Shown here piece by piece: positions 1-64,000 of a stretch of 64,000 nt of DNA. The DNA is taken from positions 744,001 to 808,000 of the forward strand of contig NZ_JAFCKT010000001.1 in assembly GCF_018129985.1 (NCBI RefSeq), read 5' to 3'. A program made the position numbers and the translations under genes. The notes beneath the pieces are model-generated. The model saw only the letters and a list, made by a program, of their open reading frames with translations, did no database searches and was not told the origin of the DNA. The stretch comes from Bradyrhizobium sp. SZCCT0148 (GTDB lineage Bacteria > Pseudomonadota > Alphaproteobacteria > Rhizobiales > Xanthobacteraceae). Numbering within the stretch: position 1 is the stretch's first letter; each line of letters opens with the position of its first letter.

Positions 1-1123
1 ACGAGACCACCTTGGTTTTGGGATCGGCATAGAGCTCGGCGAGCGCCTCCAGCCGGTTCAGCGGCACGCCGGACATCTCGGCAGCCTTTTCCAGCGTATA
101 CTCCGAGACGAACTTGACGAACTCGTCATAGCTCATGTCGGTGGAGTCGTTGGCCTTGGCGGCCCCGGTAGCCTTCTTCTGCAGCGGATGCTCGGGCCGC
201 AACCCATAGCCGATATCGGTCTGGCCGCGCTTGAACACGGTGTGCGCGGCGACGAAGTCCTTGTTGACCCGGCCGGTCTTGATGATGTGGTTGGCGATGG
301 CGTTGAGCAAATAGAGGTCGGTCTGCGGCTTGAACACCATGCCGATGTCGGCGAGGTCGAACGAGCGGTGTTCGAAGGTCGAGAGCACGGCGACCCGGAC
401 ATGCGGCGCCGACAACCGGCGGTCGGCGAGGCGCGTCCACAGGATCGGATGCATCTCCGCCATGTTGGAGCCCCACAGCACGAAGGCGTCGGTGGCCTCG
501 ATGTCGTCATAGCAGCCGGGCGGTTCGTCGATGCCGAAGGTGCGCATCATGCCGGCGACCGCGGATGCCATGCAGTGGCGCGCATTGGGATCGATGTTGT
601 TGGTGCGGAAGCCGGCCTTGAACAGTTTCGAGGCGGCATAGCCTTCCCAGATCGTCCACTGGCCGGAGCCGAACATGGCAACGCCGTTCGGCCCGCGCTT
701 CTTGATCGCGTCCTTCCACTTCACCTCCATGATGTCGAAGGCTTCGGTCCAGGACACGGGCGTGAACTCGCCATTCTTGTCGTACTTGCCGTTCGTCTTA
801 CGCAGCATCGGCTGCGTCAGGCGGTCATGGCCGTACATGATCTTGGAGAGGAAGTAGCCCTTGACGCAGTTGAGGCCGCGATTGACCTCGGCCTTGATGT
901 CGCCGTGGGTCGCGACGACGCGATTGTCCTTGGTCGCGACCATCACCGAGCAGCCGGTGCCGCAGAAGCGGCATGCGGCCTTGTCCCATTTCATCTCTGC
1001 GTTGCTGCGCTCGGTGACGAGGTTGGCGGCGAGTGCCGGAGCGGGCATGCCGGCTGCCGCGGCAGCGATGGCAGCCGCCTCGAGCTTCAGCATCTGGCGG
1101 CGGTCGAGCTTGGGCGATGACAT
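1..1123 (-). CDS. napA: Periplasmic nitrate reductase catalytic subunit NapA (partial, C-terminus beyond window)
   Basis: NapA reduces nitrate to nitrite in the periplasm, using a Mo-bis-MGD cofactor and one 4Fe-4S cluster. The reverse-strand frame opens at 1123 with a twin-arginine leader (DRRQMLK, then an Ala-rich stretch ending PALAA). The 4Fe-4S motif follows ([12 protein letters not shown], then GLNCVKGYF). The cofactor-binding region reads on without interruption to the window edge, including [12 protein letters not shown] and a [12 protein letters not shown] block. About 373 of roughly 830 expected residues are present. It lies 16 bases downstream of napD, so napE-napD-napA form one operon, normally continuing with napB and napC. 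Identification is firm; only completeness is unknown. Confidence 0.96.
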
Positions 1124-1139
1124 GATGGCTCTTCCTTGG

Positions 1140-1454
1140 TCAGGCGGTTTCGATGGCATGGAAGACGAGCGCCGCGGAATAGACGTCGGGCAGCGACTGG
1201 ATGGTATTGAGAAGGCTGCCGAGGTTGCCGGCGTCGGGCGCTTCGGTCACGACAACGAGCTTGCCGCGCGCATCGCGGCCGTGAATCTCACAGCCGGGAA
1301 GGGCGTTGATCGCGGTTTCCAGATCGACCAGGCGCTCGGGGCGCGCCTGCACGATGATGCTGGCGATCTCGCATCCGGGTGGTGCGATGACGCGCTCAGT
1401 GCTGAGCACCCGGCCGGTAATCAAGGCGCGGCGATTGAGTTTGGCGTTGGCCAT
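1140..1454 (-). CDS. napD: NapD, chaperone for NapA maturation
   Basis: This 104-residue cytoplasmic protein matches NapD in size and sequence. NapD binds the Tat leader of NapA and holds back export until the molybdenum cofactor is inserted. The ferredoxin-like pattern is visible: [20 protein letters not shown], the IIVQARPE strand, and a C-terminal [10 protein letters not shown] strand. It sits between napE (25-base gap) and napA (16-base gap) in the usual rhizobial order napEDABC. Its start ATG follows napE closely, which fits co-transcription from the promoter upstream of napE. Confidence 0.93.
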
Positions 1455-1479
1455 GATGCCTGTCTTTCGTTGTCGGGGA

Positions 1480-1665
1480 TCAATGCGGGGAGGGCGGCGG
1501 GCCGGGAGGACCGGCGAACATCTGGTAGATCCAGACGCCGAGGCCGTAACTGCCCACGGTTCCGACCGCGAGGACGGGCATCACGACCGCGGTCAGGAAC
1601 AGGAAGGCGAAAATCTCCATGCGCTTACGGCGCACGCGCGACATCGCGTCGTCAGGGGCCGACAT
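1480..1665 (-). CDS. napE: NapE, small membrane component of the periplasmic nitrate reductase system
   Basis: This is a 61-residue protein with a basic N-terminus (SRVRRKRMEIF) and one long hydrophobic segment (FAFLFLTAVVMPVLAVGTVG), followed by GLGVWIYQMF and a Gly/Pro-rich tail. NapE is a small integral membrane protein of uncertain role that begins many alphaproteobacterial nap operons. A longer in-frame reading to 1851 exists, but the ATG at 1665 gives the usual length and leaves room for the promoter. A FixK/FNR box lies about 95 bases upstream of this start. Confidence 0.9.
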   Translation of the reverse strand: MSAPDDAMSRVRRKRMEIFAFLFLTAVVMPVLAVGTVGSYGLGVWIYQMFAGPPGPPPSPH

Positions 1666-1753
1666 GTTCGGTCTCTCAAGATGTGATGGGAATCGAGACG
1701 GCATCCGGGCCGTTGCCTTGCTGCACTTCTGGTACAAAAGGGCCGGCGCGGCG

Positions 1754-1767
1754 TTGATCTGGATCAA
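1754..1767 (-). promoter_or_regulatory. FixK/FNR-type binding site upstream of napE
   Basis: The sequence TTGATCTGGATCAA is a perfect FNR/FixK palindrome (TTGAT, 4 bases, ATCAA); on the nap strand it reads TTGATCCAGATCAA. It is centred about 95 bases before the napE start. In Bradyrhizobium the nap operon is known to be activated under low oxygen by FixK2 at such a box. The site could in principle also affect the divergent gene at 1930. Confidence 0.9.
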
Positions 1768-1929
1768 GCGCGGGCCTGCACTGATGTCGCAGCGCCGCGC
1801 GGCAAGGCCAGGTGTCCGCCGCCATTCGAGGGGAGGATCAATCTCCCGCACGGCGGAATTGGCGCTCCATGGACAGCGGCGCCTCGCCCATTAAAATGAG
1901 CCTAACCATAAAAAGCGGGAGAGCGCGCC

Positions 1930-3129
1930 ATGAAGTTCGGCATCTTCTACGAGCTGCAACTGCCCCGGCCTTGGGTGGCCGGCGACGAGCTCGGGCTCTA
2001 CCAGAACGCGCTCTCGCAGATGGAGCTCGCCGACCGCCTCGGCTACGACCACGCCTGGGTGGTCGAGCATCATTTCCTCGAGGAATATTCGCACTCGCCC
2101 TCGCCAGAATCCTTTCTCGCCGCCGCAAGCCAGCGCACGAAGAAAATCCGGCTCGGTCACGGCATCCTGCAGCTCACCACCAACCATCCGGCGCGCGTTG
2201 CCGAGCGGGTCGCGGTGCTCGATCTGCTCTCCAACGGCCGCTGCGAATTCGGCATGGGCGAGAGCGCCTCGATCACCGAGCTGACGCCGTTCGGCCGCGA
2301 CATGGAGACCAAGAAGGAAGTGTTCGAAGAGGCGGTCGCCGCGATCTTCCCGATGTTCAAGGACGCGGGCAGCGAGCATCACGGCAAGTATTTCGACATT
2401 CCCCTGCGCAACGTGGTCCCGAAACCCGTACAGAAGCCGCATCCGCCGCTGTGGATGGCGTGCTCGCAGCTGCCGACCATCGAGCGCGCCGGCCGCCACG
2501 GCTTTGGTGCGCTCGGCTTCCAGTTCGTCAGCGCCGATGCCGCGCATGCCTGGGTGCACGCCTATTACAACGCCATGACCAAGCGGCTTCACAAGCTCGC
2601 CGACTACAAGATCAATCCGAACATGGCGCTGGTGTCGTTCTTCATGTGCGCAAAGACCGACGAGGAGGCGCGCGCCCGCGCCGACGGCGCCACCTTCTTC
2701 CAGTTCGCGCTGCGCTTCTACGGCGCCGCGCAGAACCGCCAGCGGCCCGCGCCCTACACGGTCAACATGTGGGACGAGTACAACAAGTGGAAGCGCGACA
2801 ATCCGGAGGCGCAGGAGGCGGCGTTGCGCGGCGGCCTGATCGGCTCGCCCGAGACGATCCGCAGGAAGCTGAAACGCTTCCAGTCCTCACACATCGACCA
2901 GGTCATCCTGCTGAATCAAGCCGGCAAGAACAGCCACGAGCACATCTGCGAATCGCTGGAGCTGTTCGGCCGCGAGGTGATGCCGGAATTCCAGAACGAT
3001 GCGGCGCAGGAATTGTGGAAGCAGGGCGTGATGAGCGGCGAGATCAAGCTCGAGGAGATCGACACCGAGGCGTTCACGGACCGCTACGGCAAGCTCGCGA
3101 TCAACGTCGCCCCGGCGAAGGCGGGATAG
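1930..3129 (+). CDS. LLM-class flavin-dependent oxidoreductase (bacterial luciferase-like)
   Basis: This 399-residue TIM-barrel protein of the luciferase-like monooxygenase superfamily would use reduced FMN to oxidise an unidentified substrate. Family signatures are the N-terminal MKFGIFYELQLPRP strand, GYDHAWVVEHHFLEEYS, IRLGHGILQLTTNHPARVAE, LDLLSNGRCEFGMGES and the C-terminal GSPETIRRKLKRF segment. A GGGAG ribosome site lies just before the ATG. It is divergent from nap and alone in its transcription unit. A flavin reductase is encoded at 11020, but nothing links the two. The substrate cannot be told from sequence. Confidence 0.88.
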   Translation: MKFGIFYELQLPRPWVAGDELGLYQNALSQMELADRLGYDHAWVVEHHFLEEYSHSPSPESFLAAASQRTKKIRLGHGILQLTTNHPARVAERVAVLDLLSNGRCEFGMGESASITELTPFGRDMETKKEVFEEAVAAIFPMFKDAGSEHHGKYFDIPLRNVVPKPVQKPHPPLWMACSQLPTIERAGRHGFGALGFQFVSADAAHAWVHAYYNAMTKRLHKLADYKINPNMALVSFFMCAKTDEEARARADGATFFQFALRFYGAAQNRQRPAPYTVNMWDEYNKWKRDNPEAQEAALRGGLIGSPETIRRKLKRFQSSHIDQVILLNQAGKNSHEHICESLELFGREVMPEFQNDAAQELWKQGVMSGEIKLEEIDTEAFTDRYGKLAINVAPAKAG

Positions 3130-3485
3130 GCGCCCTGCATCCGGCACGACAGTGTCGACCGACCCCACTCTCGTGTCCGGACAAGGGGCGAACGGCTGCG
3201 ACCGATAGCACCCGCGATGTTTCCGATCGTGCTGGACCGCTCACGCCGAGCCGGAACAAGGAGGAGAGAAAAGCAAGCGGCCTCAGCCCGGGAAGGGTAA
3301 TGAGCTGAGGCCGCTGACGCTTCGGCACGAGGCGAATCCAACCGAGGCCGGACGAGGTTAGGCTTTCTTCCTGGTCGCACGATGTTCACATCTGAACATA
3401 CGCGCGACGTTGTTCTGTTCGATGCTTTACATCTCGTGAATGGGATGTTGCGGCGTGCTGGCTCGCCTGGCGCGAACCGATGGCA
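3130..3485. other. Non-coding gap with a strong hairpin
   Basis: I see no convincing gene in this stretch. It holds the hairpin listed at 3276-3315; the overlapping short frames have no ribosome site or recognisable composition. Confidence 0.5.
3276..3315 (-). terminator. Hairpin, probable terminator of the small minus-strand gene at 3486
   Basis: Perfect 11-base arms (AGCGGCCTCAG at 3276-3286, CTGAGGCCGCT at 3305-3315) flank an 18-base loop. Read on the minus strand the hairpin is followed by a T-rich run (TTGCTTTTCTCTCC). This fits termination of the minus-strand transcript from 3734, though the T tract is imperfect. Confidence 0.45.
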
Positions 3486-3734
3486 TCAATTCGAGGCTGT
3501 CCTGCGCGGCCAATCGACGCCTTCGCCTGACGTACCAGCCAAATGCTCCGGCCATTCGATCGGCCTGCACACGAGCCCGCGACGTTCGATCTCCTTGAAC
3601 AGACGTTCAGCGCGGTGTCTGGCGGGAAGCCCGACCAACCTGGTACCGGCCAACGCATCGGCCTGCACCTCGTTGCGAATGAACTCGTGCATCCGCATGA
3701 TGAAATGATCGGAAAGTCCTGCGAATTCGCTCAT
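3486..3734 (-). CDS. Small hypothetical protein (82 aa)
   Basis: Starting at the ATG at 3734, this encodes an 82-residue soluble, mildly charged protein beginning MSEFAGLSDHFIMRMHEFIR and containing an amphipathic stretch (RHRAERLFKEIERRGLVC). I recognise no family. Composition looks protein-like and no better frame competes. The ribosome site is weak. The longer in-frame reading to 3809 would run over the preceding gene's stop, so the internal ATG is preferred. Function unknown. Confidence 0.5.
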   Translation of the reverse strand: MSEFAGLSDHFIMRMHEFIRNEVQADALAGTRLVGLPARHRAERLFKEIERRGLVCRPIEWPEHLAGTSGEGVDWPRRTASN

Positions 3735-3751
3735 GGTAAGCTGCGCTCTAG

Positions 3752-3919
3752 CTAGAAAAAAAGCCACTCGATCAGGCGCCAGCCGACCCATGAGAGTGCG
3801 GCGATCCATGCGATCATGGCGATGCCGACGGCGCCGAGGAATGCCAGCCCGACGGCGTAGTCGTTGGCCTCGCGACGCTTGGCCTTCGACAGCGTGTGCT
3901 TGTCAGTTCTCTCGAGCAT
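3752..3919 (-). CDS. Small single-pass membrane protein (55 aa)
   Basis: A short gene from ATG 3919: a charged N-terminus (MLERTDKHTLSKAKRREAND) followed by a hydrophobic helix (VGLAFLGAVGIAMIAWIAAL) and an aromatic C-terminus (WVGWRLIEWLFF). This charged-then-hydrophobic layout is typical of small inner-membrane proteins. It lies 17 bases upstream of the small gene at 3734, so the two may be co-transcribed. No function can be assigned. Confidence 0.6.
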   Translation of the reverse strand: MLERTDKHTLSKAKRREANDYAVGLAFLGAVGIAMIAWIAALSWVGWRLIEWLFF

Positions 3920-4041
3920 GTCATCCCTGCCTGGTTGCCAGGCTAGCGAGAGCAGCTTCGATGGACAAACGCCGGCTCGAATTAACCTCACCGGTCAACC
4001 TTACCTGTCCCTACGGCCGGGCTCGCCGTTCGGATGCCGCG

Positions 4042-4548
4042 TCACTGGCGCGTCAAGGTGCGTATGGATTCCAGGAGCCGCTCGAGCCGGTAGGGCTTGT
4101 GGAGCATGATGCTCCCTGACACCGGGCGCGGATCTGATTGAGAGTATCCAGTGGCGTAGATGACGGGAATGGCGGGATGACTCTGTCTGCACCTTATTGC
4201 GACGTCCCACCCGGAAATCTGTCCCGGCAGCTTGACGTCCGTGAAGATGAGGTCGGGAGTAACTTCGGCGCAAAGCTGCAGCGCGTGCTCTCCGCTCTCG
4301 GCTTGCAGAACTTCGTGTCCGTGACCCTCCAATATGTCCACGACCACATCGCGGATCAGGTCTTCGTCTTCAACGACCAGAATTTGCAAATCATTCTCCC
4401 GGCTGGCACGCCCTGTTCCGGGCTTGCCTCGCTGTCGAGCGGGTTGCGAAGCATCAGGATCAAAAGCGTTAACCATCGACGGCGGTTCCATTCCGGGCGG
4501 AATTGCTTCGATGTTTCTTAAATCTTGCTGGATACCTCTGTTGGGCAT
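4042..4548 (-). CDS. Single-domain response regulator (CheY-like)
   Basis: The C-terminal 120 residues form a receiver domain: LQILVVEDEDLIRDVVVDIL (acidic pocket), LIFTDVKLPG (phospho-acceptor Asp), PVIYATGYS (switch Thr region) and LHKPYRLERLLESI (conserved Lys-Pro). No output domain follows, so it probably acts through protein contacts, as in phosphorelays. The start is uncertain: ATG 4548 gives 168 residues with a disordered N-terminus, while ATG 4491 or 4476 gives a shorter form. Earlier in-frame starts would overlap the divergent gene at 4567. No partner kinase is adjacent. The broken regulator at 32180 shows a similar ATGFS and KPF pattern. Confidence 0.85.
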   Translation of the reverse strand: MPNRGIQQDLRNIEAIPPGMEPPSMVNAFDPDASQPARQRGKPGTGRASRENDLQILVVEDEDLIRDVVVDILEGHGHEVLQAESGEHALQLCAEVTPDLIFTDVKLPGQISGWDVAIRCRQSHPAIPVIYATGYSQSDPRPVSGSIMLHKPYRLERLLESIRTLTRQ

Positions 4549-4566
4549 GGTGACTGAGGCAAAGCG

Positions 4567-5445
4567 ATGAAGAAGCGGGCCAAACGCGGAAAGGCAGAGA
4601 CTTTCGCTCTGCCGATGGCCGCGCGCATTGCGATCGGCGTCGTGGCCGTCGCTGTCGTGGGCTACGGTTTGCTGTCCCGACCGGCGAGCGTGCAATCAGT
4701 CCGGAAGCCCGCACAGGAGGCCAAGGCATCGTCGACGCCGGTCTACGTGGCGCCTCCGGTTCATGCCGCAGCAGTGGCTCCGGCCCCGGCCGCAGTTCCA
4801 ATTCCCCCGCCGGCTCCGGCGCCTCTGGCCGAGCCGCCAAAAGCCGATGCTGACGCTCCCGGAGCCCTGGTTCGGCAGGTGGTCGACTACGCCAGCCGCC
4901 AGACACCCGGCACCGTCATCATCGATACCGGAAATACATTCCTCTATCTCGTCCTGAACGACAGGCAGGCGATGCGGTACGGCATCGGTGTCGGCCGCGA
5001 AGGTTTTACATGGTCCGGCGAGCAGACTGTGGCCCGCAAGGCCGAATGGCCGGATTGGCATCCGCCCACTGAGATGATCGGGCGTCAGCCTTATCTGCCG
5101 CGATTCATGGCGGGCGGTCCCGGCAATCCACTCGGGGCGCGCGCGATGTATCTCGGCGAGACCGAATATCGCATTCACGGCACCAACAACCCCAATACGA
5201 TCGGCAAGCGGGTATCGTCCGGCTGTATCCGGCTGACCAATGACGACGTCACGGACCTCTACGAGCGGGTGAAGGTCGGCGCGAAGGTGATCGTGCTGCC
5301 GGCTGATTCACCCCGCAGACCATCCCAGGGCACGCCGCCCGACGCCGCCTTCCGATTGCCGGATCCGGCATCGCCGTCGAAGCGGCCGTTGTCGGCTAAC
5401 GCGCAAATGCCGTCACCCGGACCGAAGGTCGCCGAGGTTCGGTAG
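4567..5445 (+). CDS. L,D-transpeptidase (YkuD family), membrane-anchored
   Basis: The protein has 292 residues. A basic N-terminus and one transmembrane helix (about residues 18-37) are followed by a Pro/Ala-rich linker to about residue 95, then a YkuD catalytic domain. The catalytic signature is HGTNNPNTIGKRVSSGCIRL, with the nucleophile Cys at residue 220 and the upstream His. Such enzymes make 3-3 cross-links in peptidoglycan or attach proteins to it in the periplasm. A Pro-rich C-terminal tail follows the domain. It is divergent from the response regulator with an 18-base gap, so the promoters overlap. Confidence 0.93.
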   Translation: MKKRAKRGKAETFALPMAARIAIGVVAVAVVGYGLLSRPASVQSVRKPAQEAKASSTPVYVAPPVHAAAVAPAPAAVPIPPPAPAPLAEPPKADADAPGALVRQVVDYASRQTPGTVIIDTGNTFLYLVLNDRQAMRYGIGVGREGFTWSGEQTVARKAEWPDWHPPTEMIGRQPYLPRFMAGGPGNPLGARAMYLGETEYRIHGTNNPNTIGKRVSSGCIRLTNDDVTDLYERVKVGAKVIVLPADSPRRPSQGTPPDAAFRLPDPASPSKRPLSANAQMPSPGPKVAEVR

Positions 5446-5520
5446 CTCCAGAGGTCTAGCTCCAAGGGCCTGCAGAGCGTCGCGCAGCATCGTCCGGCAC
5501 GCGTAGCCCGACGGGCAGTG

Positions 5521-6165
5521 TCAGTTGCCACCATCAGCCAGTTGTCCGGCTCCAATGACGTGCTTTCCCGGCTCGCCGGCAACAGCCGCCTCGATGAGCC
5601 GCCGGGCCACATGGGTCACCGAACTGACGCGCGCAACCGGCGGCAACAGGGGCGATACAAAGCCCAGGACGTTCCGCACGGCTCGCTGTACCGGCCTGCT
5701 TTCGGCACGCTCGCCATCCAGGAATCCCGGCCGCAGAATCGTCAGGGACCGGAAAGCGAGCGCCCCGATCGCTTCCTCCACCTCGCCCTTCGTCCGTGTG
5801 TAGAGAAACAGGGATCGCGGGTCGGCGCCCAGCGACGATACCAGCGCGAAGCGGCCAACTCCGGCGTCGCACAGCCGTCGCGCGATCAGCAGCACCAGTT
5901 CGTAATCGACAGCTCGAAATGCTGCTGCCGACCCGGCCGCCGCCCGCGTCGTGCCGAGCGCGCAGATTGCGCCGTCGGCTCGCCATTCCTCTTTGCCGGC
6001 ACCGGAAATCAGATCATCGAGCCGAGGGTTGCTGACCCGCTCCTCGGGCGGCAGTGCACGCCGCGTTGGCGCGATGATGCGTGTAACGCGGGAGTCCGCG
6101 AGAGCGAGTGTCATCGCGCGGCCACCAACCAGCCCCGTCGCGCCCAGGATGAGCAATGTGGTCAT
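5521..6165 (-). CDS. NAD(P)-binding Rossmann protein (atypical SDR)
   Basis: The 214-residue protein starts MTTLLILGATGLVGGRAMTL, a GxxGxxG dinucleotide-binding motif. SSLGADPRSLFLYTRTKGEV matches the atypical-SDR Ser and YxxxK-like region (here YTRTKGEVE), and LTILRPGFLDGERAES follows. It resembles NAD(P)H-binding oxidoreductase / HTATIP2-like proteins of 210-220 residues. A much longer reading frame continues upstream, antisense to the P450 gene; that extension is not real, and ATG 6165 gives the correct N-terminus. The substrate is unknown. Confidence 0.85.
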   Translation of the reverse strand: MTTLLILGATGLVGGRAMTLALADSRVTRIIAPTRRALPPEERVSNPRLDDLISGAGKEEWRADGAICALGTTRAAAGSAAAFRAVDYELVLLIARRLCDAGVGRFALVSSLGADPRSLFLYTRTKGEVEEAIGALAFRSLTILRPGFLDGERAESRPVQRAVRNVLGFVSPLLPPVARVSSVTHVARRLIEAAVAGEPGKHVIGAGQLADGGN

Positions 6166-6381
6166 GACCGTTCCGTCTTGGCTTTGCAGGCTAAACCTTG
6201 CAGACCAAGAGTACAGGAACGGGTTGCCACGGCAAATTCGGGGAGCTTCTTGCCGTTTTGTCCCGTCAGCCTGACTTGCACCGAATTGCCTCCTGCCGTT
6301 CGTACCCATCACGAGGGACTGACGCCGGCGCTGTCGTTCGCTAGTCTGGCCTGAACGATACGACAACCTCGGGAGGCCGCC

Positions 6382-7548
6382 TTGAGCACCGCGCCGCACA
6401 TCGATATCGACCCTGTCGCGTTCTGGGCCGATCCCTATCCGATGCTTGCGAAAATGCGCAAGGAGGTGCCGATCGCGTTCGTGCCGCAACTCGGCTCGAC
6501 GCTGCTGACCAGCCGCGACGACATCTCGATCTCCGAGAAGCAGATCGACGTGTTCTCCTCGCACCAGCCCGCGGGCCTGATGAACCGGCTGATGGGCCAC
6601 AACATGATGCGCAAGGACGGCGAGGCGCACCAGGTCGAGCGCCGCGCGATGTTTCCGACGGTCTCGCCGAAGACCGTGAAGGCGCATTGGACCGCGCTGT
6701 TCCAGGCCCATGCGGACCGCATCCTCGACGCGATCGAACCTAAGCGGATCGACTTCATGCGCGACTTCGCACTGCCGTTCTCCGGCGAATGCCTGAAGTC
6801 GATCACCGGGCTCACCAACATCGGCTATCAGGACATGGACGCGTGGTCGCAAGGCATGATCGAGGGCATCGCCAACTACGCCGGTGACCCCGAGGTCGAG
6901 GCGCGCTGCCACGCCGCGACCTCGGGCATCGATGCTGCGATTGACGACATCCTGCCGATGATGCGCAAGCGTCCCGACCAGAGCATTCTCGGTGTGCTGC
7001 TTGCCTCCGGCATGCCGATGGAGAGCGTACGCGCAAACGTCAAGCTCGCAATCTCAGGCGGCCAGAACGAGCCGCGCAAGGCGATCGCCGGCACGGTGTG
7101 GGCGCTGCTGACCCATCCCGAACAACTCGACCTTGTCAGGCGCGGTGAAGTGACCTGGCTCCAGGCATTCGAGGAATATGCCCGCTGGATCTCGCCGATC
7201 GGCATGTCGCCGCGGCGGATCGCAAAGCCTTGGAGCATCCGCGACGTCGCCTTCGAAACGGACGAGCGCGTGTTCCTGATGTTCGGCTCCGCCAATCGCG
7301 ACGAGACCCATTTCGAGCGCGCCGACGAGTTCGACGTGCGCCGTGATACGGCCAAGAGCGTCGCGTTCGGCGCCGGCCCGCACTTCTGCGCCGGTGCCTT
7401 CGCCTCCCGCGCCATGATCGCCGACGTCGCGCTGCCGACCGTCTTTGCGCGGGCGAAGCAGTTGGAGATCGCCGACGACGAGCCGGTGCGGATCGGCGGA
7501 TGGGCGTTCCGAGGGTTGCAGAATTTACCCGTCATTTGGTCGAGCTGA
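6382..7548 (+). CDS. Cytochrome P450 with a TTG start and an atypical I-helix
   Basis: A 388-residue soluble bacterial P450. The haem-ligand loop is FGAGPHFCAG with Cys 336, and the ExxR motif is in FEEYARWISP. The I-helix, normally A/G-G-x-D/E-T, reads AISGGQNEPRKAI: the acid-alcohol pair is replaced by Asn-Glu-Pro, seen in some P450 subfamilies with unusual proton delivery. The start is TTG at 6382, with GGGAGG eight bases upstream; no ATG fits the P450 N-terminus DIDPVAFWADPYPML. No ferredoxin gene is adjacent. Substrate unknown. Confidence 0.92.
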   Translation: MSTAPHIDIDPVAFWADPYPMLAKMRKEVPIAFVPQLGSTLLTSRDDISISEKQIDVFSSHQPAGLMNRLMGHNMMRKDGEAHQVERRAMFPTVSPKTVKAHWTALFQAHADRILDAIEPKRIDFMRDFALPFSGECLKSITGLTNIGYQDMDAWSQGMIEGIANYAGDPEVEARCHAATSGIDAAIDDILPMMRKRPDQSILGVLLASGMPMESVRANVKLAISGGQNEPRKAIAGTVWALLTHPEQLDLVRRGEVTWLQAFEEYARWISPIGMSPRRIAKPWSIRDVAFETDERVFLMFGSANRDETHFERADEFDVRRDTAKSVAFGAGPHFCAGAFASRAMIADVALPTVFARAKQLEIADDEPVRIGGWAFRGLQNLPVIWSS

Positions 7549-7745
7549 GCAGTCATCCAGAATCAGCACGCAAGTTTCACCTCGAGAGGGTGAGGGTGGT
7601 GACAAATTACCTCCCGCTCGCGCCGCAAAGAACTGCCAATCATTGCGGACGTCCACGAAGAGCTCGCGGTGTGGCAAAGGCGATCGGCATAGCTCTTTCG
7701 ATCTCCCGTCGAAATCGCTAAGCTGGCCTCACCAGCGGCGAAGTT

Positions 7746-9512
7746 GTGACGATCAAAACCGGCGACATTTGGATGGCCGTGACGCTTCCAATCATGCGGC
7801 TTGCTCTGGTCCTGGCCGCCCCGATCTGCGCGTCGCTTACTCCGGCGATCGCGCAAGGCGTGGGTGGTATTGTTGATATCGATGAAAATGTGCGTATCGA
7901 GCAGGTTCGGATCGCTATCCAGAATCCGAGCGGTGATTCCGCCATCAACGGCAGGGTGATCGACGCGGTGCGCCGGACACTCGGGGTATTTCCGGGCGAC
8001 TTGTTTTCCCGCACGCGGGTCGATTTTGCTCTGGTCTCCGTGCGCCGGCAGCCGCTGGTCGCTGCGACCGACTACAGCGTCGACCCCGGCGCCTCCGGTG
8101 GCGTGAACATCAATCTCAGGATCACGCTTGCCACCAGCGCTCTCGGCAAGAAACCAGGCGGCATGCTGCCGAACGGATCGCTCCGCGATTTTCCGGTACT
8201 TTATGATTGGGAAGGCACCTATGTGAAGCTTCGCCTCGAAGCGCTATCGATGTACTACGGCAACAACAATGCTTGGTACGGGCGTCCAGATGTCTTCCTC
8301 AAAGGGAATCCCTTGGTAGCAGGGACCCCCGCGGGGTCCGGCTACAGCCATTGGGCCGAGGGCTTCATTCATGCGGGCATCTACGGCATCACGCCGATCA
8401 CGGATAATTTGAACGCGTATGCCGGCTTCAGCTCGATCCAAAGCGGTTCAGTCGGTCAGGAGTTGTTTACCGATCTCTCGCGGTCCTATTTCGGAGTCGA
8501 GGATGCATTTGTCGGTCTCGTTGGCGGTCGGACGGGTGACGTCGGAGACCGCCTGATCTTCAATGCATCCGTTGGCCGCCAGCGGTTCACGCTGGGCGAC
8601 GGGTTCCTGATCATGAATACGGCGCAGAACGGCGAGATGCGCGCTGCGCTGCAGTCGAATCCCCGCTGGTCCGCCGATCTCCTGGGCTTGGCCCAGGTCA
8701 GGTACAACAACGTCAAGGCGGAGGTTTTCTATCTCAAGCCGGACGAGCTTCCTGTCGTCGATTCCGAGACCGCTCTGGTTGGCGCAAACGTAGAGGCAAA
8801 GCTGGGGCAGGCGTTTGATCTTGCTGGAAGCTATCTCTACGTCCCCGAATCGAAGTTTTCCTATTTCACGACCACACAAACGTTCAGCCGGCAGGGGCTC
8901 AGGGTTTGGGACGCTCGCCTTCGCTGGCAACCCAACCCGGCGGGCACTTCCGGCGTATTCTGGTCGAGCGAAGCGGCCGTGCAAACCAACGAGCATTTTC
9001 CGATGCTGGCGACGGCGTTTTACGGCGAACTTGGCTATTCCTTTGCGGAACTGCCATGGAGCCCAACAATCAGCTATCGCTACGCGCAATTCTCCGGCGA
9101 CAATCCCACCACGTCCAGGTTCGAACGGTGGGATCCGCTCTATTCCGGCGGGACTGGAGAGCAATGGGTTCAGGGTCTCAATCACTTCAAGCTGTTTCAG
9201 GATTCCAACCTCGTATCGCACCGGTTTCAATTGCGATTGAGGCCGTCGGCAAATGTCGAACTCGTCCCCCAGTTCTGGATGTTTCGCGCGGACTCGCTGG
9301 CTAACCTGGGCGGCAATCCTGGCCTGTCATTCCTCGGCTCCAACGCGTTGGGAAGTGAAATCAATCTGACGGCGAAATGGTTCGTTTCGCGAAACGTCAT
9401 GCTTCAGGGCCATGTTGCCGCAACGTTTCCAGGTGAGGCGGTGGTGCAGGCGCTCGGGCAGAAGCCCGGACCCTGGCTCAGCACGATGGGATTCTTGCGT
9501 ATCGCCTACTGA
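7746..9512 (+). CDS. Outer-membrane beta-barrel protein, alginate-export-like
   Basis: The 588-residue exported protein has a signal peptide ([21 protein letters not shown], cleaved near AQG). A short globular N-terminal region (about residues 45-130) precedes a long run of alternating aromatic and polar strands ending in a C-terminal aromatic residue (FLRIAY), as expected for a barrel. Motifs such as [27 protein letters not shown] and [19 protein letters not shown] resemble alginate-export-type porins. The start could be GTG 7746, ATG 7773 or ATG 7794; all keep the signal peptide. It is 25 bases upstream of the exported SDR gene, so the two probably form an operon. Confidence 0.78.
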
Positions 9513-9537
9513 ATTCGAAAATGGAAAGGGACGCACC

Positions 9538-10536
9538 ATGGAACGCAGAGATGTGCTGAAGGGAGTGGTTCTTGCCGCGGGCGCAGCGTCAGCGATCGGA
9601 GTGGCAGGAACACCAACGCCGGCTCACGCCCAGACGGCCGACGGTTCGGGACAGTCCATCCTGCCCGTCGATCCCGAGCTCACGTTTCCGGACAGGTTCA
9701 AGGGCAAGACGCTGCTGGTGACAGGGTGTGCAAGGGGCATGGGTGCCGCGGCGGCGCTTCGGGCCGCGCGCGAAGGCGCCAATATTGTTGGCGTGGACTG
9801 GATCGAAGATCTCGGCCGCCAAACGATCCAGCAAATTGTCGATAAAGGTGGGCGCGCCATTTTCGTTCATGGAGATGTTGGTGATCCCGCGGTCTGCGAC
9901 CGCATGGTGAAGGCGGCGGTCGATACCTTCGGCGGGCTGGATCTGGCGCTCAACAATGCCGGCGTCATGGACGGCGTCCACTCAGGCGATCCGGTTGACT
10001 ACGAGAAGCAGCGGCGTCTGATTTTCGCCCCGATTCATCAGGCGACGGACGAGTATTGGGACAATGTCTTCCGGACTAATGCCGCCGGCGTCTTTCGGTC
10101 GCTGCGCGCCGAATTGCGGCAGATGGTAGCGCAACAACGCGGCGGCGCCATTGTCAATGTCGGATCGATCGCTGGTATGACGGGGCTTGCCGGCAATCCG
10201 GCCTATGTGGCCAGCAAGCATGCCGTGAACGGTTTGACGCGCAATGCAGCCATCGACTACGCGCCTTACGGGATTCGCGTCAACTCCGTGAACATGGCTG
10301 CAACCGATACACCGATGGTCGCCCGCGCGGGCAAGCTGGTTGCCGAGGCGGCCAAGGACGCGCGGCTGACGATGGGACGCATCAAGACGCAAAGCACCCT
10401 TGCCTATACGGACCCGAACCATCGTCCTGCTACGGTATGGGAGCAGGTGAGCGTGATGTTGTTTCTGTTGTCCAGCGAAGCATCCAATTTGACGGGAGGC
10501 GTTTTCCCCACGGATGGTGGCTGGACTGGGTACTGA
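9538..10536 (+). CDS. Exported SDR-family oxidoreductase with a Tat-type leader
   Basis: A 332-residue short-chain dehydrogenase/reductase. Its N-terminus is a Tat-like leader: [20 protein letters not shown] followed by an AHA-type cleavage region. The SDR core is complete: [15 protein letters not shown] (cofactor loop), [17 protein letters not shown] (catalytic Ser region), [11 protein letters not shown] (YxxxK) and a C-terminal [11 protein letters not shown]. An SDR that needs NAD(P) is unexpected in the periplasm unless it is folded with cofactor and exported by Tat, which would explain the leader. The start ATG 9538 is preceded by a GAAAGGGA ribosome site. It pairs with the barrel gene just upstream. 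Confidence 0.87.
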
Positions 10537-11019
10537 CGGCGCCGGTCCGAAGCCGGTCGGGACGTCGTCGCGGGCATCGCAAAACCCCGGTTCACTGGGT
10601 CCGGCAAGGGTCGTTTTACCCCGAACGCCGCCGTGATGCCCTCACAACCCTGTTTTGCGCGACGGGTCAAATAAATCGGATAAGTAGCAACCGGCCGATC
10701 CGCGCACTTCGGCTACTGTGCATGGGGTTGTTTTCGCACTTTTGAGGTCGGGGCCTCCCGTGGCCGCGACAGAGGCGTGCGGCGCTCACATTCGCGTGCG
10801 GGAAGAATTTCCTGCATTTGCACCGTCGGTTGAAAGATCGATCGCGCCTGCGGCCGTCCGACAGCATGCGCATCAATCGCCATGACATCTCGACGCCTCC
10901 GGCTGGCCGCTCCATCGTTAGGCACTGTCGGTGGCTCGACGACCTGCTCCTCGAGCTACCTTTTGTCGGCGGACGATCGTACCTAGATAAGGGGAACCCC
11001 GACTCCGGGGAGCAATGCC
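10537..11019. other. Intergenic stretch without a recognisable gene
   Basis: About 480 bases with several short overlapping frames, none with a good ribosome site or a protein-like composition. It should contain the promoter of the flavin reductase gene at 11020. A motif like TTGCGCGACGGGTCAAATAA near 10655 resembles sequence I recall from dispersed intergenic repeats in this family, but I cannot confirm that. Confidence 0.4.
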
Positions 11020-11601
11020 ATGAATGTAGTGCCCCGCGATCTCATGACCGAAATCCCCGTCTCGTCCGCCGATTTCCGCGGCGCCATGCGCCATCTCACC
11101 GGCGGCGTCAGCATCATCACCGCCGGGCGGGGCAAGGACATTACCGGCATGACGGTGACGTCGGTGGCCTCATTCTCGGTCGATCCCCCGACGCTGCTGG
11201 TCAGCATCAACCGCGATGCCTCGTCCTTCCCGTTGATCCGGCGCTATGGTGCCTTTGGGGTGAACATGCTCGCGGCCGACCAGCTCGACGTCGCCGAACG
11301 CTTTGCCGGCAAGGGCGGGCTGAAGGGGGCCGATCGTTTTCCGGGCAGCCAGTGGGTGACGGCGGTCTCCGGCGTTCCGCTGCTGGTCGGTGCGCTGTCC
11401 GCGGTCGATTGCGAGGTCGAGGAGATCGTCGAGCGCCATTCCCATGGCATCGTCATCGGCCGTGTCAGGTCCGTGAGCAATTCGGCCCGCAGTGCTGCGC
11501 TGGCCTATTGGCACGGCCAGTACGTGGCGGTCGACCAGGAGGAGGACGCGGCCACGCTGGCGGATGTCGGCGTTCCCGCGCGCAGCCGGCGCGGCGTTTG
11601 A
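11020..11601 (+). CDS. Flavin reductase family protein (FMN-binding split barrel)
   Basis: This 193-residue protein has the flavin-reductase-like pattern: FRGAMRHLTGGVSIITAG, GMTVTSVASFSVDPPTLLVS, FGVNMLAADQ and a later HGIVIGRVRSV segment. Members supply reduced FMN/FAD to two-component monooxygenases. The start could be ATG 11020 or ATG 11044 (MTEIPVSSADF). No partner monooxygenase is adjacent; the luciferase-like enzyme at 1930 is a distant candidate only. Single gene, plus strand. Confidence 0.88.
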   Translation: MNVVPRDLMTEIPVSSADFRGAMRHLTGGVSIITAGRGKDITGMTVTSVASFSVDPPTLLVSINRDASSFPLIRRYGAFGVNMLAADQLDVAERFAGKGGLKGADRFPGSQWVTAVSGVPLLVGALSAVDCEVEEIVERHSHGIVIGRVRSVSNSARSAALAYWHGQYVAVDQEEDAATLADVGVPARSRRGV

Positions 11602-11695
11602 CCGCCGCAGGCTGTCGGCGCAGAGGCTGGTCTTTTCTCCGTCATCGCTCTAGAAGCGCCCTGGCCCCGTTTCGGGACTGCAATGGAGCGGATCG

Positions 11696-11854
11696 ATGAA
11701 GCGTATCGCGACCTTCGCCTTCTATGCTGTCGGCGCGCTCGCGATCGCCTATCTCGCGCTCTACGCCTACGCGATGTTCTCGGGCCAGCCCGTGATCATC
11801 CCCGGCGATCCCATCCACATCTTCCGCAAGCCGGACGCGCCGAGTTACTCCTGA
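11696..11854 (+). CDS. Small single-pass membrane protein (52 aa)
   Basis: The ATG at 11696 opens a 52-residue frame with a short basic start (MKRIATFAFYAVGALAIAYL), one hydrophobic helix and a polar C-terminal tail (PGDPIHIFRKPDAPSYS). A GGAGCGGAT ribosome-like site precedes the start. It reads as a genuine small inner-membrane protein with the tail facing out, but I recognise no family. It lies between the flavin reductase and the convergent peptidase. Confidence 0.65.
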   Translation: MKRIATFAFYAVGALAIAYLALYAYAMFSGQPVIIPGDPIHIFRKPDAPSYS

Positions 11855-11936
11855 GTGGTGCATCACCGTGTGGCACGGCGCTCTCTCGATTCGTCATGGC
11901 CGGCCTTGACCCGCTATGACGACAGAGTGTGTGACT

Positions 11937-13085
11937 TCACCCCCGCAAAATTGCCAGCGCAAGCGCCTGCGCGCGCGGCACGATGCTGTCGATATCGAGA
12001 TATTCCTCCGGCGTGTGCGCGAGCCCGCCGACCGGGCCGAGGCCGCAGATGGTCGGCGTACCGACCGCGGCGGTGAAGCCGGAATCGGCGCAGCCGCCGG
12101 AGAACTCGCCCTGCAGCGTGGTGAGCCCGGCCTCCCTTGCTGCAGCCTGGTAGCTTTCGAACAGCGCCTTTGATTCCGCGCTCTGCACCACCGGCACGAA
12201 CTCGCCCTTGATCGTCAGCGTCGCATGCGTGCCCGGCACGTAGGATGTCGCGACGATGGCCTCGATCGCGCCCATCACCCGCGCACGATCGGCCGGATCG
12301 ACATAGCGCAGGTCGATCTGGCCTTCGGCGTAGGGCGCGGTGGTGTTGACGGACTGACCGCCCGAGACCAGGCCGACATTGAGCGTGATGCCCTTGTCGA
12401 GGTCGGTGAGCGCGTGGATCTGCACGATCTTGTGCGCGAGCTCGCCGATCGCGCTGACGCCGGCGGCGAAATTGGCGCCGGAATGCGCGGCTTTGCCGGT
12501 GATGCCCAGATGCATGAAGATGCCGCCCTTGCGCCCGGTCACGATGTTGCCGGTGGGGCGGCCGGGCTCGGAATTGAACACGGCGCGGGCCGAGCGCCCC
12601 TCGCGCTCGATCACGGGCCGTGAGGAGGGCGAGCCGATCTCCTCGTCCGAGGTGATCAGCAGCTTGATGGGATGCGGGTTGCCGCCGAATTTGTGGAAGG
12701 CGGTGGCGACGAAGATGTTCATCACGACGCCGGACTTCATGTCGGCGACGCCGGGCCCATAGGCGCGGCCGTCCTTGATCGTGAACGGACGTCGCTCCGC
12801 TTCGCCCTTGCCGAACACGGTGTCGCGATGTCCCATCAACAGCACCGGCTTCTCGTTGCTGCCGGGCTTTGCGACGTCGGCATGGATCGCGTCGCCGAAG
12901 GTGGCGTCGGCCTCGCGCCGGCACGGAATGCCGTGCTCGGTGAAATGCCGCTCGAACCGCGCACCGACCGCATCGACGCCGTCCTTGTCATAGGAGCCGG
13001 AATCGATGTTCACGACGTCGCGCAGCAGATCGATCATCGCCTGCTTCTGCGATGCCAGCCAGTCCGTGATTTGAGCTTGAGACAT
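11937..13085 (-). CDS. M20-family metallopeptidase (glutamate carboxypeptidase-like)
   Basis: A 382-residue zinc peptidase of the ArgE/DapE/CPG2 family. The metal-binding motifs are in order: MGHRDTVFGKG, GPGVADMKSG, ITSDEEIGS (catalytic Glu and metal ligand), FNSEPGR, and a C-terminal LGPVGGLAHTPEEY with the last His. A dimerisation lid domain lies between (GKAAHSGANFAAGVSAI). There is no signal peptide, so it is probably cytoplasmic, hydrolysing N-acyl or gamma-glutamyl-type bonds. Exact substrate unknown. The start ATG 13085 gives the normal N-terminus. Confidence 0.9.
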   Translation of the reverse strand: MSQAQITDWLASQKQAMIDLLRDVVNIDSGSYDKDGVDAVGARFERHFTEHGIPCRREADATFGDAIHADVAKPGSNEKPVLLMGHRDTVFGKGEAERRPFTIKDGRAYGPGVADMKSGVVMNIFVATAFHKFGGNPHPIKLLITSDEEIGSPSSRPVIEREGRSARAVFNSEPGRPTGNIVTGRKGGIFMHLGITGKAAHSGANFAAGVSAIGELAHKIVQIHALTDLDKGITLNVGLVSGGQSVNTTAPYAEGQIDLRYVDPADRARVMGAIEAIVATSYVPGTHATLTIKGEFVPVVQSAESKALFESYQAAAREAGLTTLQGEFSGGCADSGFTAAVGTPTICGLGPVGGLAHTPEEYLDIDSIVPRAQALALAILRG

Positions 13086-13177
13086 GTGGTTCCTCGCGTG
13101 GTTCTCATGCGGGGTTATAGGGTCTGGCGTGGCGGCGACCTAGTCGCCGGATGCGGTGCCGCCATGTGTTCGCTCCC

Positions 13178-13256
13178 GTAGCCCGGATGAGCGGAGCGAT
13201 ATCCGGGATGCCACAAGGAGAGGTGTCCCGCATCTCGCTGCGCTCATGCGGGCTAC
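13178..13256. repeat. Dispersed palindromic intergenic repeat
   Basis: A GTAGCCCGGATGAGCGGAGC arm and a matching TGCGGGCTAC end bracket an imperfect inverted repeat; the inner halves CGGATGAGCGGAGCGA and TCGCTGCGCTCATGCG also pair. I recall this motif as a multi-copy intergenic element in Bradyrhizobium. Only one copy lies in this window. Confidence 0.7.
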
Positions 13257-13283
13257 CAGACCGTCACTGACGGCTCACAAAAA

Positions 13284-13308
13284 AATGCCCGGGACCGGCC
13301 CGGGCATT
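13284..13308 (-). terminator. Rho-independent terminator after flbD
   Basis: Perfect 10-base arms (AATGCCCGGG and CCCGGGCATT) flank a 5-base loop. On the minus strand a run of seven T follows immediately. It sits 29 bases beyond the flbD stop and ends the flagellar operon. Confidence 0.93.
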
Positions 13309-13336
13309 CGCAATCTCGGCCAGCGTGGACGCAGCC

Positions 13337-14722
<1,386 letters not shown>

Positions 14723-14755
14723 GTCAGTCTCCTGTCCGTCTGGTCGCGCGCGCTA

Positions 14756-15106
14756 TCAGCTGCGTTCGGTCTTGATGATTTCGGTCATGGTCACGCCGAG
14801 CTTGTCCTCCACCAGGACGACTTCGCCGCGGGCGACCAGCTTGTTGTTGACGTAGATGTCGATGGCCTCGCCGACGCGGCGGTCAAGCTCGAGCACGGTG
14901 CCGGGTCCGAGCTTCAACAGTTCGCTGACGTCCATCTTCGAGCGGCCGAGCACGGCCGAGACCTGCACGGGAACGTCGAACACCGCCTCGAGGTCGGCGG
15001 CGGCACGCGCCGCATATTCGTCCTCGTTGTAGCCGACGTCGGTGCCGGTGGGCGGCATCGGGCCGTTCAGATCGGGCAGCGGGACCTGTCCGTCGGTGTC
15101 GCTCAT
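14756..15106 (-). CDS. fliN: FliN, flagellar motor switch C-ring protein
   Basis: This 116-residue protein has an acidic, Pro-rich N-terminus and a C-terminal SpoA domain: FDVPVQVSAVLGRSKMDVSE, LKLGPGTVLELDRRVGEAID, NNKLVARGEVVLVEDKLGV and MTEI. FliN forms the base of the cytoplasmic C-ring and contributes to switching and export. It begins 3 bases after fliH and ends 33 bases before flbD, in one transcription unit. Confidence 0.95.
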   Translation of the reverse strand: MSDTDGQVPLPDLNGPMPPTGTDVGYNEDEYAARAAADLEAVFDVPVQVSAVLGRSKMDVSELLKLGPGTVLELDRRVGEAIDIYVNNKLVARGEVVLVEDKLGVTMTEIIKTERS

Positions 15107-15109
15107 GGC

Positions 15110-15733
15110 TTAGCTCCCCCTGCGGGACGCGACATAGCGTCCAACCATTTCGTCGATTTTGGCCGCGATGGCGGCGCGCTCCAGCACCACACCGCCATCG
15201 GCCCATTCGATCCGGCAGTCGCCGGTCACAATCTCCGGCTCGGCCAGGATCACCAGCCGTCCTTCGAAGCCGCTCTGCTTGGCGAGCCGCTCGATCTTCT
15301 CGCGCGCGCTGTCATAGAGCGCGTCGTTGATGCGGACCACCAGATGCGGCGTCGCAACCAGATGCGAGAAGCAGTCCTTGACCAGGGCGACGATCTCGCC
15401 GAGCGGCTCGGCGGCGACCAGGTCCGCGCACAGCTTGCGCGCGACCGCCACCGCGACGTCGACCGCCTCGGTCTCCATCTTGATTTCGATGTTGCCGATC
15501 CCGGAAGCAATGCCGCGGATGCCGATGTTGATCTCTTCCATGGCAAGTGCGACGCGGCGGTCGCTCTCGGCCTTGGCCTCGTGCTGGCCTGCGGCGAAAC
15601 CTTCCTGATAGGCGCGCGCCTCGGCTTCCGCGACTTTCTGGGCGATCTCGGCGGCGGTCGCGGCCTTCTCGCGGGTCGCGCGCTCGGGCGCCGCGAAGTC
15701 GGTATCGAACAGGAATTTTGCCGGAGCGGCCAT
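15110..15733 (-). CDS. fliH: FliH-like flagellar export ATPase regulator
   Basis: A 207-residue protein with a charged, Ala/Glu-rich helical N-terminal half (EIAQKVAEAEARAYQEGFAA with Gly-spaced repeats) and a C-terminal V-ATPase-E-like domain (LVVRINDALYDSAREKIERL, IEWADGGVVLER). FliH binds the FliI ATPase and the C-ring. Position between fliG and fliN supports the call more strongly than sequence, since FliH diverges quickly. Its ATG overlaps the fliG stop (TGATG), suggesting translational coupling. Confidence 0.88.
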   Translation of the reverse strand: MAAPAKFLFDTDFAAPERATREKAATAAEIAQKVAEAEARAYQEGFAAGQHEAKAESDRRVALAMEEINIGIRGIASGIGNIEIKMETEAVDVAVAVARKLCADLVAAEPLGEIVALVKDCFSHLVATPHLVVRINDALYDSAREKIERLAKQSGFEGRLVILAEPEIVTGDCRIEWADGGVVLERAAIAAKIDEMVGRYVASRRGS

Positions 15734-16821
15734 CAGTACACCAGTTCGTCGTCGGCGCGGTTCTTGGTCAGCATGATCTCGCCCTTGGCGGCGAGATCCT
15801 TGGCGAGGTTGACCAGCAGCGCCTGCGCCTCGTCGACGTCGCGCAGGCGGACCGGGCCCATCGCGGCCATGTCGTCCTGCAGCATCTTGGCGGCGCGCGA
15901 GGACATGTTGCCGAAGAAGAAGTTGCGGACGTCCTCGTTGGCGCTCTTGAGCGCGACGCCGAGCTTGTCCTTGTCGACGTTGCGCATCAGCGTCTGCGCC
16001 GAGCCCGAATCCAGCTTCACGAGGTCGTCGAAGGTGAACATCAGCGCCTTGATGCGCTCGGCCGATTCGCGGTTGTCTTCTTCCAGCGAGGTGATGAAGC
16101 GGGTTTCGGTCTGGCGGTCGAAATTGTTGAAGATTTCCGCCATCACCTCGTGGGCGTCGCGGCGGCGGGTCTGCGACAGGTTGGACATGAATTCGGTGCG
16201 CAGGGTCTTCTCCACGCTCTCGATCACCTCCTTCTGCACCGCCTCCATCTTCAGCATGCGATTGACGACGTCGAGCGCGAGCTCCTCGGGGAAGATGCCG
16301 AGCACGCGCGCGGCGTGTTCCGGTTTCAGCTTCGAGAGCACGACCGCGATGGTCTGCGGATATTCGTTCTTGAGATAGTTGGCGAGCACCTCTTCCTGCA
16401 CGTTGGATAGCTTCTCCCACATGTTGCGTCCCGCAGGGCCGCGGATCTCGTCCATGATGCCGTTGACGCGCTCCGGCGGCAGGTACTGCTGGAGCAGCCG
16501 CTCGGTGGCGTCGAAATTGCCCATCAGCGCGCCCGAGGCCGACATGCGCGAGACGAACTCGAGCAGCATGTCCTCGACCGTATCGACCTCGACGGTGCCC
16601 AGCGTCGACATCTCCAGCGAGAGCTGGCGCACCTCGTCGTCGTCGAGCATCGACCAGATCTTGCCGCCGTACTGTTCGCCCAGCGCGAGCATCAGGATTG
16701 CGGCTCGCTTGGGCCCCGTCACCGCCTCGGTCTGGCCCGCGCGGCTGCCGGCGCGCTGGCCGAGCGTGGAGATCACGCTGGTGATGTCGTTGGAGTTGGC
16801 ATTTTGCAGATTGGCGGCCAT
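15733..16821 (-). CDS. fliG: FliG, flagellar motor switch protein
   Basis: The 362-residue protein is of normal FliG length. Family signatures are [20 protein letters not shown] near the N-terminus, the middle [19 protein letters not shown] segment and the C-terminal [20 protein letters not shown] motor domain that faces the stator. FliG couples the MS-ring to torque generation. It follows fliF by 43 bases and overlaps fliH by one base. Confidence 0.97.
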
Positions 16822-16864
16822 GTCAGATCACTTCTTGATTCACTGGCTGGGTTTCTTGGTTCGA

Positions 16865-18478
16865 TTACTTGGCTGGTTCGGTCAGCCACTGGCGGATGAT
16901 GGCGACGGTTTCGTTGGGGTTGCGCTCGGCGAGTTCGCCGACGCGATGAACGGACTGGGCATGAACCTGGCCCTGGACGGTGGCGACGTCGATCGCGCTG
17001 GCGGCGCCGCTCGGCAGCAGTGCCTGGCCGCTGGCCGGCGCCGCCTCTTCCGAGGCGGCCGGGCCTGAGAGCACGCCGGAGATGGCGGCTGCGACTTCGT
17101 CGGAGGCCAGGATGCGCTTCACCAGCGGGCGGATCACCAGGAACAGCACGATCAGGCCGAGCAGCATCATCACCCCGAGCTCGACGAAGTACATGACGTC
17201 GTCCTTGGTGAACTGGAGCATGCCAAGGAAGCCGGAGGGCTCGCTGATCGGGGCAGTGGAGGGCGCATCCGCAAAGCGCAAATTGACGACCTCGACCTGG
17301 TCGCCGCGCTTCTGGTCGAATCCGATCGCCGAGCGCACCAGGGTGGCGATGCGGTCGAGCTGCTCCTTGGTGCGGTCGGTGTAGACGAGCTCGCCCTTGT
17401 CGTTCTTGGTGTAGATGCCGTCGACCAGCACCGCGACCGAGATGCGGTTGACCCGGCCGGCCTCGGTCACTTCGGTCTTGGTGGTGCGGGAGATCTCGTA
17501 ATTGTTGGTCTCTTCGGACTTCTTGCTCTGGTCCTTGGCCGTGGCGCCGCTGTTCTGCTGGTTGCCCGGCAGCTCGTTGTTGACGGTGACCTGGCCGTTG
17601 TTGTCGGCGGTCATGCTCTGCTCTTCGCGGGTCTGGCTCGAGCGCAGCACGCGGCCCTCGGGGTCGTACTTGTCCGAGGTCTGGGTGATCTTGTTGAAGT
17701 CGAAATCGGCGGAGAGCTGGACGCGGGCGCGGCCCGAGCCGACCACGGAGGAGACGATGTCCTCGACCTGCTTGCGGATCCGTTTCTCGAAGGAGATGCG
17801 GCGCTCGTCGCCGAGCGCCTGCTCCGGATCGGTGGCGGCGCCGTCGGCGAGCAGCTGGCCGGCCTCGTCGACGATCGAGACCCGCTGCGGCTTCAGGCCG
17901 TTGACGGCGGAGGCGACGAGGTGGCGGATGGCGCGGATCTGCTGGGCTTCCAGTGCGCCGCGGACCCGGACCACGATCGAGGCCGACGGCTCCGGCGCCT
18001 CGCGGGCGAACAGCGGGCGCTCGGGCAGCACCAGATGGACGCGGGCGGCCTGGATGCGGTCGATGGCGCGGATGGTGCGGGCGAGCTCGCCTTCCAGCGC
18101 GCGGAGGTGATTGATGTTCTGGACGAAGGAGGTGGTGCCGAGGGCGTCCGACTTGTCGAACACCTCGTAGCCGACGCCGCCGCCCTTGGGCAGGCCGCCC
18201 TCGGCGAGCTTCATCCGCAGGCGCGTGACCTTGTCCTTGGGCACCATGATGATGCTGCCCTCGTTGCGGATCTCGAACTGGATGCCCTGGCGTTCCAGGT
18301 CCTTGATAATGCCGGAGGAGTCCTCGACGCTGAGGTCGGTGAACAGCGTCGTCATCTGCGGCGTGGTGACGCGCATGATGACGAACGCGAAAAAGCCGAT
18401 GAGCGCGGCGGTGACCGCGATCATCGCCGCGAACCGGGCAGCGCCGATACTCTTCAGAAAGTCCGCAAGACCTTGCAA
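16865..18478 (-). CDS. fliF: FliF, flagellar MS-ring protein
   Basis: A 537-residue protein with a transmembrane helix near the N-terminus (ARFAAMIAVTAALIGFFAFV), periplasmic ring-building motifs (EGGLPKGGGVGYEVFDKSDA, EGELARTIRAIDRIQAARVH) and a second membrane helix near residues 430-450 (VELGVMMLLGLIVLFLVIRP), then a cytoplasmic tail that binds FliG. The start codon is TTG at 18478, with a G-rich stretch (GGGGCGG) just upstream; no in-frame ATG gives the MQGLADFLKS N-terminus. A CtrA-like site lies about 80 bases upstream. First gene of the fliF-G-H-N-flbD unit. Confidence 0.96.
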   Translation of the reverse strand: MQGLADFLKSIGAARFAAMIAVTAALIGFFAFVIMRVTTPQMTTLFTDLSVEDSSGIIKDLERQGIQFEIRNEGSIIMVPKDKVTRLRMKLAEGGLPKGGGVGYEVFDKSDALGTTSFVQNINHLRALEGELARTIRAIDRIQAARVHLVLPERPLFAREAPEPSASIVVRVRGALEAQQIRAIRHLVASAVNGLKPQRVSIVDEAGQLLADGAATDPEQALGDERRISFEKRIRKQVEDIVSSVVGSGRARVQLSADFDFNKITQTSDKYDPEGRVLRSSQTREEQSMTADNNGQVTVNNELPGNQQNSGATAKDQSKKSEETNNYEISRTTKTEVTEAGRVNRISVAVLVDGIYTKNDKGELVYTDRTKEQLDRIATLVRSAIGFDQKRGDQVEVVNLRFADAPSTAPISEPSGFLGMLQFTKDDVMYFVELGVMMLLGLIVLFLVIRPLVKRILASDEVAAAISGVLSGPAASEEAAPASGQALLPSGAASAIDVATVQGQVHAQSVHRVGELAERNPNETVAIIRQWLTEPAK

Positions 18479-18555
18479 GCAACCGCCCCAACAGATTCGG
18501 CCGCTTTCACCGGAAAGGCCGACTGGGCAATTATTGCCTAGGTGATGGTTTCGAT

Positions 18556-18574
18556 ATGGTTAACGAAGGTTAAG
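18556..18574 (-). promoter_or_regulatory. CtrA-like binding site upstream of fliF
   Basis: Minus-strand sequence CTTAACCTTCGTTAACCAT contains two TTAACC halves; TTAACCAT is a known CtrA half-site octamer, and TTAA-N6-TTAA is one base short of the canonical TTAA-N7-TTAA spacing. It lies about 80-95 bases before the fliF start. CtrA control of fliF is known in Caulobacter; here it is inferred. Confidence 0.6.
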
Positions 18575-18611
18575 AGGTCGGACAAAAGTCGCGCGAAAGG
18601 CGGATATGAAA

Positions 18612-18642
18612 AAAATCGGCCTCGCGGGGCGGGGCCGATTTT
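18612..18642 (-). terminator. Rho-independent terminator after sciP (probably bidirectional)
   Basis: Ten-base arms (AAAATCGGCC, GGCCGATTTT) flank an 11-base G-rich loop. On the minus strand a TTTTTTC run continues past the stem. It lies 28 bases beyond the sciP stop and separates sciP from the fliF promoter. Confidence 0.88.
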
Positions 18643-18670
18643 CGTCAAAAGCCGCAGATTTCCGGATCGC

Positions 18671-18946
18671 CTACTGGCGATATTGCTGGATGCGGGTGGT
18701 GCGAAGACCCGCCAGACCATGCTGGTCGATGGAAAACTGCCAGGAAAGGAATTCGTCGACCGTTAGGGTATAACGGCTGCAGGCCTCCTCAAGCGAGAGA
18801 AGTCCACCACGGACGGCGGCGACGACTTCGGCCTTGCGGCGGATGACCCAGCGTTTGGTGCCGGGTGCAGGCAGATCCGCGATCGTCAACGGACTGCCGT
18901 CCGGCCCGATGACGTATTTTACCCTCGGGCGATGGGGTTCTGTCAT
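18671..18946 (-). CDS. sciP: SciP-like CtrA inhibitory protein (DUF1153)
   Basis: A 91-residue protein starting MTEPHRPRVKYVIGPDGSPL, with a helix-turn-helix-like core (KRWVIRRKAEVVAAVRGGLL, EEACSRYTLTVDEFLSWQ) and a conserved end (GLAGLRTTRIQQYRQ). This matches DUF1153/SciP, which in Caulobacter binds CtrA and blocks transcription of its targets, and is likewise encoded beside flagellar genes. An upstream in-frame ATG at 18967 exists, but the MTEPHRP start is the family norm. It has its own terminator and is transcribed alone. Confidence 0.92.
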   Translation of the reverse strand: MTEPHRPRVKYVIGPDGSPLTIADLPAPGTKRWVIRRKAEVVAAVRGGLLSLEEACSRYTLTVDEFLSWQFSIDQHGLAGLRTTRIQQYRQ

Positions 18947-19298
18947 GGCGTACTCACAAACTCTCAACCACTGAACTCACACCCGTAACCCTACGCCCGG
19001 CGGCTTAAAAATCCGCTAAGCCTAAGGCTTCAATACAATTCTCGTTGAAAATGGCTGGAACGCGCTCGTCTCGACCGGCATCCAGGCCGGTCGAGGGGGA
19101 CTTCGTAAATACTTTACTAACGAATGGAGCCGCCAAGCCGGCTCGATGGTCATCCCGGGGTACGCGGAGCGTGAGATTCGTGATCCCAGGGAGTAGTCTG
19201 ACGAAATTCGGAGTTATGGTCTTACACGAAACGACTTGGTGGTTATTGGATCTCCGCTTTCGCGGGGATGACTCTGAAGTTGCGGCAGTGCTCCGCTA
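18947..19298. other. Intergenic stretch with repeat-like palindromes, no gene seen
   Basis: About 350 bases between flgD and sciP. It holds short palindromes such as TCCGCTTTCGCGGGGATGAC (around 19251-19271) and a TCGACCGGCATCCAGGCCGG inverted repeat near 19075. These resemble common intergenic repeat modules of rhizobia. The sciP promoter should lie at its left end. Confidence 0.5.
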
Positions 19299-20006
19299 TC
19301 AATTGCTGCTTGTCGCGATGATGCTCTTCACCTGGCTCAGGGTGTAGCTGGCGCCGTCGATGGTGAGCAGGGGCGGCGACTGGGTCAGGTCGACCGATGA
19401 CACCACGCCCTGCACCTGCGCCGCGATGCCGACGTTGTTGTTGGCGACGTCCTTGCCCGTCGCCGAGATCGTGTACTTGCCGTCGGGCCACTGCGTGCCG
19501 TCATTGCCCATGCCGTTCCAGGTGAAGGGAACGTCGGTGCCGGCACCGGCCGTGTACTTGCCGGTGAATACGGTCTGGCCGCTGGCATTGGCGACGGTGA
19601 TGTCGACGGTGGAATCGGTCGGCACGTTGAGATGCCAGGTCGCGGACGAGTTCGTCATGGTCGCGGTGGTGCCGTCGACCAGGGCGGTCTTGCCGACGAA
19701 GCCCAGCGCCTGGGTCGCCTGCGTGGTCTGCTGCAGGGTGACGAGCTGGGACAGCGCGTCGTTGGTCTTGAGCTGCTGCTCGACGCCGGCGAACTGCACC
19801 AGCTGCTGGGTGAACTGGTTGGTGTCGAGCGGGTCCAGCGGATTCTGGTTCTGCAGCTGCGTGGTCAGCAGCGTCAGGAAGGTCTGGAAGTTGCCGGCGA
19901 GCGTCGATCCCGTGGTGGAGCCCAGCGAGTTCGACGAGGAGGATTTCGGGAGGTCCGTGGTCCCGGAGACGACCGTAGGAGCGGTAGCGCCAGTCGTGGT
20001 GGTCAT
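19299..20006 (-). CDS. flgD: FlgD, flagellar hook assembly (capping) protein
   Basis: The 235-residue protein has the FlgD N-terminal motif NFQTFLTLLTTQLQNQNPLD followed by PLDTNQFTQQLVQFAGVEQQ, then a tudor/FnIII-like C-terminal half with FTGKYTAGAGTDVPFTWNGM and DGKYTISATG. FlgD caps the growing hook. The true start is ATG 20006; the frame extends further up but overlaps fliK. It follows fliK by 13 bases, so the two are co-transcribed from the sigma-54 site before fliK. Confidence 0.95.
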   Translation of the reverse strand: MTTTTGATAPTVVSGTTDLPKSSSSNSLGSTTGSTLAGNFQTFLTLLTTQLQNQNPLDPLDTNQFTQQLVQFAGVEQQLKTNDALSQLVTLQQTTQATQALGFVGKTALVDGTTATMTNSSATWHLNVPTDSTVDITVANASGQTVFTGKYTAGAGTDVPFTWNGMGNDGTQWPDGKYTISATGKDVANNNVGIAAQVQGVVSSVDLTQSPPLLTIDGASYTLSQVKSIIATSSN

Positions 20007-20019
20007 GTCGAGTACTCCC

Positions 20020-21663
20020 TCACACTCTGATGTCGACGCCGCTGCTCGGCCCGTACATGCGGCCATAGCCGCGCCCGACGGGTGCGGCAGCAGCGGTGTC
20101 GTCCTCGCTGATGATCAGCCGGCGGGCATTGCCGCCGTTGTCGTTATTCTGGCCGGTGTTCTGGCCCGATGAATTCTGGTCGCGCAGGCTGAAGGACAGC
20201 CCGTTGCTGCCGGACTTGAGGCCGGCATCGTCGAGCGCGCGCTGCAATTGCGGCGCGTCCTGGCGCAGCAGCTGCAGCGTCTCGGGCTTCTCCACCGTGA
20301 GATGCGAGGTGACGTTGCCGTTGCGGTCGACATTGATGCGGACGTCGATGCGGCCGAGTTCGGCCGGGTCGAGGCTGATGTCGAAGCGGGACTTGCCGGA
20401 GCGGAACGCAGCCGCGATCTCGATCGGGATGCCATTGACCGGCACCGCCGTCGCACTGGCAGCGGTCGCGGTCAGCGTCGCGGTCGATGCGGAAGCGGTC
20501 GAGGTCGTGTTGGTCAGCGGCGCCTGTATGGCGGAAGCGGCCTGCGCGCTGGTCTCGGTCGGGGCGACCGCGCCTTGCGCGCCTGCATGAGGAAGCGTCG
20601 TCGGTGCGCCCTGGGTCGCATCGGCGGTGCGGTCCGAAGCCTTGGCCTCGGTCGCGGCGCCGTCCGCCTGCGGCTTCGCGGCCTGCGGATGCGCGGCGGT
20701 GCTGGCGGTCGCAGTGCCCGGCGCTTGTGTCGGGACGGCGTCGGTCTTGCCGGCGTCCTGGCCGATATTGGAGATGTCGGACTGTCCTTGCGCGGTGGCG
20801 ACGGCAGCCTGGAACGAGGTCTTCGGCGTGCCCTGGTTGACGGGGATCAGGCCGCCGTTCGGCTTGGCGTCGGTCGCGGCTGCATCGGTTGCCAGTGTCG
20901 CGGCATCGGCCAGCGTCGCGGTGGTCTCGGCATCGACCTTGGCACCGGCGGTCTTGGCGCTCTTGTCGGCCGGCGTGGCGGTGTCGGTCTTGGTGCCCGC
21001 GATCTGCGCGGCGATCGAGGCGCTGGCGGCGATGCCGGCGGCGGCGATCGTCAGCGGCGAGGTGGTGGCCTGGTCGGCAGCCGCGTTGGGATCGACAGGG
21101 ACGACCGGCGCAGCAATCACGATGGCATTCGGATCAGGCACGGCGGCCTGCGCCGCGTCGGCTGGCGCGGGTGCCGCGGCATCGATTGCGGCGGTGAGCG
21201 TGTCGGTGCCCTCGGTCTTGTCGTCCTTGGTTTTCCCGGAAGTATCAGCCGACTTGGCGTCTGATGCCTCGGCCTTGTTCTTATCCTTGGCCTTGTCTTT
21301 GGCCTTGCCGGCGTCCCTGGCCGGATCGGTGGCCGTGTCGTTTGCCCTGTCGTCCGTCTTGTTGTCCGTCTTTTCGCCCCTGGCGGGCGCGGATGTGTCG
21401 TCGTTCGCCCTGCTCTGCGAGGACTGATCGGTGGGCGAGGTGTCGCGCGGGCCCTTGTCGGCGGAGGACGAATCGCTCCGCCGCGGCGCGCTGTCCTGGG
21501 CCTGGGTGGCCGCATTGCTGTTGATCGCCTGGGTGTTGCTGTCGACCAGCGAGCCGAAGGCGTCGTTCGCCGACCCCTCCCTGGTGCTCTGCGACCGCGC
21601 AGGCTTTTGCTGCGCGCTCGGAACTGGCACGTTGGCCACGACATCTGACGTACGACTGACCAC
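20020..21663 (-). CDS. fliK: FliK, flagellar hook-length control protein
   Basis: The long Ala/Asp/Lys/Thr-rich, low-complexity N-terminal 400 residues fit the molecular-ruler region. The C-terminal domain carries the Flg_hook signature: RFDISLDPAELGRIDVRINV, then VEKPETLQLLRQDAPQLQRA and LSFSLRDQ. FliK sets hook length and switches export specificity. I place the start at GTG 21663 (547 residues), because GAGGGG lies 6 bases upstream and the sigma-54 promoter at 21701-21715 would start transcription near 21690. This rules out the longer in-frame ATG at 21801. flgD follows directly. Confidence 0.9.
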   Translation of the reverse strand: MVSRTSDVVANVPVPSAQQKPARSQSTREGSANDAFGSLVDSNTQAINSNAATQAQDSAPRRSDSSSADKGPRDTSPTDQSSQSRANDDTSAPARGEKTDNKTDDRANDTATDPARDAGKAKDKAKDKNKAEASDAKSADTSGKTKDDKTEGTDTLTAAIDAAAPAPADAAQAAVPDPNAIVIAAPVVPVDPNAAADQATTSPLTIAAAGIAASASIAAQIAGTKTDTATPADKSAKTAGAKVDAETTATLADAATLATDAAATDAKPNGGLIPVNQGTPKTSFQAAVATAQGQSDISNIGQDAGKTDAVPTQAPGTATASTAAHPQAAKPQADGAATEAKASDRTADATQGAPTTLPHAGAQGAVAPTETSAQAASAIQAPLTNTTSTASASTATLTATAASATAVPVNGIPIEIAAAFRSGKSRFDISLDPAELGRIDVRINVDRNGNVTSHLTVEKPETLQLLRQDAPQLQRALDDAGLKSGSNGLSFSLRDQNSSGQNTGQNNDNGGNARRLIISEDDTAAAAPVGRGYGRMYGPSSGVDIRV

Positions 21664-21700
21664 AGGCAACCCCTCGGAAACAACTTCGGCATTCAAAGGA

Positions 21701-21715
21701 GCAAGGAGCGGGCCA
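21701..21715 (-). promoter_or_regulatory. Sigma-54 promoter of fliK-flgD
   Basis: The minus strand reads TGGCCCGCTCCTTGC, matching TGGCACG-N4-TTGC with one change and exact -24/-12 spacing. It lies about 38 bases before the GTG start of fliK. FlbD, encoded in the same cluster, is the expected activator. Confidence 0.85.
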
Positions 21716-22010
21716 GTGCCGGCCCATGTATATTTATACAGCAAAATCAATATTTTGATTAATATGGCCAGCCGCCGCGGGACCCGCCGCGACCCCGTCA
21801 TTTCTGCCTCCCGGCAAGAATTGCCCTAAGCTGGCGGCGTGCCTGATTGCTTCACTGGAATGCCGCCTATATTAAAGAGGTTACTCTCCGCCGCTTTCGA
21901 CCGGGCAGTCGTGCCTTGCGGGAACCAATGTTCCCGGGGATCGACCACGTCCCGCGAGAAGCATGAAATCGCGGATCGCCGCACGCCGCCGTCACAACCC
22001 TCAAAGGCCC
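21716..22010. other. AT-rich divergent intergenic region between fliK and mnmA
   Basis: No gene seen. It contains a conspicuously AT-rich patch (about 21728-21765) with a perfect inverted repeat AATCAA-TATT-TTGATT at 21745-21760, in otherwise GC-rich DNA. This may be a regulator-binding site for fliK or the promoter area of mnmA. It is not an FNR box, since the half-sites face the opposite way. Confidence 0.45.
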
Positions 22011-23192
22011 ATGCTCAACAGTCTGGATCTCGAAGGCCGTCCTGAGGACACCAGGGTCGTCGTCGCCATGTCGGGCGGCGTCGATTCGTCGACGACGGCT
22101 GCGCTTCTGAAGGCGGAAGGCTACGACGTCGTCGGCATCACCCTGCAGCTCTACGACCATGGCGCTGCGACCCATCGCAAGGGCGCCTGCTGCGCCGGCC
22201 AGGATATCCACGACGCCCGCGACGTCGCGGCAAAACTCGGCATTCCCCATTATGTGCTCGACTACGAGGATCGCTTTCGCGAATCCGTCATCGACAATTT
22301 CGCCGACAGCTACGCGCTCGGCGAGACGCCGGTGCCGTGCATCGAGTGCAACCGCAGCGTCAAGTTCCGCGACCTTCTGAAGACCGCGCGCGAACTCGGG
22401 GCTCAGGCGCTCGCCACCGGCCATTACGTCGCCTCGCGGCGCCGCGAGGACGGCTCGCGCGCGCTGGTCTGCGCGGCCGATGCGGACCGCGACCAGAGCT
22501 ATTTCCTGTTCGCTACGACACAGGAGCAGCTCGACTTCCTGCGCTTTCCGCTCGGCGACATGACCAAGCCCGAGACTCGCGAGCTGGCGCGTCGCTTTGG
22601 CCTGTCCGTCGCCGACAAGCACGACAGCCAGGACATCTGCTTCGTGCCGACCGGCCGCTACACCGACATCATCACCCGCCTGCGTCCCAACGCGATGGAC
22701 CCCGGTGATATCGTCGATCTCGAGGGGCGCGTGCTCGGCCGGCACAACGGCATCGCCAATTTCACCGTCGGCCAGCGTCGCGGCCTCGGCATCGCGGCTC
22801 ACGCGCCGCTGTTCGTGGTGCGGCTGGAGGCAGCCACCCGCCGCGTCGTCGTCGGCCCGCGCGATGCGCTGAAGATGCACCGCATCTCCCTGCGCGACGT
22901 CAACTGGATCGGCAATGGCGATATCGACCGCGCCATCGGCGCAGGCCTTGAACTGTTCGTGCGCGTGCGCTCGACCCGCGCGCCGCAGCCCGCGTGGTTG
23001 CGCGGCAGCGACGGCCATTACGAGGTCGAGCTCGTCGGCGGCGAGGAGGGCGTCTCGCCGGGACAAGCCTGCGTGTTCTACGATGCGCCTTCGGGACAGG
23101 CCCGCGTGCTCGGCGGTGGTTTCATCCAGAGCGCCGCGGCCAAGGTCGCGAGCAACGCAGCGAGGCCGCTGGTGGAAGCGGTGCGCGGCTAA
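22011..23192 (+). CDS. mnmA: MnmA, tRNA-specific 2-thiouridylase
   Basis: The 393-residue enzyme makes s2U34 in tRNAs for Lys, Glu and Gln. The PP-loop is [19 protein letters not shown], and the catalytic Cys pair lies in [14 protein letters not shown] and [16 protein letters not shown] and [11 protein letters not shown] are strongly conserved. The start ATG 22011 ([11 protein letters not shown]) is preferred over the longer ATG 21963, which adds a basic stretch absent from the family. It is followed 23 bases later by a methyltransferase gene on the same strand. Confidence 0.97.
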
Positions 23193-23215
23193 GAACATAG
23201 GCTGGGGCAGGGGGC

Positions 23216-23854
23216 ATGGCAGCAGACATCTCGCGGGCCGGGGTCGAGAAGGCCTATGGCCGCTGGGCGCCGGTCTATGATCTCGTGTTCGGCAAGGTGT
23301 TCGACGCCGGAAGGCAGTCGACCATCGCGGAGGCCGACCGCATCGGCGGCCGCATCCTCGACGTCGGCGTCGGCACCGGGCTCTCGCTCTCAGACTATTC
23401 GCGCACCACGAAGATCTGTGGTGTCGACATTTCCGAGCCGATGCTGCGCAAGGCGCAACAGCGCGTGCGCTCGCTTCGCCTCTCCAATGTCGAAGTGCTC
23501 TCGGTGATGGACGCGAAGAACCTCGCCTTCCCCGAAAACTTCTTCGACGCGGTGGTCGCGCAATATGTCATCACCGCCGTGCCCGATCCCGAAGGCACGC
23601 TCGACGAGTTCGTGCGCGTGCTCAAGCCCGGCGGCGAGCTGATCCTCGTCAACCACATCGGCGCCGAGAGCGGCCCGCGCAAATTGTTCGAGCTCGCTTT
23701 CGCCCCCATCGCCCGTCGCCTCGGCTGGCGCCCGGAATTCCCATGGCAACGTCTGGTCGATTGGGCTGCCAAACACGGCGGCGTCACGCTGGCCGAGCGC
23801 CGCCCGATGCCGCCGATGGGGCACTTTTCGCTGATCCGCTACCACAAATCGTGA
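23216..23854 (+). CDS. Class I SAM methyltransferase, phosphatidylethanolamine N-methyltransferase-like
   Basis: A 212-residue UbiE-like methyltransferase. Motif I is RILDVGVGTGLSL, and later motifs include CGVDISEPMLRKAQQR, DAVVAQYVITAVPDPEGTL and VLKPGGELILVNHIG. The N-terminal YGRWAPVYDLVFGKVFDAGR is characteristic of Rhodobacter-type phospholipid N-methyltransferases, which convert phosphatidylethanolamine to phosphatidylcholine at the membrane. Bradyrhizobium has several such enzymes, so I give no symbol. It probably shares a transcript with mnmA. Confidence 0.82.
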   Translation: MAADISRAGVEKAYGRWAPVYDLVFGKVFDAGRQSTIAEADRIGGRILDVGVGTGLSLSDYSRTTKICGVDISEPMLRKAQQRVRSLRLSNVEVLSVMDAKNLAFPENFFDAVVAQYVITAVPDPEGTLDEFVRVLKPGGELILVNHIGAESGPRKLFELAFAPIARRLGWRPEFPWQRLVDWAAKHGGVTLAERRPMPPMGHFSLIRYHKS

Positions 23855-23898
23855 TCGTGTCGCGGGAACACGCGCCGTGATCGGCGCGTTTCCCTTGC

Positions 23899-24258
23899 AT
23901 GCGCACCACATTGAACATCATTCTGGCCAGCCTCGTGATCGCCGCTTCAGGTAGCGCAATCGCGCAGGCGCCGCCCGCCCCGGCCACGCCGCCGCAAGCG
24001 ACTGCGCCGCCGTCCCCACAACGCGCGGCTGGTTGCGCGCCCTCGGACCGGATGACCTCCGCCCCCGACGGCACCGCCACCACCGGCCAGTCCCGTGAAC
24101 CGCTCGGCGACAAGCTCGCCAAGACAGACGGCGTGCTCTGCCCGCCCTCCGGCGTCGACCCCGACATGCACGCCCCGGCTCCGGACACCGGCGGCAACAC
24201 CCCGGTTATCCCGCCCCCCGGAAGCCCCGGCGGCGACCAGACGGTCCGGCCGAAGTAA
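23899..24258 (+). CDS. Exported Pro/Ala-rich hypothetical protein
   Basis: 119 residues with a clear Sec signal peptide (MRTTLNIILASLVIAASGSA, cleaved near AIAQA), then a low-complexity Pro/Ala/Thr-rich mature region with only two Cys (GCAPSD and VLCPPSG) that could form a disulphide. It looks like a periplasmic or surface disordered protein. I recognise no family. Single gene upstream of the tRNA. Confidence 0.65.
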   Translation: MRTTLNIILASLVIAASGSAIAQAPPAPATPPQATAPPSPQRAAGCAPSDRMTSAPDGTATTGQSREPLGDKLAKTDGVLCPPSGVDPDMHAPAPDTGGNTPVIPPPGSPGGDQTVRPK

Positions 24259-24519
24259 CAGATTTTCGCGCTTTTGCGGTCTTCCGCCTCCCTGTCGGTA
24301 GAGGTGAACTCTGTGCAAAGCGCGGATTTCGGGTGAGGGGGCTCTTCCGCGAGTCGGGCGCTCGAAAATGGGGAAATCCGGCGTCAAAATCGGCGGCGTT
24401 TCGACCCAAACCGCCTTATCCCGCCGAAGCTTGAGCGAAGGCGGATTGACTTCCCGGCTTCCCCTTCATTATATGCCGCGCGTTCGCGAGATCGGCCCTA
24501 CAGCCGTTCGCGACCCTGT

Positions 24520-24596
24520 GGCGGGGTAGCTCAGCTGGTTAGAGCACGGGAATCATAATCCTGGGGTCGGGGGTTCGAGTCCCTCTCCCGCTACCA
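24520..24596 (+). tRNA. tRNA-Met (CAU anticodon)
   Basis: A 77-base tRNA folds fully. The acceptor stem is GGCGGGG with TCCCGCT (G-U at both ends), with D arm GCTCAGCTGGTTAGAGC, anticodon loop ATCATAA (anticodon CAT), T loop TTCGAGT and encoded CCA. The sequence looks like elongator tRNA-Met rather than the initiator. A CAU tRNA modified to read Ile AUA cannot be fully excluded. It marks the left edge of the accessory region. Confidence 0.95.
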
Positions 24597-24689
24597 ACAA
24601 AATCAGGTACTTCTCGCTAACTTCCCGCCCTCGGAGTTTGATGTACCACGTTTGGTACAGGAAACTCGCGAGCTTTCAGGCCTGAACTA

Positions 24690-24912
24690 CGCCGGACGGC
24701 GCAAGGGCGCCGATCTCGTCTACGCCGGCAAGGTCGACGACGGATTCGACAAGACATCGAGGGCGGCGTTCCGGAGACGGCGGAGCCGCTTGTCAGGAAG
24801 ACCCTCAGAAGGGCGTTTGGGTCGGGCTGAAGCTGCTCACGGAGATCGAGCACAGCGCGAAGTCAGCGGTGGGGAAGGTCAGGCACCGTTCTTTAACGGG
24901 CTGCGGATGAGG
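24690..24912 (+). pseudogene. Decayed fragment of an ATP-dependent DNA ligase (LigD-type)
   Basis: Three reading frames carry consecutive pieces of the C-terminal end of a LigD ligase domain. First comes RRKGADLVYAGKVDDGFDKT, then EPLVRKT in another frame, then GVWVGLKLLTEIEHSAKSAV with GKVRH, and finally APFFNGLR. Intact rhizobial LigD proteins have these blocks in one frame in this order. At least two frameshifts are needed and the upstream part is missing. The fragment begins about 95 bases after tRNA-Met, a place where integrated elements and their debris collect. Confidence 0.85.
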
Positions 24913-25047
24913 GCTGACCGTGTGTCGACGGGCGAAGTCCCTAACCTGACCAAAGTTGGAAGGAGTCAGCGCAGAGCGCCATCCGTCCTCCGCCGGGCCC
25001 TCCGGCCATGGGGCAAATTCCGCCGCCGCCTGACGTCGGATAAACGA

Positions 25048-25074
25048 AAGGGGCCGTCCAAGCGGCGGCCCCTT
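25048..25074 (-). terminator. Hairpin terminator after the small exported protein at 25093
   Basis: Nine-base arms AAGGGGCCG and CGGCCCCTT with a 9-base loop lie 18 bases past the minus-strand stop. The following bases (CGTTTATC) give only a weak T tract. Confidence 0.6.
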
Positions 25075-25092
25075 CCTCGAAAGTCTCGTCGA

Positions 25093-25407
25093 TCACCAGC
25101 CCCGGGTGCCGAAGCTGAAGCCCACGCTCGGCCCGCTGGAGTAGCCGTAGCCACGATCGTAGTAGCCCGCTCCGCCGTGGTAGCCGTAGCTCCGGCGCGC
25201 GACGTAGGCGTCGCCATCGCCATAGTAGCGCTGGACGTAGCGGGGGCCGCGCGTCCGGAAGCAACGACCGTATTGGTCGCAGACCAGGCGCACCTGCTCT
25301 ACATTGGTCATCTCTACGGTGGCCAGGCCCCCGACGTTGAGCGGTGCGGCCGAAGCGGCGGTTGCGAGCGATGCCGCCGCGGCGGCTGCGAGCAGAATGG
25401 TCTTCAT
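25093..25407 (-). CDS. Small exported Gly/Tyr-rich protein
   Basis: 104 residues: signal peptide (MKTILLAAAAAASLATAASA), a short conserved-looking part with two Cys (VRLVCDQYGRCFRTRG), then a Tyr/Gly/Arg-rich tail (YYGDGDAYVARRSYGYHGGA) ending FGTRGW. Many Bradyrhizobium genes for small exported proteins look like this. It is 23 bases downstream of the DUF1236 gene and probably in its transcript, so possibly under the same stress-type promoter. Function unknown. Confidence 0.75.
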   Translation of the reverse strand: MKTILLAAAAAASLATAASAAPLNVGGLATVEMTNVEQVRLVCDQYGRCFRTRGPRYVQRYYGDGDAYVARRSYGYHGGAGYYDRGYGYSSGPSVGFSFGTRGW

Positions 25408-25430
25408 CGTATTTCCTTTACTGGGTTTGG

Positions 25431-26522
25431 TTAGTCGATTTCTTCGATGACGCGCCGCTCCTGCGGCTCGACGATGTAGGTGCGACTATCGCGGTGGATG
25501 TAACGGTATTCCCGCATTGTCGGCGCATCGCGATAGACCTCCTCCGGGAAGGCTTCGATCTCGACGCCGTCCGGCACGCGTTCGCCTCTGCGGATCTCAG
25601 TCCGCACCGTGCTGCCCGTCGTCGTCGTCCGCCGTTCGGCGGGCGCCGCGCGAACGTGCTTTCGCACGGTCTCGCGATCGCGATCGCTGAAGGTCACCTT
25701 GCGCTGCTCGCGGGGCGCCGGAGCGGTCGCCGTCGATCGTCCCGAGTACGGCATGGTGGCGACGATCTGGTAGCTCGAAGGGTCGACGATCACGATCTCG
25801 TCGCGGACTAGGACGAAGTTGTAGCCCCGGTACTGCGGAACGATTTCGACCACGTCGGCGGGAAGTTGCTGAAGGCGCACGTCGCGCGGAATTGCCGTCC
25901 CGATTGACACCGAAAAATTGACATTGGTGAGGGGCTTGACGTTCAGATGCGAGACGGATTCGCTGACGCGAGTTCTCTGCGTGTCATTGAGCTGAACCGA
26001 AACATTCGCCCGATCGGAACCAGTTCCAGCTCCCGCGCTCTGCTGCGTACCCTGCTGCCGCGCGGAGGGGTTCGATGAACTGCCCATCGACGGCGTCTGC
26101 TGCGCCTGGTTGGTGCCCGTGGACGGCGCCGGATTCGTCGACTGCTGCTGATTGGCTGCCGGCTGGCCCGGCTGACTCTGGCTCGCCGTAGCCGGTTGCT
26201 GAGTCCCCGCCGAGGGGTTGGCGTTGGTGCCGTTCGTGGCCGTCGAGTTCGGGGTTGAGCGGGCGCTGTCTGTCGCGGTGTTCTGCTGCGTCTGAGTGGT
26301 CGTAGACGCGGAGGGGGTTTGGGACGAGGCGGGCGGAGGCGAGGCCTGCGACTGCGTCGACGTCGCGGTCGAGGGATTGGAAGTCTGTGGTGTCGATGTT
26401 GATTTTTCGGTCTGCTGCGCCGAAGGGGCCGCGCTCGGAACATCCTTGGAATTGCTCTGCGCGAAAGCCGCGGTCGAAATCAGAATGGCTGCGGTGGTGG
26501 TCATCAACTGGCGTTTGATCAT
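25431..26522 (-). CDS. Exported DUF1236-domain protein with a long Gln/Ser/Thr-rich region
   Basis: 363 residues. A signal peptide (QLMTTTAAILISTAAFA) is followed by a low-complexity Ser/Thr/Gln/Pro-rich region to about residue 165. The C-terminal part has two DUF1236-type modules: VSIGTAIPRDVRLQQLPADV with FVLVRDEIVIVDP, and RRGERVPDGVEIEAFPEEVY with YRYIHRDSRTYIVEPQERRV. The modules have the typical PxxVELxxxP and IVDPxxRxI layout. Such proteins are periplasmic and of unknown role. An EcfG-like promoter lies 30 bases before the ATG, suggesting induction in the general stress response. A related single-module protein is at 28370. Confidence 0.85.
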   Translation of the reverse strand: MIKRQLMTTTAAILISTAAFAQSNSKDVPSAAPSAQQTEKSTSTPQTSNPSTATSTQSQASPPPASSQTPSASTTTQTQQNTATDSARSTPNSTATNGTNANPSAGTQQPATASQSQPGQPAANQQQSTNPAPSTGTNQAQQTPSMGSSSNPSARQQGTQQSAGAGTGSDRANVSVQLNDTQRTRVSESVSHLNVKPLTNVNFSVSIGTAIPRDVRLQQLPADVVEIVPQYRGYNFVLVRDEIVIVDPSSYQIVATMPYSGRSTATAPAPREQRKVTFSDRDRETVRKHVRAAPAERRTTTTGSTVRTEIRRGERVPDGVEIEAFPEEVYRDAPTMREYRYIHRDSRTYIVEPQERRVIEEID

Positions 26523-26551
26523 GGTGTGTCCTCCAGCGAAAATCGCACACC

Positions 26552-26576
26552 AACCGCGCGCCCGGCCGATCGTTCC
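26552..26576 (-). promoter_or_regulatory. EcfG-like (general stress sigma factor) promoter of the 26522 gene
   Basis: The minus strand reads GGAAC, 16 bases, GGTT. The alphaproteobacterial EcfG consensus is GGAAC-N16/17-CGTT, so only one -10 base differs. The -10 ends 30 bases before the ATG. Confidence 0.65.
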
Positions 26577-26636
26577 TCAAATCGGGAAAAAGTGGCAATT
26601 CAAATTCGGAACCGACGAAACGACTATGGGGCGGCC

Positions 26637-26921
26637 CTAAAGCCGCTCTTGCTCCATCGCCTTGAGCACGGCCCGGCCCTTTTCGGTGATCCGCCAGCCG
26701 CCGTCGCGACGCTCGACCAGTCCTTGCGCGAAGATGTCGAGGTCCGGAACCCGCGCCGCGAGACGCCTTGTGCGCTCCGCCCAATCCCGCCCGCTCGTCG
26801 CCAGTAACGCCATGTCGCGCTTCAGCTCCGCCATCGAGGCATGGCCTTGCAGGTAACTCACCAGGATCTTCAACACGGTCACCTGGAAATTCACAAACCG
26901 CCTCTGCGAAACGGCTGACAA
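26637..26921 (-). CDS. Small hypothetical protein, winged-helix-like
   Basis: 94 residues, starting MSAVSQRRFVNFQVTVLKIL, with a helical middle (GHASMAELKRDMALLATSGR) and a C-terminal strand-turn-strand that looks like a wing (FAQGLVERRDGGWRITEKGR) followed by a final helix (AVLKAMEQERL). The GLVxRxxxGWxITxxGRxxL pattern is common in small winged-helix proteins. No named family recognised. Single gene. Confidence 0.65.
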   Translation of the reverse strand: MSAVSQRRFVNFQVTVLKILVSYLQGHASMAELKRDMALLATSGRDWAERTRRLAARVPDLDIFAQGLVERRDGGWRITEKGRAVLKAMEQERL

Positions 26922-27101
26922 CCAGGCACGAGGCGAATGCCGCTTGCATTTGGTTCAGAAGTGAACAAAGGAACTCTTGGTATTCCGAGGGCGCAAACGG
27001 CATCGGCGAATCTGTGGCCCGTTTGTCGCAGACCATAGGCTTGGACTGAGCTAGATTGCCAGAAATTCCCGTCGATATGCGGCGAGGAATCTGGAAAGTG
27101 C

Positions 27102-28301
27102 ATGATGGACTACACCCCGGTCGGCCTTGCCGGCATCGATGAATTGCCATGGGGCTCGCATCTTTGCCAGTTCTTCGCCAGTGTCGACGATCTCCGCGAG
27201 ACGATTGTCCCGTATTTCAAGGCCGGGCTCGAGAACGACGAGCGATGTCTGCTTGTGGCGATGGACCCGCTCGGAGCCGAGGACGCCCGCAGCGCATTGC
27301 GAGCGGCGGTCGGCGACTTCGACCGGAGGGAGCTCGCGAAGCAGATCGAAATTCACGACGTCCGCACGTGGTACGATGCCGGCGGCGTTATCGATGCAGA
27401 ACGTATGGCCGGCGGCCTGCTGCGCAGCGAAGAGCAGTCCCGTGCCGACGGTTACAACGGTTTCCGGACCAATGGTAACACAGGCTGGCTCCGCCGCGAG
27501 CAGTGGACGAATTTTCAGGACTATGAAACGCGCGTGTCGCTCGGTCTGAAAGGGCGTCGCATGATCTCGATGTGCAGCTACTGCATGGACAGTTGCGGAC
27601 CTCGCGACGTGCTCGACGTTGTCCGCCGACACGACGTCACCGTCGGTCGCGACCGAGGCGGTTGGACTGCGGTGGCCACCAGCGGCGACGAGGTCGCGAG
27701 ACGGTCTGCGACCGAGCAGCGACTGTCCCTTCTCGTCCAGGAGCTCGAACACCGGATCAAAAACAGTTTGGCCACGGTCCAGGCGTTAGCAGGTTCGACG
27801 ATTCGCAGCGCGCGTTCGCTGGACGAATTCGGCAAGTCCTTTAACGGCCGCATCGAGGCGCTCGCAAGGACGCACTCCATGCTCATCGCCGGCGACCAGG
27901 GGCATGTCGTGCTGCGAGAACTTGTGGAGAACGAACTGGCCATGTACGGCGATGAAAAAGCCGATCGCGTCACGATTGCGGGTCCCGACATCGTTTTGAG
28001 CGCGCAGCCTGCGATGGCGTTCGGCATGGCCCTCCATGAACTAACCACCAACGCGGTGAAGCACGGCGCCCTGTCCGCCCGCGGCGGCAAACTCGAAGTG
28101 GTCTGGCGACGTATCGCCGACGGCTTGGCGTTCGAGTGGATCGAAAAGGACGTCTATCTTTTGGCGCAGCCGGCAAGAATGGGCTTCGGTACGCAGCTTC
28201 TCCGACGTCTTCTTCCGCACCAGCTTGGCGCCCGCGTCGACATGAATTTCGATTCCGGTGGACTGAGGGCCAAGATCGAAATTCCTCTCGATCGTGCGTA
28301 G
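27102..28301 (+). CDS. Sensor histidine kinase with N-terminal MEDS domain
   Basis: 399 residues. The N-terminal 190 match the MEDS (DcmR-type) sensory domain: LPWGSHLCQFFASVDDLRET, PYFKAGLENDERCLLVAMDP and the Cys-containing MISMCSYCMDSCG. A HisKA_2/HWE-type kinase domain follows, with the phospho-acceptor in ELEHRIKNSLATVQAL (His 217) and N-box HELTTNAVKHGALS. There are no membrane helices, so it is a cytoplasmic sensor, perhaps of a small organic ligand or redox state. HWE-type kinases often feed the PhyR-EcfG general stress pathway, which fits the stress-type promoters nearby; that link is inferred. No regulator gene is adjacent on this strand. Confidence 0.88.
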   Translation: MMDYTPVGLAGIDELPWGSHLCQFFASVDDLRETIVPYFKAGLENDERCLLVAMDPLGAEDARSALRAAVGDFDRRELAKQIEIHDVRTWYDAGGVIDAERMAGGLLRSEEQSRADGYNGFRTNGNTGWLRREQWTNFQDYETRVSLGLKGRRMISMCSYCMDSCGPRDVLDVVRRHDVTVGRDRGGWTAVATSGDEVARRSATEQRLSLLVQELEHRIKNSLATVQALAGSTIRSARSLDEFGKSFNGRIEALARTHSMLIAGDQGHVVLRELVENELAMYGDEKADRVTIAGPDIVLSAQPAMAFGMALHELTTNAVKHGALSARGGKLEVVWRRIADGLAFEWIEKDVYLLAQPARMGFGTQLLRRLLPHQLGARVDMNFDSGGLRAKIEIPLDRA

Positions 28302-28369
28302 TCGATTTCCGGGGAGAAGTTGCATCGAGTTCGCGGCGGGGCATCAGTTCGACGACCCGCCGCGACCCG

Positions 28370-28717
28370 TTACTCGACTTCCTGAATCACGGCGCGGGTT
28401 TCGGGATCGACCAGCATCACGCGCTCGCCGGAATAGACATAGCGGTATTTGGTGAGCGACGGGCCCCACTCGGTTGGCACCGCCTCGAGCTCGACGTCGC
28501 GCGGCACCGGCGAGCCGATCACGATCTTCTCACGGGTCTCGACCGGACGGATCTTGTGCTCGGTGACGTAGGTTCGGATCTTCGTACGGTATTCCGGCTC
28601 GATCTGCACCGCGCCCGAATGTCCCGTGCCCGTCGTCGTGATGACGGTCGTCTGAGCGAAGGCGCTCGTCGAGACCAGCAGTGCGGTGGCGGAAAGCAGC
28701 AGCAACTTCTTCATCAT
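28370..28717 (-). CDS. Small exported DUF1236 protein
   Basis: 115 residues from ATG 28717: signal peptide (KKLLLLSATALLVSTSAFA), a short linker, then one DUF1236 module (KIRPVETREKIVIGSPVPRD, VELEAVPTEWG, YRYVYSGERVMLVDPETRAV, IQEVE). GGAGAAC serves as ribosome site. It shares a 144-base divergent promoter region with the gene at 28862, and both directions carry an EcfG-like promoter. A periplasmic location is expected; function unknown. Confidence 0.88.
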   Translation of the reverse strand: MMKKLLLLSATALLVSTSAFAQTTVITTTGTGHSGAVQIEPEYRTKIRTYVTEHKIRPVETREKIVIGSPVPRDVELEAVPTEWGPSLTKYRYVYSGERVMLVDPETRAVIQEVE

Positions 28718-28750
28718 GTTCTCCAGGCCGCTTGATGCGGCGCCACCAAG

Positions 28751-28775
28751 AACCTGCCCGCCACGGCAATGTTCC
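28751..28775 (-). promoter_or_regulatory. EcfG-like promoter of the DUF1236 gene at 28717
   Basis: On the minus strand: GGAAC (28775-28771), 16 bases, GGTT (28754-28751). It has one mismatch to the EcfG -10 CGTT and lies 34 bases before the start codon. Confidence 0.65.
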
Positions 28776-28783
28776 TCCTGCCA

Positions 28784-28809
28784 GGAACCATTTGCCACTT
28801 TTTCCCGTT
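28784..28809 (+). promoter_or_regulatory. EcfG-type promoter of the 28862 gene
   Basis: GGAAC (28784-28788), 17 bases, CGTT (28806-28809): an exact match to the alphaproteobacterial general-stress sigma consensus, 53 bases before the ATG at 28862. It is back-to-back with the minus-strand promoter at 28751-28775. Confidence 0.8.
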
Positions 28810-28861
28810 AGCTCCATGCCCCGCGGATATGCCCCCCCCCGGGAGTATTGGAGGAAACGAC

Positions 28862-29095
28862 ATGAAGTTTAAAACCCTTGCTGCTGCGACGCTGATCGCG
28901 GCTTTCGTAACCCCGGCGTTCGCAGCCGACGAATTCTACGTCGTCCAGGACGCGAAGACCAAGCACTGCACCATCGTCGACAAGAAGCCCGTCGACACGA
29001 CCACGACGGTCGTTAGCCCGTCCGGTACGGTCTACAAGACCCGCACGGAAGCCGAAGCCGGGATGAAGACCGTCAAGGTCTGCTCCTCCAACTAA
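28862..29095 (+). CDS. Small exported hypothetical protein (77 aa)
   Basis: Signal peptide (MKFKTLAAATLIAAFVTPAF, cleaved at AFA-AD), then a 55-residue mature domain with two Cys (KHCTIVDK and VKVCSSN) and the pattern EFYVVQDAKTKHCTIVDKKP. The C-terminal TRTEAEAGMKTVKVC resembles small secreted rhizobial proteins. GGAGG lies just before the ATG. It is driven by an exact EcfG-type promoter and followed 21 bases later by a 26-codon membrane peptide gene. Confidence 0.85.
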   Translation: MKFKTLAAATLIAAFVTPAFAADEFYVVQDAKTKHCTIVDKKPVDTTTTVVSPSGTVYKTRTEAEAGMKTVKVCSSN

Positions 29096-29116
29096 CCGCA
29101 GCCGAAGGAGACGAAG

Positions 29117-29197
29117 ATGCCCGTTCTCATTCTTTGGGCGGTGCCGGCCGTCCTTTTCGTCGGCGGCGGCATCTATCTGATCGGTCACATGCACTGA
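29117..29197 (+). CDS. Very small membrane peptide (26 aa)
   Basis: ATG 29117 with AAGGAG eight bases upstream encodes a 26-residue hydrophobic peptide (MPVLILWAVPAVLFVGGGIY, then LIGHMH) that would span the membrane once. The strong ribosome site and the position just after the stress-induced gene at 28862 support translation. Rhizobia carry many similar single-helix peptides. Function unknown. Confidence 0.6.
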   Translation: MPVLILWAVPAVLFVGGGIYLIGHMH

Positions 29198-29255
29198 TCG
29201 TGGTTGTAACGGTGAAGAGGCTTGCCGAATGCGGCGACCTCTTCACCATAGCCCC

Positions 29256-29621
29256 CTACGCGGCCCACGAGCCGAGCCCGCCCAGCGGTATGCAGCGGGT
29301 CCTGCTGATGTTTCCGAAATCGTCAAACCAGAATTTCGTCCGCACGTTGCTACCATCGTAATCACGGTAATCCAGGACGACGCAATCACCCTCGGGTGAC
29401 ACCTCGTGGAGCTCGAACGCCGACGGCGCCGCGTCCCGCAGCTTGCCGGGCCAATAGCGAAGCAGGCCGCTACGGCCGACGAAACGTCCGCCGTCGCAGC
29501 AATCGAGGGTCGCCCGATCGGCGTAGAGCTCCAAAAGGTCCGCTAAGCGTCCCTGCCGGCACGCATCAAGCCAATCGATCACGACCCCGATGGGATCGAA
29601 CTCCGGTCCAGAACCAGACAT
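29256..29621 (-). CDS. SnoaL-like / NTF2-fold protein
   Basis: 121 residues with the SnoaL-like pattern: IDWLDACRQGRLADLLELYA, DRATLDCCDGGRFVGRSGLL, then strands with VLDYRDYD and TKFWFDDFGNISRTRC. This cone-shaped fold is used by isomerases, hydrolases and simple ligand-binding proteins; family membership does not tell the activity. It is a single gene on the minus strand in the accessory region. Confidence 0.75.
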   Translation of the reverse strand: MSGSGPEFDPIGVVIDWLDACRQGRLADLLELYADRATLDCCDGGRFVGRSGLLRYWPGKLRDAAPSAFELHEVSPEGDCVVLDYRDYDGSNVRTKFWFDDFGNISRTRCIPLGGLGSWAA

Positions 29622-29914
29622 GTTCCACCTCGCGCACTGTCCCCGGTGGCGCGGGTTGCTTAGGCCGGGCGCGTTGAACGCCGCATGAACCGCCGGTTCT
29701 GCTTCCGTTTAGGATCCTTCGATCTGGCTCAAGGGGTGTGGCAACAATGCTGCCTCGGGCTGTGACGGGAGGTATGAAATCCGTAGCTTGCAACGCGGTG
29801 ATGCTTCGCTCCGGCGCCGTCTTGTGCCCGGGCGATTTCGAACCATTGACGCCCCCGCGACGTTCCTCTCGTGCAAATCGAGGAAACGCAGGTGCCTAAC
29901 AAGGAAAGTCGATC

Positions 29915-30535
29915 ATGCGGGTGCTAATCGTCGACGATCATCCCGTGGTCGTATCGGGATGCCGCGCCCTGTTCGCATCCGACCCCTCCGTCGAGATCGA
30001 CGAGGCCTCCGACGCGAAAGCCGGCCATCGCGCGTTCCTGCAGAAGCATCCCGATGTCACCGTCGTGGACATCAGGCTTCCCGACCTGACGGGATTCGAA
30101 TTGACGCGCCGGATCCGCAAGGACGACCCGGACGCACGGATCGTCATGCTCAGCGTGACCGACGATCCGGCCTTCGTGGTGCGAGCGGTCGGAATGGGTA
30201 TCCAGGGATACGTCTCGAAAAGCGACGAACTCGGAGTCCTGGCCAAGGCCATCCGGAAGGTCGCGGCCGGCGAGCGCTTCGTCTCGCCCCGGCTGGCCGA
30301 AGCGACGGTCTTCGCGAGTGCGACGATCAAGGCCAGCCCCCTGACGCAGATGAGCGCCCGCGAACTCGAGATACTGCGGTTATTGGGTCGAGGCGAGCGG
30401 ATATCGGAAGTCGCGTCCGAACTGGGCATATCGTACAAAACCGTCGCCAACACGACGTCGGCGCTCAAGATCAAGCTCGGCGCCAAAAGCCACTCCGACC
30501 TGGTTAGGATCGCGGTCGAGATCGACTTGAGCTGA
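29915..30535 (+). CDS. NarL/FixJ-family response regulator (LuxR-type output)
   Basis: 206 residues: a receiver domain with VLIVDDHPVVVSGCRALF (acidic pair), VVDIRLPDLTG (phospho-acceptor Asp 52) and GIQGYVSKSDE (conserved Lys), then a LuxR-type helix-turn-helix (MSARELEILRLLGRGERISE, LGISYKTVANTTSALKIKLG). It binds DNA as a dimer when phosphorylated. It is 14 bases upstream of the TAXI-like gene, so the pair is probably one operon. The partner kinase is not obvious; the MEDS kinase at 27102 is the nearest. Confidence 0.92.
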   Translation: MRVLIVDDHPVVVSGCRALFASDPSVEIDEASDAKAGHRAFLQKHPDVTVVDIRLPDLTGFELTRRIRKDDPDARIVMLSVTDDPAFVVRAVGMGIQGYVSKSDELGVLAKAIRKVAAGERFVSPRLAEATVFASATIKASPLTQMSARELEILRLLGRGERISEVASELGISYKTVANTTSALKIKLGAKSHSDLVRIAVEIDLS

Positions 30536-30549
30536 GGGCGCCGCAATTC

Positions 30550-31956
30550 ATGATGTCATCATCTGATCCAGTCAGGAGTGCTCCTGATCGACGCCAACGA
30601 AGGCTGTTGATCGTGCTGGCTTTGGGATTCGTCGCTTTCGGCGCGGCTGCGGTTGCCCTGTTCTACGTCTTGCAGCCCGAAACCCTCCGGATCGCGGTCG
30701 GACCGGCAGGCAGCGATGATCATCAAGTGGTCGAGGCGATGGCCGAGGCTTTTGGCGAAGAAAGCAGGACCGTCCGGCTCTCCCCGATCACGACCGAGGG
30801 GGCCGCTGAATCGTTGGCTTTGCTGGGCGCCGGCAAAGCCGACCTGGCGGTGGGGCGCGGCGACCTCGGCATGCCCGCCGACGCGCAGACAGTGGCGGTC
30901 TTGCGGAAGAACTACGTCGTGCTTTGGTCCCCTAAAGGGGGAGCTCGGAACGACTCCAAGAAGAAGCCCACCGCTAAGATCGGAGAAATCGCCGATCTGG
31001 CGGGTCGTAAGGTTGCCATCATCGGAAGGACGGGAGCCAACCTCGCGCTGCTGCGAACCATCCTCATCGCCTCGGGTGTAGAGCCGGACAAGGTTGCGAC
31101 GGTCCAATTTGGGACCGACGAGATCGAAAAGCTCGCGCAGGACGCCACGATCGACGCCTACCTCGCCGTCGGCCCGCTCGACAGCAAGATCACGTCCGAC
31201 GCGATCACCGCAACCTCGCGAGCGCGCGCAGCTCCCAAGTTTCTTCCGATCGATGCATCCGAGGCCATCGCCCTGAGGCATGCCCGGTACGAAGCAGAGG
31301 AGATTCCCGCGAGCGTCTTCAACGCGAAACCGGCCTGGCCCGAGGACAAGGTCGACACCATCAGCGTCAGCCATCTGATCCTGGCCAGGAAGGAACTGTC
31401 AGAAGCCAAGGCGGCGGCTTTCTTCCGGCAGCTTTTCGCCGTCCGAGACACGATAACCCAACGCGTCGCCGGCGCTGCGCACATCACCAAGCCCGAAACG
31501 GAGAAGGAAGCCGAGCCCGCCGTTCACCGGGGCGCCGCATCGGTCATCAACGGGACCGAACGCACCTTTCTGGATAAGTACAGCGACTACTTCTGGTTCG
31601 CCTTGCTCCTTCTTTCAGGGATTGGTTCGGCCGCCGCATGGCTGCGTCGCTATCTGAATCGGGACGACCGAGACGATACCACCAGCCATCGCAACCGAAT
31701 CCTCGCCGTGGTTTCGGAGCTTCGCAATGCTGTTTCAGAACAGGACCTGCTGGCGTCACAGCGTGAAGTCGACGCGATCATCGGCGAAACCCTGAAGTGC
31801 TATGATGAAGGAGCGATCGAACAGGATGACCTCGCCGCCTTCGGCTTGGTCCTCGAGCTTTTCGATCATGCCGTCGCCGAACGGAAAGCGGCGCTACAGA
31901 GCGGCCCCGCCAATCAGGCCAAAGCTCCGGGTTCAACCCTTGCCTCGCGCCGGTAG
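30550..31956 (+). CDS. TAXI-family solute-binding-like protein, membrane-anchored at both ends
   Basis: 468 residues. An N-terminal membrane helix (RRLLIVLALGFVAFGAAAVA) is followed by a TAXI/periplasmic-binding-protein-like domain (about 45-320: LRIAVGPAGSDDHQVVEAMA, LLGAGKADLAVGRGDLGMPA, DLAGRKVAIIGRTGANLALL). A second helix (YFWFALLLLSGIGSAAAWLR) precedes a cytoplasmic helical tail of about 100 residues. A normal TRAP-TAXI protein is soluble and lacks the second helix and tail; no TRAP permease gene follows. This arrangement suggests a ligand sensor that signals across the membrane, in keeping with the response regulator gene just upstream. Confidence 0.82.
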   Translation: MMSSSDPVRSAPDRRQRRLLIVLALGFVAFGAAAVALFYVLQPETLRIAVGPAGSDDHQVVEAMAEAFGEESRTVRLSPITTEGAAESLALLGAGKADLAVGRGDLGMPADAQTVAVLRKNYVVLWSPKGGARNDSKKKPTAKIGEIADLAGRKVAIIGRTGANLALLRTILIASGVEPDKVATVQFGTDEIEKLAQDATIDAYLAVGPLDSKITSDAITATSRARAAPKFLPIDASEAIALRHARYEAEEIPASVFNAKPAWPEDKVDTISVSHLILARKELSEAKAAAFFRQLFAVRDTITQRVAGAAHITKPETEKEAEPAVHRGAASVINGTERTFLDKYSDYFWFALLLLSGIGSAAAWLRRYLNRDDRDDTTSHRNRILAVVSELRNAVSEQDLLASQREVDAIIGETLKCYDEGAIEQDDLAAFGLVLELFDHAVAERKAALQSGPANQAKAPGSTLASRR

Positions 31957-32179
31957 GCCCGACCGGCATTCGTGTTCAGATTCGGCCCCCGCTGCCGTTG
32001 CCGGACGCGGCTTGAAGCCGAGCCGGGACCGAACGAGCGTTCCGAAATTCGGGCGCTGCTCGCCAAGATCGAGACTGCACTGAAACTGTTCGGCCCGCCG
32101 AATCGTGCGGCGGCAGGTGAAAAGGATAGTCCCAGTTCGAAGCAATTTCGGCCGGCGAAAGCTGCTTCCTCGCCGCGCT

Positions 32180-32408
32180 TGCCATCCTGACGAATACGAG
32201 ACGCGCTCTTTTCCGAACGAGTTCCCTGATCGTCCTGACGAGCTCTTCCGGATGGAAAGGCTTTTTCACGATGCGGCTGCCCGGGACGGGCGCGGCGCGA
32301 CCGGCGAAAAGCCGGTGGCGCAGATGACTGGTGCTCCGGGTCGTCCTCGTGGTGCCGCTCCACGATCTGCCATTCGCGAATCAAAGGGTTGTCCTCGGCG
32401 AAAAGTAT
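32180..32408 (-). pseudogene. Response regulator remnant with internal deletion and frameshift
   Basis: The minus strand keeps the beginning of a receiver domain (ILFAEDNPLIREWQIVE). The end follows directly in other frames (PVICATGFSPVA, then GSRIVKKPFHPEELVRTIRE). The middle of the domain, including the phospho-acceptor Asp, is missing. The pieces match the layout of the intact regulator at 4042 (ATGYS then HKPY). The surrounding gap (31957-32494) holds no intact gene. Confidence 0.75.
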
Positions 32409-32494
32409 GCTCGCTAGAGGCTCTTAAAGTCGCATTGTTCTGCAGTCGAACGGCCCATGAGACGGAGATGTGCAGGCGCTTGAGCCGCTGACCG

Positions 32495-33535
32495 TCAGCA
32501 TGCTTGAAAGTTAAGCTGCAGCCGATCGGCAACCCGCTTGGCGATCTCTGTAGGCGCCTCGCGCGGGTAGGGATGCACCGAACTGACGTTGATCTCACCG
32601 AGCACGTAGCTGTCTCTGCCATCAGCCTGAACGGGGCCGAGCATGAAGTCGGCGTCCCAGATGGCAGGCAGGTCATCTCGCGCGATCTCCAGCAACGAGG
32701 TCAGCTCCGGCGTCCACTCGTCCTCCATCAGCCGGCGCAGCCGCTGGAAGCGCGGGTCTGCGTTGGACGTGTAGAGCCGCGGCCCGGCCTCGGACCGCGC
32801 CGCAGGCAAGTCGACCAGGGCCTTGACCTTGTGACGGCCGAAGCCAGCGCAGCGATCGCCGGCCATGTAGCAGCGAACCACGCCCTCGCTCAGGCGAGGC
32901 TGGAATGGTTGGTCGATGACGCTGCCGTTTTCGAAATACTCCGCGCAGCGACCGAGGAAACCATCCAGGGTCAGTTCCTCGGACGCCTCCTTTGTCGCGT
33001 CGAGCACTCTTATCTTGAGGGAAGCCGGCACCTTCTCGACCTTCCAGATGCCTTGACCACCGTTGCCGCGGTTGCGCTTGATCACGCGCGGACCCTCGGC
33101 CAAGCGCGTCGGCAGTTCGGCGCGCATCTCGGCGGCGGTTCGATACAGCGCAGTATCGCTTCCCCACCCCATCGAGCGGGTACGGTGGAGAACCTCCTTG
33201 GTGCCCATCTTGAGGATGACGTCCGGATGGGCGCTGACCCACACGCCTTGCGCGGCGACGTCGCGCAGCAGGGCGTCGAGAGCGACGCGGTTTCGGCCGT
33301 CTTGAATGGGGTTGACCCAGACGAGCACGCCGTCCACCGCGAGCAATTGCTCGCGGACCTCCTCGGCGAACCCTTCGTCGTAGATGGCAGGGCGCCCTTC
33401 GATGCCGACCGCGGCGAGTGCTTCGAAAAGGTCGACGAAGCGGCCGTTTTTCGACGTCGCATCCCGACGCGCGAGGGCGTCTCCTCGCGAAAGGATGGCT
33501 ACGGTGCGTCGAGGGAGGTTTCTTTCGGTGTCCAT
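32495..33535 (-). CDS. ATP-grasp-fold protein (Cj0069-like)
   Basis: 346 residues from ATG 33535. ATP-grasp-like features are PRVIKRNRGNGGQGIWKVEK (Lys and Gly-rich nucleotide loop), DQPFQPRLSEGVVRCYMAGD and a late DADFMLGPVQADGRDSYVLG with EINVSS (metal-binding acidic/Asn end). I recall an uncharacterised family named after Cj0069 with this pattern. It would ligate a carboxylate to an amine or thiol; the substrate is unknown. Upstream in-frame ATGs exist, but the 33535 start gives the best N-terminus (RRTVAILSRGD). Confidence 0.75.
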   Translation of the reverse strand: MDTERNLPRRTVAILSRGDALARRDATSKNGRFVDLFEALAAVGIEGRPAIYDEGFAEEVREQLLAVDGVLVWVNPIQDGRNRVALDALLRDVAAQGVWVSAHPDVILKMGTKEVLHRTRSMGWGSDTALYRTAAEMRAELPTRLAEGPRVIKRNRGNGGQGIWKVEKVPASLKIRVLDATKEASEELTLDGFLGRCAEYFENGSVIDQPFQPRLSEGVVRCYMAGDRCAGFGRHKVKALVDLPAARSEAGPRLYTSNADPRFQRLRRLMEDEWTPELTSLLEIARDDLPAIWDADFMLGPVQADGRDSYVLGEINVSSVHPYPREAPTEIAKRVADRLQLNFQAC

Positions 33536-34058
33536 GCGCGAGCTCCACGTGATGCGTGCTGCGCAGAGCTTGGACCGAAGTCTCACGGGGAGTCTGCTTG
33601 TCCCCTCGGGAACATTGTACGGGAGATCGTCAGGGCGTTTCAAGACGAGCGAGAGCGGCTTTCTCCCAGATGCGCCCGCCGGATTGGCTCGGAATTGGTG
33701 AAATCTTCGTGACGTTCCCGCATGGAGTTCCTGATGCGGACTTGTTGACAGCTTGGGGGTCCGGGAGTTCAATTCAGGACATCGGGGACTTGCGATCTCC
33801 CCGTGAGGCGACATGCCCAAGAATCGCGTCCTTTACCCAAGGACGCAGCATGCCTTCATTTCTCATCCACATTTCGTCCGATGCTTTCCCAAGTGGTAGG
33901 CGCGTCGACCGCGCCGAGCTGATTGATCTTGCGCATCGACACGGACCTCTACGCCGAATGCTCGTCGTGGCTTGCCGGAGCGGCAAGAGGCTCAGCCGAG
34001 GCATCGCGGCCCTTCTCCGCTGCACCCGGGATAGAACTTACATGCCAGGAGGACCCAA
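33536..34058. other. Intergenic stretch without a supported gene
   Basis: About 520 bases. One plus-strand frame (ATG at 33850 to 34074, 74 codons) has a weak AAGGAC site and overlaps the start of the PepSY gene. Its composition is not convincing. I see no clear promoter match. Confidence 0.4.
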
Positions 34059-34292
34059 ATGCGAATACCGATGATTTGTCGCGCCGCCATGCTGACGGCG
34101 ATCGTGGGATGGCTGTCGCCCGCCCAAGCCCTGACACAAGAGGAATTGATCGCCAAGATCCAGGCCGCCGGCTACTCGCAGGTCAGCGACATCAAGTCGA
34201 CGGCAGAAGGCACGACCGCCAAGGCGATGAAAAACGGCAAGCCGGTGACGCTCGTCATCGACAGCAGCGGTCAGATTAAACAGCGAAACTGA
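34059..34292 (+). CDS. Small exported PepSY-like protein
   Basis: 77 residues: signal peptide ending SPAQA, then a PepSY-like fold (LTQEELIAKIQAAGYSQVSD, IKSTAEGTTAKAMKNGKPVT, LVIDSSGQI). Such domains are periplasmic and often inhibit peptidases or sense ligands. AGGAGG precedes the ATG. It is 18 bases upstream of the DUF1259 gene, so the two exported proteins are probably made together. Confidence 0.85.
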   Translation: MRIPMICRAAMLTAIVGWLSPAQALTQEELIAKIQAAGYSQVSDIKSTAEGTTAKAMKNGKPVTLVIDSSGQIKQRN

Positions 34293-34310
34293 GCTCGAGG
34301 AGCAGTGAGG

Positions 34311-35207
34311 ATGAAACGGACAATTCAGGCAACGGTCGCGCTCGGCGCATGCATCGTGGCTTTTGCTGCGCCGGCGCGTGCGCAGGGCGTCGACTGGCAG
34401 AAGGTCGACGAGACGCTGGGGCGGAAGGCTGCTGTCTCAGATGATGTCCACCGCTACGGCTTTCCCCGTACCGATCTGTCCGTGACGCTGGACGGAGTCG
34501 CGATCACGCCCGCGCTCGCGCTCGGCGGCTGGGTCGCCTTCAAGCCTGCGCATGGCGGCGCCATGGTCATGGGGGATCTCGTGCTGCTTGAGACCGAGAT
34601 CAATCCCGTCATGGCGAAGATGATCGCGAGCGGTCTCGAAGTCACCGCCGTACACAATCATCTGCTACGCGCGAGCCCGGCCACCTTCTACATGCACGTC
34701 GCCGGTCACGGTGACCCCGTCAAGATCGCCTCGGCAGTGCACGAGGCGCTGGCCGAGAGCAAGACGCCCCTGACGGCCGCGGCGCCCGCGAGCCAGCCGC
34801 CAGCCCTCGATCTCGACACGGCGAAGCTCGACCAGATCATCGGCGTGAAGGGACAGGCTAACGGCGGAGTCTACCAATTCAACGTCAAGCGGCGAGACCC
34901 CATCACGCAGGACGGCATGCCGCTGACCCCCGTCGGCCCAATGGGTGTCGCCATCGGCATCAATTTCCAGTCGACCGGCGGCGGGAAGGCCGCCATCACG
35001 GGCGACTTCGTCCTGACCGGCGACGAGGTCAACTCCGTCATCCTGGCGCTGCGTACCCACGGCATTGAGGTGACCGCCCTGCATAGCCACATGCTCGACG
35101 AGCAGCCCAGACTGTTCTTCATGCACTTCTGGGCGAACGACGACGCTGTGAAGCTTGCAGAAGGCTTGCGCGCAGCACTCGACAAGACTGCCAGCACGAA
35201 GGGTTGA
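34311..35207 (+). CDS. Exported DUF1259 protein (two tandem modules)
   Basis: 298 residues from ATG 34311 (a GTG two codons earlier is possible). A signal peptide (ALGACIVAFAAPARA) is followed by two similar modules. The first has RTDLSVTLDGVAITPALALG, then GDLVLLETEINPVMAKMIAS, LEVTAVHNHLL and FYMHVAGHGDPVKIA. The second has GDFVLTGDEVNSVILALRTH, IEVTALHSHML and FFMHFWANDDAVKLA. The repeated HxHxxx and MHxxx motifs suggest a metal site. This matches DUF1259, LppY/LpqO-like secreted proteins of unknown function. Probably co-transcribed with the PepSY gene. Confidence 0.9.
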   Translation: MKRTIQATVALGACIVAFAAPARAQGVDWQKVDETLGRKAAVSDDVHRYGFPRTDLSVTLDGVAITPALALGGWVAFKPAHGGAMVMGDLVLLETEINPVMAKMIASGLEVTAVHNHLLRASPATFYMHVAGHGDPVKIASAVHEALAESKTPLTAAAPASQPPALDLDTAKLDQIIGVKGQANGGVYQFNVKRRDPITQDGMPLTPVGPMGVAIGINFQSTGGGKAAITGDFVLTGDEVNSVILALRTHGIEVTALHSHMLDEQPRLFFMHFWANDDAVKLAEGLRAALDKTASTKG

Positions 35208-35576
35208 GCCATAGATTAAGCCAAGGCGTCGCGTGATGCCTTGAGCAGGCAAGGCCGCTGCCGCCGATCCGAAATCCTTCAGCGGCGTCTCCGAGATGTG
35301 CTCGTCAGCCATTTTGAGAACAACCACGGCGGCGCGGAGGACGGCTCGACGCGATCGGCGCCAATCTCGCCGAGATGGACTTCGCCAAAGCGCCGAAATT
35401 CGTCATCAACGGCCTGAAACGCGAACAGCTGTCGGGACGGTCCACTTCACTTTGAACCTCGCACATGCGGCAGGTCCGCGTCCGTCATGCTTCGGAGTAG
35501 GCGTTTCGCCGCAGTCAGCCGTGATCGAAGTCGCAGCAGTTCTGGACGGTCCGGGCGATAGCAGCCGGGAATGCGA
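35208..35576. other. Intergenic stretch, possible gene debris
   Basis: No intact gene. A plus-strand piece around 35344-35438 reads LDAIGANLAEMDFAKAPKFV and looks protein-like but has no start or ribosome site and stops soon after. It may be part of a degraded gene that I cannot identify. Confidence 0.35.
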
Positions 35577-37739
35577 CTAAGCGGCCTGCTCCGCGTCCAC
35601 CGGGGCGGCGGCATCGCGCTTCTTGTTGATGAGGTTCAACAGCCGGGCCGCCGCCCGCGCGTCGCATAGCGCCCGATGGTGTTCTTCGAGCTCGATGCCG
35701 TAGATCGCGCACAGCTTTCCGAGTCCATACGACTTGTGCCCGGGATATCGGCGACGCATTCCGACGCAAGTGCACAGCTTCGGAAAGCGAAAGCGCCGTT
35801 CAAGCCGTTCATACTCGAACGACAGGAAGCCGTAATCGAAGTTTACGCTGTGGGCGACGAAGATGCCGTCCGCCATGAACGCCATGAAACTGTCGGCGAT
35901 TTCATGGAACACAGGCGCGTCCCGGACCATTTGGTTGGTGATGCCGGTGAGTTCGACGATCTTCGCGGGGATCGGCCGCTGCGGATTGACAAGGGAGTGC
36001 CACTCACCGACGACTTGATGGTTACGGACCTTGACCGCTCCGATTTCGGTGATGCGGTCCCCCGATGACCACGATCCCGTGGTTTCGATGTCGACGACCA
36101 CGTAGTCCTGCTCCGGATCGAACCGGTAGTCCACGCGGCCGATCTCGGCCGGAATGCCGGCGTTCCCCAGTTGGCGAAGACGGGTCAACTGGTTGCGGCG
36201 TATGGCGTCGCCTTCCGCCTTGACCTCAAGGAATGACAACTTGCCGTCGCGCACGTGCATCAGATCGGGAAAGCCGTCGCGCATGCTGCGGAAGTCTTCG
36301 CACATCGCCCGAACAATCCCGGCCAAACCGTCCGCGCCTGCGCCTTCGAGCAAGGCACGCAGCGCGCCCATTTGCACGTGGTCCCAAGCGAAGATTCCGT
36401 TGGGCCTGCCCCATCTGGCGGCGATGGTGCGCAGGACGATCGGAAGCGCATTGCCGGACCTGATCTCCGCGAGCTTGCCGTCGATCTGCGAGGCGAACCG
36501 CCGATGGAAGGTGCGGTCGCGTAGGCAATGCGGGACCCGGTCGAAGCCGCTGTGAAGTTGACCGGATTCGAATAGCTCATCCCAGAACAGCAGCCCGAAC
36601 AGCGTGTGCCAAAGCGTATTCTCCGCGAAGTACACCTGTCCGCCCTGGCGTCGCAGCACTCCGGCGACACCTGCCTCGGGATTCCCGCGATGCGTGTCAT
36701 CCACAACGATCGTCCGCCCCGACCGCAGCAACTCGGTGCACAGACCCGTTCGCCGTCCATCGAACTTGCGCGCGTAGAAATCCGTCGCGAAGACATGCTC
36801 GTCGTCGCTCTCGGGATCGTCGATCATGTGCCTCAGCAGATTCTCGGCCGCTGCCTTGTCGCCCCCTCCGTACAGCAAACGGACGAGGCGTTCGCGACAA
36901 TCGGCCGAGCCGCCGAACCGATAAAGCCGTTCGGCCAGGTCCTTGTCGCCCTGTTTCTCGAAGAACTGCCCTACCTGACACGCGGCACGGCCGGCAAGGT
37001 CGGCGGCGTATTCGGTCGTCCGCGGGGGTCCATCCAGGATCGCTACAGCCGCTTGTCGGTAGATGTCGGGGGAGCGGACCTCGATGCGGTCCAGCACCTG
37101 ACTATAGTGAAAGCACGCATGCGCTTCGTCGGCATCGGCGAAGCGAGCACTAAACGACGTCTCTCTGTTGGTGCGCAGGACGCCGAGATCGCGCAGTGCG
37201 AAGTTCTTCAGGTCTTCGGTCGTCTTCCCGAAATAGAGGTACAGCAGGAATTCGATCGGTCGCGTATTGTCGAGCGCAATGAAGGCGCCGGCGCCGCAAT
37301 GCCTTGCGGCAAGATCGAAGGGAATTGTAGCGACGAAAAAGTCGGCCAGCACCGGCTTTGACCATGAGGTACGGATGTCGCGGCCAAACCCCGCGGCACG
37401 GGCGCCGTCGAGAAGCGCGGTCTTCGGCAGGCAAAGTACGAAGGCTGAATAATCCTCGACACGCAGGCCGCGGGCATGGCCACACGCGATCAAGTGGCGA
37501 GCCGCTGTTTCGAGATCGGTGATCTCCGGGTACTTGAAGAGAGCGCGATTGAAGATCGCCCCCCGACGGTTGACCATCCGGATGAGCAGGCACTGCGCGT
37601 CCTTGGAGAGGGCGCGAAAGCGTGCGGTGAACGAACGATGCTCGTCGGTGAGGATCTCGCCATACGTCCTCTCGACGAAGTCGAGCATTTCGACGAAGTG
37701 GTCGAGATAATAGTAGACCGGCAACATAGCAGGCTTCAT
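35577..37739 (-). CDS. FAN1-like VRR-NUC nuclease fused to a DnaQ-type 3'-5' exonuclease
   Basis: 720 residues with two nuclease parts. The first 540 resemble FAN1: N-terminal YYYLDHFVEMLDFVERTYGE and LSKDAQCLLIRMVNRRGAIF, a helical repeat middle, then the VRR-NUC core with FPDLMHVRDGKLSFLEVKAE (Asp, then Glu-Val-Lys at 505-507) and DAIRRNQLTRLRQLG. The last 180 form a DEDDh exonuclease: VVVDIETTG (Asp 550), VAHSVNFDYGFL and HHRALCDARAAARLL. FAN1 cuts branched and cross-linked DNA. Having the exonuclease in the same chain suggests flap or cross-link processing in one enzyme. Single gene; no partner repair gene nearby except the ligD fragment. Confidence 0.85.
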   Translation of the reverse strand: MKPAMLPVYYYLDHFVEMLDFVERTYGEILTDEHRSFTARFRALSKDAQCLLIRMVNRRGAIFNRALFKYPEITDLETAARHLIACGHARGLRVEDYSAFVLCLPKTALLDGARAAGFGRDIRTSWSKPVLADFFVATIPFDLAARHCGAGAFIALDNTRPIEFLLYLYFGKTTEDLKNFALRDLGVLRTNRETSFSARFADADEAHACFHYSQVLDRIEVRSPDIYRQAAVAILDGPPRTTEYAADLAGRAACQVGQFFEKQGDKDLAERLYRFGGSADCRERLVRLLYGGGDKAAAENLLRHMIDDPESDDEHVFATDFYARKFDGRRTGLCTELLRSGRTIVVDDTHRGNPEAGVAGVLRRQGGQVYFAENTLWHTLFGLLFWDELFESGQLHSGFDRVPHCLRDRTFHRRFASQIDGKLAEIRSGNALPIVLRTIAARWGRPNGIFAWDHVQMGALRALLEGAGADGLAGIVRAMCEDFRSMRDGFPDLMHVRDGKLSFLEVKAEGDAIRRNQLTRLRQLGNAGIPAEIGRVDYRFDPEQDYVVVDIETTGSWSSGDRITEIGAVKVRNHQVVGEWHSLVNPQRPIPAKIVELTGITNQMVRDAPVFHEIADSFMAFMADGIFVAHSVNFDYGFLSFEYERLERRFRFPKLCTCVGMRRRYPGHKSYGLGKLCAIYGIELEEHHRALCDARAAARLLNLINKKRDAAAPVDAEQAA

Positions 37740-38041
37740 TTGACGCGCGCCGGGCTCCCATCGATCCTGGCCGACGAATCTGTCTCGCGACCAGGCAAAT
37801 ACGGTTTATCGTTCCTTTTTTGTTCTTGGGGAGCTATTTGTCAAGATGGAACGCAGGGCCGACGGATCGAGATCAAAGTGCCGGGCGAGCGCCGGTCTGG
37901 TGCCGGCTGTTCGCTGCGTACACCACGCAGCCATAGGCATCATGACGGCGTAACCGGCGAATTGCGCCGCGCAGCTTCACGGAATGGCGGATCGCTTGGC
38001 AGCGACCGGCACCGCAACCGCCGTGCGCTGCGCCGCCTGAC
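37740..38041. other. Intergenic stretch without a gene
   Basis: About 300 bases with an AT-rich patch at 37800-37850 (TTTATCGTTCCTTTTTTGTT) that may hold the promoter of the nuclease gene. Short frames here have no supporting features. Confidence 0.4.
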
Positions 38042-38917
38042 TCAATCATTCGTCTCAATCTCATTTCTGACCTGGCCATGAGCCAGCACGGCAAAAAGCC
38101 CGGTGCCGCCGATGAGGTTGCCGACCAGCGCGGGCAAGATGAATCCGCCCACGGCGCCGGCAAATGTCGTTTGCCCCATCAGCATCAAGAGCCACGCTTC
38201 TCCCGATCCGGCGACGACATGGCTGAATTCACCGAGCGATATGACATAGGTAATCAGGATGATCACCCATATCGCGCTTTCGCGGGCGGACGGCAGGATC
38301 CACGCGACCGACGCGATGAGGAAGCCTGCCGGCATGGCGGCCAACAAGGTTGCTTCCGGCCCCTTCTTCAGGATCGCTCCGGAAACATCCACCGCAGCGG
38401 CAAGCTGCTCCGGTCCGACGATGATCTGCTTGGCCACAAGCAAGGCGACGAAGAACGTACCCGCCAGGTTCGCCGCGAAGACGATGGTCCACAGGCGAAG
38501 CAGCCGCCCCAGGTTGCGAAATGTCGGATAGGTGGCCAAAGGCAGGACCGCCGTGACCGTGCTTTCGGTAAAGAGCTGAAGCTTGCCCAGAATGACGATC
38601 ACGAAGCCGACCGTGTAGCCCAAAGAGACCACAAGCTTGGTCCATTCCTCGTGGGGCAGGCGCATGCGCAGGAACGCTTCCGTCAATGGCGATGCGCTGA
38701 TAGCCACGCCGGCCGCCAATCCCGAGAAGAGGAGGGACTGAAGCGGCCGTCCCAGTTCCTCATCCCCCTGCAGCCGCACGACCTCATGAACCACCTTGGC
38801 GGAGCCGGAGCTCTGATCGGTCACGGCCTGCTTGTCATCCTCGGACATGTCTGCCGAGGGTTTGGCCTCATCAAGGGGTTTTGCCTCGAGATCGTCCCGG
38901 CAAAGCTTACGATCCAT
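38042..38917 (-). CDS. Formate/nitrite transporter family protein (FNT)
   Basis: About 291 residues from ATG 38917 (a further ATG lies ten codons up). A charged cytoplasmic N-terminus of about 60 residues precedes six membrane helices: LLFSGLAAGVAISASPLTEA, LVVSLGYTVGFVIVILGKLQ with FTES, IVFAANLAGTFFVALLVAKQ, TLLAAMPAGFLIASVAWILP, WVIILITYVISLGEFSHVVA and GFILPALVGNLIGGTGLFAV. The LQLFTES loop and the NLIGGT end are FNT signatures. The channel would pass formate, nitrite or a similar small anion. Single gene; the exact substrate cannot be told. Confidence 0.9.
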   Translation of the reverse strand: MDRKLCRDDLEAKPLDEAKPSADMSEDDKQAVTDQSSGSAKVVHEVVRLQGDEELGRPLQSLLFSGLAAGVAISASPLTEAFLRMRLPHEEWTKLVVSLGYTVGFVIVILGKLQLFTESTVTAVLPLATYPTFRNLGRLLRLWTIVFAANLAGTFFVALLVAKQIIVGPEQLAAAVDVSGAILKKGPEATLLAAMPAGFLIASVAWILPSARESAIWVIILITYVISLGEFSHVVAGSGEAWLLMLMGQTTFAGAVGGFILPALVGNLIGGTGLFAVLAHGQVRNEIETND

Positions 38918-39017
38918 CAATCCAATATCCCGTGCTCCACCCAACATCGCGCAACAGCAGCTCCAGCTTGTAAATTGCCGGTCAGGACTTCTTCACCCGG
39001 CGGGCCGAAGCGCTGGA

Positions 39018-39257
39018 CTAGGCAGACAGCCGCACCACGTTGGCCGCTACGATCTTGCGATAATTGTCGATCACGTGCTGCGAATTACCGCCTCGCACCA
39101 GGATGTTGCGGGCTTCGGCCAAGGCGTCGACTTTCTCGTTGACCATCAGGAACATCTCTTCGGAAGACCCTTTTCCGCTCGCGATCAGCTTGAGGCGCAT
39201 GTCGATGACCTGCATGGCATCGATCATTAGCGTCAGGACGGGGTACCAAAAGAACAT
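39018..39257 (-). CDS. Small hypothetical protein (79 aa)
   Basis: From ATG 39257: a short hydrophobic start (MFFWYPVLTLMIDAMQVIDM) then a helical, charged body (KLIASGKGSSEEMFLMVNEK, DALAEARNILVRGGNSQHVI, DNYRKIVAANVVRLSA). It looks like a conserved rhizobial small protein that contacts the membrane. I recognise no family. Confidence 0.7.
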   Translation of the reverse strand: MFFWYPVLTLMIDAMQVIDMRLKLIASGKGSSEEMFLMVNEKVDALAEARNILVRGGNSQHVIDNYRKIVAANVVRLSA

Positions 39258-39442
39258 TTGAGAGCTCCGGGCGAGACAAGGCGGTGAGACGTGCCCCCTA
39301 CCAAGCAAGCGGCAATCCGGTTGTTCCAACGGCGAGTTTGCACTCAGCACCTGTGGCCGGGCAACGCGCTGCCCGCCTCACAGCCAATCATCCGTCATCA
39401 GGAACGACGGTCCGTTCCGTCCATTGTGGGATGAAGGGAAAC

Positions 39443-39619
39443 ATGGTGCCACCATCGAATGCAGACCGATTCAAGCGCAAGGCAGAAAGCTGTCGCCAGC
39501 TGGCAGCCCGCGTTTCAAGTGAAGCAGACAGCACCGCCTGGCTTCGTCTGGCCGAAGAGTGGGAGAGGCTTGCCGAACTCGCTTCGCAAGGCCTGGGCAT
39601 CTTCGATCGGTACGACTAG
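39443..39619 (+). CDS. Small helical hypothetical protein (58 aa)
   Basis: Reads MVPPSNADRFKRKAESCRQL, then AARVSSEADSTAWLRLAEEW and ERLAELASQG. Many Bradyrhizobium small proteins share the pattern of a KAxxCRxLA helix followed by a WLxLAxxWxxLA helix. The start is ATG 39443 or ATG 39431; AAGGGA lies just upstream. It ends 11 bases before the DUF72 gene. Confidence 0.72.
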   Translation: MVPPSNADRFKRKAESCRQLAARVSSEADSTAWLRLAEEWERLAELASQGLGIFDRYD

Positions 39620-39630
39620 GTAGGGGATCG

Positions 39631-40452
39631 ATGGCTGATCACTCTGGTGCCGCGCCAGGAAGGCATCCCCGAAGTCGTGCCAAGGCGGAGTCACTACTGC
39701 GGATCGGCACAGCCGGGTGGAGCATCGACCGTCGCTATGCCGACGAGTTTCCACCACCTGGAAGCCATCTGGAGCGATATGCGCGCCGGCTGAAGGCCGT
39801 CGAGATCAATAGCTCGTTTCGTCGCAAGCACCAGCCCAGGACTTACGAGCGCTGGGCTCGCTCGGTGCCGGATGACTTTCGCTTTTCGGTGAAGTTGCCA
39901 CAGGCCATCACCCATGAGCAGGCCTTGACCGGGTGCAGCGAGTTGGTGAAGGGCTTTGCGGATGAAACGGCGGAGTTGGGAACGAAACTGGCAATATGGC
40001 TCGTTCAGTTGCCGCCAAAGCTAGCTTTCGACGCCAGGACGTTCGACCACTTCTTCGATCTGGTCGACTTGTGTAGCCGCGCGATGGTGGCAATCGAGCC
40101 GCGGCATGCCAGCTGGTTCACCGGGAAGGTGGAGCGCAAGCTGATCGAGCGACGCATCGCGCGCGTGGCAGCAGATCCGGCCAAAGTGCCGGGTGCCGGA
40201 GAGCCAGGAGGCTGGGACGGTCTGGCCTATTTCCGCTGGCACGGGTCTCCCCGCATGTACTATTCCACGTATGATCAGGAAGCTCTGTCCTCCCTGGGCC
40301 GGCGACTGGACGATAGCCGCCATCGGGGAGCGGCGACCTGGTGCGTCTTTGACAACACGGCGGCGAGCGCCGCATTGGGGAATGCCCTGTCGCTTGAAGC
40401 CTCGCGGGATACCAACCGGCCAGGAAGTTCTGCGCCGGAGCAACGATCATGA
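39631..40452 (+). CDS. DUF72 family protein (YecE-like TIM barrel)
   Basis: 273 residues: RIGTAGWSIDRRYADEFPPP, GSHLERYARRLKAVEINSSF, RWARSVPDDFRFSVKLPQAI, LWLVQLPPKL-type segment (here AIWLVQLPPKLAFD), AIEPRHASWF and the late YFRWHGSPRMYYSTYDQEAL. This is the DUF72/YecE pattern; activity is unknown. The start ATG 39631 follows GGGGAT. It follows a small gene by 11 bases and is probably co-transcribed with it. Confidence 0.92.
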   Translation: MADHSGAAPGRHPRSRAKAESLLRIGTAGWSIDRRYADEFPPPGSHLERYARRLKAVEINSSFRRKHQPRTYERWARSVPDDFRFSVKLPQAITHEQALTGCSELVKGFADETAELGTKLAIWLVQLPPKLAFDARTFDHFFDLVDLCSRAMVAIEPRHASWFTGKVERKLIERRIARVAADPAKVPGAGEPGGWDGLAYFRWHGSPRMYYSTYDQEALSSLGRRLDDSRHRGAATWCVFDNTAASAALGNALSLEASRDTNRPGSSAPEQRS

Positions 40453-40483
40453 AACCTCGGCCCGGCTTGGCGCTTAAAGCAGG

Positions 40484-40696
40484 ATGCAACGGGTTCATTT
40501 GGTTCGTGTCATGACCGACGGCGGCGAGCACCAGATCTGGCTCGCTGCCACCGGGCGCGGCGAAGCCGTGGGTCGGGTGCTCGAGGCCGTCCCGGAGGGA
40601 TGGAGCGCCTGCTTGGTCGAGCGTGAACTGGGGGGCTACGAAGCCGCAGCATTGAATCTGATGCCAGGAGAAGTTCGGCAGCATCAGCGTTCTTGA
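40484..40696 (+). CDS. Small hypothetical protein (70 aa)
   Basis: Reads HLVRVMTDGGEHQIWLAATG, then RGEAVGRVLEAVPEGWSACL and ALNLMPGEVRQ. The pattern IWLAAxxRxEAVxxVLxAVPEGW and NxMPGEVR recurs in small rhizobial proteins. A shorter start at ATG 40514 (MTDGGEHQ) is equally possible. Function unknown. Confidence 0.68.
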   Translation: MQRVHLVRVMTDGGEHQIWLAATGRGEAVGRVLEAVPEGWSACLVERELGGYEAAALNLMPGEVRQHQRS

Positions 40697-40860
40697 CCGT
40701 TCCGATGGTTGCCGTGATCGGCTTGCCATCCGGCGCGTCCGTCTCTGATAGGCCGCCCTCAATCCCGACAAAGCCCGATCCGCCTCAGTGGCTTGAACAG
40801 CTTTCCGGAACGAATCACTCCTCTTCAAATTGAATCCCGGTTCTTTTGGTGGAGTTTTTT

Positions 40861-41208
40861 ATGCATTCCAGCTGGACACCTTCGCTTGTCCCCATCGACC
40901 AGCCCACCGTCTATCTCGTGGCGGATGACTTTGGCCCGGCCGGCAAAGCCTGGCGGGAGGTCGATTTGGAGACGACCGACCTCGAGACTGTCCTCCAGGA
41001 TCTCATGGCCGGTGAGTACAAGCGCCCGATCAGAGTCGTGGCCTTCAATACGGTCGAAGCGTGGTCGGCGGATGTGTCCGAGGATGTCGCACGCGAAATC
41101 CAGCATCGCTGCGATATGAAACTGATTGACGTCCCTTCGCATCTTCAGGAGTTCGTCGATCGCTACGCCGCGCAGGATCTGCGGCAATTCAGCTTGCGCC
41201 TGGTTTAA
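40861..41208 (+). CDS. Hypothetical soluble protein (115 aa)
   Basis: From ATG 40861, with GGAG 8 bases upstream: MHSSWTPSLVPIDQPTVYLV, ADDFGPAGKAWREVDLETTD, LETVLQDLMAGEYKRPIRVV, AFNTVEAWSADVSEDVAREI. It is a conserved-looking rhizobial protein with a mixed alpha/beta composition and no signal peptide. I recognise no named domain. Confidence 0.75.
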   Translation: MHSSWTPSLVPIDQPTVYLVADDFGPAGKAWREVDLETTDLETVLQDLMAGEYKRPIRVVAFNTVEAWSADVSEDVAREIQHRCDMKLIDVPSHLQEFVDRYAAQDLRQFSLRLV

Positions 41209-41331
41209 CCCGCCGCACAACGTGCCGGCGAGCCGTCGGCCGGACATTTCGGGCGTCTTCTTTTGCTGCTGCGGCCCCCAGGGAACAAAGCGGCAGCTTG
41301 AAGCCTTACTGTGGAACAGGAGATAGAGATC

Positions 41332-41505
41332 ATGGCAGTCAATAAACCGGTCGGCGATAACGCACGCAAAGGCGCGGTGAAGAAGCGCAGCCAGCTCAAG
41401 AACCCCCTCACAAAGACCTCGACCAAGCGCAACAAGAAAGATGGTCAGTTCATGGCTGTCAAGAAAAGTGCGGTAAAGTACAAGGGCGTCCGGAAAGAGG
41501 CGTGA
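41332..41505 (+). CDS. Small very basic protein (57 aa)
   Basis: From ATG 41332 with AGGAG upstream: MAVNKPVGDNARKGAVKKRS, then LKNPLTKTSTKRNKKDGQFM and AVKKSAVKYKGVRKEA. It is rich in Lys and Arg with no hydrophobic segment, so it may bind nucleic acid. Similar short proteins are widespread in rhizobia. Its stop overlaps the GTG of the next small membrane peptide by a GTGA arrangement. Confidence 0.8.
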   Translation: MAVNKPVGDNARKGAVKKRSQLKNPLTKTSTKRNKKDGQFMAVKKSAVKYKGVRKEA

Positions 41506-41579
41506 CAAAGCTCGTCATCGCAGCTGCAATCATCCTCACCCTGCTTATTGCGTTTTCGGTGTGGGTGATTGCGTTATGA
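41502..41579 (+). CDS. Very small membrane peptide (25 aa), translationally coupled
   Basis: The GTG at 41502 overlaps the stop of the basic protein (GTGA). It encodes MTKLVIAAAIILTLLIAFSV then WVIAL, a single hydrophobic helix, with an AAAGAGG ribosome site inside the preceding gene. The overlap and the uniform hydrophobicity make it a plausible small membrane peptide. Function unknown. Confidence 0.55.
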   Translation: MTKLVIAAAIILTLLIAFSVWVIAL

Positions 41580-41678
41580 CTTGAGCTGTGTTGTTGAGCT
41601 GTTCGATATTCGTCCAGGTCGTCCTGGCGTCGGCACTGTATTTCGCCAGATGCGCCCAACGATCCGAACACGCCATCT

Positions 41679-41703
41679 GGAAAGACGGATTCCCTGGGTC
41701 GTT
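41679..41703 (+). promoter_or_regulatory. EcfG-like promoter of the zinc-ribbon gene
   Basis: GGAAA, 16 bases, CGTT: one mismatch in the -35 (GGAAC expected), perfect -10 and spacing, ending 23 bases before the ATG at 41727. Confidence 0.45.
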
Positions 41704-41726
41704 ACTCGGCACCGAAGAGGCTTTTC

Positions 41727-41873
41727 ATGGATAGAGTCACGCGTTGTTTGCGGTGCGGCAAGCGAACCGTCCCGGTGCCCGGACTTTACGGCAAGACTGA
41801 ACTTCAGTGCATCGTCTGTGACGGGATCGATCCCCTGAAGAAGACCAAACCGATCTCCGACACAGCCCCTTGA
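41727..41873 (+). CDS. Small zinc-ribbon protein (48 aa)
   Basis: Encodes MDRVTRCLRCGKRTVPVPGL, then YGKTELQCIVCDGIDPLKKT and a short tail. Two CxxC pairs (CLRCGK, CIVCDG) 17 residues apart form a typical zinc ribbon. It probably contacts nucleic acid or protein. Not long enough for most gene callers, but the paired CxxC motifs strongly support it. Confidence 0.72.
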   Translation: MDRVTRCLRCGKRTVPVPGLYGKTELQCIVCDGIDPLKKTKPISDTAP

Positions 41874-41925
41874 GCGCGACCCGCGTCGCCTTGATTGTTT
41901 CCGGCTACGCGTATGGTCGTTCTTG

Positions 41926-42096
41926 TCAGTCCGGCGTCGCTTCGGATGCCTGCGTGCTGCTGACCGGATCGGAGGCTGGAAAACTGTCTTTCAGCCCCTT
42001 TTGCAACTCGTCGTCCTTCGCCTTGTCCCTGCGGATACCCTGCTTGGGATCGACCGCGTGCTTGTCCTCCGGGGCCGGATCGAATTTCTCGGTCAT
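41926..42096 (-). CDS. Small acidic/charged protein (56 aa)
   Basis: From ATG 42096: MTEKFDPAPEDKHAVDPKQG, then IRRDKAKDDELQKGLKDSFP and ASDPVSSTQ. Hydrophilic, probably disordered, with the recurring rhizobial end FPASDPVSxTQ. It is preceded by an exact EcfG-type promoter 28 bases before the start, so it is probably stress-induced. Function unknown. Confidence 0.83.
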   Translation of the reverse strand: MTEKFDPAPEDKHAVDPKQGIRRDKAKDDELQKGLKDSFPASDPVSSTQASEATPD

Positions 42097-42123
42097 GCTT
42101 GCGTCCTTTCGTTGCACAGGTCG

Positions 42124-42148
42124 AACGCTGAACTTGGAGAGCCGTTCC
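42124..42148 (-). promoter_or_regulatory. EcfG-type promoter of the 42096 gene
   Basis: On the minus strand: GGAAC (42148-42144), 16 bases, CGTT (42127-42124), an exact consensus match. A second GGAAC facing the other way (42154-42158) has only a weak -10 before the gene at 42201. Confidence 0.8.
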
Positions 42149-42200
42149 GTACAGGAACCATCGCTCTGCTGCCGGCTTGCCCACCGAAGGAAGCCAAGCC

Positions 42201-42344
42201 ATGAATTTCAATCGTAACCGCAGCACCTCCGAAGGCTCCGCCGAGCCCGACACCAACGTCCTTGCCCTCCTACTCGGCAGCCTCGCCGTGGCCGCGGTGA
42301 CCGTCGTTGCCATCTGGACAATCTATTTTCAGGTCGGAAGCTAA
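42201..42344 (+). CDS. Small single-pass membrane protein (47 aa)
   Basis: Encodes MNFNRNRSTSEGSAEPDTNV followed by a hydrophobic helix (LALLLGSLAVAAVTVVAIWT) and IYFQVGS. AAGGAAG lies just before the ATG. The polar N-terminus with one helix suggests an inner-membrane peptide. It is divergent from the stress gene at 42096. Confidence 0.66.
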   Translation: MNFNRNRSTSEGSAEPDTNVLALLLGSLAVAAVTVVAIWTIYFQVGS

Positions 42345-42447
42345 GCTCGGCGCAATTCCCTTGCGCTTGCCTGAGCGGTTGGGAGTCTGAAAGCATCCGG
42401 TGACACCGGACGGCCGCTACGGCGGTCCAGCCGCGGAGGATCCTGAT

Positions 42448-43110
42448 TTGCCGAGAGCCGCAATCTTCGACATGGACGGGACCTTGCTGGATTCGGTCGA
42501 TCTTCACGCTCTCGCCTGGCACGAGGCGATGCAGCAATTTGGCCATGACGTGAGCTTCGAACAGGTGCGAAGCCAGATCGGCAAGGGCGGCGACAAGCTC
42601 ATTCCCGTGTTCCTGTCGGCCGACGAGCAGCGCGACCACGGCAAGGCGATGGAGGAGTGGCGCGGCATCCGGTTCAAGACGGAGTACCTGCCGCTGGTGC
42701 GTCCGTTCTCCGCAGTGCCCGATCTGCTTGGGCGCGTACGGGCCGCCGGCACCAAGGTTGCCATCGCGTCTTCGGCCAACAAGGATGAACTCGACAAGTA
42801 TCTCGACATCGCGGGCATTGTCGACCTCGTCGATGTGACCGCGTCCTCCGAGGATGCCGAACAATCCAAGCCGGCGCCTGACATCTTCGAAGTCGTGCTC
42901 GAAAAGCTCGGCATCGCCGGGGCCGAAGCCGTCGCGATCGGGGATACGCCCTACGATGCGTCAGCAGCGGGAAAGGCCGGCATCATGACCATCGGCGTCC
43001 TCTCGGGCGGCTTCACGGAGGTTTCGCTGCGGGCCGCGGGCTGTGTCGAGGTGTATCCTGGACCGGCTGCGTTGTTTGCCCGATTTGAAGCGTGCCTGCT
43101 CGCGACGTAG
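42448..43110 (+). CDS. HAD-family hydrolase (phosphoglycolate phosphatase-like), TTG start
   Basis: 220 residues. HAD motif I is AIFDMDGTLLDS, motif II VAIASSANKDE, motif III in KPAPDIFEVV and motif IV AIGDTPYDASAAGKAG. The helical cap makes it subclass I, like beta-phosphoglucomutase or phosphoglycolate phosphatase. The start is TTG 42448, with GGAGG eight bases upstream. The alternative GTG 42400 adds 16 residues ahead of the core strand, without a ribosome site. It converges on the gene ending at 43114. Confidence 0.88.
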   Translation: MPRAAIFDMDGTLLDSVDLHALAWHEAMQQFGHDVSFEQVRSQIGKGGDKLIPVFLSADEQRDHGKAMEEWRGIRFKTEYLPLVRPFSAVPDLLGRVRAAGTKVAIASSANKDELDKYLDIAGIVDLVDVTASSEDAEQSKPAPDIFEVVLEKLGIAGAEAVAIGDTPYDASAAGKAGIMTIGVLSGGFTEVSLRAAGCVEVYPGPAALFARFEACLLAT

Positions 43111-43113
43111 CGG

Positions 43114-44178
43114 TCACGGAATGATGCGCGCTTCGCGCAGCCGCGCAAACAGTTGGAAGAAGCTGTCGTCGGTCGCCTGGTAGTCCAGGAAGCCAAGCTG
43201 CCGGCTCTTGCTCATGTCGGTCACCACTTCGATCGGACGCCCGAGATCGGCATCGGTGTGCCAGGCAGAGGCAAGCCTGCCGAGATCAGGCTCTGCCAGA
43301 CGATACTTACGGGCGATGTCGCCCCAGACCGGACCGGCATCGGCCAATTGGCGCGCCAGCGGAATTCCTTCACCGGCATACGGCGCCGGCGGGATCCCGA
43401 ACCAATCGGCCAGCCGGGTCCACATCCAGCTCCAGCGGAAGACATCGCCGTTGACGATATTGAAGGCGTGGTTGCGCGCGGCCTTCGTCGTTGCGGCCCA
43501 TTCGAGATGACGCGCCAGCAGTGTCGCATCGGTCATGTCCGTGAGACCGTTCCACTGCACAGCCGACCCGGGAAAGGAAAACGGCCGCCCCGTTTCCCGG
43601 CAGATCGTCGCGTAGACCGCAAGCGTAACGCCCATGTTCATGGCGTTTCCGACGGCATAACCGATGATGGTGTGTGGCCGGTGCACGCTCCAGCCGAAGC
43701 CGTCGCGCTTCGATGCGGCGAACACCGCGTCTTCCTGTGCGTAGTAGAAATTCTCGATATCGAGCCTCGGCTGATTCTCGCGGAACGGCGTCGCCGGCAG
43801 TTTGCCCTTGCCATAGGCTTCAAACGGACCAAGGTAATGCTTCAGGCCGGTGACGAGCGCGACGTGCCTGACTGAACCAGCCGCCGCGACCGCATCCAGA
43901 ACATTGCGCACCATAGCGGAATTGACGCGGATGTTCTCCGCCTCGGTTTGCTGCCGAAGCCAGGTGCTGAGAAAGACAGCAGTGGGTCTTAATCCTTGCA
44001 GGGCCGAACCAAGCCCAGCCGGATCGAGGAGGTCGGCGGCAACCGGGGTGAGGCCGTCGATGTCGGCCGGCGGCCGCCGGGCGAGCCCGTGGACCTGCCA
44101 TCCCCGCTCGAGGAGGTGCCGGGCGAGATTATTGCCGACGATGCCGCTGGCGCCGACCACAAGCGCGGAGCCTGCCAT
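43114..44178 (-). CDS. PRISE-like SDR oxidoreductase (progesterone 5-beta-reductase / iridoid synthase-like)
   Basis: 354 residues. SALVVGASGIVGNNLARHLL is the dinucleotide-binding motif and VHGLARRPP follows. The PRISE features are ALVTGLKHYLGPFEAYGKGK (catalytic Lys region), FYYAQEDAVF (catalytic Tyr region) and SVHRPHTIIGYAVGNAMNMG. Plant PRISE enzymes reduce activated C=C bonds; bacterial ones have unknown natural substrates. Single gene on the minus strand. Confidence 0.88.
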   Translation of the reverse strand: MAGSALVVGASGIVGNNLARHLLERGWQVHGLARRPPADIDGLTPVAADLLDPAGLGSALQGLRPTAVFLSTWLRQQTEAENIRVNSAMVRNVLDAVAAAGSVRHVALVTGLKHYLGPFEAYGKGKLPATPFRENQPRLDIENFYYAQEDAVFAASKRDGFGWSVHRPHTIIGYAVGNAMNMGVTLAVYATICRETGRPFSFPGSAVQWNGLTDMTDATLLARHLEWAATTKAARNHAFNIVNGDVFRWSWMWTRLADWFGIPPAPYAGEGIPLARQLADAGPVWGDIARKYRLAEPDLGRLASAWHTDADLGRPIEVVTDMSKSRQLGFLDYQATDDSFFQLFARLREARIIP

Positions 44179-44336
44179 ATTCCCTCATTTCCCATTCTGT
44201 GATCCATATCAGATAGGGACGAAGCGACGATCGGCGAGATCTTTCTCGCCGGAGCCGATCACTGTTGCGACATCGCAAGCGCATCCAAGTGGATAAGACA
44301 TTGAAGGCGTGGTCAGTGGCAGGCGAGTGGCCCAGC

Positions 44337-44591
44337 TTACTTGGATTGTACCGCTGATCTCGCCTCATGCTCCCAATGTGCCGTGACGTCGGCACCCGTC
44401 CTGTTCAGGTGCACGTGCTGATCGACTCGACCGATCCAGGTCGTCGGGATGAAATGATGATGTTCGCCATCAGGCGAGCTTTGCCTGGTCAGCTTGATCT
44501 TCGCCCCGTCGAGATGGTCGACTTTTCCCACCGACTTATGATCGGAGGAAATGACGTCCATATGTTCTCTCACCTTCGAGACCTCTGACAT
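44337..44591 (-). CDS. DUF2171 protein
   Basis: 84 residues from ATG 44591 with GGAG upstream: MSEVSKVREHMDVISSDHKS, VGKVDHLDGAKIKLTRQSSP, then HHFIPTTWIGRVDQHVHLNR. The PRC-barrel-like DUF2171 pattern (hMxVxxxDGxxVGxVDxxxG, IPxxWVxxVD) is clear. Such small proteins are common in stress-related gene sets. It is divergent from the gene at 44793. Confidence 0.87.
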   Translation of the reverse strand: MSEVSKVREHMDVISSDHKSVGKVDHLDGAKIKLTRQSSPDGEHHHFIPTTWIGRVDQHVHLNRTGADVTAHWEHEARSAVQSK

Positions 44592-44792
44592 TGCAAGCTC
44601 CATATTCGCTTCGACCAAAAACGCAGGGCAAGCTCCAGGGTTGCAAAGCCGTGGTGGCCGTTCCGAGAGTTCCGTCGCCACGCTTGAGTTCTGCCAAGGG
44701 GCCAAACGGAACTTCGGCAACACCGATGGATTGCCGTGGGTCGTCCGACGTCGAAGACGCCGGCGAACCCTCTCGACATGCAGGAGCTGTCA

Positions 44793-45191
44793 ATGATCCT
44801 CCCAACGGATACCATCGTGGCCGTCGCCGACGGAGAAAAGCTGAACCTCTTCCGCAACACCGGCACCGAGACGCAGCTCACCCTGATTGCCGCTCCACGA
44901 GAGGATGTCGAGGCTGCCAGTGGCAGCGGCGGGCACAACAACAGTTCAGCGAACCCCGATCAGAGCCAGGCGGAGGAGGATGGTTTCGCCTCGGGCATCG
45001 TCGGCATGCTGAACTCCCAGGTGCTCACCAACAAATTCAGCGACATCGTCATCATCGCCGCGCCCAAGACGCTCGGTGAGATGCGCAAGCACTACCACAA
45101 GAAGCTGCAGGAGGCTCTTGTCGGCGAAATTGCCAAGGACCTGACAGGTCATTCGATCGCAGACATCGAAAAGACGATTGTCGCGGCTTAG
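44793..45191 (+). CDS. Host-attachment-family protein
   Basis: 132 residues from ATG 44793 with AGGAG upstream. ILPTDTIVAVADGEKLNLFR, FASGIVGMLNSQVLTNKFSD, IVIIAAPKTLGEMRKHYHKK and EIAKDLTGHSIADIEKTI match the family annotated as protein required for attachment to host cells (described in Agrobacterium), related to the eRF1-like baeRF fold. Direct evidence for attachment is thin, and many members are simply stress-related. It lies 17 bases upstream of the P450 gene, and the two are probably co-transcribed. Confidence 0.88.
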   Translation: MILPTDTIVAVADGEKLNLFRNTGTETQLTLIAAPREDVEAASGSGGHNNSSANPDQSQAEEDGFASGIVGMLNSQVLTNKFSDIVIIAAPKTLGEMRKHYHKKLQEALVGEIAKDLTGHSIADIEKTIVAA

Positions 45192-45208
45192 CAGGGTCAC
45201 GGAAGCCA

Positions 45209-46426
45209 ATGGCGGTTGATGAGGTGGGAGCCGCGCCCAAATTGCCTGATCAGGACGACGAGAGGAAATCGGAGGCGGCTGCCGGGATCGGCCTCCCCGA
45301 TCGTCTCGCGGAGGAGCCGGTCCGCATCGTCAATTTCGACCTCGCCCGGCAATTGTTGCGCAGCGGCGGCGTGCGGCAGGCTGGCTTCAGGGCGGAGCTG
45401 CTGGAAAAGTTTGCGGGGCGCACGCACGCTCCGGTCTTGTTCCAGGACGGTGAGGCGCATCAGAAACAGCGCAGCGCCACCGCCCGGTTCTTTGCGCCCA
45501 AAGTCGTCGCGACCCGGTATCGCCAATTGATGGAGAGCCTGAGCGATCGGCTGGTGGAGCGCTTTCGATCGGCCGGTCACGCCGAACTGGATGTCATGAG
45601 CCTGGAATTGGCTGTGGCCGTGGCCGCCGAGATCGTCGGGCTCACGCGAAGCGATCAGCGGGGCATGTCGCGCCGGTTAAACCGCTTTTTCGCCGCAAGC
45701 GGATCGCAGCCGGGCTGGCTCTCGGCATTCACGGGATTTGCGCTTGGCCAATATCGTATGCTCGCCTTCTACCTGCACGACGTGCGGCCGGCGATCCGCG
45801 TCCGCCGCGCTGCGCCGAGAGAGGACGTGATCTCCCACCTGATCGAGCAGGGGTACTCGAATCGCGAAATCCTGACCGAGTGCATGACCTATGCCGCAGC
45901 CGGCATGGCGACGACCCGCGAGTTCATCGTCATGGCGGCTTGGCACCTGCTCGAGCGCGAGGATCTGCGAGCCAGGTTTCTCGACGGCAATGAGCAGATC
46001 CAGGTGGCGATCCTGGAGGAGATTCTCAGGCTGGAGCCGGTGGTCGGCGCGCTCTATCGCCGCACGGAGCGCGAATTGAAGTTGGATGACGATGGCGCAA
46101 TCACGACCCTCGCGGCCGGCACTCTGGTGAAGATCGACGTTCGCGCCATGAACTCCGATCCCGTCGCATCCGGGGGCTGTCCGTTCAAGCTCGATGCCAA
46201 TCGCGAGGTAAGGGCAAGCAAGGCCTCCGCCAGCCTCATGAGCTTCGGAGACGGCCCTCACAAATGTCCCGGCGCGTCGGTGGCGCTGCAGGAGACCGCG
46301 ATCTTTCTGGATCGCTTGCTTCGTGTTCCGAATATTCGCTTGACGCGCCCGCCGACGATTGGCTGGAACGCCCTGATCTCAAGTTATGAGCTGCGAGATG
46401 CGCAAATTGCAAGCCAGGCCGGTTGA
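45209..46426 (+). CDS. Cytochrome P450 with canonical oxygen-activating residues
   Basis: 405 residues. The haem loop is FGDGPHKCPG with Cys 353, the ExxR motif is in ILEEILRLEP, and the I-helix AAAGMATTREF carries the Thr pair. Overall similarity to bacterial class I P450s is good although the N-terminal part diverges. It is 17 bases downstream of the host-attachment gene. It may belong to the biosynthetic-looking cluster at 46763-50412, but the minus-strand genes at 46530 and 46763 separate it from the operon. No ferredoxin gene is nearby. Confidence 0.92.
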   Translation: MAVDEVGAAPKLPDQDDERKSEAAAGIGLPDRLAEEPVRIVNFDLARQLLRSGGVRQAGFRAELLEKFAGRTHAPVLFQDGEAHQKQRSATARFFAPKVVATRYRQLMESLSDRLVERFRSAGHAELDVMSLELAVAVAAEIVGLTRSDQRGMSRRLNRFFAASGSQPGWLSAFTGFALGQYRMLAFYLHDVRPAIRVRRAAPREDVISHLIEQGYSNREILTECMTYAAAGMATTREFIVMAAWHLLEREDLRARFLDGNEQIQVAILEEILRLEPVVGALYRRTERELKLDDDGAITTLAAGTLVKIDVRAMNSDPVASGGCPFKLDANREVRASKASASLMSFGDGPHKCPGASVALQETAIFLDRLLRVPNIRLTRPPTIGWNALISSYELRDAQIASQAG

Positions 46427-46529
46427 TTGACAGGCCGGCTGTAGCGGGACTTCGTCAGCACTTGGGCCGCATGTCTCCGGTGTTTGCCAACGCCGCGTCC
46501 ACGGCTGCGACCGCGTCTTCCGGCTACGC

Positions 46530-46652
46530 TCATCCGCTTGAACGGACCACCCGGACGACCTCAATCAGCTCAGGCCGGTGGATGAGGATCCCGACGACGG
46601 CGAAGAGCAGAAGCACAGCCGAAGCCATGATCGCGATCCAATATCGATCCAT
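46530..46652 (-). CDS. Small single-pass membrane protein (40 aa)
   Basis: ATG 46652 opens MDRYWIAIMASAVLLLFAVV then GILIHRPELIEVVRVVRSSG: one hydrophobic helix and a short charged tail. GGAGG lies 12 bases upstream, rather far. A GGAAC with a weak -10 lies just before it. The surrounding gap (46427-46762) holds nothing else. Confidence 0.5.
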   Translation of the reverse strand: MDRYWIAIMASAVLLLFAVVGILIHRPELIEVVRVVRSSG

Positions 46653-46762
46653 GAGAACAATCCGACCTCCACAGCTGCGTTCCTAACCCAGTCTGGCGAG
46701 ACGGTCGGCCCCCGGTCCCACCACCTGAGCATTCCGAGGTCGTCGGCACAGTCCTGGCAGCG

Positions 46763-47206
46763 TCAGATCGCGACCGGATCAAACCAGAGCGTCATCTGAT
46801 AATCGATGGTGAGTTCCTCGCCGGCCATGATCGCCCGCTTTGCAATGACATCGATGAGCAGTCCGTCGATATGGCGCACAAAGTTGCAATTCGGGGCATA
46901 GGAATGGCTGAGGAGGCTGGTATATCCCAGCGCGATCGCTGATCGACCCCGGTGATGATACAGATCCTGCTCTGTGGTGTTGTGCTCCCACATGAAGACA
47001 TAGGTGAATATCACCGTTTGATCGACCGCGGCGCGATCACCGGCCGGGATGATAAGAACCGGCGATCTCTCGACCAGTTGTCCGGCTTGCATGTCTTCGA
47101 GGGCGACGACGCCGCGCCCCCGTTTTCCGAAGTCAGCGATAGCCAGCGCGCCGCGCGTCGCGACGGGCATTGATCTCGATATTTCAGCCAGTTGTTGCTC
47201 GCTCAT
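46763..47206 (-). CDS. Small SET-domain protein (putative lysine methyltransferase)
   Basis: 147 residues covering only a SET domain: N-terminal GKRGRGVVALEDMQAGQLVE (27-46), the middle YTSLLSHSYAPNCNFVRH with the NHS-like / PNC motif (95-112), and GEELTIDY (129-136), the classical SAM- and Tyr-containing C-terminal signature. No pre- or post-SET region is present. Bacterial SET proteins methylate lysines of proteins; the target is unknown. ATG 47206 or ATG 47170 may be the start. It is divergent from the methyltransferase operon and shares its promoter region. Confidence 0.85.
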   Translation of the reverse strand: MSEQQLAEISRSMPVATRGALAIADFGKRGRGVVALEDMQAGQLVERSPVLIIPAGDRAAVDQTVIFTYVFMWEHNTTEQDLYHHRGRSAIALGYTSLLSHSYAPNCNFVRHIDGLLIDVIAKRAIMAGEELTIDYQMTLWFDPVAI

Positions 47207-47215
47207 ACCATTGCG

Positions 47216-47270
47216 AACAGTGGCCCGTTTGCTTTGTTCCTAATAGGAACGCCATCTGGCCGCGATGGTT
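47216..47270. promoter_or_regulatory. Divergent promoter region with a perfect inverted repeat
   Basis: GTTCC-TAATA-GGAAC (47236-47250) is a perfect 5-5-5 inverted repeat between the SET gene and the methyltransferase operon. Read as promoters, GGAAC on the plus strand is followed after 16 bases by GGTT (47267-47270), and GGAAC on the minus strand after 16 bases by TGTT (47219-47216). Both are one base off the EcfG consensus. It may be overlapping divergent stress promoters, an operator, or both. Confidence 0.6.
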
Positions 47271-47277
47271 GAGCCGT

Positions 47278-48240
47278 ATGCAACTTACCTCCCATACGAT
47301 GATGGACGCCGGACTTGACTCGCTCGTCCTGTTTCTGCGCGAAGCAAGCTATGAATTTGTCACGCCCACCCCGGCGACACATGCTCGGGTCAACAGCCGG
47401 CCGGGGCGGCGGGAGGCGACGCTTCTAACGGACGTGTTCGGTTGGAGCAGACCCTTCGGAAGAGGCCTCCTTCCATTAGCCCTGTTCGAGACTTTGCGGA
47501 ACAGTGGAATCGTTCGCGAGACGGAAGGCGGCTGGAGGAGCACAGTGCGTGCGTCGACGTTGCAGGGCGAGATACTGCTGCATTCGGCGTTCCCGACGTT
47601 GTCTCCCGACGCCGTGTTCTTCGGGCCGGATACCTATCGGTTTGCGAGGGCCATCAAGAACCATCTTCGTCCGGGGACCCGCCAGCTGCGCAGGGTTGTG
47701 GATATCGGTTGCGGTGCGGGAGCTGGAGCGATCGTCGTTGCCAAGAATGCGGCCTGCGACGAAATCCTCATGGTCGACATCAATGAAGCGGCGTTGCAGC
47801 TGGCGCGGCTGAATGCGAAGGCCGCCGGCGTCGATGCAACCTCGCGGTGGAGCGATCTGCTCACGAATGTCGATGGCCAGTTCGATCTGATCGTGGCCAA
47901 TCCGCCTTATCTCAATGATCCACTGCTCCGTGCGTACCGACATGGCGGAGGCGAGCTTGGCAGCGGTCTCTCACTTCAAATAGCCGAGATCGCCAAAGCC
48001 CGGCTGTCCCGGGGCGGATCGCTGTTGCTGTACACGGGTTCGCCGATTGTGGACGGCAAGGACCGTCTTCTTCAGGCCGTGGAGCGGAGCTTTGGAAACT
48101 CCGACCTGGTCTGGTCTTACGAAGAAGTGGACCCGGATGTGTTCGGGGAAGAACTCGAAACTGAAGCGTACAGCTCGGTCGATCGAATTGCGGCTGTTGT
48201 ACTGACGGCGCAAAAGCCGGAGAGACCACATGTTAGATAG
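47278..48240 (+). CDS. Class I SAM methyltransferase with NPPY motif (HemK/RlmG-like)
   Basis: 320 residues from ATG 47278 (ATG 47299 is possible and would suit the promoter better). The N-terminal 100 residues look like a small helical/winged substrate-recognition domain. The catalytic part has VVDIGCGAGAGAIVVAKNA (motif I, 140-158), DEILMVDINEAALQLARLNA and DLIVANPPYLND (NPPY at 208-211). NPPY enzymes methylate planar nitrogens such as glutamine amides or nucleobases. First gene of a three-gene operon; it overlaps the next gene by 11 bases. Confidence 0.85.
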   Translation: MQLTSHTMMDAGLDSLVLFLREASYEFVTPTPATHARVNSRPGRREATLLTDVFGWSRPFGRGLLPLALFETLRNSGIVRETEGGWRSTVRASTLQGEILLHSAFPTLSPDAVFFGPDTYRFARAIKNHLRPGTRQLRRVVDIGCGAGAGAIVVAKNAACDEILMVDINEAALQLARLNAKAAGVDATSRWSDLLTNVDGQFDLIVANPPYLNDPLLRAYRHGGGELGSGLSLQIAEIAKARLSRGGSLLLYTGSPIVDGKDRLLQAVERSFGNSDLVWSYEEVDPDVFGEELETEAYSSVDRIAAVVLTAQKPERPHVR

Positions 48241-49108
48241 ACTTTCGACGCCAGTCGATCAGGACAGAAACTCGCAATTTCAGCTCAATCGCCTGAATGC
48301 CCTGCGCTTCAACCCGGCCTTGCCTTCATCGACCTGGGAGGATGATGTGTCCGAGGCTGCTGCGCTCTCGATTGTGGAGGGCGGCATCATCGAGCGGGCC
48401 CGAAAAGCGGTTGCAGCCCGAGCGGCGTCCGCTCCCGCCGATGCGGACGAATTCATCGCCTGGTTCGAGGAACTGAAAGAGAACGGCCCGGGACAGAACG
48501 ACCCGTTGTTTCCCTGGCTCGCCGAGCAATGCTCCATGGAGCAGATGAAATGGTTTTTGACTCAGGAAGTTGCCGGCGAGGCCGGCTTTGAGGATTTGAC
48601 CGCGCTGACGCAGTTGAAGTTGCCGGTCCAGTCCAAGCTCGAACTGGCCCGAAACTATTGGGACGAAATGGGGCGCGGGAACCCCAAGGGCATGCATGGT
48701 CCACTGTTGCACGCCCTGTCCGAACATCTCGGGCTCGATCCCCAGCCGGAAACGACCGTCACTGAGGCGCTGACATTGGCCAACACGATGGCTGCGCTCG
48801 CAGCCAACCGTCGGTATGCGTATCATTCGGTCGGCGCACTCGGCGTGATCGAAATGACGGCGCCTGCGCGCTCGGCTGCGACGTCCGCCGGCCTGAAACG
48901 CCTCGGCGTGAGAGCTGGAGATCGGCACTATTTCGCGCTTCATGCCGTGCTTGATGTCAAGCATTCCTCGGCCTGGAATGCGGAGGCCATCAAACCTTTG
49001 GTCCGGCAAAATCCTGCGGTCGCGAATGCCATTGCCGAAGGTGCGTTGATGCGGCTGGAGTGCGGAGCGCGTTGCTTCGAGCGTTACCGATCCGAATTCC
49101 GGATCTGA
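48230..49108 (+). CDS. Haem-oxygenase-like diiron oxidase (HDO superfamily)
   Basis: 292 residues, all helical. Likely metal ligands follow the HDO pattern: Glu 113/117 in TQEVAGEAGFEDL, Glu 146 and His 156 in YWDEMGRGNPKGMHG, Glu 208 in GVIEM, and the diagnostic HxxxDxxH (His 238, Asp 242, His 245) in HYFALHAVLDVKHSSAW. The superfamily (SznF, BesC, UndA are known members) performs N-oxygenation, C-C cleavage and desaturation of amino or fatty acids. The substrate is unknown. The start overlaps the methyltransferase end, and the next gene follows 5 bases later, implying stable co-expression. Confidence 0.85.
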   Translation: MLDRLSTPVDQDRNSQFQLNRLNALRFNPALPSSTWEDDVSEAAALSIVEGGIIERARKAVAARAASAPADADEFIAWFEELKENGPGQNDPLFPWLAEQCSMEQMKWFLTQEVAGEAGFEDLTALTQLKLPVQSKLELARNYWDEMGRGNPKGMHGPLLHALSEHLGLDPQPETTVTEALTLANTMAALAANRRYAYHSVGALGVIEMTAPARSAATSAGLKRLGVRAGDRHYFALHAVLDVKHSSAWNAEAIKPLVRQNPAVANAIAEGALMRLECGARCFERYRSEFRI

Positions 49109-49113
49109 GCGCA

Positions 49114-50412
49114 ATGCGCTTTCTCGGTATCGGTGACAGCTGCGATCTCGGCGCTTTGTATATGAGGCTCGTCGCTGATGGTCACGAGGTCAGGACCTAC
49201 GTCGGTGAGCCGCTGGCGCACGGCACAATGGCGGGTCTGGTCGAGCGCGTGACTGACTGGGAGGCCGAACTCGACTGGATTGGAGCGGCCGGAGAGGATG
49301 GCATCATCCTGTTCGAGAACGTGGCCAAATCGCGCGGGCAACTTCAAGATCGGCTGCGCCAGGATGGATTCAACGTTATCGGCGGCAGTGCATACGGTGA
49401 TCGGCTGGAGAACGATCGGGCATTTGGCCAACGGATTCTCGCCGGCATCGGGCTCCAGACTGCCCGGGTTGAAGAGTTCACCAGCTTGGTCGACGCCGAG
49501 CACTTCCTTGCGCAATATCCCGGCCGCTACGTCCTGAAGTTCAACGGAGCGAATTTTGGCCCAAGAGACAATTATGTCGGGAGGCTGTCCAGCGGGCTGG
49601 ACGCGCTGGCTGTGCTGCAGAGCAAGGCACCTCAGCTCGGAGATGGTGGCAGTTTCATATTGATGGAGCATGTCGAGGGCGTGGAGATGGGAGTTGGCGC
49701 CTATTTCGATGGCCAGTCGTTCGTGGGAAGGCCTTGCCTGGACTGGGAGCACAAGAGATTCTTCCCCGGAAATCTCGGCGAACTCACCGGCGAAATGGGA
49801 ACGATTGCGACGTTCGATCGCTCGGAGGTGTTTTTTGAGCGGACCCTGAAGCCTATGGCTCCGCTGCTGTCTGCGGGCGGCTACTGCGGTTACGTCAATC
49901 TCAACACCATCGTGAACAGGTCCGGCATCTGGCCCCTCGAGTTCACGTGCCGGTTTGGCTATCCGGGTTTTGCAGTCCTTGGGCCATTGCAGGAAACTCA
50001 CTGGGCTGATCTGTTCGCAGCCATGACCGGACGACCGGGCCGAGTGCAGATGCGCCCTGGATTTTGTGCTGCTGTTGTCCTGACCACGCCTCCTTTCCCC
50101 TATGATCGCAAGGCAGTGGATGAACCCGTTGGGCTACCCGTGATCTTCGATGGGGGACTAACGCCGGATGAGTTGGAGGGCCTCTACTATGGCGAGGTCG
50201 GCGTGTCGAATGGCCGCCTCGTCACATCGGGCCAGTACGGCTGGACCATGGTGGCAACCGGAACGGGGACGACGATCGGAGCAGCGCGCGAGGGTGCCGT
50301 TGCACTGGCCGACAAGGTGGTGGTGCCAAACCTCCGGTATCGACGTGATATCGGTTGCAGCCTGATCGATCGGGATTTCGCGCAGGTGGATGACCTGGGC
50401 CTGCTGGGATAA
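49114..50412 (+). CDS. PurD-like ATP-grasp ligase
   Basis: 432 residues with the phosphoribosylamine-glycine-ligase layout: RFLGIGDSCDLGALYMRLVA (N-domain), FGQRILAGIGLQTARVEEFT, PGRYVLKFNGANFGPRDNYV (nucleotide Lys), GGSFILMEHVEGVEMGVGAY (hinge Glu), the DHKR-like CLDWEHKRFFPGNLG and LEFTCRFGYPG near the metal site. It diverges clearly from true PurD, and a purine gene would not be expected here. It probably joins a carboxylate and an amine in the pathway of the two preceding genes. The start ATG 49114 is 5 bases after the oxidase stop. Confidence 0.85.
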   Translation: MRFLGIGDSCDLGALYMRLVADGHEVRTYVGEPLAHGTMAGLVERVTDWEAELDWIGAAGEDGIILFENVAKSRGQLQDRLRQDGFNVIGGSAYGDRLENDRAFGQRILAGIGLQTARVEEFTSLVDAEHFLAQYPGRYVLKFNGANFGPRDNYVGRLSSGLDALAVLQSKAPQLGDGGSFILMEHVEGVEMGVGAYFDGQSFVGRPCLDWEHKRFFPGNLGELTGEMGTIATFDRSEVFFERTLKPMAPLLSAGGYCGYVNLNTIVNRSGIWPLEFTCRFGYPGFAVLGPLQETHWADLFAAMTGRPGRVQMRPGFCAAVVLTTPPFPYDRKAVDEPVGLPVIFDGGLTPDELEGLYYGEVGVSNGRLVTSGQYGWTMVATGTGTTIGAAREGAVALADKVVVPNLRYRRDIGCSLIDRDFAQVDDLGLLG

Positions 50413-50534
50413 TATTGCCTTCACCGCAACGGAAGGCCTTGCGTGCCTCACGCTCAGCCTTGCTGGTCCGCCGGCGGTTGGTAGTAACCAGCCGGCTTTG
50501 TCACCCTCGATCCAAACGATCTTTGCGAGTCGGA

Positions 50535-50720
50535 TCAGTTCTTGTTCGTCGGCCGGGCATCTCGCGCCAGGCGCTCCGCCCTGAGACGCTTATGATTTTC
50601 CTGGAACTCCGGATCGGCGTGGCTGTCCGCTATCGTTTGCCGCGCCCCGATAGGATTTTGCGCCTTCCTGTCCGCCTCATCCGCGACCTGTTGCTCGGCG
50701 GAGCGCTTTCGTTTGGCCAT
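50535..50720 (-). CDS. Small charged protein (61 aa)
   Basis: Reads MAKRKRSAEQQVADEADRKA, QNPIGARQTIADSHADPEFQ, then ENHKRLRAERLARDA. Very hydrophilic and helical, with no membrane or signal segment. Short proteins of this layout are common in rhizobia. No function recognised. It is convergent with the ATP-grasp gene. Confidence 0.72.
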   Translation of the reverse strand: MAKRKRSAEQQVADEADRKAQNPIGARQTIADSHADPEFQENHKRLRAERLARDARPTNKN

Positions 50721-51039
50721 TGCTCGATCCTTGCATCCGTGATGCGTCCGCAACTGTTCAAGTGATTCCCTGGAACAATAGACGCTTGTCGCGCAGGCGG
50801 CGACCTCAAAAGCGCAAAGCGTCCTATCCCCGCACCGGCGATCTCCCACACATACGCCTCTGGTGGGAAGATCGCAGAGGGCGATGGACCGGCCCAAGCC
50901 CGGGAACAAGGGGCTGGACGCGGTCGGATCGCGCCGCGCTGTGTCCTGCTTTTCTGAGTTTCAGCGGGAAGCAATGGTTACATTGCGTCACAGCATGCTC
51001 TACGCTAGGGCGATCGTAGACGACTTCAGAGGTGAACAC

Positions 51040-51246
51040 ATGTCATGCGCCTATAAGCTGAATGAAGACGTTCGCCATCAGCCCCAAGGTCCACAAGGAC
51101 GTGCAGCAAGCGATCCAGCAATGATTTACACCGTCGTTCAATGCATGCCCATCGAGGCAGATGGACGACTTCGATATCGGATCAAGAGCAAGGCGGGGAA
51201 TGTCGAACGGGTCGTAACGGAAGATCAGCTGTCTTACTTTCAGTGA
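51040..51246 (+). CDS. Small hypothetical protein (68 aa)
   Basis: From ATG 51040 with GAGG nine bases upstream: MSCAYKLNEDVRHQPQGPQG, then MIYTVVQCMPIEADGRLRYR and IKSKAGNVERVVTEDQLSYF. The second half (YxVxxCxPxEADGRxRYRIKS) is a recurrent small rhizobial domain that I cannot name. Longer upstream starts lack support. Confidence 0.72.
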   Translation: MSCAYKLNEDVRHQPQGPQGRAASDPAMIYTVVQCMPIEADGRLRYRIKSKAGNVERVVTEDQLSYFQ

Positions 51247-51279
51247 TCGGGCGCGCCTGTTGGCAGGAGGAGTTTCGTC

Positions 51280-51459
51280 GTGCTGAATGATCGCGAAAAG
51301 ATCCTGATTGCGCTCCGGGAGAAGCCGCTCAAAGTTTACGAGGTCATGAAGCGCGCCAATGTCGCGAACGAGGAAGCCTGCCAGTCCCTCTTGTTGAAGA
51401 TGCGAGACGAAGGCTCGGTGAAGTTCGATATTCACAAGGGACGCTGGCACATCGGATAG
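51280..51459 (+). CDS. Small winged-helix-like protein (59 aa), GTG start
   Basis: GTG 51280 with AGGAGG upstream encodes MLNDREKILIALREKPLKVY, then EVMKRANVANEEACQSLLLK and MRDEGSVKFDIHKGRWHIG. The helix-helix-wing pattern (ILxALREKPLKVYEVMKRAN, LLLKMRDEGSVKFD) suggests a compact DNA-binding fold. It follows the 51040 gene by 33 bases and is likely in the same transcript. Confidence 0.7.
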   Translation: MLNDREKILIALREKPLKVYEVMKRANVANEEACQSLLLKMRDEGSVKFDIHKGRWHIG

Positions 51460-51469
51460 GCCGCGCCTG

Positions 51470-52290
51470 TGTCGGCCTCTGTCAATCCGCAAGCGCGAAA
51501 ATATTCCACTTTACCGAAATTCGGTTTCGGCGTATGTGTCGCCCATCCCGGCTCACCCAGGAGGGGCGACGTGAAGTCGTCACGATCGCGAGCCGGGCTT
51601 GCGGTGGACGCGGCAGCGTCGGCACGAAAGGCGCGGGCAGGGCGGGTAGTCCCTGTGAGCCCGAGGCCACGTGCGGACGACGGCGCTGTCAGGCTTCGTC
51701 TCGCTCGTAAGTTTCCGGCTCCGTCGACAGGGCCGGGAATACTGCGGCGACATGGCGGGCCGTGCGTACGGCAAAACCGTGTGGTCCTGGCCGTCGTTGC
51801 CACGGTCAAGCCGTTCGGAGATGTGCGCGAGCCCAACCGGGTGGACGGCATCGTCAATTCGAACGGCGAGGGAGGCCAAAAGGAATGGTCGGCTCCCGGG
51901 AGATCACGGCATAAGCCGTCCAGCCACTGCGCAGGGAAGGCCGAGTGATCGGCGACACCTGTATGCTGCTGTGCGGTTCTTCCTGCGTGTGCATTTTCGC
52001 GCAGCGGACCGCGGGTGCCAGCCGGCACCCGGCCTTCCCTGCGCCCTCTTGGATCAGAGGGTAGCGAGACCAAGCAAAGCTCGGGCGAAACGCGCCGCGA
52101 GAACGAGAAGGCATGTTTGCAGCCACACACTCAGTGTGATCACCCGAGGAGAGAGAGTGCCGGCCCTCTCGGTCCCGGCTCCAACACTGGGGGTTGCAGC
52201 TTGTCCGGGACGTAAGCCAAAGCCACTGAGAAGGGAGCGTGCCCGACTCGGCTGCAGGGATCACCGCGTGATAGAGCTAACCCGGAGGTG
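51470..52290. repeat. Large dispersed non-coding repeat of the Bradyrhizobium family
   Basis: From about 51470 the sequence matches, as I recall it, a multi-copy intergenic element of Bradyrhizobium, Rhodopseudomonas and Nitrobacter. It contains characteristic runs such as GGTGGACGGCATCGTCAATT, AAAACCGTGTGGTCCTGGCC and a strong hairpin CGGGTGCC-AGCC-GGCACCCG (52012-52031). Frames in it on both strands give well-known spurious proteins (for example GAGKAGCRLAPAVRCAK). The portion after about 52060 is less familiar but also non-coding. It forms the right border of the accessory region. Confidence 0.75.
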
Positions 52291-52592
52291 ATGTTAGGCA
52301 AACAAAATCTGAGGTTGTATGCCTATTCCGTTTCGAAGGTATCTTGGTAGTCCCTCCCGTGTCTTCGCGGTAACGATTGTGGTGTCTCCGCAACACTCAT
52401 TCCGGATTTAACCTTCCTCACCGGTGGTTCGCATCGCCGCCGCTTTTTGGCCACACCCGAACATGAATAAAATCACTCTAATGTTTTAGGGCAGCGGCAG
52501 CCTTCGACAGCGACGAGAAATCCCAAGGTCGATTCAAATCTTGGCTGTGATTTTTCGGGTCTGAAAAGGTCGACCGGGGAAGCTGGTTTGCG
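52291..52592. other. ilvD upstream region, no gene seen
   Basis: About 300 bases, with an AT-rich end (ACATGAATAAAATCACTCTA around 52461) likely to include the ilvD promoter. I see no recognisable riboswitch or attenuator peptide. Confidence 0.4.
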
Positions 52593-54317
52593 ATGGACGC
52601 GAAGACCGACATCAAGCAGAGGCTGCCGAGCCGTCACGTGACGGAAGGTCCTGCGCGCGCGCCCCATCGCTCCTATTTCTATGCGATGGGTCTGACCACA
52701 CAGCAGATCCACCAGCCTTTCGTCGGCGTCGCTTCGTGCTGGAACGAGGCCGCGCCCTGCAACATCGCGTTGATGCGCCAGGCGCAGGCGGTGAAGAAGG
52801 GCGTCGCATCGGCCGGCGGCACCCCGCGCGAGTTCTGCACCATCACCGTCACCGACGGCATCGCCATGGGCCATGACGGCATGCGCTCCTCGCTGCCGTC
52901 GCGGGAATGCATCGCCGACTCCGTCGAGCTGACCGTGCGCGGCCATGCCTATGACGCGCTGGTCGGCCTCGCCGGCTGCGACAAGTCGCTGCCGGGCATG
53001 ATGATGGCGATGGTCCGTCTCAACGTGCCCTCGATCTTCATCTATGGCGGCTCGATCCTGCCCGGCACGTTCCGCGGGCAGCAGGTCACCGTGCAGGACA
53101 TGTTCGAGGCCGTCGGCAAGCACTCGGTCGGCGCCATGTCCGACGAGGACCTCGACGAGATCGAGCGCGTGGCCTGCCCCTCGGCCGGCGCCTGCGGCGC
53201 GCAATTTACCGCCAACACAATGGCGACCGTCTCCGAGGCGATCGGCCTTGCGCTGCCTTACTCGGCCGGTGCTCCGGCACCCTATGAAATCCGCGATGCC
53301 TTCTGCATGACCGCGGGCGAGCAGGTGATGGAGCTGATCGCCCAGAACATCCGGCCGCGCGACATCGTGACCCGCAAGGCGCTGGAGAACGCCGCCGCCG
53401 TTGTCGCCGCCTCCGGCGGCTCGACGAATGCTGCGCTGCACCTACCGGCAATCGCGCATGAATGCGGCATCAAGTTCGACCTGTTCGACGTCGCCGAAAT
53501 CTTCAAAAAGACACCATATGTCGCGGATTTGAAGCCGGGTGGCCGTTATGTCGCCAAAGACATGTTTGAAGTAGGTGGCATACCGCTTCTGATGAAGACG
53601 CTGCTCGACAACGGCTTCCTGCACGGTGATTGCCTTACCGTGACGGGCCGTACGATCGCCGAAAACCTCAAGAGCGTGAAATGGAATCCGCACCAGGACG
53701 TGGTGCACCCCGCAGACAAGCCCATCACCGTCACTGGCGGCGTGGTCGGTCTGAAGGGTAATTTGGCGCCAGAAGGTGCGATCGTGAAAGTCGCGGGAAT
53801 GTCCAACCTCAGGTTTACCGGTCCGGCCAGGTGCTTCGACCGTGAGGAGGATGCTTTCGAGGCGGTCCAGAAGCGCACCTACCGTGAAGGCGAAGTTATC
53901 GTGATCCGCTACGAGGGGCCCAAGGGCGGTCCCGGCATGCGGGAAATGCTCCAGACCACCGCGGCGTTGACCGGCCAGGGCATGGGCGGCAAGATTGCGC
54001 TCATCACCGACGGCCGGTTCTCCGGCGCCACCCGCGGCTTTTGCATCGGCCATGTCGGGCCCGAGGCGGCCATTGGCGGCCCGATCGGGCTGCTCGAGGA
54101 TGGCGACATCATCGAGATCGACGCGGTCGCCGGTACCCTTAACGTAAAATTGAGCGACGCCGAGCTCGCCCAGCGCAAGACCAAATGGAGCGCTCGCGCG
54201 ACTAACCATACGTCAGGTGCGCTCTGGAAATATGCTCAGCAGGTTGGACCAGCGGTCGGGGGGGCAGTGACCCATCCGGGCGGCGCGCACGAGAAGCAGT
54301 GCTATGCGGACATCTAG
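52593..54317 (+). CDS. ilvD: Dihydroxy-acid dehydratase IlvD
   Basis: 574 residues, the normal IlvD/Edd size. Fe-S cluster Cys regions are in VGLAGCDKSLPGMMMA and CPSAGACGAQFTANTM; VASCWNEAAPCN and the late ITDGRFSGATRGFCIGHVGP are strongly conserved. It makes branched-chain 2-oxo acids from dihydroxy acids in Val/Ile biosynthesis. Sugar-acid dehydratases share the fold, but the sequence fits the amino-acid enzyme better. Its stop overlaps the start of the next gene by 14 bases. Confidence 0.93.
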   Translation: MDAKTDIKQRLPSRHVTEGPARAPHRSYFYAMGLTTQQIHQPFVGVASCWNEAAPCNIALMRQAQAVKKGVASAGGTPREFCTITVTDGIAMGHDGMRSSLPSRECIADSVELTVRGHAYDALVGLAGCDKSLPGMMMAMVRLNVPSIFIYGGSILPGTFRGQQVTVQDMFEAVGKHSVGAMSDEDLDEIERVACPSAGACGAQFTANTMATVSEAIGLALPYSAGAPAPYEIRDAFCMTAGEQVMELIAQNIRPRDIVTRKALENAAAVVAASGGSTNAALHLPAIAHECGIKFDLFDVAEIFKKTPYVADLKPGGRYVAKDMFEVGGIPLLMKTLLDNGFLHGDCLTVTGRTIAENLKSVKWNPHQDVVHPADKPITVTGGVVGLKGNLAPEGAIVKVAGMSNLRFTGPARCFDREEDAFEAVQKRTYREGEVIVIRYEGPKGGPGMREMLQTTAALTGQGMGGKIALITDGRFSGATRGFCIGHVGPEAAIGGPIGLLEDGDIIEIDAVAGTLNVKLSDAELAQRKTKWSARATNHTSGALWKYAQQVGPAVGGAVTHPGGAHEKQCYADI

Positions 54318-55131
54318 GCGTGCCATAGTTGCGTTCGTGTTGGGGGCCAGTGCGCTGGCCGCGCCGGCGCTTGCCTTCGACGGCGCGCCGGTCAACCCGA
54401 AAGACGCCACCATCCCGGTCGTGACCGCTTTGCCCAATGCCACGGGCGGCATGCGCGGCAAGGTCGCGCCGGCGGCCGTGCCCCAGGAGACCTCGCTCAG
54501 TGCGCTGCAATATGCCGCCGAGGGTGGTCACCCCATCGCGCAGTGGAAGCTCGGCCGCATGTACGCCAATGGCGACGGCGTCGCCCAGGACGATCTGCGC
54601 GCCTTCGAATATTTCAGCCGGATCGCCAATGCGCATGCCGAGGACAGCCCATCGGCGCCGCAGGCGCAGATCGTGGCCAACGCCTTCGTTGCGCTCGGTC
54701 GTTATTATCTCAGCGGCATCCCAAACTCGAAGATCAAATCTGATCCGGATCGGGCGCGGGAGATGTTCTCCTATGCGGCGTCCTATTTCGGCAATGCCGA
54801 CGCGCAATACGATCTCGCCCGGCTCTATCTGAAGACGCCGGACGCCTCGCGTGAGGATTTCCGGTACGGCGCGCGCTGGCTCGGCCTTGCGGCGCAGAAG
54901 GGTCAGCACCAGGCCCAGGCACTTCTCGGCCAGATGTTGTTCAACGGCGACCGCCTGCCGCGGCAGGCCGCGCGCGGCCTGATGTGGCTGACGCTGGCGC
55001 GGGACAGCGCCGGTGCGGAAGAGACCTGGATCAAGGAAAACTACAACCGCGCCTTCGCCAAGGCCTCCGACGACGACCGCGCCATGTGCCTGCAGATGCT
55101 GGAGCAGTGGGTGCAGGGTCGCCGCGACTAA
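54304..55131 (+). CDS. exoR: ExoR-like exported Sel1-repeat protein
   Basis: 275 residues: signal peptide (RRAIVAFVLGASALAAPALA) and then Sel1/TPR-like repeats: SALQYAAEGGHPIAQWKLGR, MYANGDGVAQDDLRAFEYFS, FVALGRYYLSGIPNSKIKSD, DAQYDLARLYLKTPDASRED and AQALLGQMLFNGDRLPRQAA. Length and pattern match ExoR, the periplasmic repressor of the ExoS-ChvI pathway that controls exopolysaccharide and motility in rhizobia. It overlaps the end of ilvD by 14 bases, so translation may be coupled. The symbol is by similarity only. Confidence 0.8.
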   Translation: MRTSRRAIVAFVLGASALAAPALAFDGAPVNPKDATIPVVTALPNATGGMRGKVAPAAVPQETSLSALQYAAEGGHPIAQWKLGRMYANGDGVAQDDLRAFEYFSRIANAHAEDSPSAPQAQIVANAFVALGRYYLSGIPNSKIKSDPDRAREMFSYAASYFGNADAQYDLARLYLKTPDASREDFRYGARWLGLAAQKGQHQAQALLGQMLFNGDRLPRQAARGLMWLTLARDSAGAEETWIKENYNRAFAKASDDDRAMCLQMLEQWVQGRRD

Positions 55132-55153
55132 AGCCTGGAATCCGGTGCCGCAG

Positions 55154-55180
55154 GGCGGATTAGTCTAAGCGTAATCCGCC
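55154..55180. terminator. Hairpin between convergent exoR-like gene and xth
   Basis: Perfect 9-base arms GGCGGATTA and TAATCCGCC with a 9-base loop, lying 22 bases after one stop and 14 bases after the other. There is no clear T tract on either side. Confidence 0.6.
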
Positions 55181-55194
55181 GTCTCGGCGTCCGA

Positions 55195-55992
55195 TCACGC
55201 CGCCTCCAGATCCAGATCTGCCCACACCGGCACGTGGTCCGACGGCTTCTCCCAGCCGCGCACATAGCTGTCGATCCCGACATTGGCGAGCCGGTCGCTG
55301 GCCTGCGGCGACAGCAGCAGATGATCGATCCGCAGGCCCTGATTCTTCTGCCAGGCGCCGGCCTGGTAATCCCAGAAGGTGTAGAGGCCCGGCTCGTCGG
55401 TCACGGCCCGCAGGGCGTCGGTCAGGCCGAGGCCGAGCAGGGACTGGAAGCTCTCCCGCGTCTCGGGCTTGAACAGCGCGTCCTCGGTCCAGGCGGCGGG
55501 ATTATGGACGTCGCGGGCGTGCGGGATGACGTTGAAGTCGCCTGCGAGGATCAGCGGCTCCTCGGTCTTGAGGCGCTCCTTCGAATACTCAAGAAGCCGG
55601 GACATCCATTTGAGCTTGTAGGGATATTTCTCGGTCCCGACCGGATTGCCGTTGGGCAGATAAAGGCAGGCGATGCGCAGCACGCCAGACTTCAGCGTCA
55701 CCACGCCTTCGAGGAATCGGGCGTGGGCATCCTCATCGTCACCGGCCAGGCCCGACTTGGTCTCGTCGAACCGGAGCTTGGAGAGCAGGGCGACGCCGTT
55801 GAACGTCTTCTGCCCGTGCGTGACCACGTTGTAGCCGAGCGCCTCGATCTCCAGCCGCGGGAAGGCCTCGTCGACGCATTTGATCTCCTGCAGGCAGACG
55901 ATGTCCGGCTGGCATTCCTTCAGCCAGGTCAGGAGAAGGTCGATCCGCTGCCGGACCGAGTTCACGTTCCAGGTGGCAACTCTGATGGTCAT
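55195..55992 (-). CDS. xth: Exodeoxyribonuclease III (Xth family)
   Basis: 265 residues from ATG 55992: TIRVATWNVNSVRQRIDLLL (metal-binding Asn), CLQEIKCVDEAFP (catalytic Glu), IACLYLPNGNPVGTEKYPYK, LILAGDFNVIPHARDVHN (Asp/Asn) and the end IDHLLLSPQASDRL with KPSDHVPVWADL (catalytic Asp-His). It acts as AP endonuclease and 3'-5' exonuclease in base-excision repair. The longer ATG 56070 gives an unlikely N-terminus. Confidence 0.95.
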   Translation of the reverse strand: MTIRVATWNVNSVRQRIDLLLTWLKECQPDIVCLQEIKCVDEAFPRLEIEALGYNVVTHGQKTFNGVALLSKLRFDETKSGLAGDDEDAHARFLEGVVTLKSGVLRIACLYLPNGNPVGTEKYPYKLKWMSRLLEYSKERLKTEEPLILAGDFNVIPHARDVHNPAAWTEDALFKPETRESFQSLLGLGLTDALRAVTDEPGLYTFWDYQAGAWQKNQGLRIDHLLLSPQASDRLANVGIDSYVRGWEKPSDHVPVWADLDLEAA

Positions 55993-56147
55993 GTCGGCGG
56001 GCTCCGGGCAGGGGCCATGGTTAGAACAAAATGCAAACACGCCCGTCAAGGACGCCGCAAAATCTCCCACAAAATTAACCCGGCTTAAGCAGGCGGCAGG
56101 CCATTGATCTCAAAAGGTTCCGCGGATGGGATGGCCGGACAAAATCG

Positions 56148-58457
<2,310 letters not shown>

Positions 58458-58461
58458 CCGA

Positions 58462-58791
58462 TCAGATCGAGAAGCTCGTCCCGCAGCCGCAGGACGCGGT
58501 GGCGTTGGGATTATTGACGCGGAACGAGGCGCCGATCAGATCGTCGACGAAATCGACCTGCGAGCCCGCCAGGAACGGCTGCGAGGCGGAATCCACCAGC
58601 ACCACCGCATTGTCCTGCTCGATCACGAGATCGTCGTCGGTCCGTGCCCGGTCGATGTCGAACTTGTACTGGAAGCCCGAGCAGCCGCCGCCCTCGACCG
58701 AGATGCGCAGCATCGCGCCTGTGCCTTCACCCTTGAGGATTTCCCCAATTCGGCGTGCGGCGCGGTCACTGATGGTCACGTCGGTCGTCAT
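58462..58791 (-). CDS. erpA: A-type iron-sulfur carrier protein (ErpA-like)
   Basis: 109 residues: VTISDRAARRIGEILKGEGT, MLRISVEGGGCSGFQYKFDI, NPNATASCGCGTSFSI. The three Cys (GGGCSGF and CGCG) bind and pass Fe-S clusters. The ErpA/IscA/SufA subtype is not certain from sequence alone; in alphaproteobacteria the copy beside dgt is usually annotated ErpA. It is convergent with the histidine kinase (4-base gap) and divergent from dgt. Confidence 0.9.
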   Translation of the reverse strand: MTTDVTISDRAARRIGEILKGEGTGAMLRISVEGGGCSGFQYKFDIDRARTDDDLVIEQDNAVVLVDSASQPFLAGSQVDFVDDLIGASFRVNNPNATASCGCGTSFSI

Positions 58792-58901
58792 GGCTCGTCT
58801 CCGATAGTCCCGCGGTCATAGCCAATTCATTTGGTATCCCGCGCCCGGCATAGTTAAGTGCAAGGATACGCAGAATCAAATGGATAGGGACTAAATTCGT
58901 C

Positions 58902-60110
58902 GTGTCCGTCGGAATGGCTGCCCCCCATGCGCCCTATGCCTGCGATCCCGACCGCAGCCGTGGCCGGCTGGTCGCGGAGCCGCCGAGCCGCACCCGCAGC
59001 CCGTTCCGGCGGGATTGCGACCGGGTGATCCATTCCACCGCGTTTCGCCGCCTGAAGTACAAGACCCAGGTGTTCGTGTTCCACGAAGGCGATCATTACC
59101 GGACCCGGCTGACCCATTCGCTGGAGGTGGCCCAGATCGCCCGCGCGCTGGCCCGGCAACTCGGGCTGGACGAGGACCTCACCGAAACCCTGGCGTTGGC
59201 TCACGATCTCGGTCATCCTCCGTTCGGCCATGCCGGCGAGCGGGCGCTGGACGCCTGCCTGAAGGACTTTGGCGGCTTCGACCACAACGCCCAGACGCTC
59301 CGCGTCGTCGCTTCGCTCGAGCATCGCTATCCTGAATTCGACGGCCTCAACCTGACCTGGGAGTCGCTGGAGGGGATCGTCAAGCACAATGGTCCGCTGA
59401 CCGATCGCAGCGGCGCGCCGGTCGGACGCTATCGCGAGCACGGCATTCCCGTCGGCATCGCCGACTACATCAAGACCTACGATCTGGAATTGTGGAGCTT
59501 CGCCTCGCTGGAGGCGCAGGTCGCCGCCATCGCCGACGACATCGCCTATGATGCCCACGATATCGACGACGGCCTGCGCGCGGGCCTGTTCCACCTCGAC
59601 GATCTCAAGGTGATGCCGCTCACGGCCGAGATCATCGCCGAGACTTCCGCGCACTATCCCGATCTCGAGGACCTCCGGCGCGGCGCCGAATTGGTGCGCG
59701 AACTGATCTCGCACCTGATCGGCGCGGTGTTCGCGGAGGCCGAGAAGAACCTCGCCGCCGTGAAGCCGCAATCGGCCCAGGACGTCCGCCAGCAAAGCCG
59801 GGCGCTGATCGCGTTTCCGGCCGAGGTCGCCGAGGAAGAGGCCGCCATCAAGACGTTCCTCTACCAGCACATGTACCGCCACAAGCGGGTGATGCGGGTG
59901 ATGGGGGAGGCGGAGCAGATCCTGTTTGACCTGTTCGCGAAATACCTGAATTTCCCCCGTGAGCTGCCGCCGGAATGGCTGCTGGGGGCGGAGGCTGACA
60001 ATGAGGGTGACCGGGCCCGCCGGATCGGCAATTTCATTGCCGGCATGACCGACCGTTTCGCCCTGACCGAGCACCAGCGGCTTTTTGACTCGACCCCGGA
60101 TTTGCGTTAG
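58902..60110 (+). CDS. dgt: Deoxyguanosinetriphosphate triphosphohydrolase-like protein (HD domain)
   Basis: 402 residues. HD-domain motifs are [39 protein letters not shown] (first His), [17 protein letters not shown] (HD pair), [14 protein letters not shown] and [11 protein letters not shown]-like [15 protein letters not shown]. It would split dNTPs into nucleoside and tripolyphosphate. GTG 58902 or ATG 58914 (MAAPHAPY) may be the start. It leads the dgt-argS-SPOR-nagZ run. Confidence 0.94.
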
Positions 60111-60119
60111 GCGGCGGCC

Positions 60120-61910
60120 ATGCCCGACACATCCTCATCGCTGCATTTGTTCGCCGACGTGCTTGCACGCGTGCACGCCGCCTGTCGTACGCTGGCCGTG
60201 GAAGCCAATTGGCCCGAGGGCATCGATTTTTCACGCGTCGTGGTCGAGCCGCCGCGCGATCCCTCTCATGGCGACATGGCGACGAACGCCGCCATGGTGC
60301 TGGCGAAAGAGGCAAAGGCCAAGCCGCGCGATCTCGCCGAGCAGATCGCCGCGCGGCTGCGCGCGGACGCGCTGATCGCCAAGGTCGACGTCGCCGGCCC
60401 GGGCTTCATAAATTTGACGCTGAAGCCGGCCGCCTGGGCGGAAGCGCTGCGCACCGTGCTGCGCGAGGGGGCCGATTACGGCCGCGTCCGCGGCGGCTCC
60501 AAGGTCAATGTCGAATACGTCTCGGCCAATCCGACCGGACCGATGCATGTCGGGCATTGCCGCGGCGCGGTGTTCGGCGACGCGCTCGCGAGCCTGCTGC
60601 AGTTCGCAGGGCACGACGTCACGCGCGAATACTACATCAACGACGCCGGCGCGCAGGTCGACGTGCTCGCGCGCTCCGCGTTCCTGCGCTATCGCGAGGC
60701 GCTCGGCGAGGACATCGGCGCGATCCCGGAAGGGCTTTATCCCGGCGACTATCTGAAGCCGGTGGGAGAGGCGCTAGCTAAGGAGCATGGCGACAAGCTC
60801 CTCGCTGCGAGCGAAGCCGAGTGGCTGCCCACGGTGCGCGCCAAGGCGATCGCGATGATGATGGACGAGATCAAGGACGATCTCGCCGCCCTCAACATCC
60901 GGCACGACGTGTTCTTCTCCGAGCGTTCGCTGATCGAGACCGGCAACAACAAGGTCGCCGAGACCATCGATTTCCTGAAGGCCAAGGGCGACATCTACGA
61001 GGGCCGCCTGCCGCCGCCGAAGGGCGCGCCGGTCGAGGACTGGGAAGACCGCGAGCAGCTGCTGTTCAAGGCGACCGCCTACGGCGACGACGTCGATCGC
61101 CCACTGATCAAGTCGGACAATTCCTATACCTACTTCGCCTCCGACATCGCCTACCACAAGAACAAGTTCGACCGTGGCTTCGCCGAGATGATCGACGTCT
61201 GGGGCGCCGACCATGGCGGCTACATCAAGCGCATGCAGGCGGCGGTGAAGGCGACGACGTCGGGCAAGGGCGCGCTCGACGTCAAGATCGTCCAGCTCGT
61301 GAAATTGCTGCGCAACGGCGAGCCGGTGAAAATGTCGAAGCGGAGCGGGGACTTCGTCACCTTGCGTGAGGTGGTGGATGAGGTCGGCCAGGACGCCGTC
61401 CGCTTCATGATGCTCTACCGCAAGAACGACGCGGTGCTCGACTTCGACCTCGCCAAGGTCATGGAACAGTCGCGCGACAACCCGGTGTTCTACGTCCAGT
61501 ACGGCCACGCCCGCGGCCACTCGATCTTCCGTAACGCGCGGACGGAGGTATTCCCGGAACTCCCCGAGGATGCCGGCGAGCGGATCGCCTGGCTCGCTGA
61601 GTCGGCGGTGGAGCGGCTGTCAGACCCCGTCGAACTTGACCTGCTCAAGCGCCTCGCAATATTTCCGCGCATGCTGGAAGCCGCGGCCAGCGCCCACGAG
61701 CCGCACCGAATTGCCTTTTATCTCTATGATTTAGCCAGCGAATTTCATGCACTTTGGACGAAGGGGCGCGATTTGCCCTATTTACGCTTCATTATCAATA
61801 ATGATGCAGAGCTAACGAAGGCGCGACTGGCCATGGTCCAGGGCGTCGTCTCTGTTCTGGCATCGGGCCTCGCCATCCTCGGCGTCCATGCTCCGAACGA
61901 GATGCGGTAG
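60120..61910 (+). CDS. argS: Arginyl-tRNA synthetase
   Basis: 596 residues. [20 protein letters not shown] contains the HIGH-type motif (HVGH), and [20 protein letters not shown] the KMSKS-type motif. The N-terminal tRNA-binding part ([20 protein letters not shown]) and the C-terminal anticodon domain ([20 protein letters not shown]) are complete. It begins 9 bases after dgt. Confidence 0.97.
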
Positions 61911-62051
61911 TTTGGGGCGAACTACTTAAGGGGAATATTGGGGGTAACCGGCAGAAGCCGGATCGCTTAGACTTGGTTGGAAGCCTTGTGGGTCGAAGGC
62001 CGTGCCTTGGTCGAGGGGCGCGCGGCTTTCCCGAAGGGACGCATCATCACG

Positions 62052-63608
62052 ATGGCCGAACGATATCAGGACAGACGGTTACCCTCCGATGACTATGGTC
62101 ACGGCGGCGCCCAGCATGGCAAGTCGGAAAGCGATCCCTTGGCCGAGCTCGCCCGCTTGATCGGGCAGACCGATCCATTTGCTGCGCAAGCGCGGCCTGG
62201 CGCTCATTCGGCGACGGCGGCTGCGCCGGCGCAGAGCTATCAGGACGACGATTATCGGCAGGACGACTATCAGCAGGACTACGCTGAGCCGACCGTGCAG
62301 CCGCCGGCCGGGCCGCCCTCATGGATGCGCCGCGCCAATGTGCAGCCGCCGCCGTCCCCGGAGCCCGACTATCAGGTCGCCGTCAATCCGGTTCATCCGC
62401 TGCATCGCTATTCGGCCCAACCCGCTGCGCCCGAGCCTGATGGTCATCAGCCGCAGGCCTATCAGGATCACGCCTATCCGGGGCAGTCCTACCCGCAGCC
62501 GGATCAAGCTTACCAGCAACAGGCCTATCAGGAGCCGCATCAGCAGCCCGATCCGGCGCGCTACGACGATGCGCTTTACGGCCGGCTGGAGGCAGGCGAA
62601 CAGGACTATCAGCGCGAGCCGGCCTATCCCGACGATCCCTACGCGTATAAGAGCGACTATCCCGAAGCCGAGCTTGACGAGCCCAAGAAGCAGCGCGGCG
62701 GAATGATGACCGTCGCGGCGATCCTGGCGCTGGCCGTCGTCGGCACCGGCGCTGCCTTCGCCTACAAAACCTATGTCGGTTCGCCCCGCAGCGGCGAGCC
62801 GCCGATCATCAGGGCCGACAACACCCCGACCAAGATCGTGCCGGCGCCGTCCGATTCCTCTTCCAAGGTGCCGGATCGCATGGTGAGCGGCGATGGCACG
62901 GAGAAGATCGTGCCGCGCGAAGAGGCGCCGGTCGACGTCAACGCCAAGGCAGGCGGCCCCCGCGTGGTCTTCCCGCCGCTGAACCAGAATGCAAACCCGC
63001 CGTCGGTGGCAAGCGTGTCGCCGTCCGCGGTGCCGCCGGCGAGCACCGGCGCGAGCGCCAGCAACGGCACGTTGCCGAACAACTCGCCGCGGCCGATCAG
63101 GACCGTCGCCGTGAAGGGTGATCAGACCGATAGCGCCACGCCGCAATCGGCCGCTGCCAGGCCCGCGGCCGCGCCGAAGCCTGTGGCTGCGCCCGTTGCA
63201 CCGGCCGCGCCGCGCAATCCGCCGACCTCGGCCAATGCCAGCGCCAATCAGCCGATGTCGCTGGCGCCGCAATCGGCCCCGGCGGCCGAACCGCCCCAGC
63301 GGATGGCTGCGACCGCCCCGACACAGATCGCGCCTGCCAGCAGCAGCGGTGGGGGCTACATCGTGCAGGTCTCCTCGCAGCAGAGCGAGGACAGCGCCGC
63401 CGCGTCGTATCGCGTGCTTCAGGGCAAGTATGGCAGCGTTCTCGGCTCGCGTTCGCCGGTCATCAAGCGCGTGGACCTCACCGACAAGGGCAAGGGCGTC
63501 GTCTACCGCGCCTTCGCCGGGCCCTATGCTTCGGCCGAGGAGGCGACGCAGGCCTGCAACAGCCTGAAGTCCGCAGGCCTGTCTGCCTGCTTCGTCCAGA
63601 GGAATTAA
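62052..63608 (+). CDS. SPOR-domain membrane protein
   Basis: 518 residues from ATG 62052. The cytoplasmic N-terminal 215 residues are Gln/Tyr/Pro/Asp-rich and disordered with repeated YQDxxY-like motifs. One membrane helix (MMTVAAILALAVVGTGAAFA), a long Pro/Ala-rich periplasmic linker and a C-terminal SPOR domain (GGGYIVQVSSQQSEDSAAAS, RVDLTDKGKGVVYRAFAGPY) follow. SPOR domains bind denuded glycan at the division site. It is the usual neighbour between argS and nagZ in this group. An earlier in-frame ATG at 61977 is less likely. Confidence 0.9.
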   Translation: MAERYQDRRLPSDDYGHGGAQHGKSESDPLAELARLIGQTDPFAAQARPGAHSATAAAPAQSYQDDDYRQDDYQQDYAEPTVQPPAGPPSWMRRANVQPPPSPEPDYQVAVNPVHPLHRYSAQPAAPEPDGHQPQAYQDHAYPGQSYPQPDQAYQQQAYQEPHQQPDPARYDDALYGRLEAGEQDYQREPAYPDDPYAYKSDYPEAELDEPKKQRGGMMTVAAILALAVVGTGAAFAYKTYVGSPRSGEPPIIRADNTPTKIVPAPSDSSSKVPDRMVSGDGTEKIVPREEAPVDVNAKAGGPRVVFPPLNQNANPPSVASVSPSAVPPASTGASASNGTLPNNSPRPIRTVAVKGDQTDSATPQSAAARPAAAPKPVAAPVAPAAPRNPPTSANASANQPMSLAPQSAPAAEPPQRMAATAPTQIAPASSSGGGYIVQVSSQQSEDSAAASYRVLQGKYGSVLGSRSPVIKRVDLTDKGKGVVYRAFAGPYASAEEATQACNSLKSAGLSACFVQRN

Positions 63609-63655
63609 CGGCCGTTTCCTTGACCCCCTCGCGGGTCAGGGTTAATCGGCCGTTA
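63606..63655 (+). promoter_or_regulatory. Nested hairpins overlapping the nagZ start codon
   Basis: Outer arms TAACGGCCG (63606-63614) and CGGCCGTTA (63647-63655) are perfect, and inner arms TGACCC and GGGTCA (63621-63626, 63633-63638) nest inside. The outer arm includes the A of the nagZ ATG, so folding would cover the start region. It may be a weak terminator or a translational control element. Confidence 0.55.
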
Positions 63656-64000
63656 TGAGCACGCGGGCCTTCATTACCGGTGTATCCGGAACGGAACTGA
63701 CCGCCGTCGAGCGGGAGTTTATTCGCGACCACCGCCCATGGGGCTTTATCCTTTTCAAGCGCAATGTCGCCACGCCGGCTCAAGTTGCTGCATTGGTTGC
63801 GGAATTGCGGACAGCGGCCGGTGCCGCCGACGCGCCTGTCCTGATTGATCAGGAGGGCGGACGCGTGCAGCGTCTGGGTCCGCCGCACTGGCCGGTCTAT
63901 CCGCCGGGCGCCGTCTTCTCGACCCTTTACGAAACTGATTCGGCACTTGGGCTGACCGCGGCGCGCCTGTCGGCCCGCCTGATCGCCGCCGATCTTGCCG
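63655..64000 (+). CDS. nagZ: Beta-N-acetylhexosaminidase NagZ (partial, continues beyond window)
   Basis: The first 115 residues are present: MSTRAFITGVSGTELTAVER, HRPWGFILFKRNVATPAQVA, APVLIDQEGGRVQRLGPPHW. The IDQEGGRVQR(L) motif is diagnostic of glycoside hydrolase family 3 NagZ, a cytoplasmic enzyme that removes GlcNAc from peptidoglycan turnover products. It lies 46 bases after the SPOR gene in the usual order. Confidence 0.95.
   Translation, partial: MSTRAFITGVSGTELTAVEREFIRDHRPWGFILFKRNVATPAQVAALVAELRTAAGAADAPVLIDQEGGRVQRLGPPHWPVYPPGAVFSTLYETDSALGLTAARLSARLIAADLA

What the first reader, a model, noticed from the sequence alone, without database searches (positions are those of the whole stretch)
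46763..50412. Unrecognised small-molecule gene cluster: SET protein, NPPY methyltransferase, diiron oxidase and PurD-like ligase
Three plus-strand genes (47278-50412) overlap or nearly touch (11-base overlap, then 5-base gap), so they are almost certainly one operon. They encode a planar-nitrogen methyltransferase (NPPY), a haem-oxygenase-like diiron oxidase with the HxxxDxxH motif (residues 238-245) and a PurD-like ATP-grasp ligase. A SET-domain protein is divergent from a shared 71-base promoter region. Oxidase plus ligase plus methyltransferase is a classic core for tailoring an amino-acid-derived metabolite, but I know of no pathway with this set. A SET lysine methyltransferase as divergent partner is odd: it could modify the pathway enzymes, or have nothing to do with them.
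Basis: partly seen in the sequence, partly recalled or inferred. Interest (0 to 1): 0.85.

Follow-up and report, generated by a model that had tools for sequence, protein, structure and literature searches.

The report
Stress-controlled, arginine-linked diiron oxidase gene cluster
Four bacterial genes (an N-methyltransferase, a two-iron oxidase, an amino-acid-joining ligase and a SET protein) recur together in different bacteria and seem to be switched on by the general stress response, so they probably make a small, still unknown stress metabolite, perhaps from arginine.

Summary
The operon encodes an N-methyltransferase (MT), a haem-oxygenase-like diiron oxidase (HDO) and a PurD-like ligase (GARS); SET is divergent. 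The nearest named relative is Bradyrhizobium.

The set recurs with shuffled gene order. In 289 genomes of the window's class, MT occurs in 5, the HDO (over 50% identity) in the same 5, GARS in 4 of them. In 80 contig loci, SET occurs in 5 of 14 with GARS and 0 of 66 without.

The HDO is nearest HrmI (lysine N-oxygenase), then RohS and SznF; six aligned diiron ligands are invariant in 57 of 57 sequences.

Elsewhere MT and HDO neighbour cyanophycin genes or a dimethylargininase-like gene, once fused to the MT: an arginine theme.

New here: EcfG general-stress promoter motifs (GGAAC-N16/17-[CGT]GTT) precede the lead gene in 28 of 91 loci (1.07 expected), 28 at spacers 16-17 and at most 4 at any other. 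In the window one palindrome serves SET and MT-HDO-GARS.

Best reading: a stress-response pathway that N-methylates and N-oxygenates an arginine-derived compound and joins it to an amino acid. Substrate, product and SET's role are inferred. New variant of the HDO-plus-ATP-grasp kind.

The parts
46763..47206 (-). SET-domain protein, 147 aa, probably a lysine methyltransferase (target unknown)
   Evidence: PF00856 55.4 bits; orthologues in L015, L016, L018, L026, L090, all GARS-bearing loci
47216..47240 (-). EcfG-type promoter candidate for SET: GGAAC-N16-TGTT
   Evidence: same arrangement in L015 (GGTT) and L016 (TGTT)
47236..47250 (.). palindrome GTTCCTAATAGGAAC that supplies the two divergent -35 boxes
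   Evidence: present unchanged in L015 and L016
47246..47270 (+). EcfG-type promoter candidate for MT-HDO-GARS: GGAAC-N16-GGTT (-10 differs from the CGTT consensus)
   Evidence: family-wide enrichment at spacers 16 and 17
47278..48240 (+). NPPY class-I N-methyltransferase with a fold like gentamicin and aeronamide N-methyltransferases (other possible starts 47299/47302)
   Evidence: AF2 model mean pLDDT 93.6; Foldseek
48230..49108 (+). haem-oxygenase-like diiron oxidase; six ligands E146, H156, E208, H238, D242, H245
   Evidence: PF14518; HrmI profile match 5e-44; AF2 model mean pLDDT 94.4; Foldseek and VIA best match HrmI
49114..50412 (+). PurD-like ATP-grasp ligase (not the genome's GAR synthetase)
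   Evidence: PF01071; purD model 94 bits against cutoff 288; a true purD lies elsewhere in the genome; RFGDPE of that PurD is RFGYPG here

Best explanation
A mobile metabolic module under general-stress (EcfG) control. Under stress the sigma factor EcfG would transcribe SET in one direction and MT-HDO-GARS in the other from a shared palindromic region. The PurD-like enzyme activates a carboxylate as acyl phosphate and joins it to an amine. The diiron HDO N-oxygenates a side-chain nitrogen of an arginine-derived amino acid or dipeptide. The NPPY enzyme N-methylates a planar or amine nitrogen of the same compound. The product would be a small N-methylated, N-oxidised arginine conjugate used in stress survival. 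The likeness to ergothioneine synthesis (N-methyltransferase, iron oxygenase, ATP ligase) is an analogy from general knowledge. Shown here: the gene set, its co-occurrence, the predicted fold and conserved ligands of the HDO, the promoter motif. Inferred: EcfG dependence, arginine, N-oxygenation, order of steps, product, role of SET.
For: Co-occurrence: in 289 genomes of the window's class MT and the HDO above 50% identity occur in the same 5, GARS in 4 of them; in the fifth, GARS is cut by the contig end (L044/L118). Leaving the window out, the chance that 4 and 4 of 288 genomes coincide is 3.6e-9. In the 80 loci, MT lies within 2 kb in 38 (same strand in 36), GARS in 14, SET in 5, all 5 with GARS. 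Distances correlate: HDO-MT r=0.76, 38 loci, 0 of 2000 permutations; HDO-GARS r=0.55, 12 loci, 22 of 5000; without the frameshifted L012 r=0.49, 72 of 5000. Substrate theme: HrmI (5e-44) and SznF (5e-5) are the best PDB sequence relatives of the HDO family; partners elsewhere are cyanophycin genes, dimethylargininase/arginine-dihydrolase relatives, an MT fused to such a domain and a protein weakly like ATP-grasp ligases including cyanophycin synthetase. Regulation: the motif precedes the lead gene in 28 of 91 loci (expected 1.07), 22 of 71 non-redundant against 51 of 1002 control upstreams, 18 loci at spacer 16 and 10 at 17 against 0-4 at the other 20 spacers tried, 28 of 75 alphaproteobacterial against 0 of 15 other loci. 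SET or GARS in units of their own also carry it in some loci (SET L018, L090; GARS L021, L060).
Against: 63 of 91 loci lack the motif as written, and the window's -10 is GGTT, not CGTT. MT copies away from the HDO have no such motif within 200 bp (0 of 16, three of them myxobacterial), and SET in L026 and GARS in 5 of 7 loci tried lack it. Only 1 of 6 cyanophycin loci has it. The strict motif shows no genome-wide excess in the window's genome. None of nine window proteins scanned is an arginine enzyme. Of 11 loci with a dimethylargininase relative, 9 are one myxobacterial clade. The closest HDO, HrmI, acts on lysine. In 16 of 32 genomes whose HDO has no adjacent MT, no MT was found, so the HDO may act without it there. 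No substrate or product was observed.
Confidence: 0.45

Rival explanations
1. A conventional specialised-metabolite cluster, like mangotoxin, that makes a secreted amino-acid antimetabolite; the EcfG-type promoter is only its timing device.
For: HDO plus ATP-grasp ligase is a recognised cluster kind with at least 25 distinct examples, and mangotoxin uses arginine with a deiminase (PMC13185094, part 1 of 6 read). Patchy distribution: 2 of 195 genomes of the genus, the window's included; plasmid-borne relatives.
Against: Promoters are of the general-stress type. No steady transporter partner was recognised, but only representative neighbour clusters were annotated: an ABC ATPase cluster occurs in 7 loci at a median of 6.4 kb and a dicarboxylate symporter in L007, L087, L088.
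Confidence: 0.2
2. The HDO is a stand-alone stress protein like Acinetobacter DtpC that limits peroxide on drying; MT, GARS and SET are frequent companions but not one pathway.
For: DtpC is an HDO co-transcribed with katE; either of the two suffices for desiccation tolerance and loss of both abolishes it (PMC13232832, abstract and section 6). HDO lies within 9 kb of a catalase in 5 of 80 loci (L045, L087, L088, L092, L094). Of 33 alphaproteobacterial loci without MT, GARS or cyanophycin neighbours, 11 carry the EcfG motif.
Against: MT lies within 2 kb in 38 of 80 loci with correlated divergence; GARS and SET recur with shuffled order. The DtpC sequence was not compared.
Confidence: 0.15
3. The substrate is lysine, as in HrmI: the HDO makes N6-hydroxylysine or 6-nitronorleucine, MT and SET methylate it, and GARS couples it.
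For: HrmI is the closest solved relative by sequence and fold; SET enzymes usually act on lysine (general knowledge).
Against: 24-25% identity to HrmI; genomic partners in other lineages belong to arginine metabolism.
Confidence: 0.13
4. The four genes are a chance neighbourhood without common function.
For: SET is absent from 9 of 14 GARS-bearing loci.
Against: Genome-wide co-occurrence, shuffled orders and the shared promoter region.
Confidence: 0.02

Closest known systems
HrmI / BelK (HDO lysine N-oxygenases)
   Same: Nearest by sequence (profile 5e-44) and fold (Foldseek TM 0.89-0.90 by query length, VIA Z 34.9, 2.1 A over 288 residues); six ligands align
   Different: 24-25% identity; HrmI acts on free lysine (review PMC13108848, section 8)
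SznF and the streptozotocin route
   Same: Its HDO domain hydroxylates N-methyl-arginine (PMC13108848, section 8); profile match 5e-5
   Different: SznF carries a C-terminal cupin, absent here; its extra (fourth) carboxylate was not established here
Mangotoxin cluster mboA-F
   Same: HDO plus ATP-grasp ligases building an arginine-derived peptide (PMC13185094, part 1 of 6)
   Different: Two ligases, a deiminase and a redox partner MboB; product is an alkyne peptide; no methyltransferase or SET mentioned in the part read
Acinetobacter DtpC-KatE
   Same: HDO in stress survival; 5 of 80 loci here have a catalase within 9 kb
   Different: The paper mentions neither methyltransferase nor ATP-grasp; sequence not compared here
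Gentamicin N-methyltransferase (GenN, name recalled) and AerE
   Same: Best fold matches of the MT
   Different: 17-22% identity; substrates (aminoglycoside, peptide) differ
Cyanophycin synthetase/cyanophycinase system
   Same: Beside MT-HDO in L007, L067 and the near-identical pair L087/L088; beside HDO without MT in L056
   Different: Not seen at the window, which has a PurD-like ligase instead

Membership tests
Haem-oxygenase-like diiron oxidases (HDO) | haem-oxygenase fold | tested here: met
   AF2 model, Foldseek and VIA
Haem-oxygenase-like diiron oxidases (HDO) | three His and three carboxylate core ligands | tested here: met
   E146, H156, E208, H238, D242, H245 align with HrmI and SznF residues; invariant in 57 of 57 sequences, window included; SznF ligand numbers recalled
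Haem-oxygenase-like diiron oxidases (HDO) | binds two metals and activates O2 | not testable with these tools
   needs purified protein
HDO N-oxygenases (HrmI, SznF, RohS) | oxidises a substrate nitrogen | not testable with these tools
   nearest relatives do so; inference only
PurD, GAR synthetase | passes the NCBIfam purD cutoff | tested here: not met
   94 bits against 288; the genome has another purD at 543 bits
PurD, GAR synthetase | RFGDPE motif of the genome's own PurD | tested here: not met
   RFGYPG in 11 of 11 family members aligned, window included; RFGDPE in the genome's PurD
PrmC/HemK methyltransferases | NPPY motif | tested here: met
   NPPY in 31 and NPPF in 2 of 33 sequences
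PrmC/HemK methyltransferases | passes the PrmC equivalog cutoff | tested here: not met
   71.2 bits against 199.1
SET-domain methyltransferases | SET domain over the Pfam cutoff | tested here: met
   55.4 bits against 22.4
EcfG general-stress regulon | GGAAC-N16/17-NGTT promoter upstream | tested here: met
   47246-47270 (+) with GGTT and 47240-47216 (-) with TGTT, not the CGTT consensus; family enrichment
EcfG general-stress regulon | expression depends on EcfG/PhyR | not testable with these tools
   needs mutants
SznF-type N-nitrosating enzymes | C-terminal cupin domain | tested here: not met
   292 aa protein, PF14518 the only Pfam match up to E 0.1
Mangotoxin-type clusters | two ATP-grasp ligases plus deiminase plus redox partner | tested here: not met
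   one ligase and no deiminase among the nine window proteins scanned
DtpC-KatE desiccation operon | homology to DtpC and co-transcription with katE | tested here: inconclusive
   no catalase among the nine window proteins scanned; DtpC sequence not compared

The most novel reading that the evidence does not exclude
A previously undescribed class of general-stress metabolite, N-methylated and N-oxygenated at an arginine-derived nitrogen and made by an MT-HDO core with interchangeable ATP-grasp ligases (PurD-like, cyanophycin synthetase, or a cyanophycin-synthetase-like ATP-grasp protein). It would be an arginine counterpart of ergothioneine, spread by plasmids and other transfer among proteobacteria and myxobacteria and induced through EcfG in Alphaproteobacteria, with SET tuning or protecting the pathway.
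Probability: 0.35. Interest if true: 0.85.

Novelty: new variant of a known kind. Interest (0 to 1): 0.7.

Why it matters
About a dozen haem-oxygenase-like diiron oxidases had been functionally validated when a 2026 review was written (PMC13108848, section 4), mostly in natural-product or cofactor synthesis. A family wired to the alphaproteobacterial general stress response would open a second role, stress chemistry. The exchangeable arginine-related partners give a short list of substrates to test. If arginine is confirmed, it would explain why cyanophycin genes and dimethylargininase relatives sit beside this pair, and would add a new stress metabolite to soil and plant-associated bacteria.

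Tried and rejected
P450 45209-46426 as a fifth member: rejected; in L015 it matches in out-of-register pieces, and L016, which has the four genes, shows no match within its 10-kb flanks. GARS as the housekeeping PurD: rejected. L012's SET gene as an orthologue: rejected (27% identity), so the Sphingomonas daechungensis locus is not counted as SET-bearing. Standard sigma-70 promoter: none found in 46400-50900. Viral contigs: no relative of GARS confirmed.

Results against the reading: MT copies away from the HDO carry no EcfG motif within 200 bp (0 of 16). Cyanophycin synthetase passes its cutoff in only 6 of 49 genomes searched. In the unbiased hexamer scan GGAACC ranks only sixth, behind five AT-richer words, so the evidence is the spaced motif, not the word. 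The own-genome scan shows no excess of the strict motif (66 forward and 72 reverse against 92 and 88 for the reversed control). Spacer 21 gave 4 loci, the highest of the control spacers.

Repairs: a first distance comparison for GARS gave no correlation because a 34-residue fragment was taken for L057; taking the best-scoring domain gave r=0.55. The first gene caller accepted antisense ORFs and was replaced. The script stopped on an empty gene list (L005) and was run again.

Of the 42 loci without MT within 2 kb, 32 genomes were searched for MT. Near-duplicates are in the 91-locus count; one search drops 20 of them; of the 15 non-alphaproteobacterial loci 9 are one myxobacterial clade. Alphaproteobacterial or not was read from record titles. 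Paper searches listed no paper on this gene set; supplements were not readable, so the 25 clusters of PMC13185094 may include it. Only nine window proteins were annotated.

Not done: empty-site analysis, presence of cphA or ecfG in the window's genome, iron-site geometry in coordinates, comparison with DtpC.
Full report
WHAT IS THERE. The three plus-strand genes and the divergent SET gene are present as described. The operon is MT 47278-48240, HDO 48230-49108, GARS 49114-50412; SET is 46763-47206 on the other strand, 71 bases away. Pfam supports each family. The window lies in a 7.17 Mb genome. The nearest named relative is Bradyrhizobium sp. MOS003 (L015, HDO 97% identical), so I take the window's class to be Alphaproteobacteria. 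The genome has its own purD elsewhere (543 bits). The window GARS is far below the purD cutoff (94 against 288 bits) and has RFGYPG where the genome's PurD has RFGDPE. It is therefore probably a ligase with another substrate.

DO THE GENES TRAVEL TOGETHER? Yes. Within the genus the HDO is rare: 2 of 195 genomes, the window's included. In 289 genomes of the class (the window's included) MT was found in 5 (E up to 1e-25), the HDO above 50% identity in the same 5 plus one 32%-identity relative in a sixth genome, and GARS (E up to 1e-50) in 4 of the 5; in the fifth, GARS runs off the contig end. Of those 80, MT lies within 2 kb of the HDO in 38 (same strand in 36), GARS in 14 and SET in 5; GARS without MT occurs once, on a contig that starts at the HDO (L017). 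All 5 SET cases are among the 14 with GARS and none among the 66 without (p=8e-5). Gene order and strand differ: SET lies downstream of the operon in L018; the order is GARS-MT-HDO-SET in L026; MT is divergent from GARS-SET-HDO in L090; GARS is on the opposite strand in L021, L035 and L060. On an HDO tree (94 rows, quick method) the labels cluster but need 11 changes for MT, 7 for GARS and 3 for cyanophycin synthetase. Protein distances of HDO and MT correlate over 38 loci (r=0.76, 0 of 2000 permutations), and of HDO and GARS over 12 (r=0.55, 22 of 5000; 11 loci without L012: r=0.49, 72 of 5000).

THE DIIRON OXIDASE. The best PDB sequence relatives of the family profile are HrmI (5e-44) and SznF (5e-5). 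The AlphaFold2 model has mean pLDDT 94.4. Foldseek and VIA-align put HrmI first (VIA Z 34.9, 2.1 A over 288 residues), then RohS (Z 26.7, 2.5 A over 262) and SznF (Z 23.9, 3.2 A over 276). E146, H156, E208, H238, D242 and H245 align with HrmI and SznF residues; these and E113 and E117 are invariant in 57 of 57 sequences, window included. According to a 2026 review (PMC13108848, sections 4, 5 and 8 read), HrmI oxidises the lysine side-chain amine and SznF hydroxylates N-methyl-arginine. N-oxygenation of an amino-acid side chain is thus the likeliest chemistry, but it is inferred from relatives. That the aligned residues are the metal ligands rests on the review's account of HDO ligands and on recalled SznF numbering; the site was not measured in the model.

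THE OTHER ENZYMES. The MT model (mean pLDDT 93.6) is closest to a gentamicin N-methyltransferase (GenN, name recalled) and to AerE (17-22% identity), with NPPY in 31 and NPPF in 2 of 33 sequences. GARS keeps the ATP-grasp (GARS_A) domain. SET keeps the motifs that I recall for the SET active site.

THE SUBSTRATE CLUE. Other genes stand beside MT and HDO in loci without GARS. Cyanophycin synthetase, isoaspartyl peptidase and cyanophycinase sit beside MT-HDO in L007, L067 and the near-identical pair L087/L088, beside the HDO alone in L056 (near the contig start); in L092 cyanophycin synthetase lies 5.8 kb away. A dimethylargininase/arginine-dihydrolase relative (below the curated cutoffs) lies next to the HDO in 11 of 80 loci, 9 of them one myxobacterial clade; one, L057, also has MT and GARS. 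In a Legionella sainthelensi plasmid the MT is fused to such a domain directly upstream of the HDO. Komagataeibacter and Variovorax carry a 361-364 aa protein weakly similar to ATP-grasp ligases, cyanophycin synthetase and D-Ala-D-Ala ligase among them. The recurring denominator is arginine. It is indirect: none of the nine window proteins scanned is an arginine enzyme, and the rest of the window was not annotated. Of the 42 loci without MT within 2 kb, 32 genomes were searched: 16 have the MT elsewhere (one of them, L092, 4.7 kb from the HDO) and in 16 none was found.

THE REGULATORY CLUE. The SET-MT intergenic region holds GTTCCTAATAGGAAC, unchanged in L015 and L016. With GTT at the right distance on both sides it forms GGAAC-N16-GGTT towards MT (47246-47270) and GGAAC-N16-TGTT towards SET (47240-47216); these elements persist in L016 although the spacers differ. 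This resembles the EcfG general-stress promoter: GGAAC-N17-20-GTT in Sphingomonas melonis (PMC6599016, passages read) and GGAAC-N16-CGTT with a flexible -10 box in Sphingopyxis granuli (PMC7083833, passages and section 10 read). Over 91 loci (the window and 90 others; L013 and L014 left out as distant) the strict CGTT form precedes the lead gene in 12 (0.48 expected) and the [CGT]GTT form in 28 (1.07 expected). With 20 near-duplicates removed the counts are 22 of 71, against 51 of 1002 upstream regions of predicted genes in the same loci (the test genes not removed), 4 of 71 on the reverse strand and 1 of 71 downstream. Varying the spacer from 8 to 29 gives 18 loci at 16, 10 at 17, and 0 to 4 at the other values. 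The motif is found in 28 of 75 alphaproteobacterial loci and 0 of 15 others (L017 left out; 9 of the 15 are one clade; p=0.002), as expected of a sigma factor called exclusive to Alphaproteobacteria (PMC3892343, start of abstract seen). By context it precedes 8 of 14 GARS loci, 8 of 22 MT-only, 11 of 33 HDO-alone and 1 of 6 cyanophycin loci. Of SET genes outside the window's arrangement, those of L018 and L090 carry it and that of L026 does not; of seven GARS genes checked, those of L021 and L060 carry it and those of L035, L012, L057, L090 and L026 do not. Against this: MT copies located away from the HDO carry none within 200 bp (0 of 16, three of them myxobacterial), and the strict motif shows no genome-wide excess in the window's genome.

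INTERPRETATION. The simplest account is a stress-induced pathway in which MT and HDO act on a nitrogen-rich, probably arginine-derived compound, and an exchangeable ligase supplies or consumes an amino-acid conjugate. Known precedents are an HDO stress protein, DtpC, in Acinetobacter (PMC13232832; outline with abstract, part 1 of 10, section 6 and passages read) and arginine-based HDO/ATP-grasp biosynthesis in mangotoxin (PMC13185094; outline with abstract and part 1 of 6 read). The S. melonis EcfG table also lists a 'probable methyltransferase' beside a 'TIGR03440 family protein', which I recall as EgtB of ergothioneine synthesis; this prompted the ergothioneine comparison. SET is a genuine companion by co-occurrence and promoter region, but its target is open.

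VERDICT. A real, conserved, apparently uncharacterised four-gene module. I rate it a new variant of the HDO-plus-ATP-grasp kind rather than categorically new, because single-enzyme and two-enzyme parallels exist.

Noticed in passing
window 44736-45191 (+): baeRF family 12 / 'attachment to host cells' gene; a gene with that name is in the S. melonis EcfG table, so more stress genes may lie nearby.
   Followed up: no
window 45209-46426 (+): Cytochrome P450, open in the window but matched in out-of-register pieces in L015 and without a match in L016.
   Followed up: partly
window 33779-33852 (+) and 33563-33606 (-): chrB-a and chrB-b regulatory RNA motifs on opposite strands.
   Followed up: no
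L050 6641-8808; by gene clusters also L055 and L085: Methylocystis: ethanolamine ammonia-lyase EutB and EutC directly upstream of MT-HDO-GARS.
   Followed up: no
L142 6420-7015: Sphingobium chlorophenolicum genome: short, probably decayed pieces of isoaspartyl peptidase and cyanophycinase just before an MT copy that lies away from the HDO.
   Followed up: no
L012 6597-8846: Sphingomonas daechungensis plasmid: GARS and HDO each split between two frames, with a different type of SET gene nearby.
   Followed up: partly
L005 8076-10849: Legionella sainthelensi plasmid: dimethylargininase-like domain fused to the MT, next to the HDO and close to LigD and Ku.
   Followed up: partly
L045, L092: Catalase with a KatE-like C-terminal domain in its cluster representative, within 1 kb of the HDO, reminiscent of the dtpC-katE operon of Acinetobacter.
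   Followed up: no
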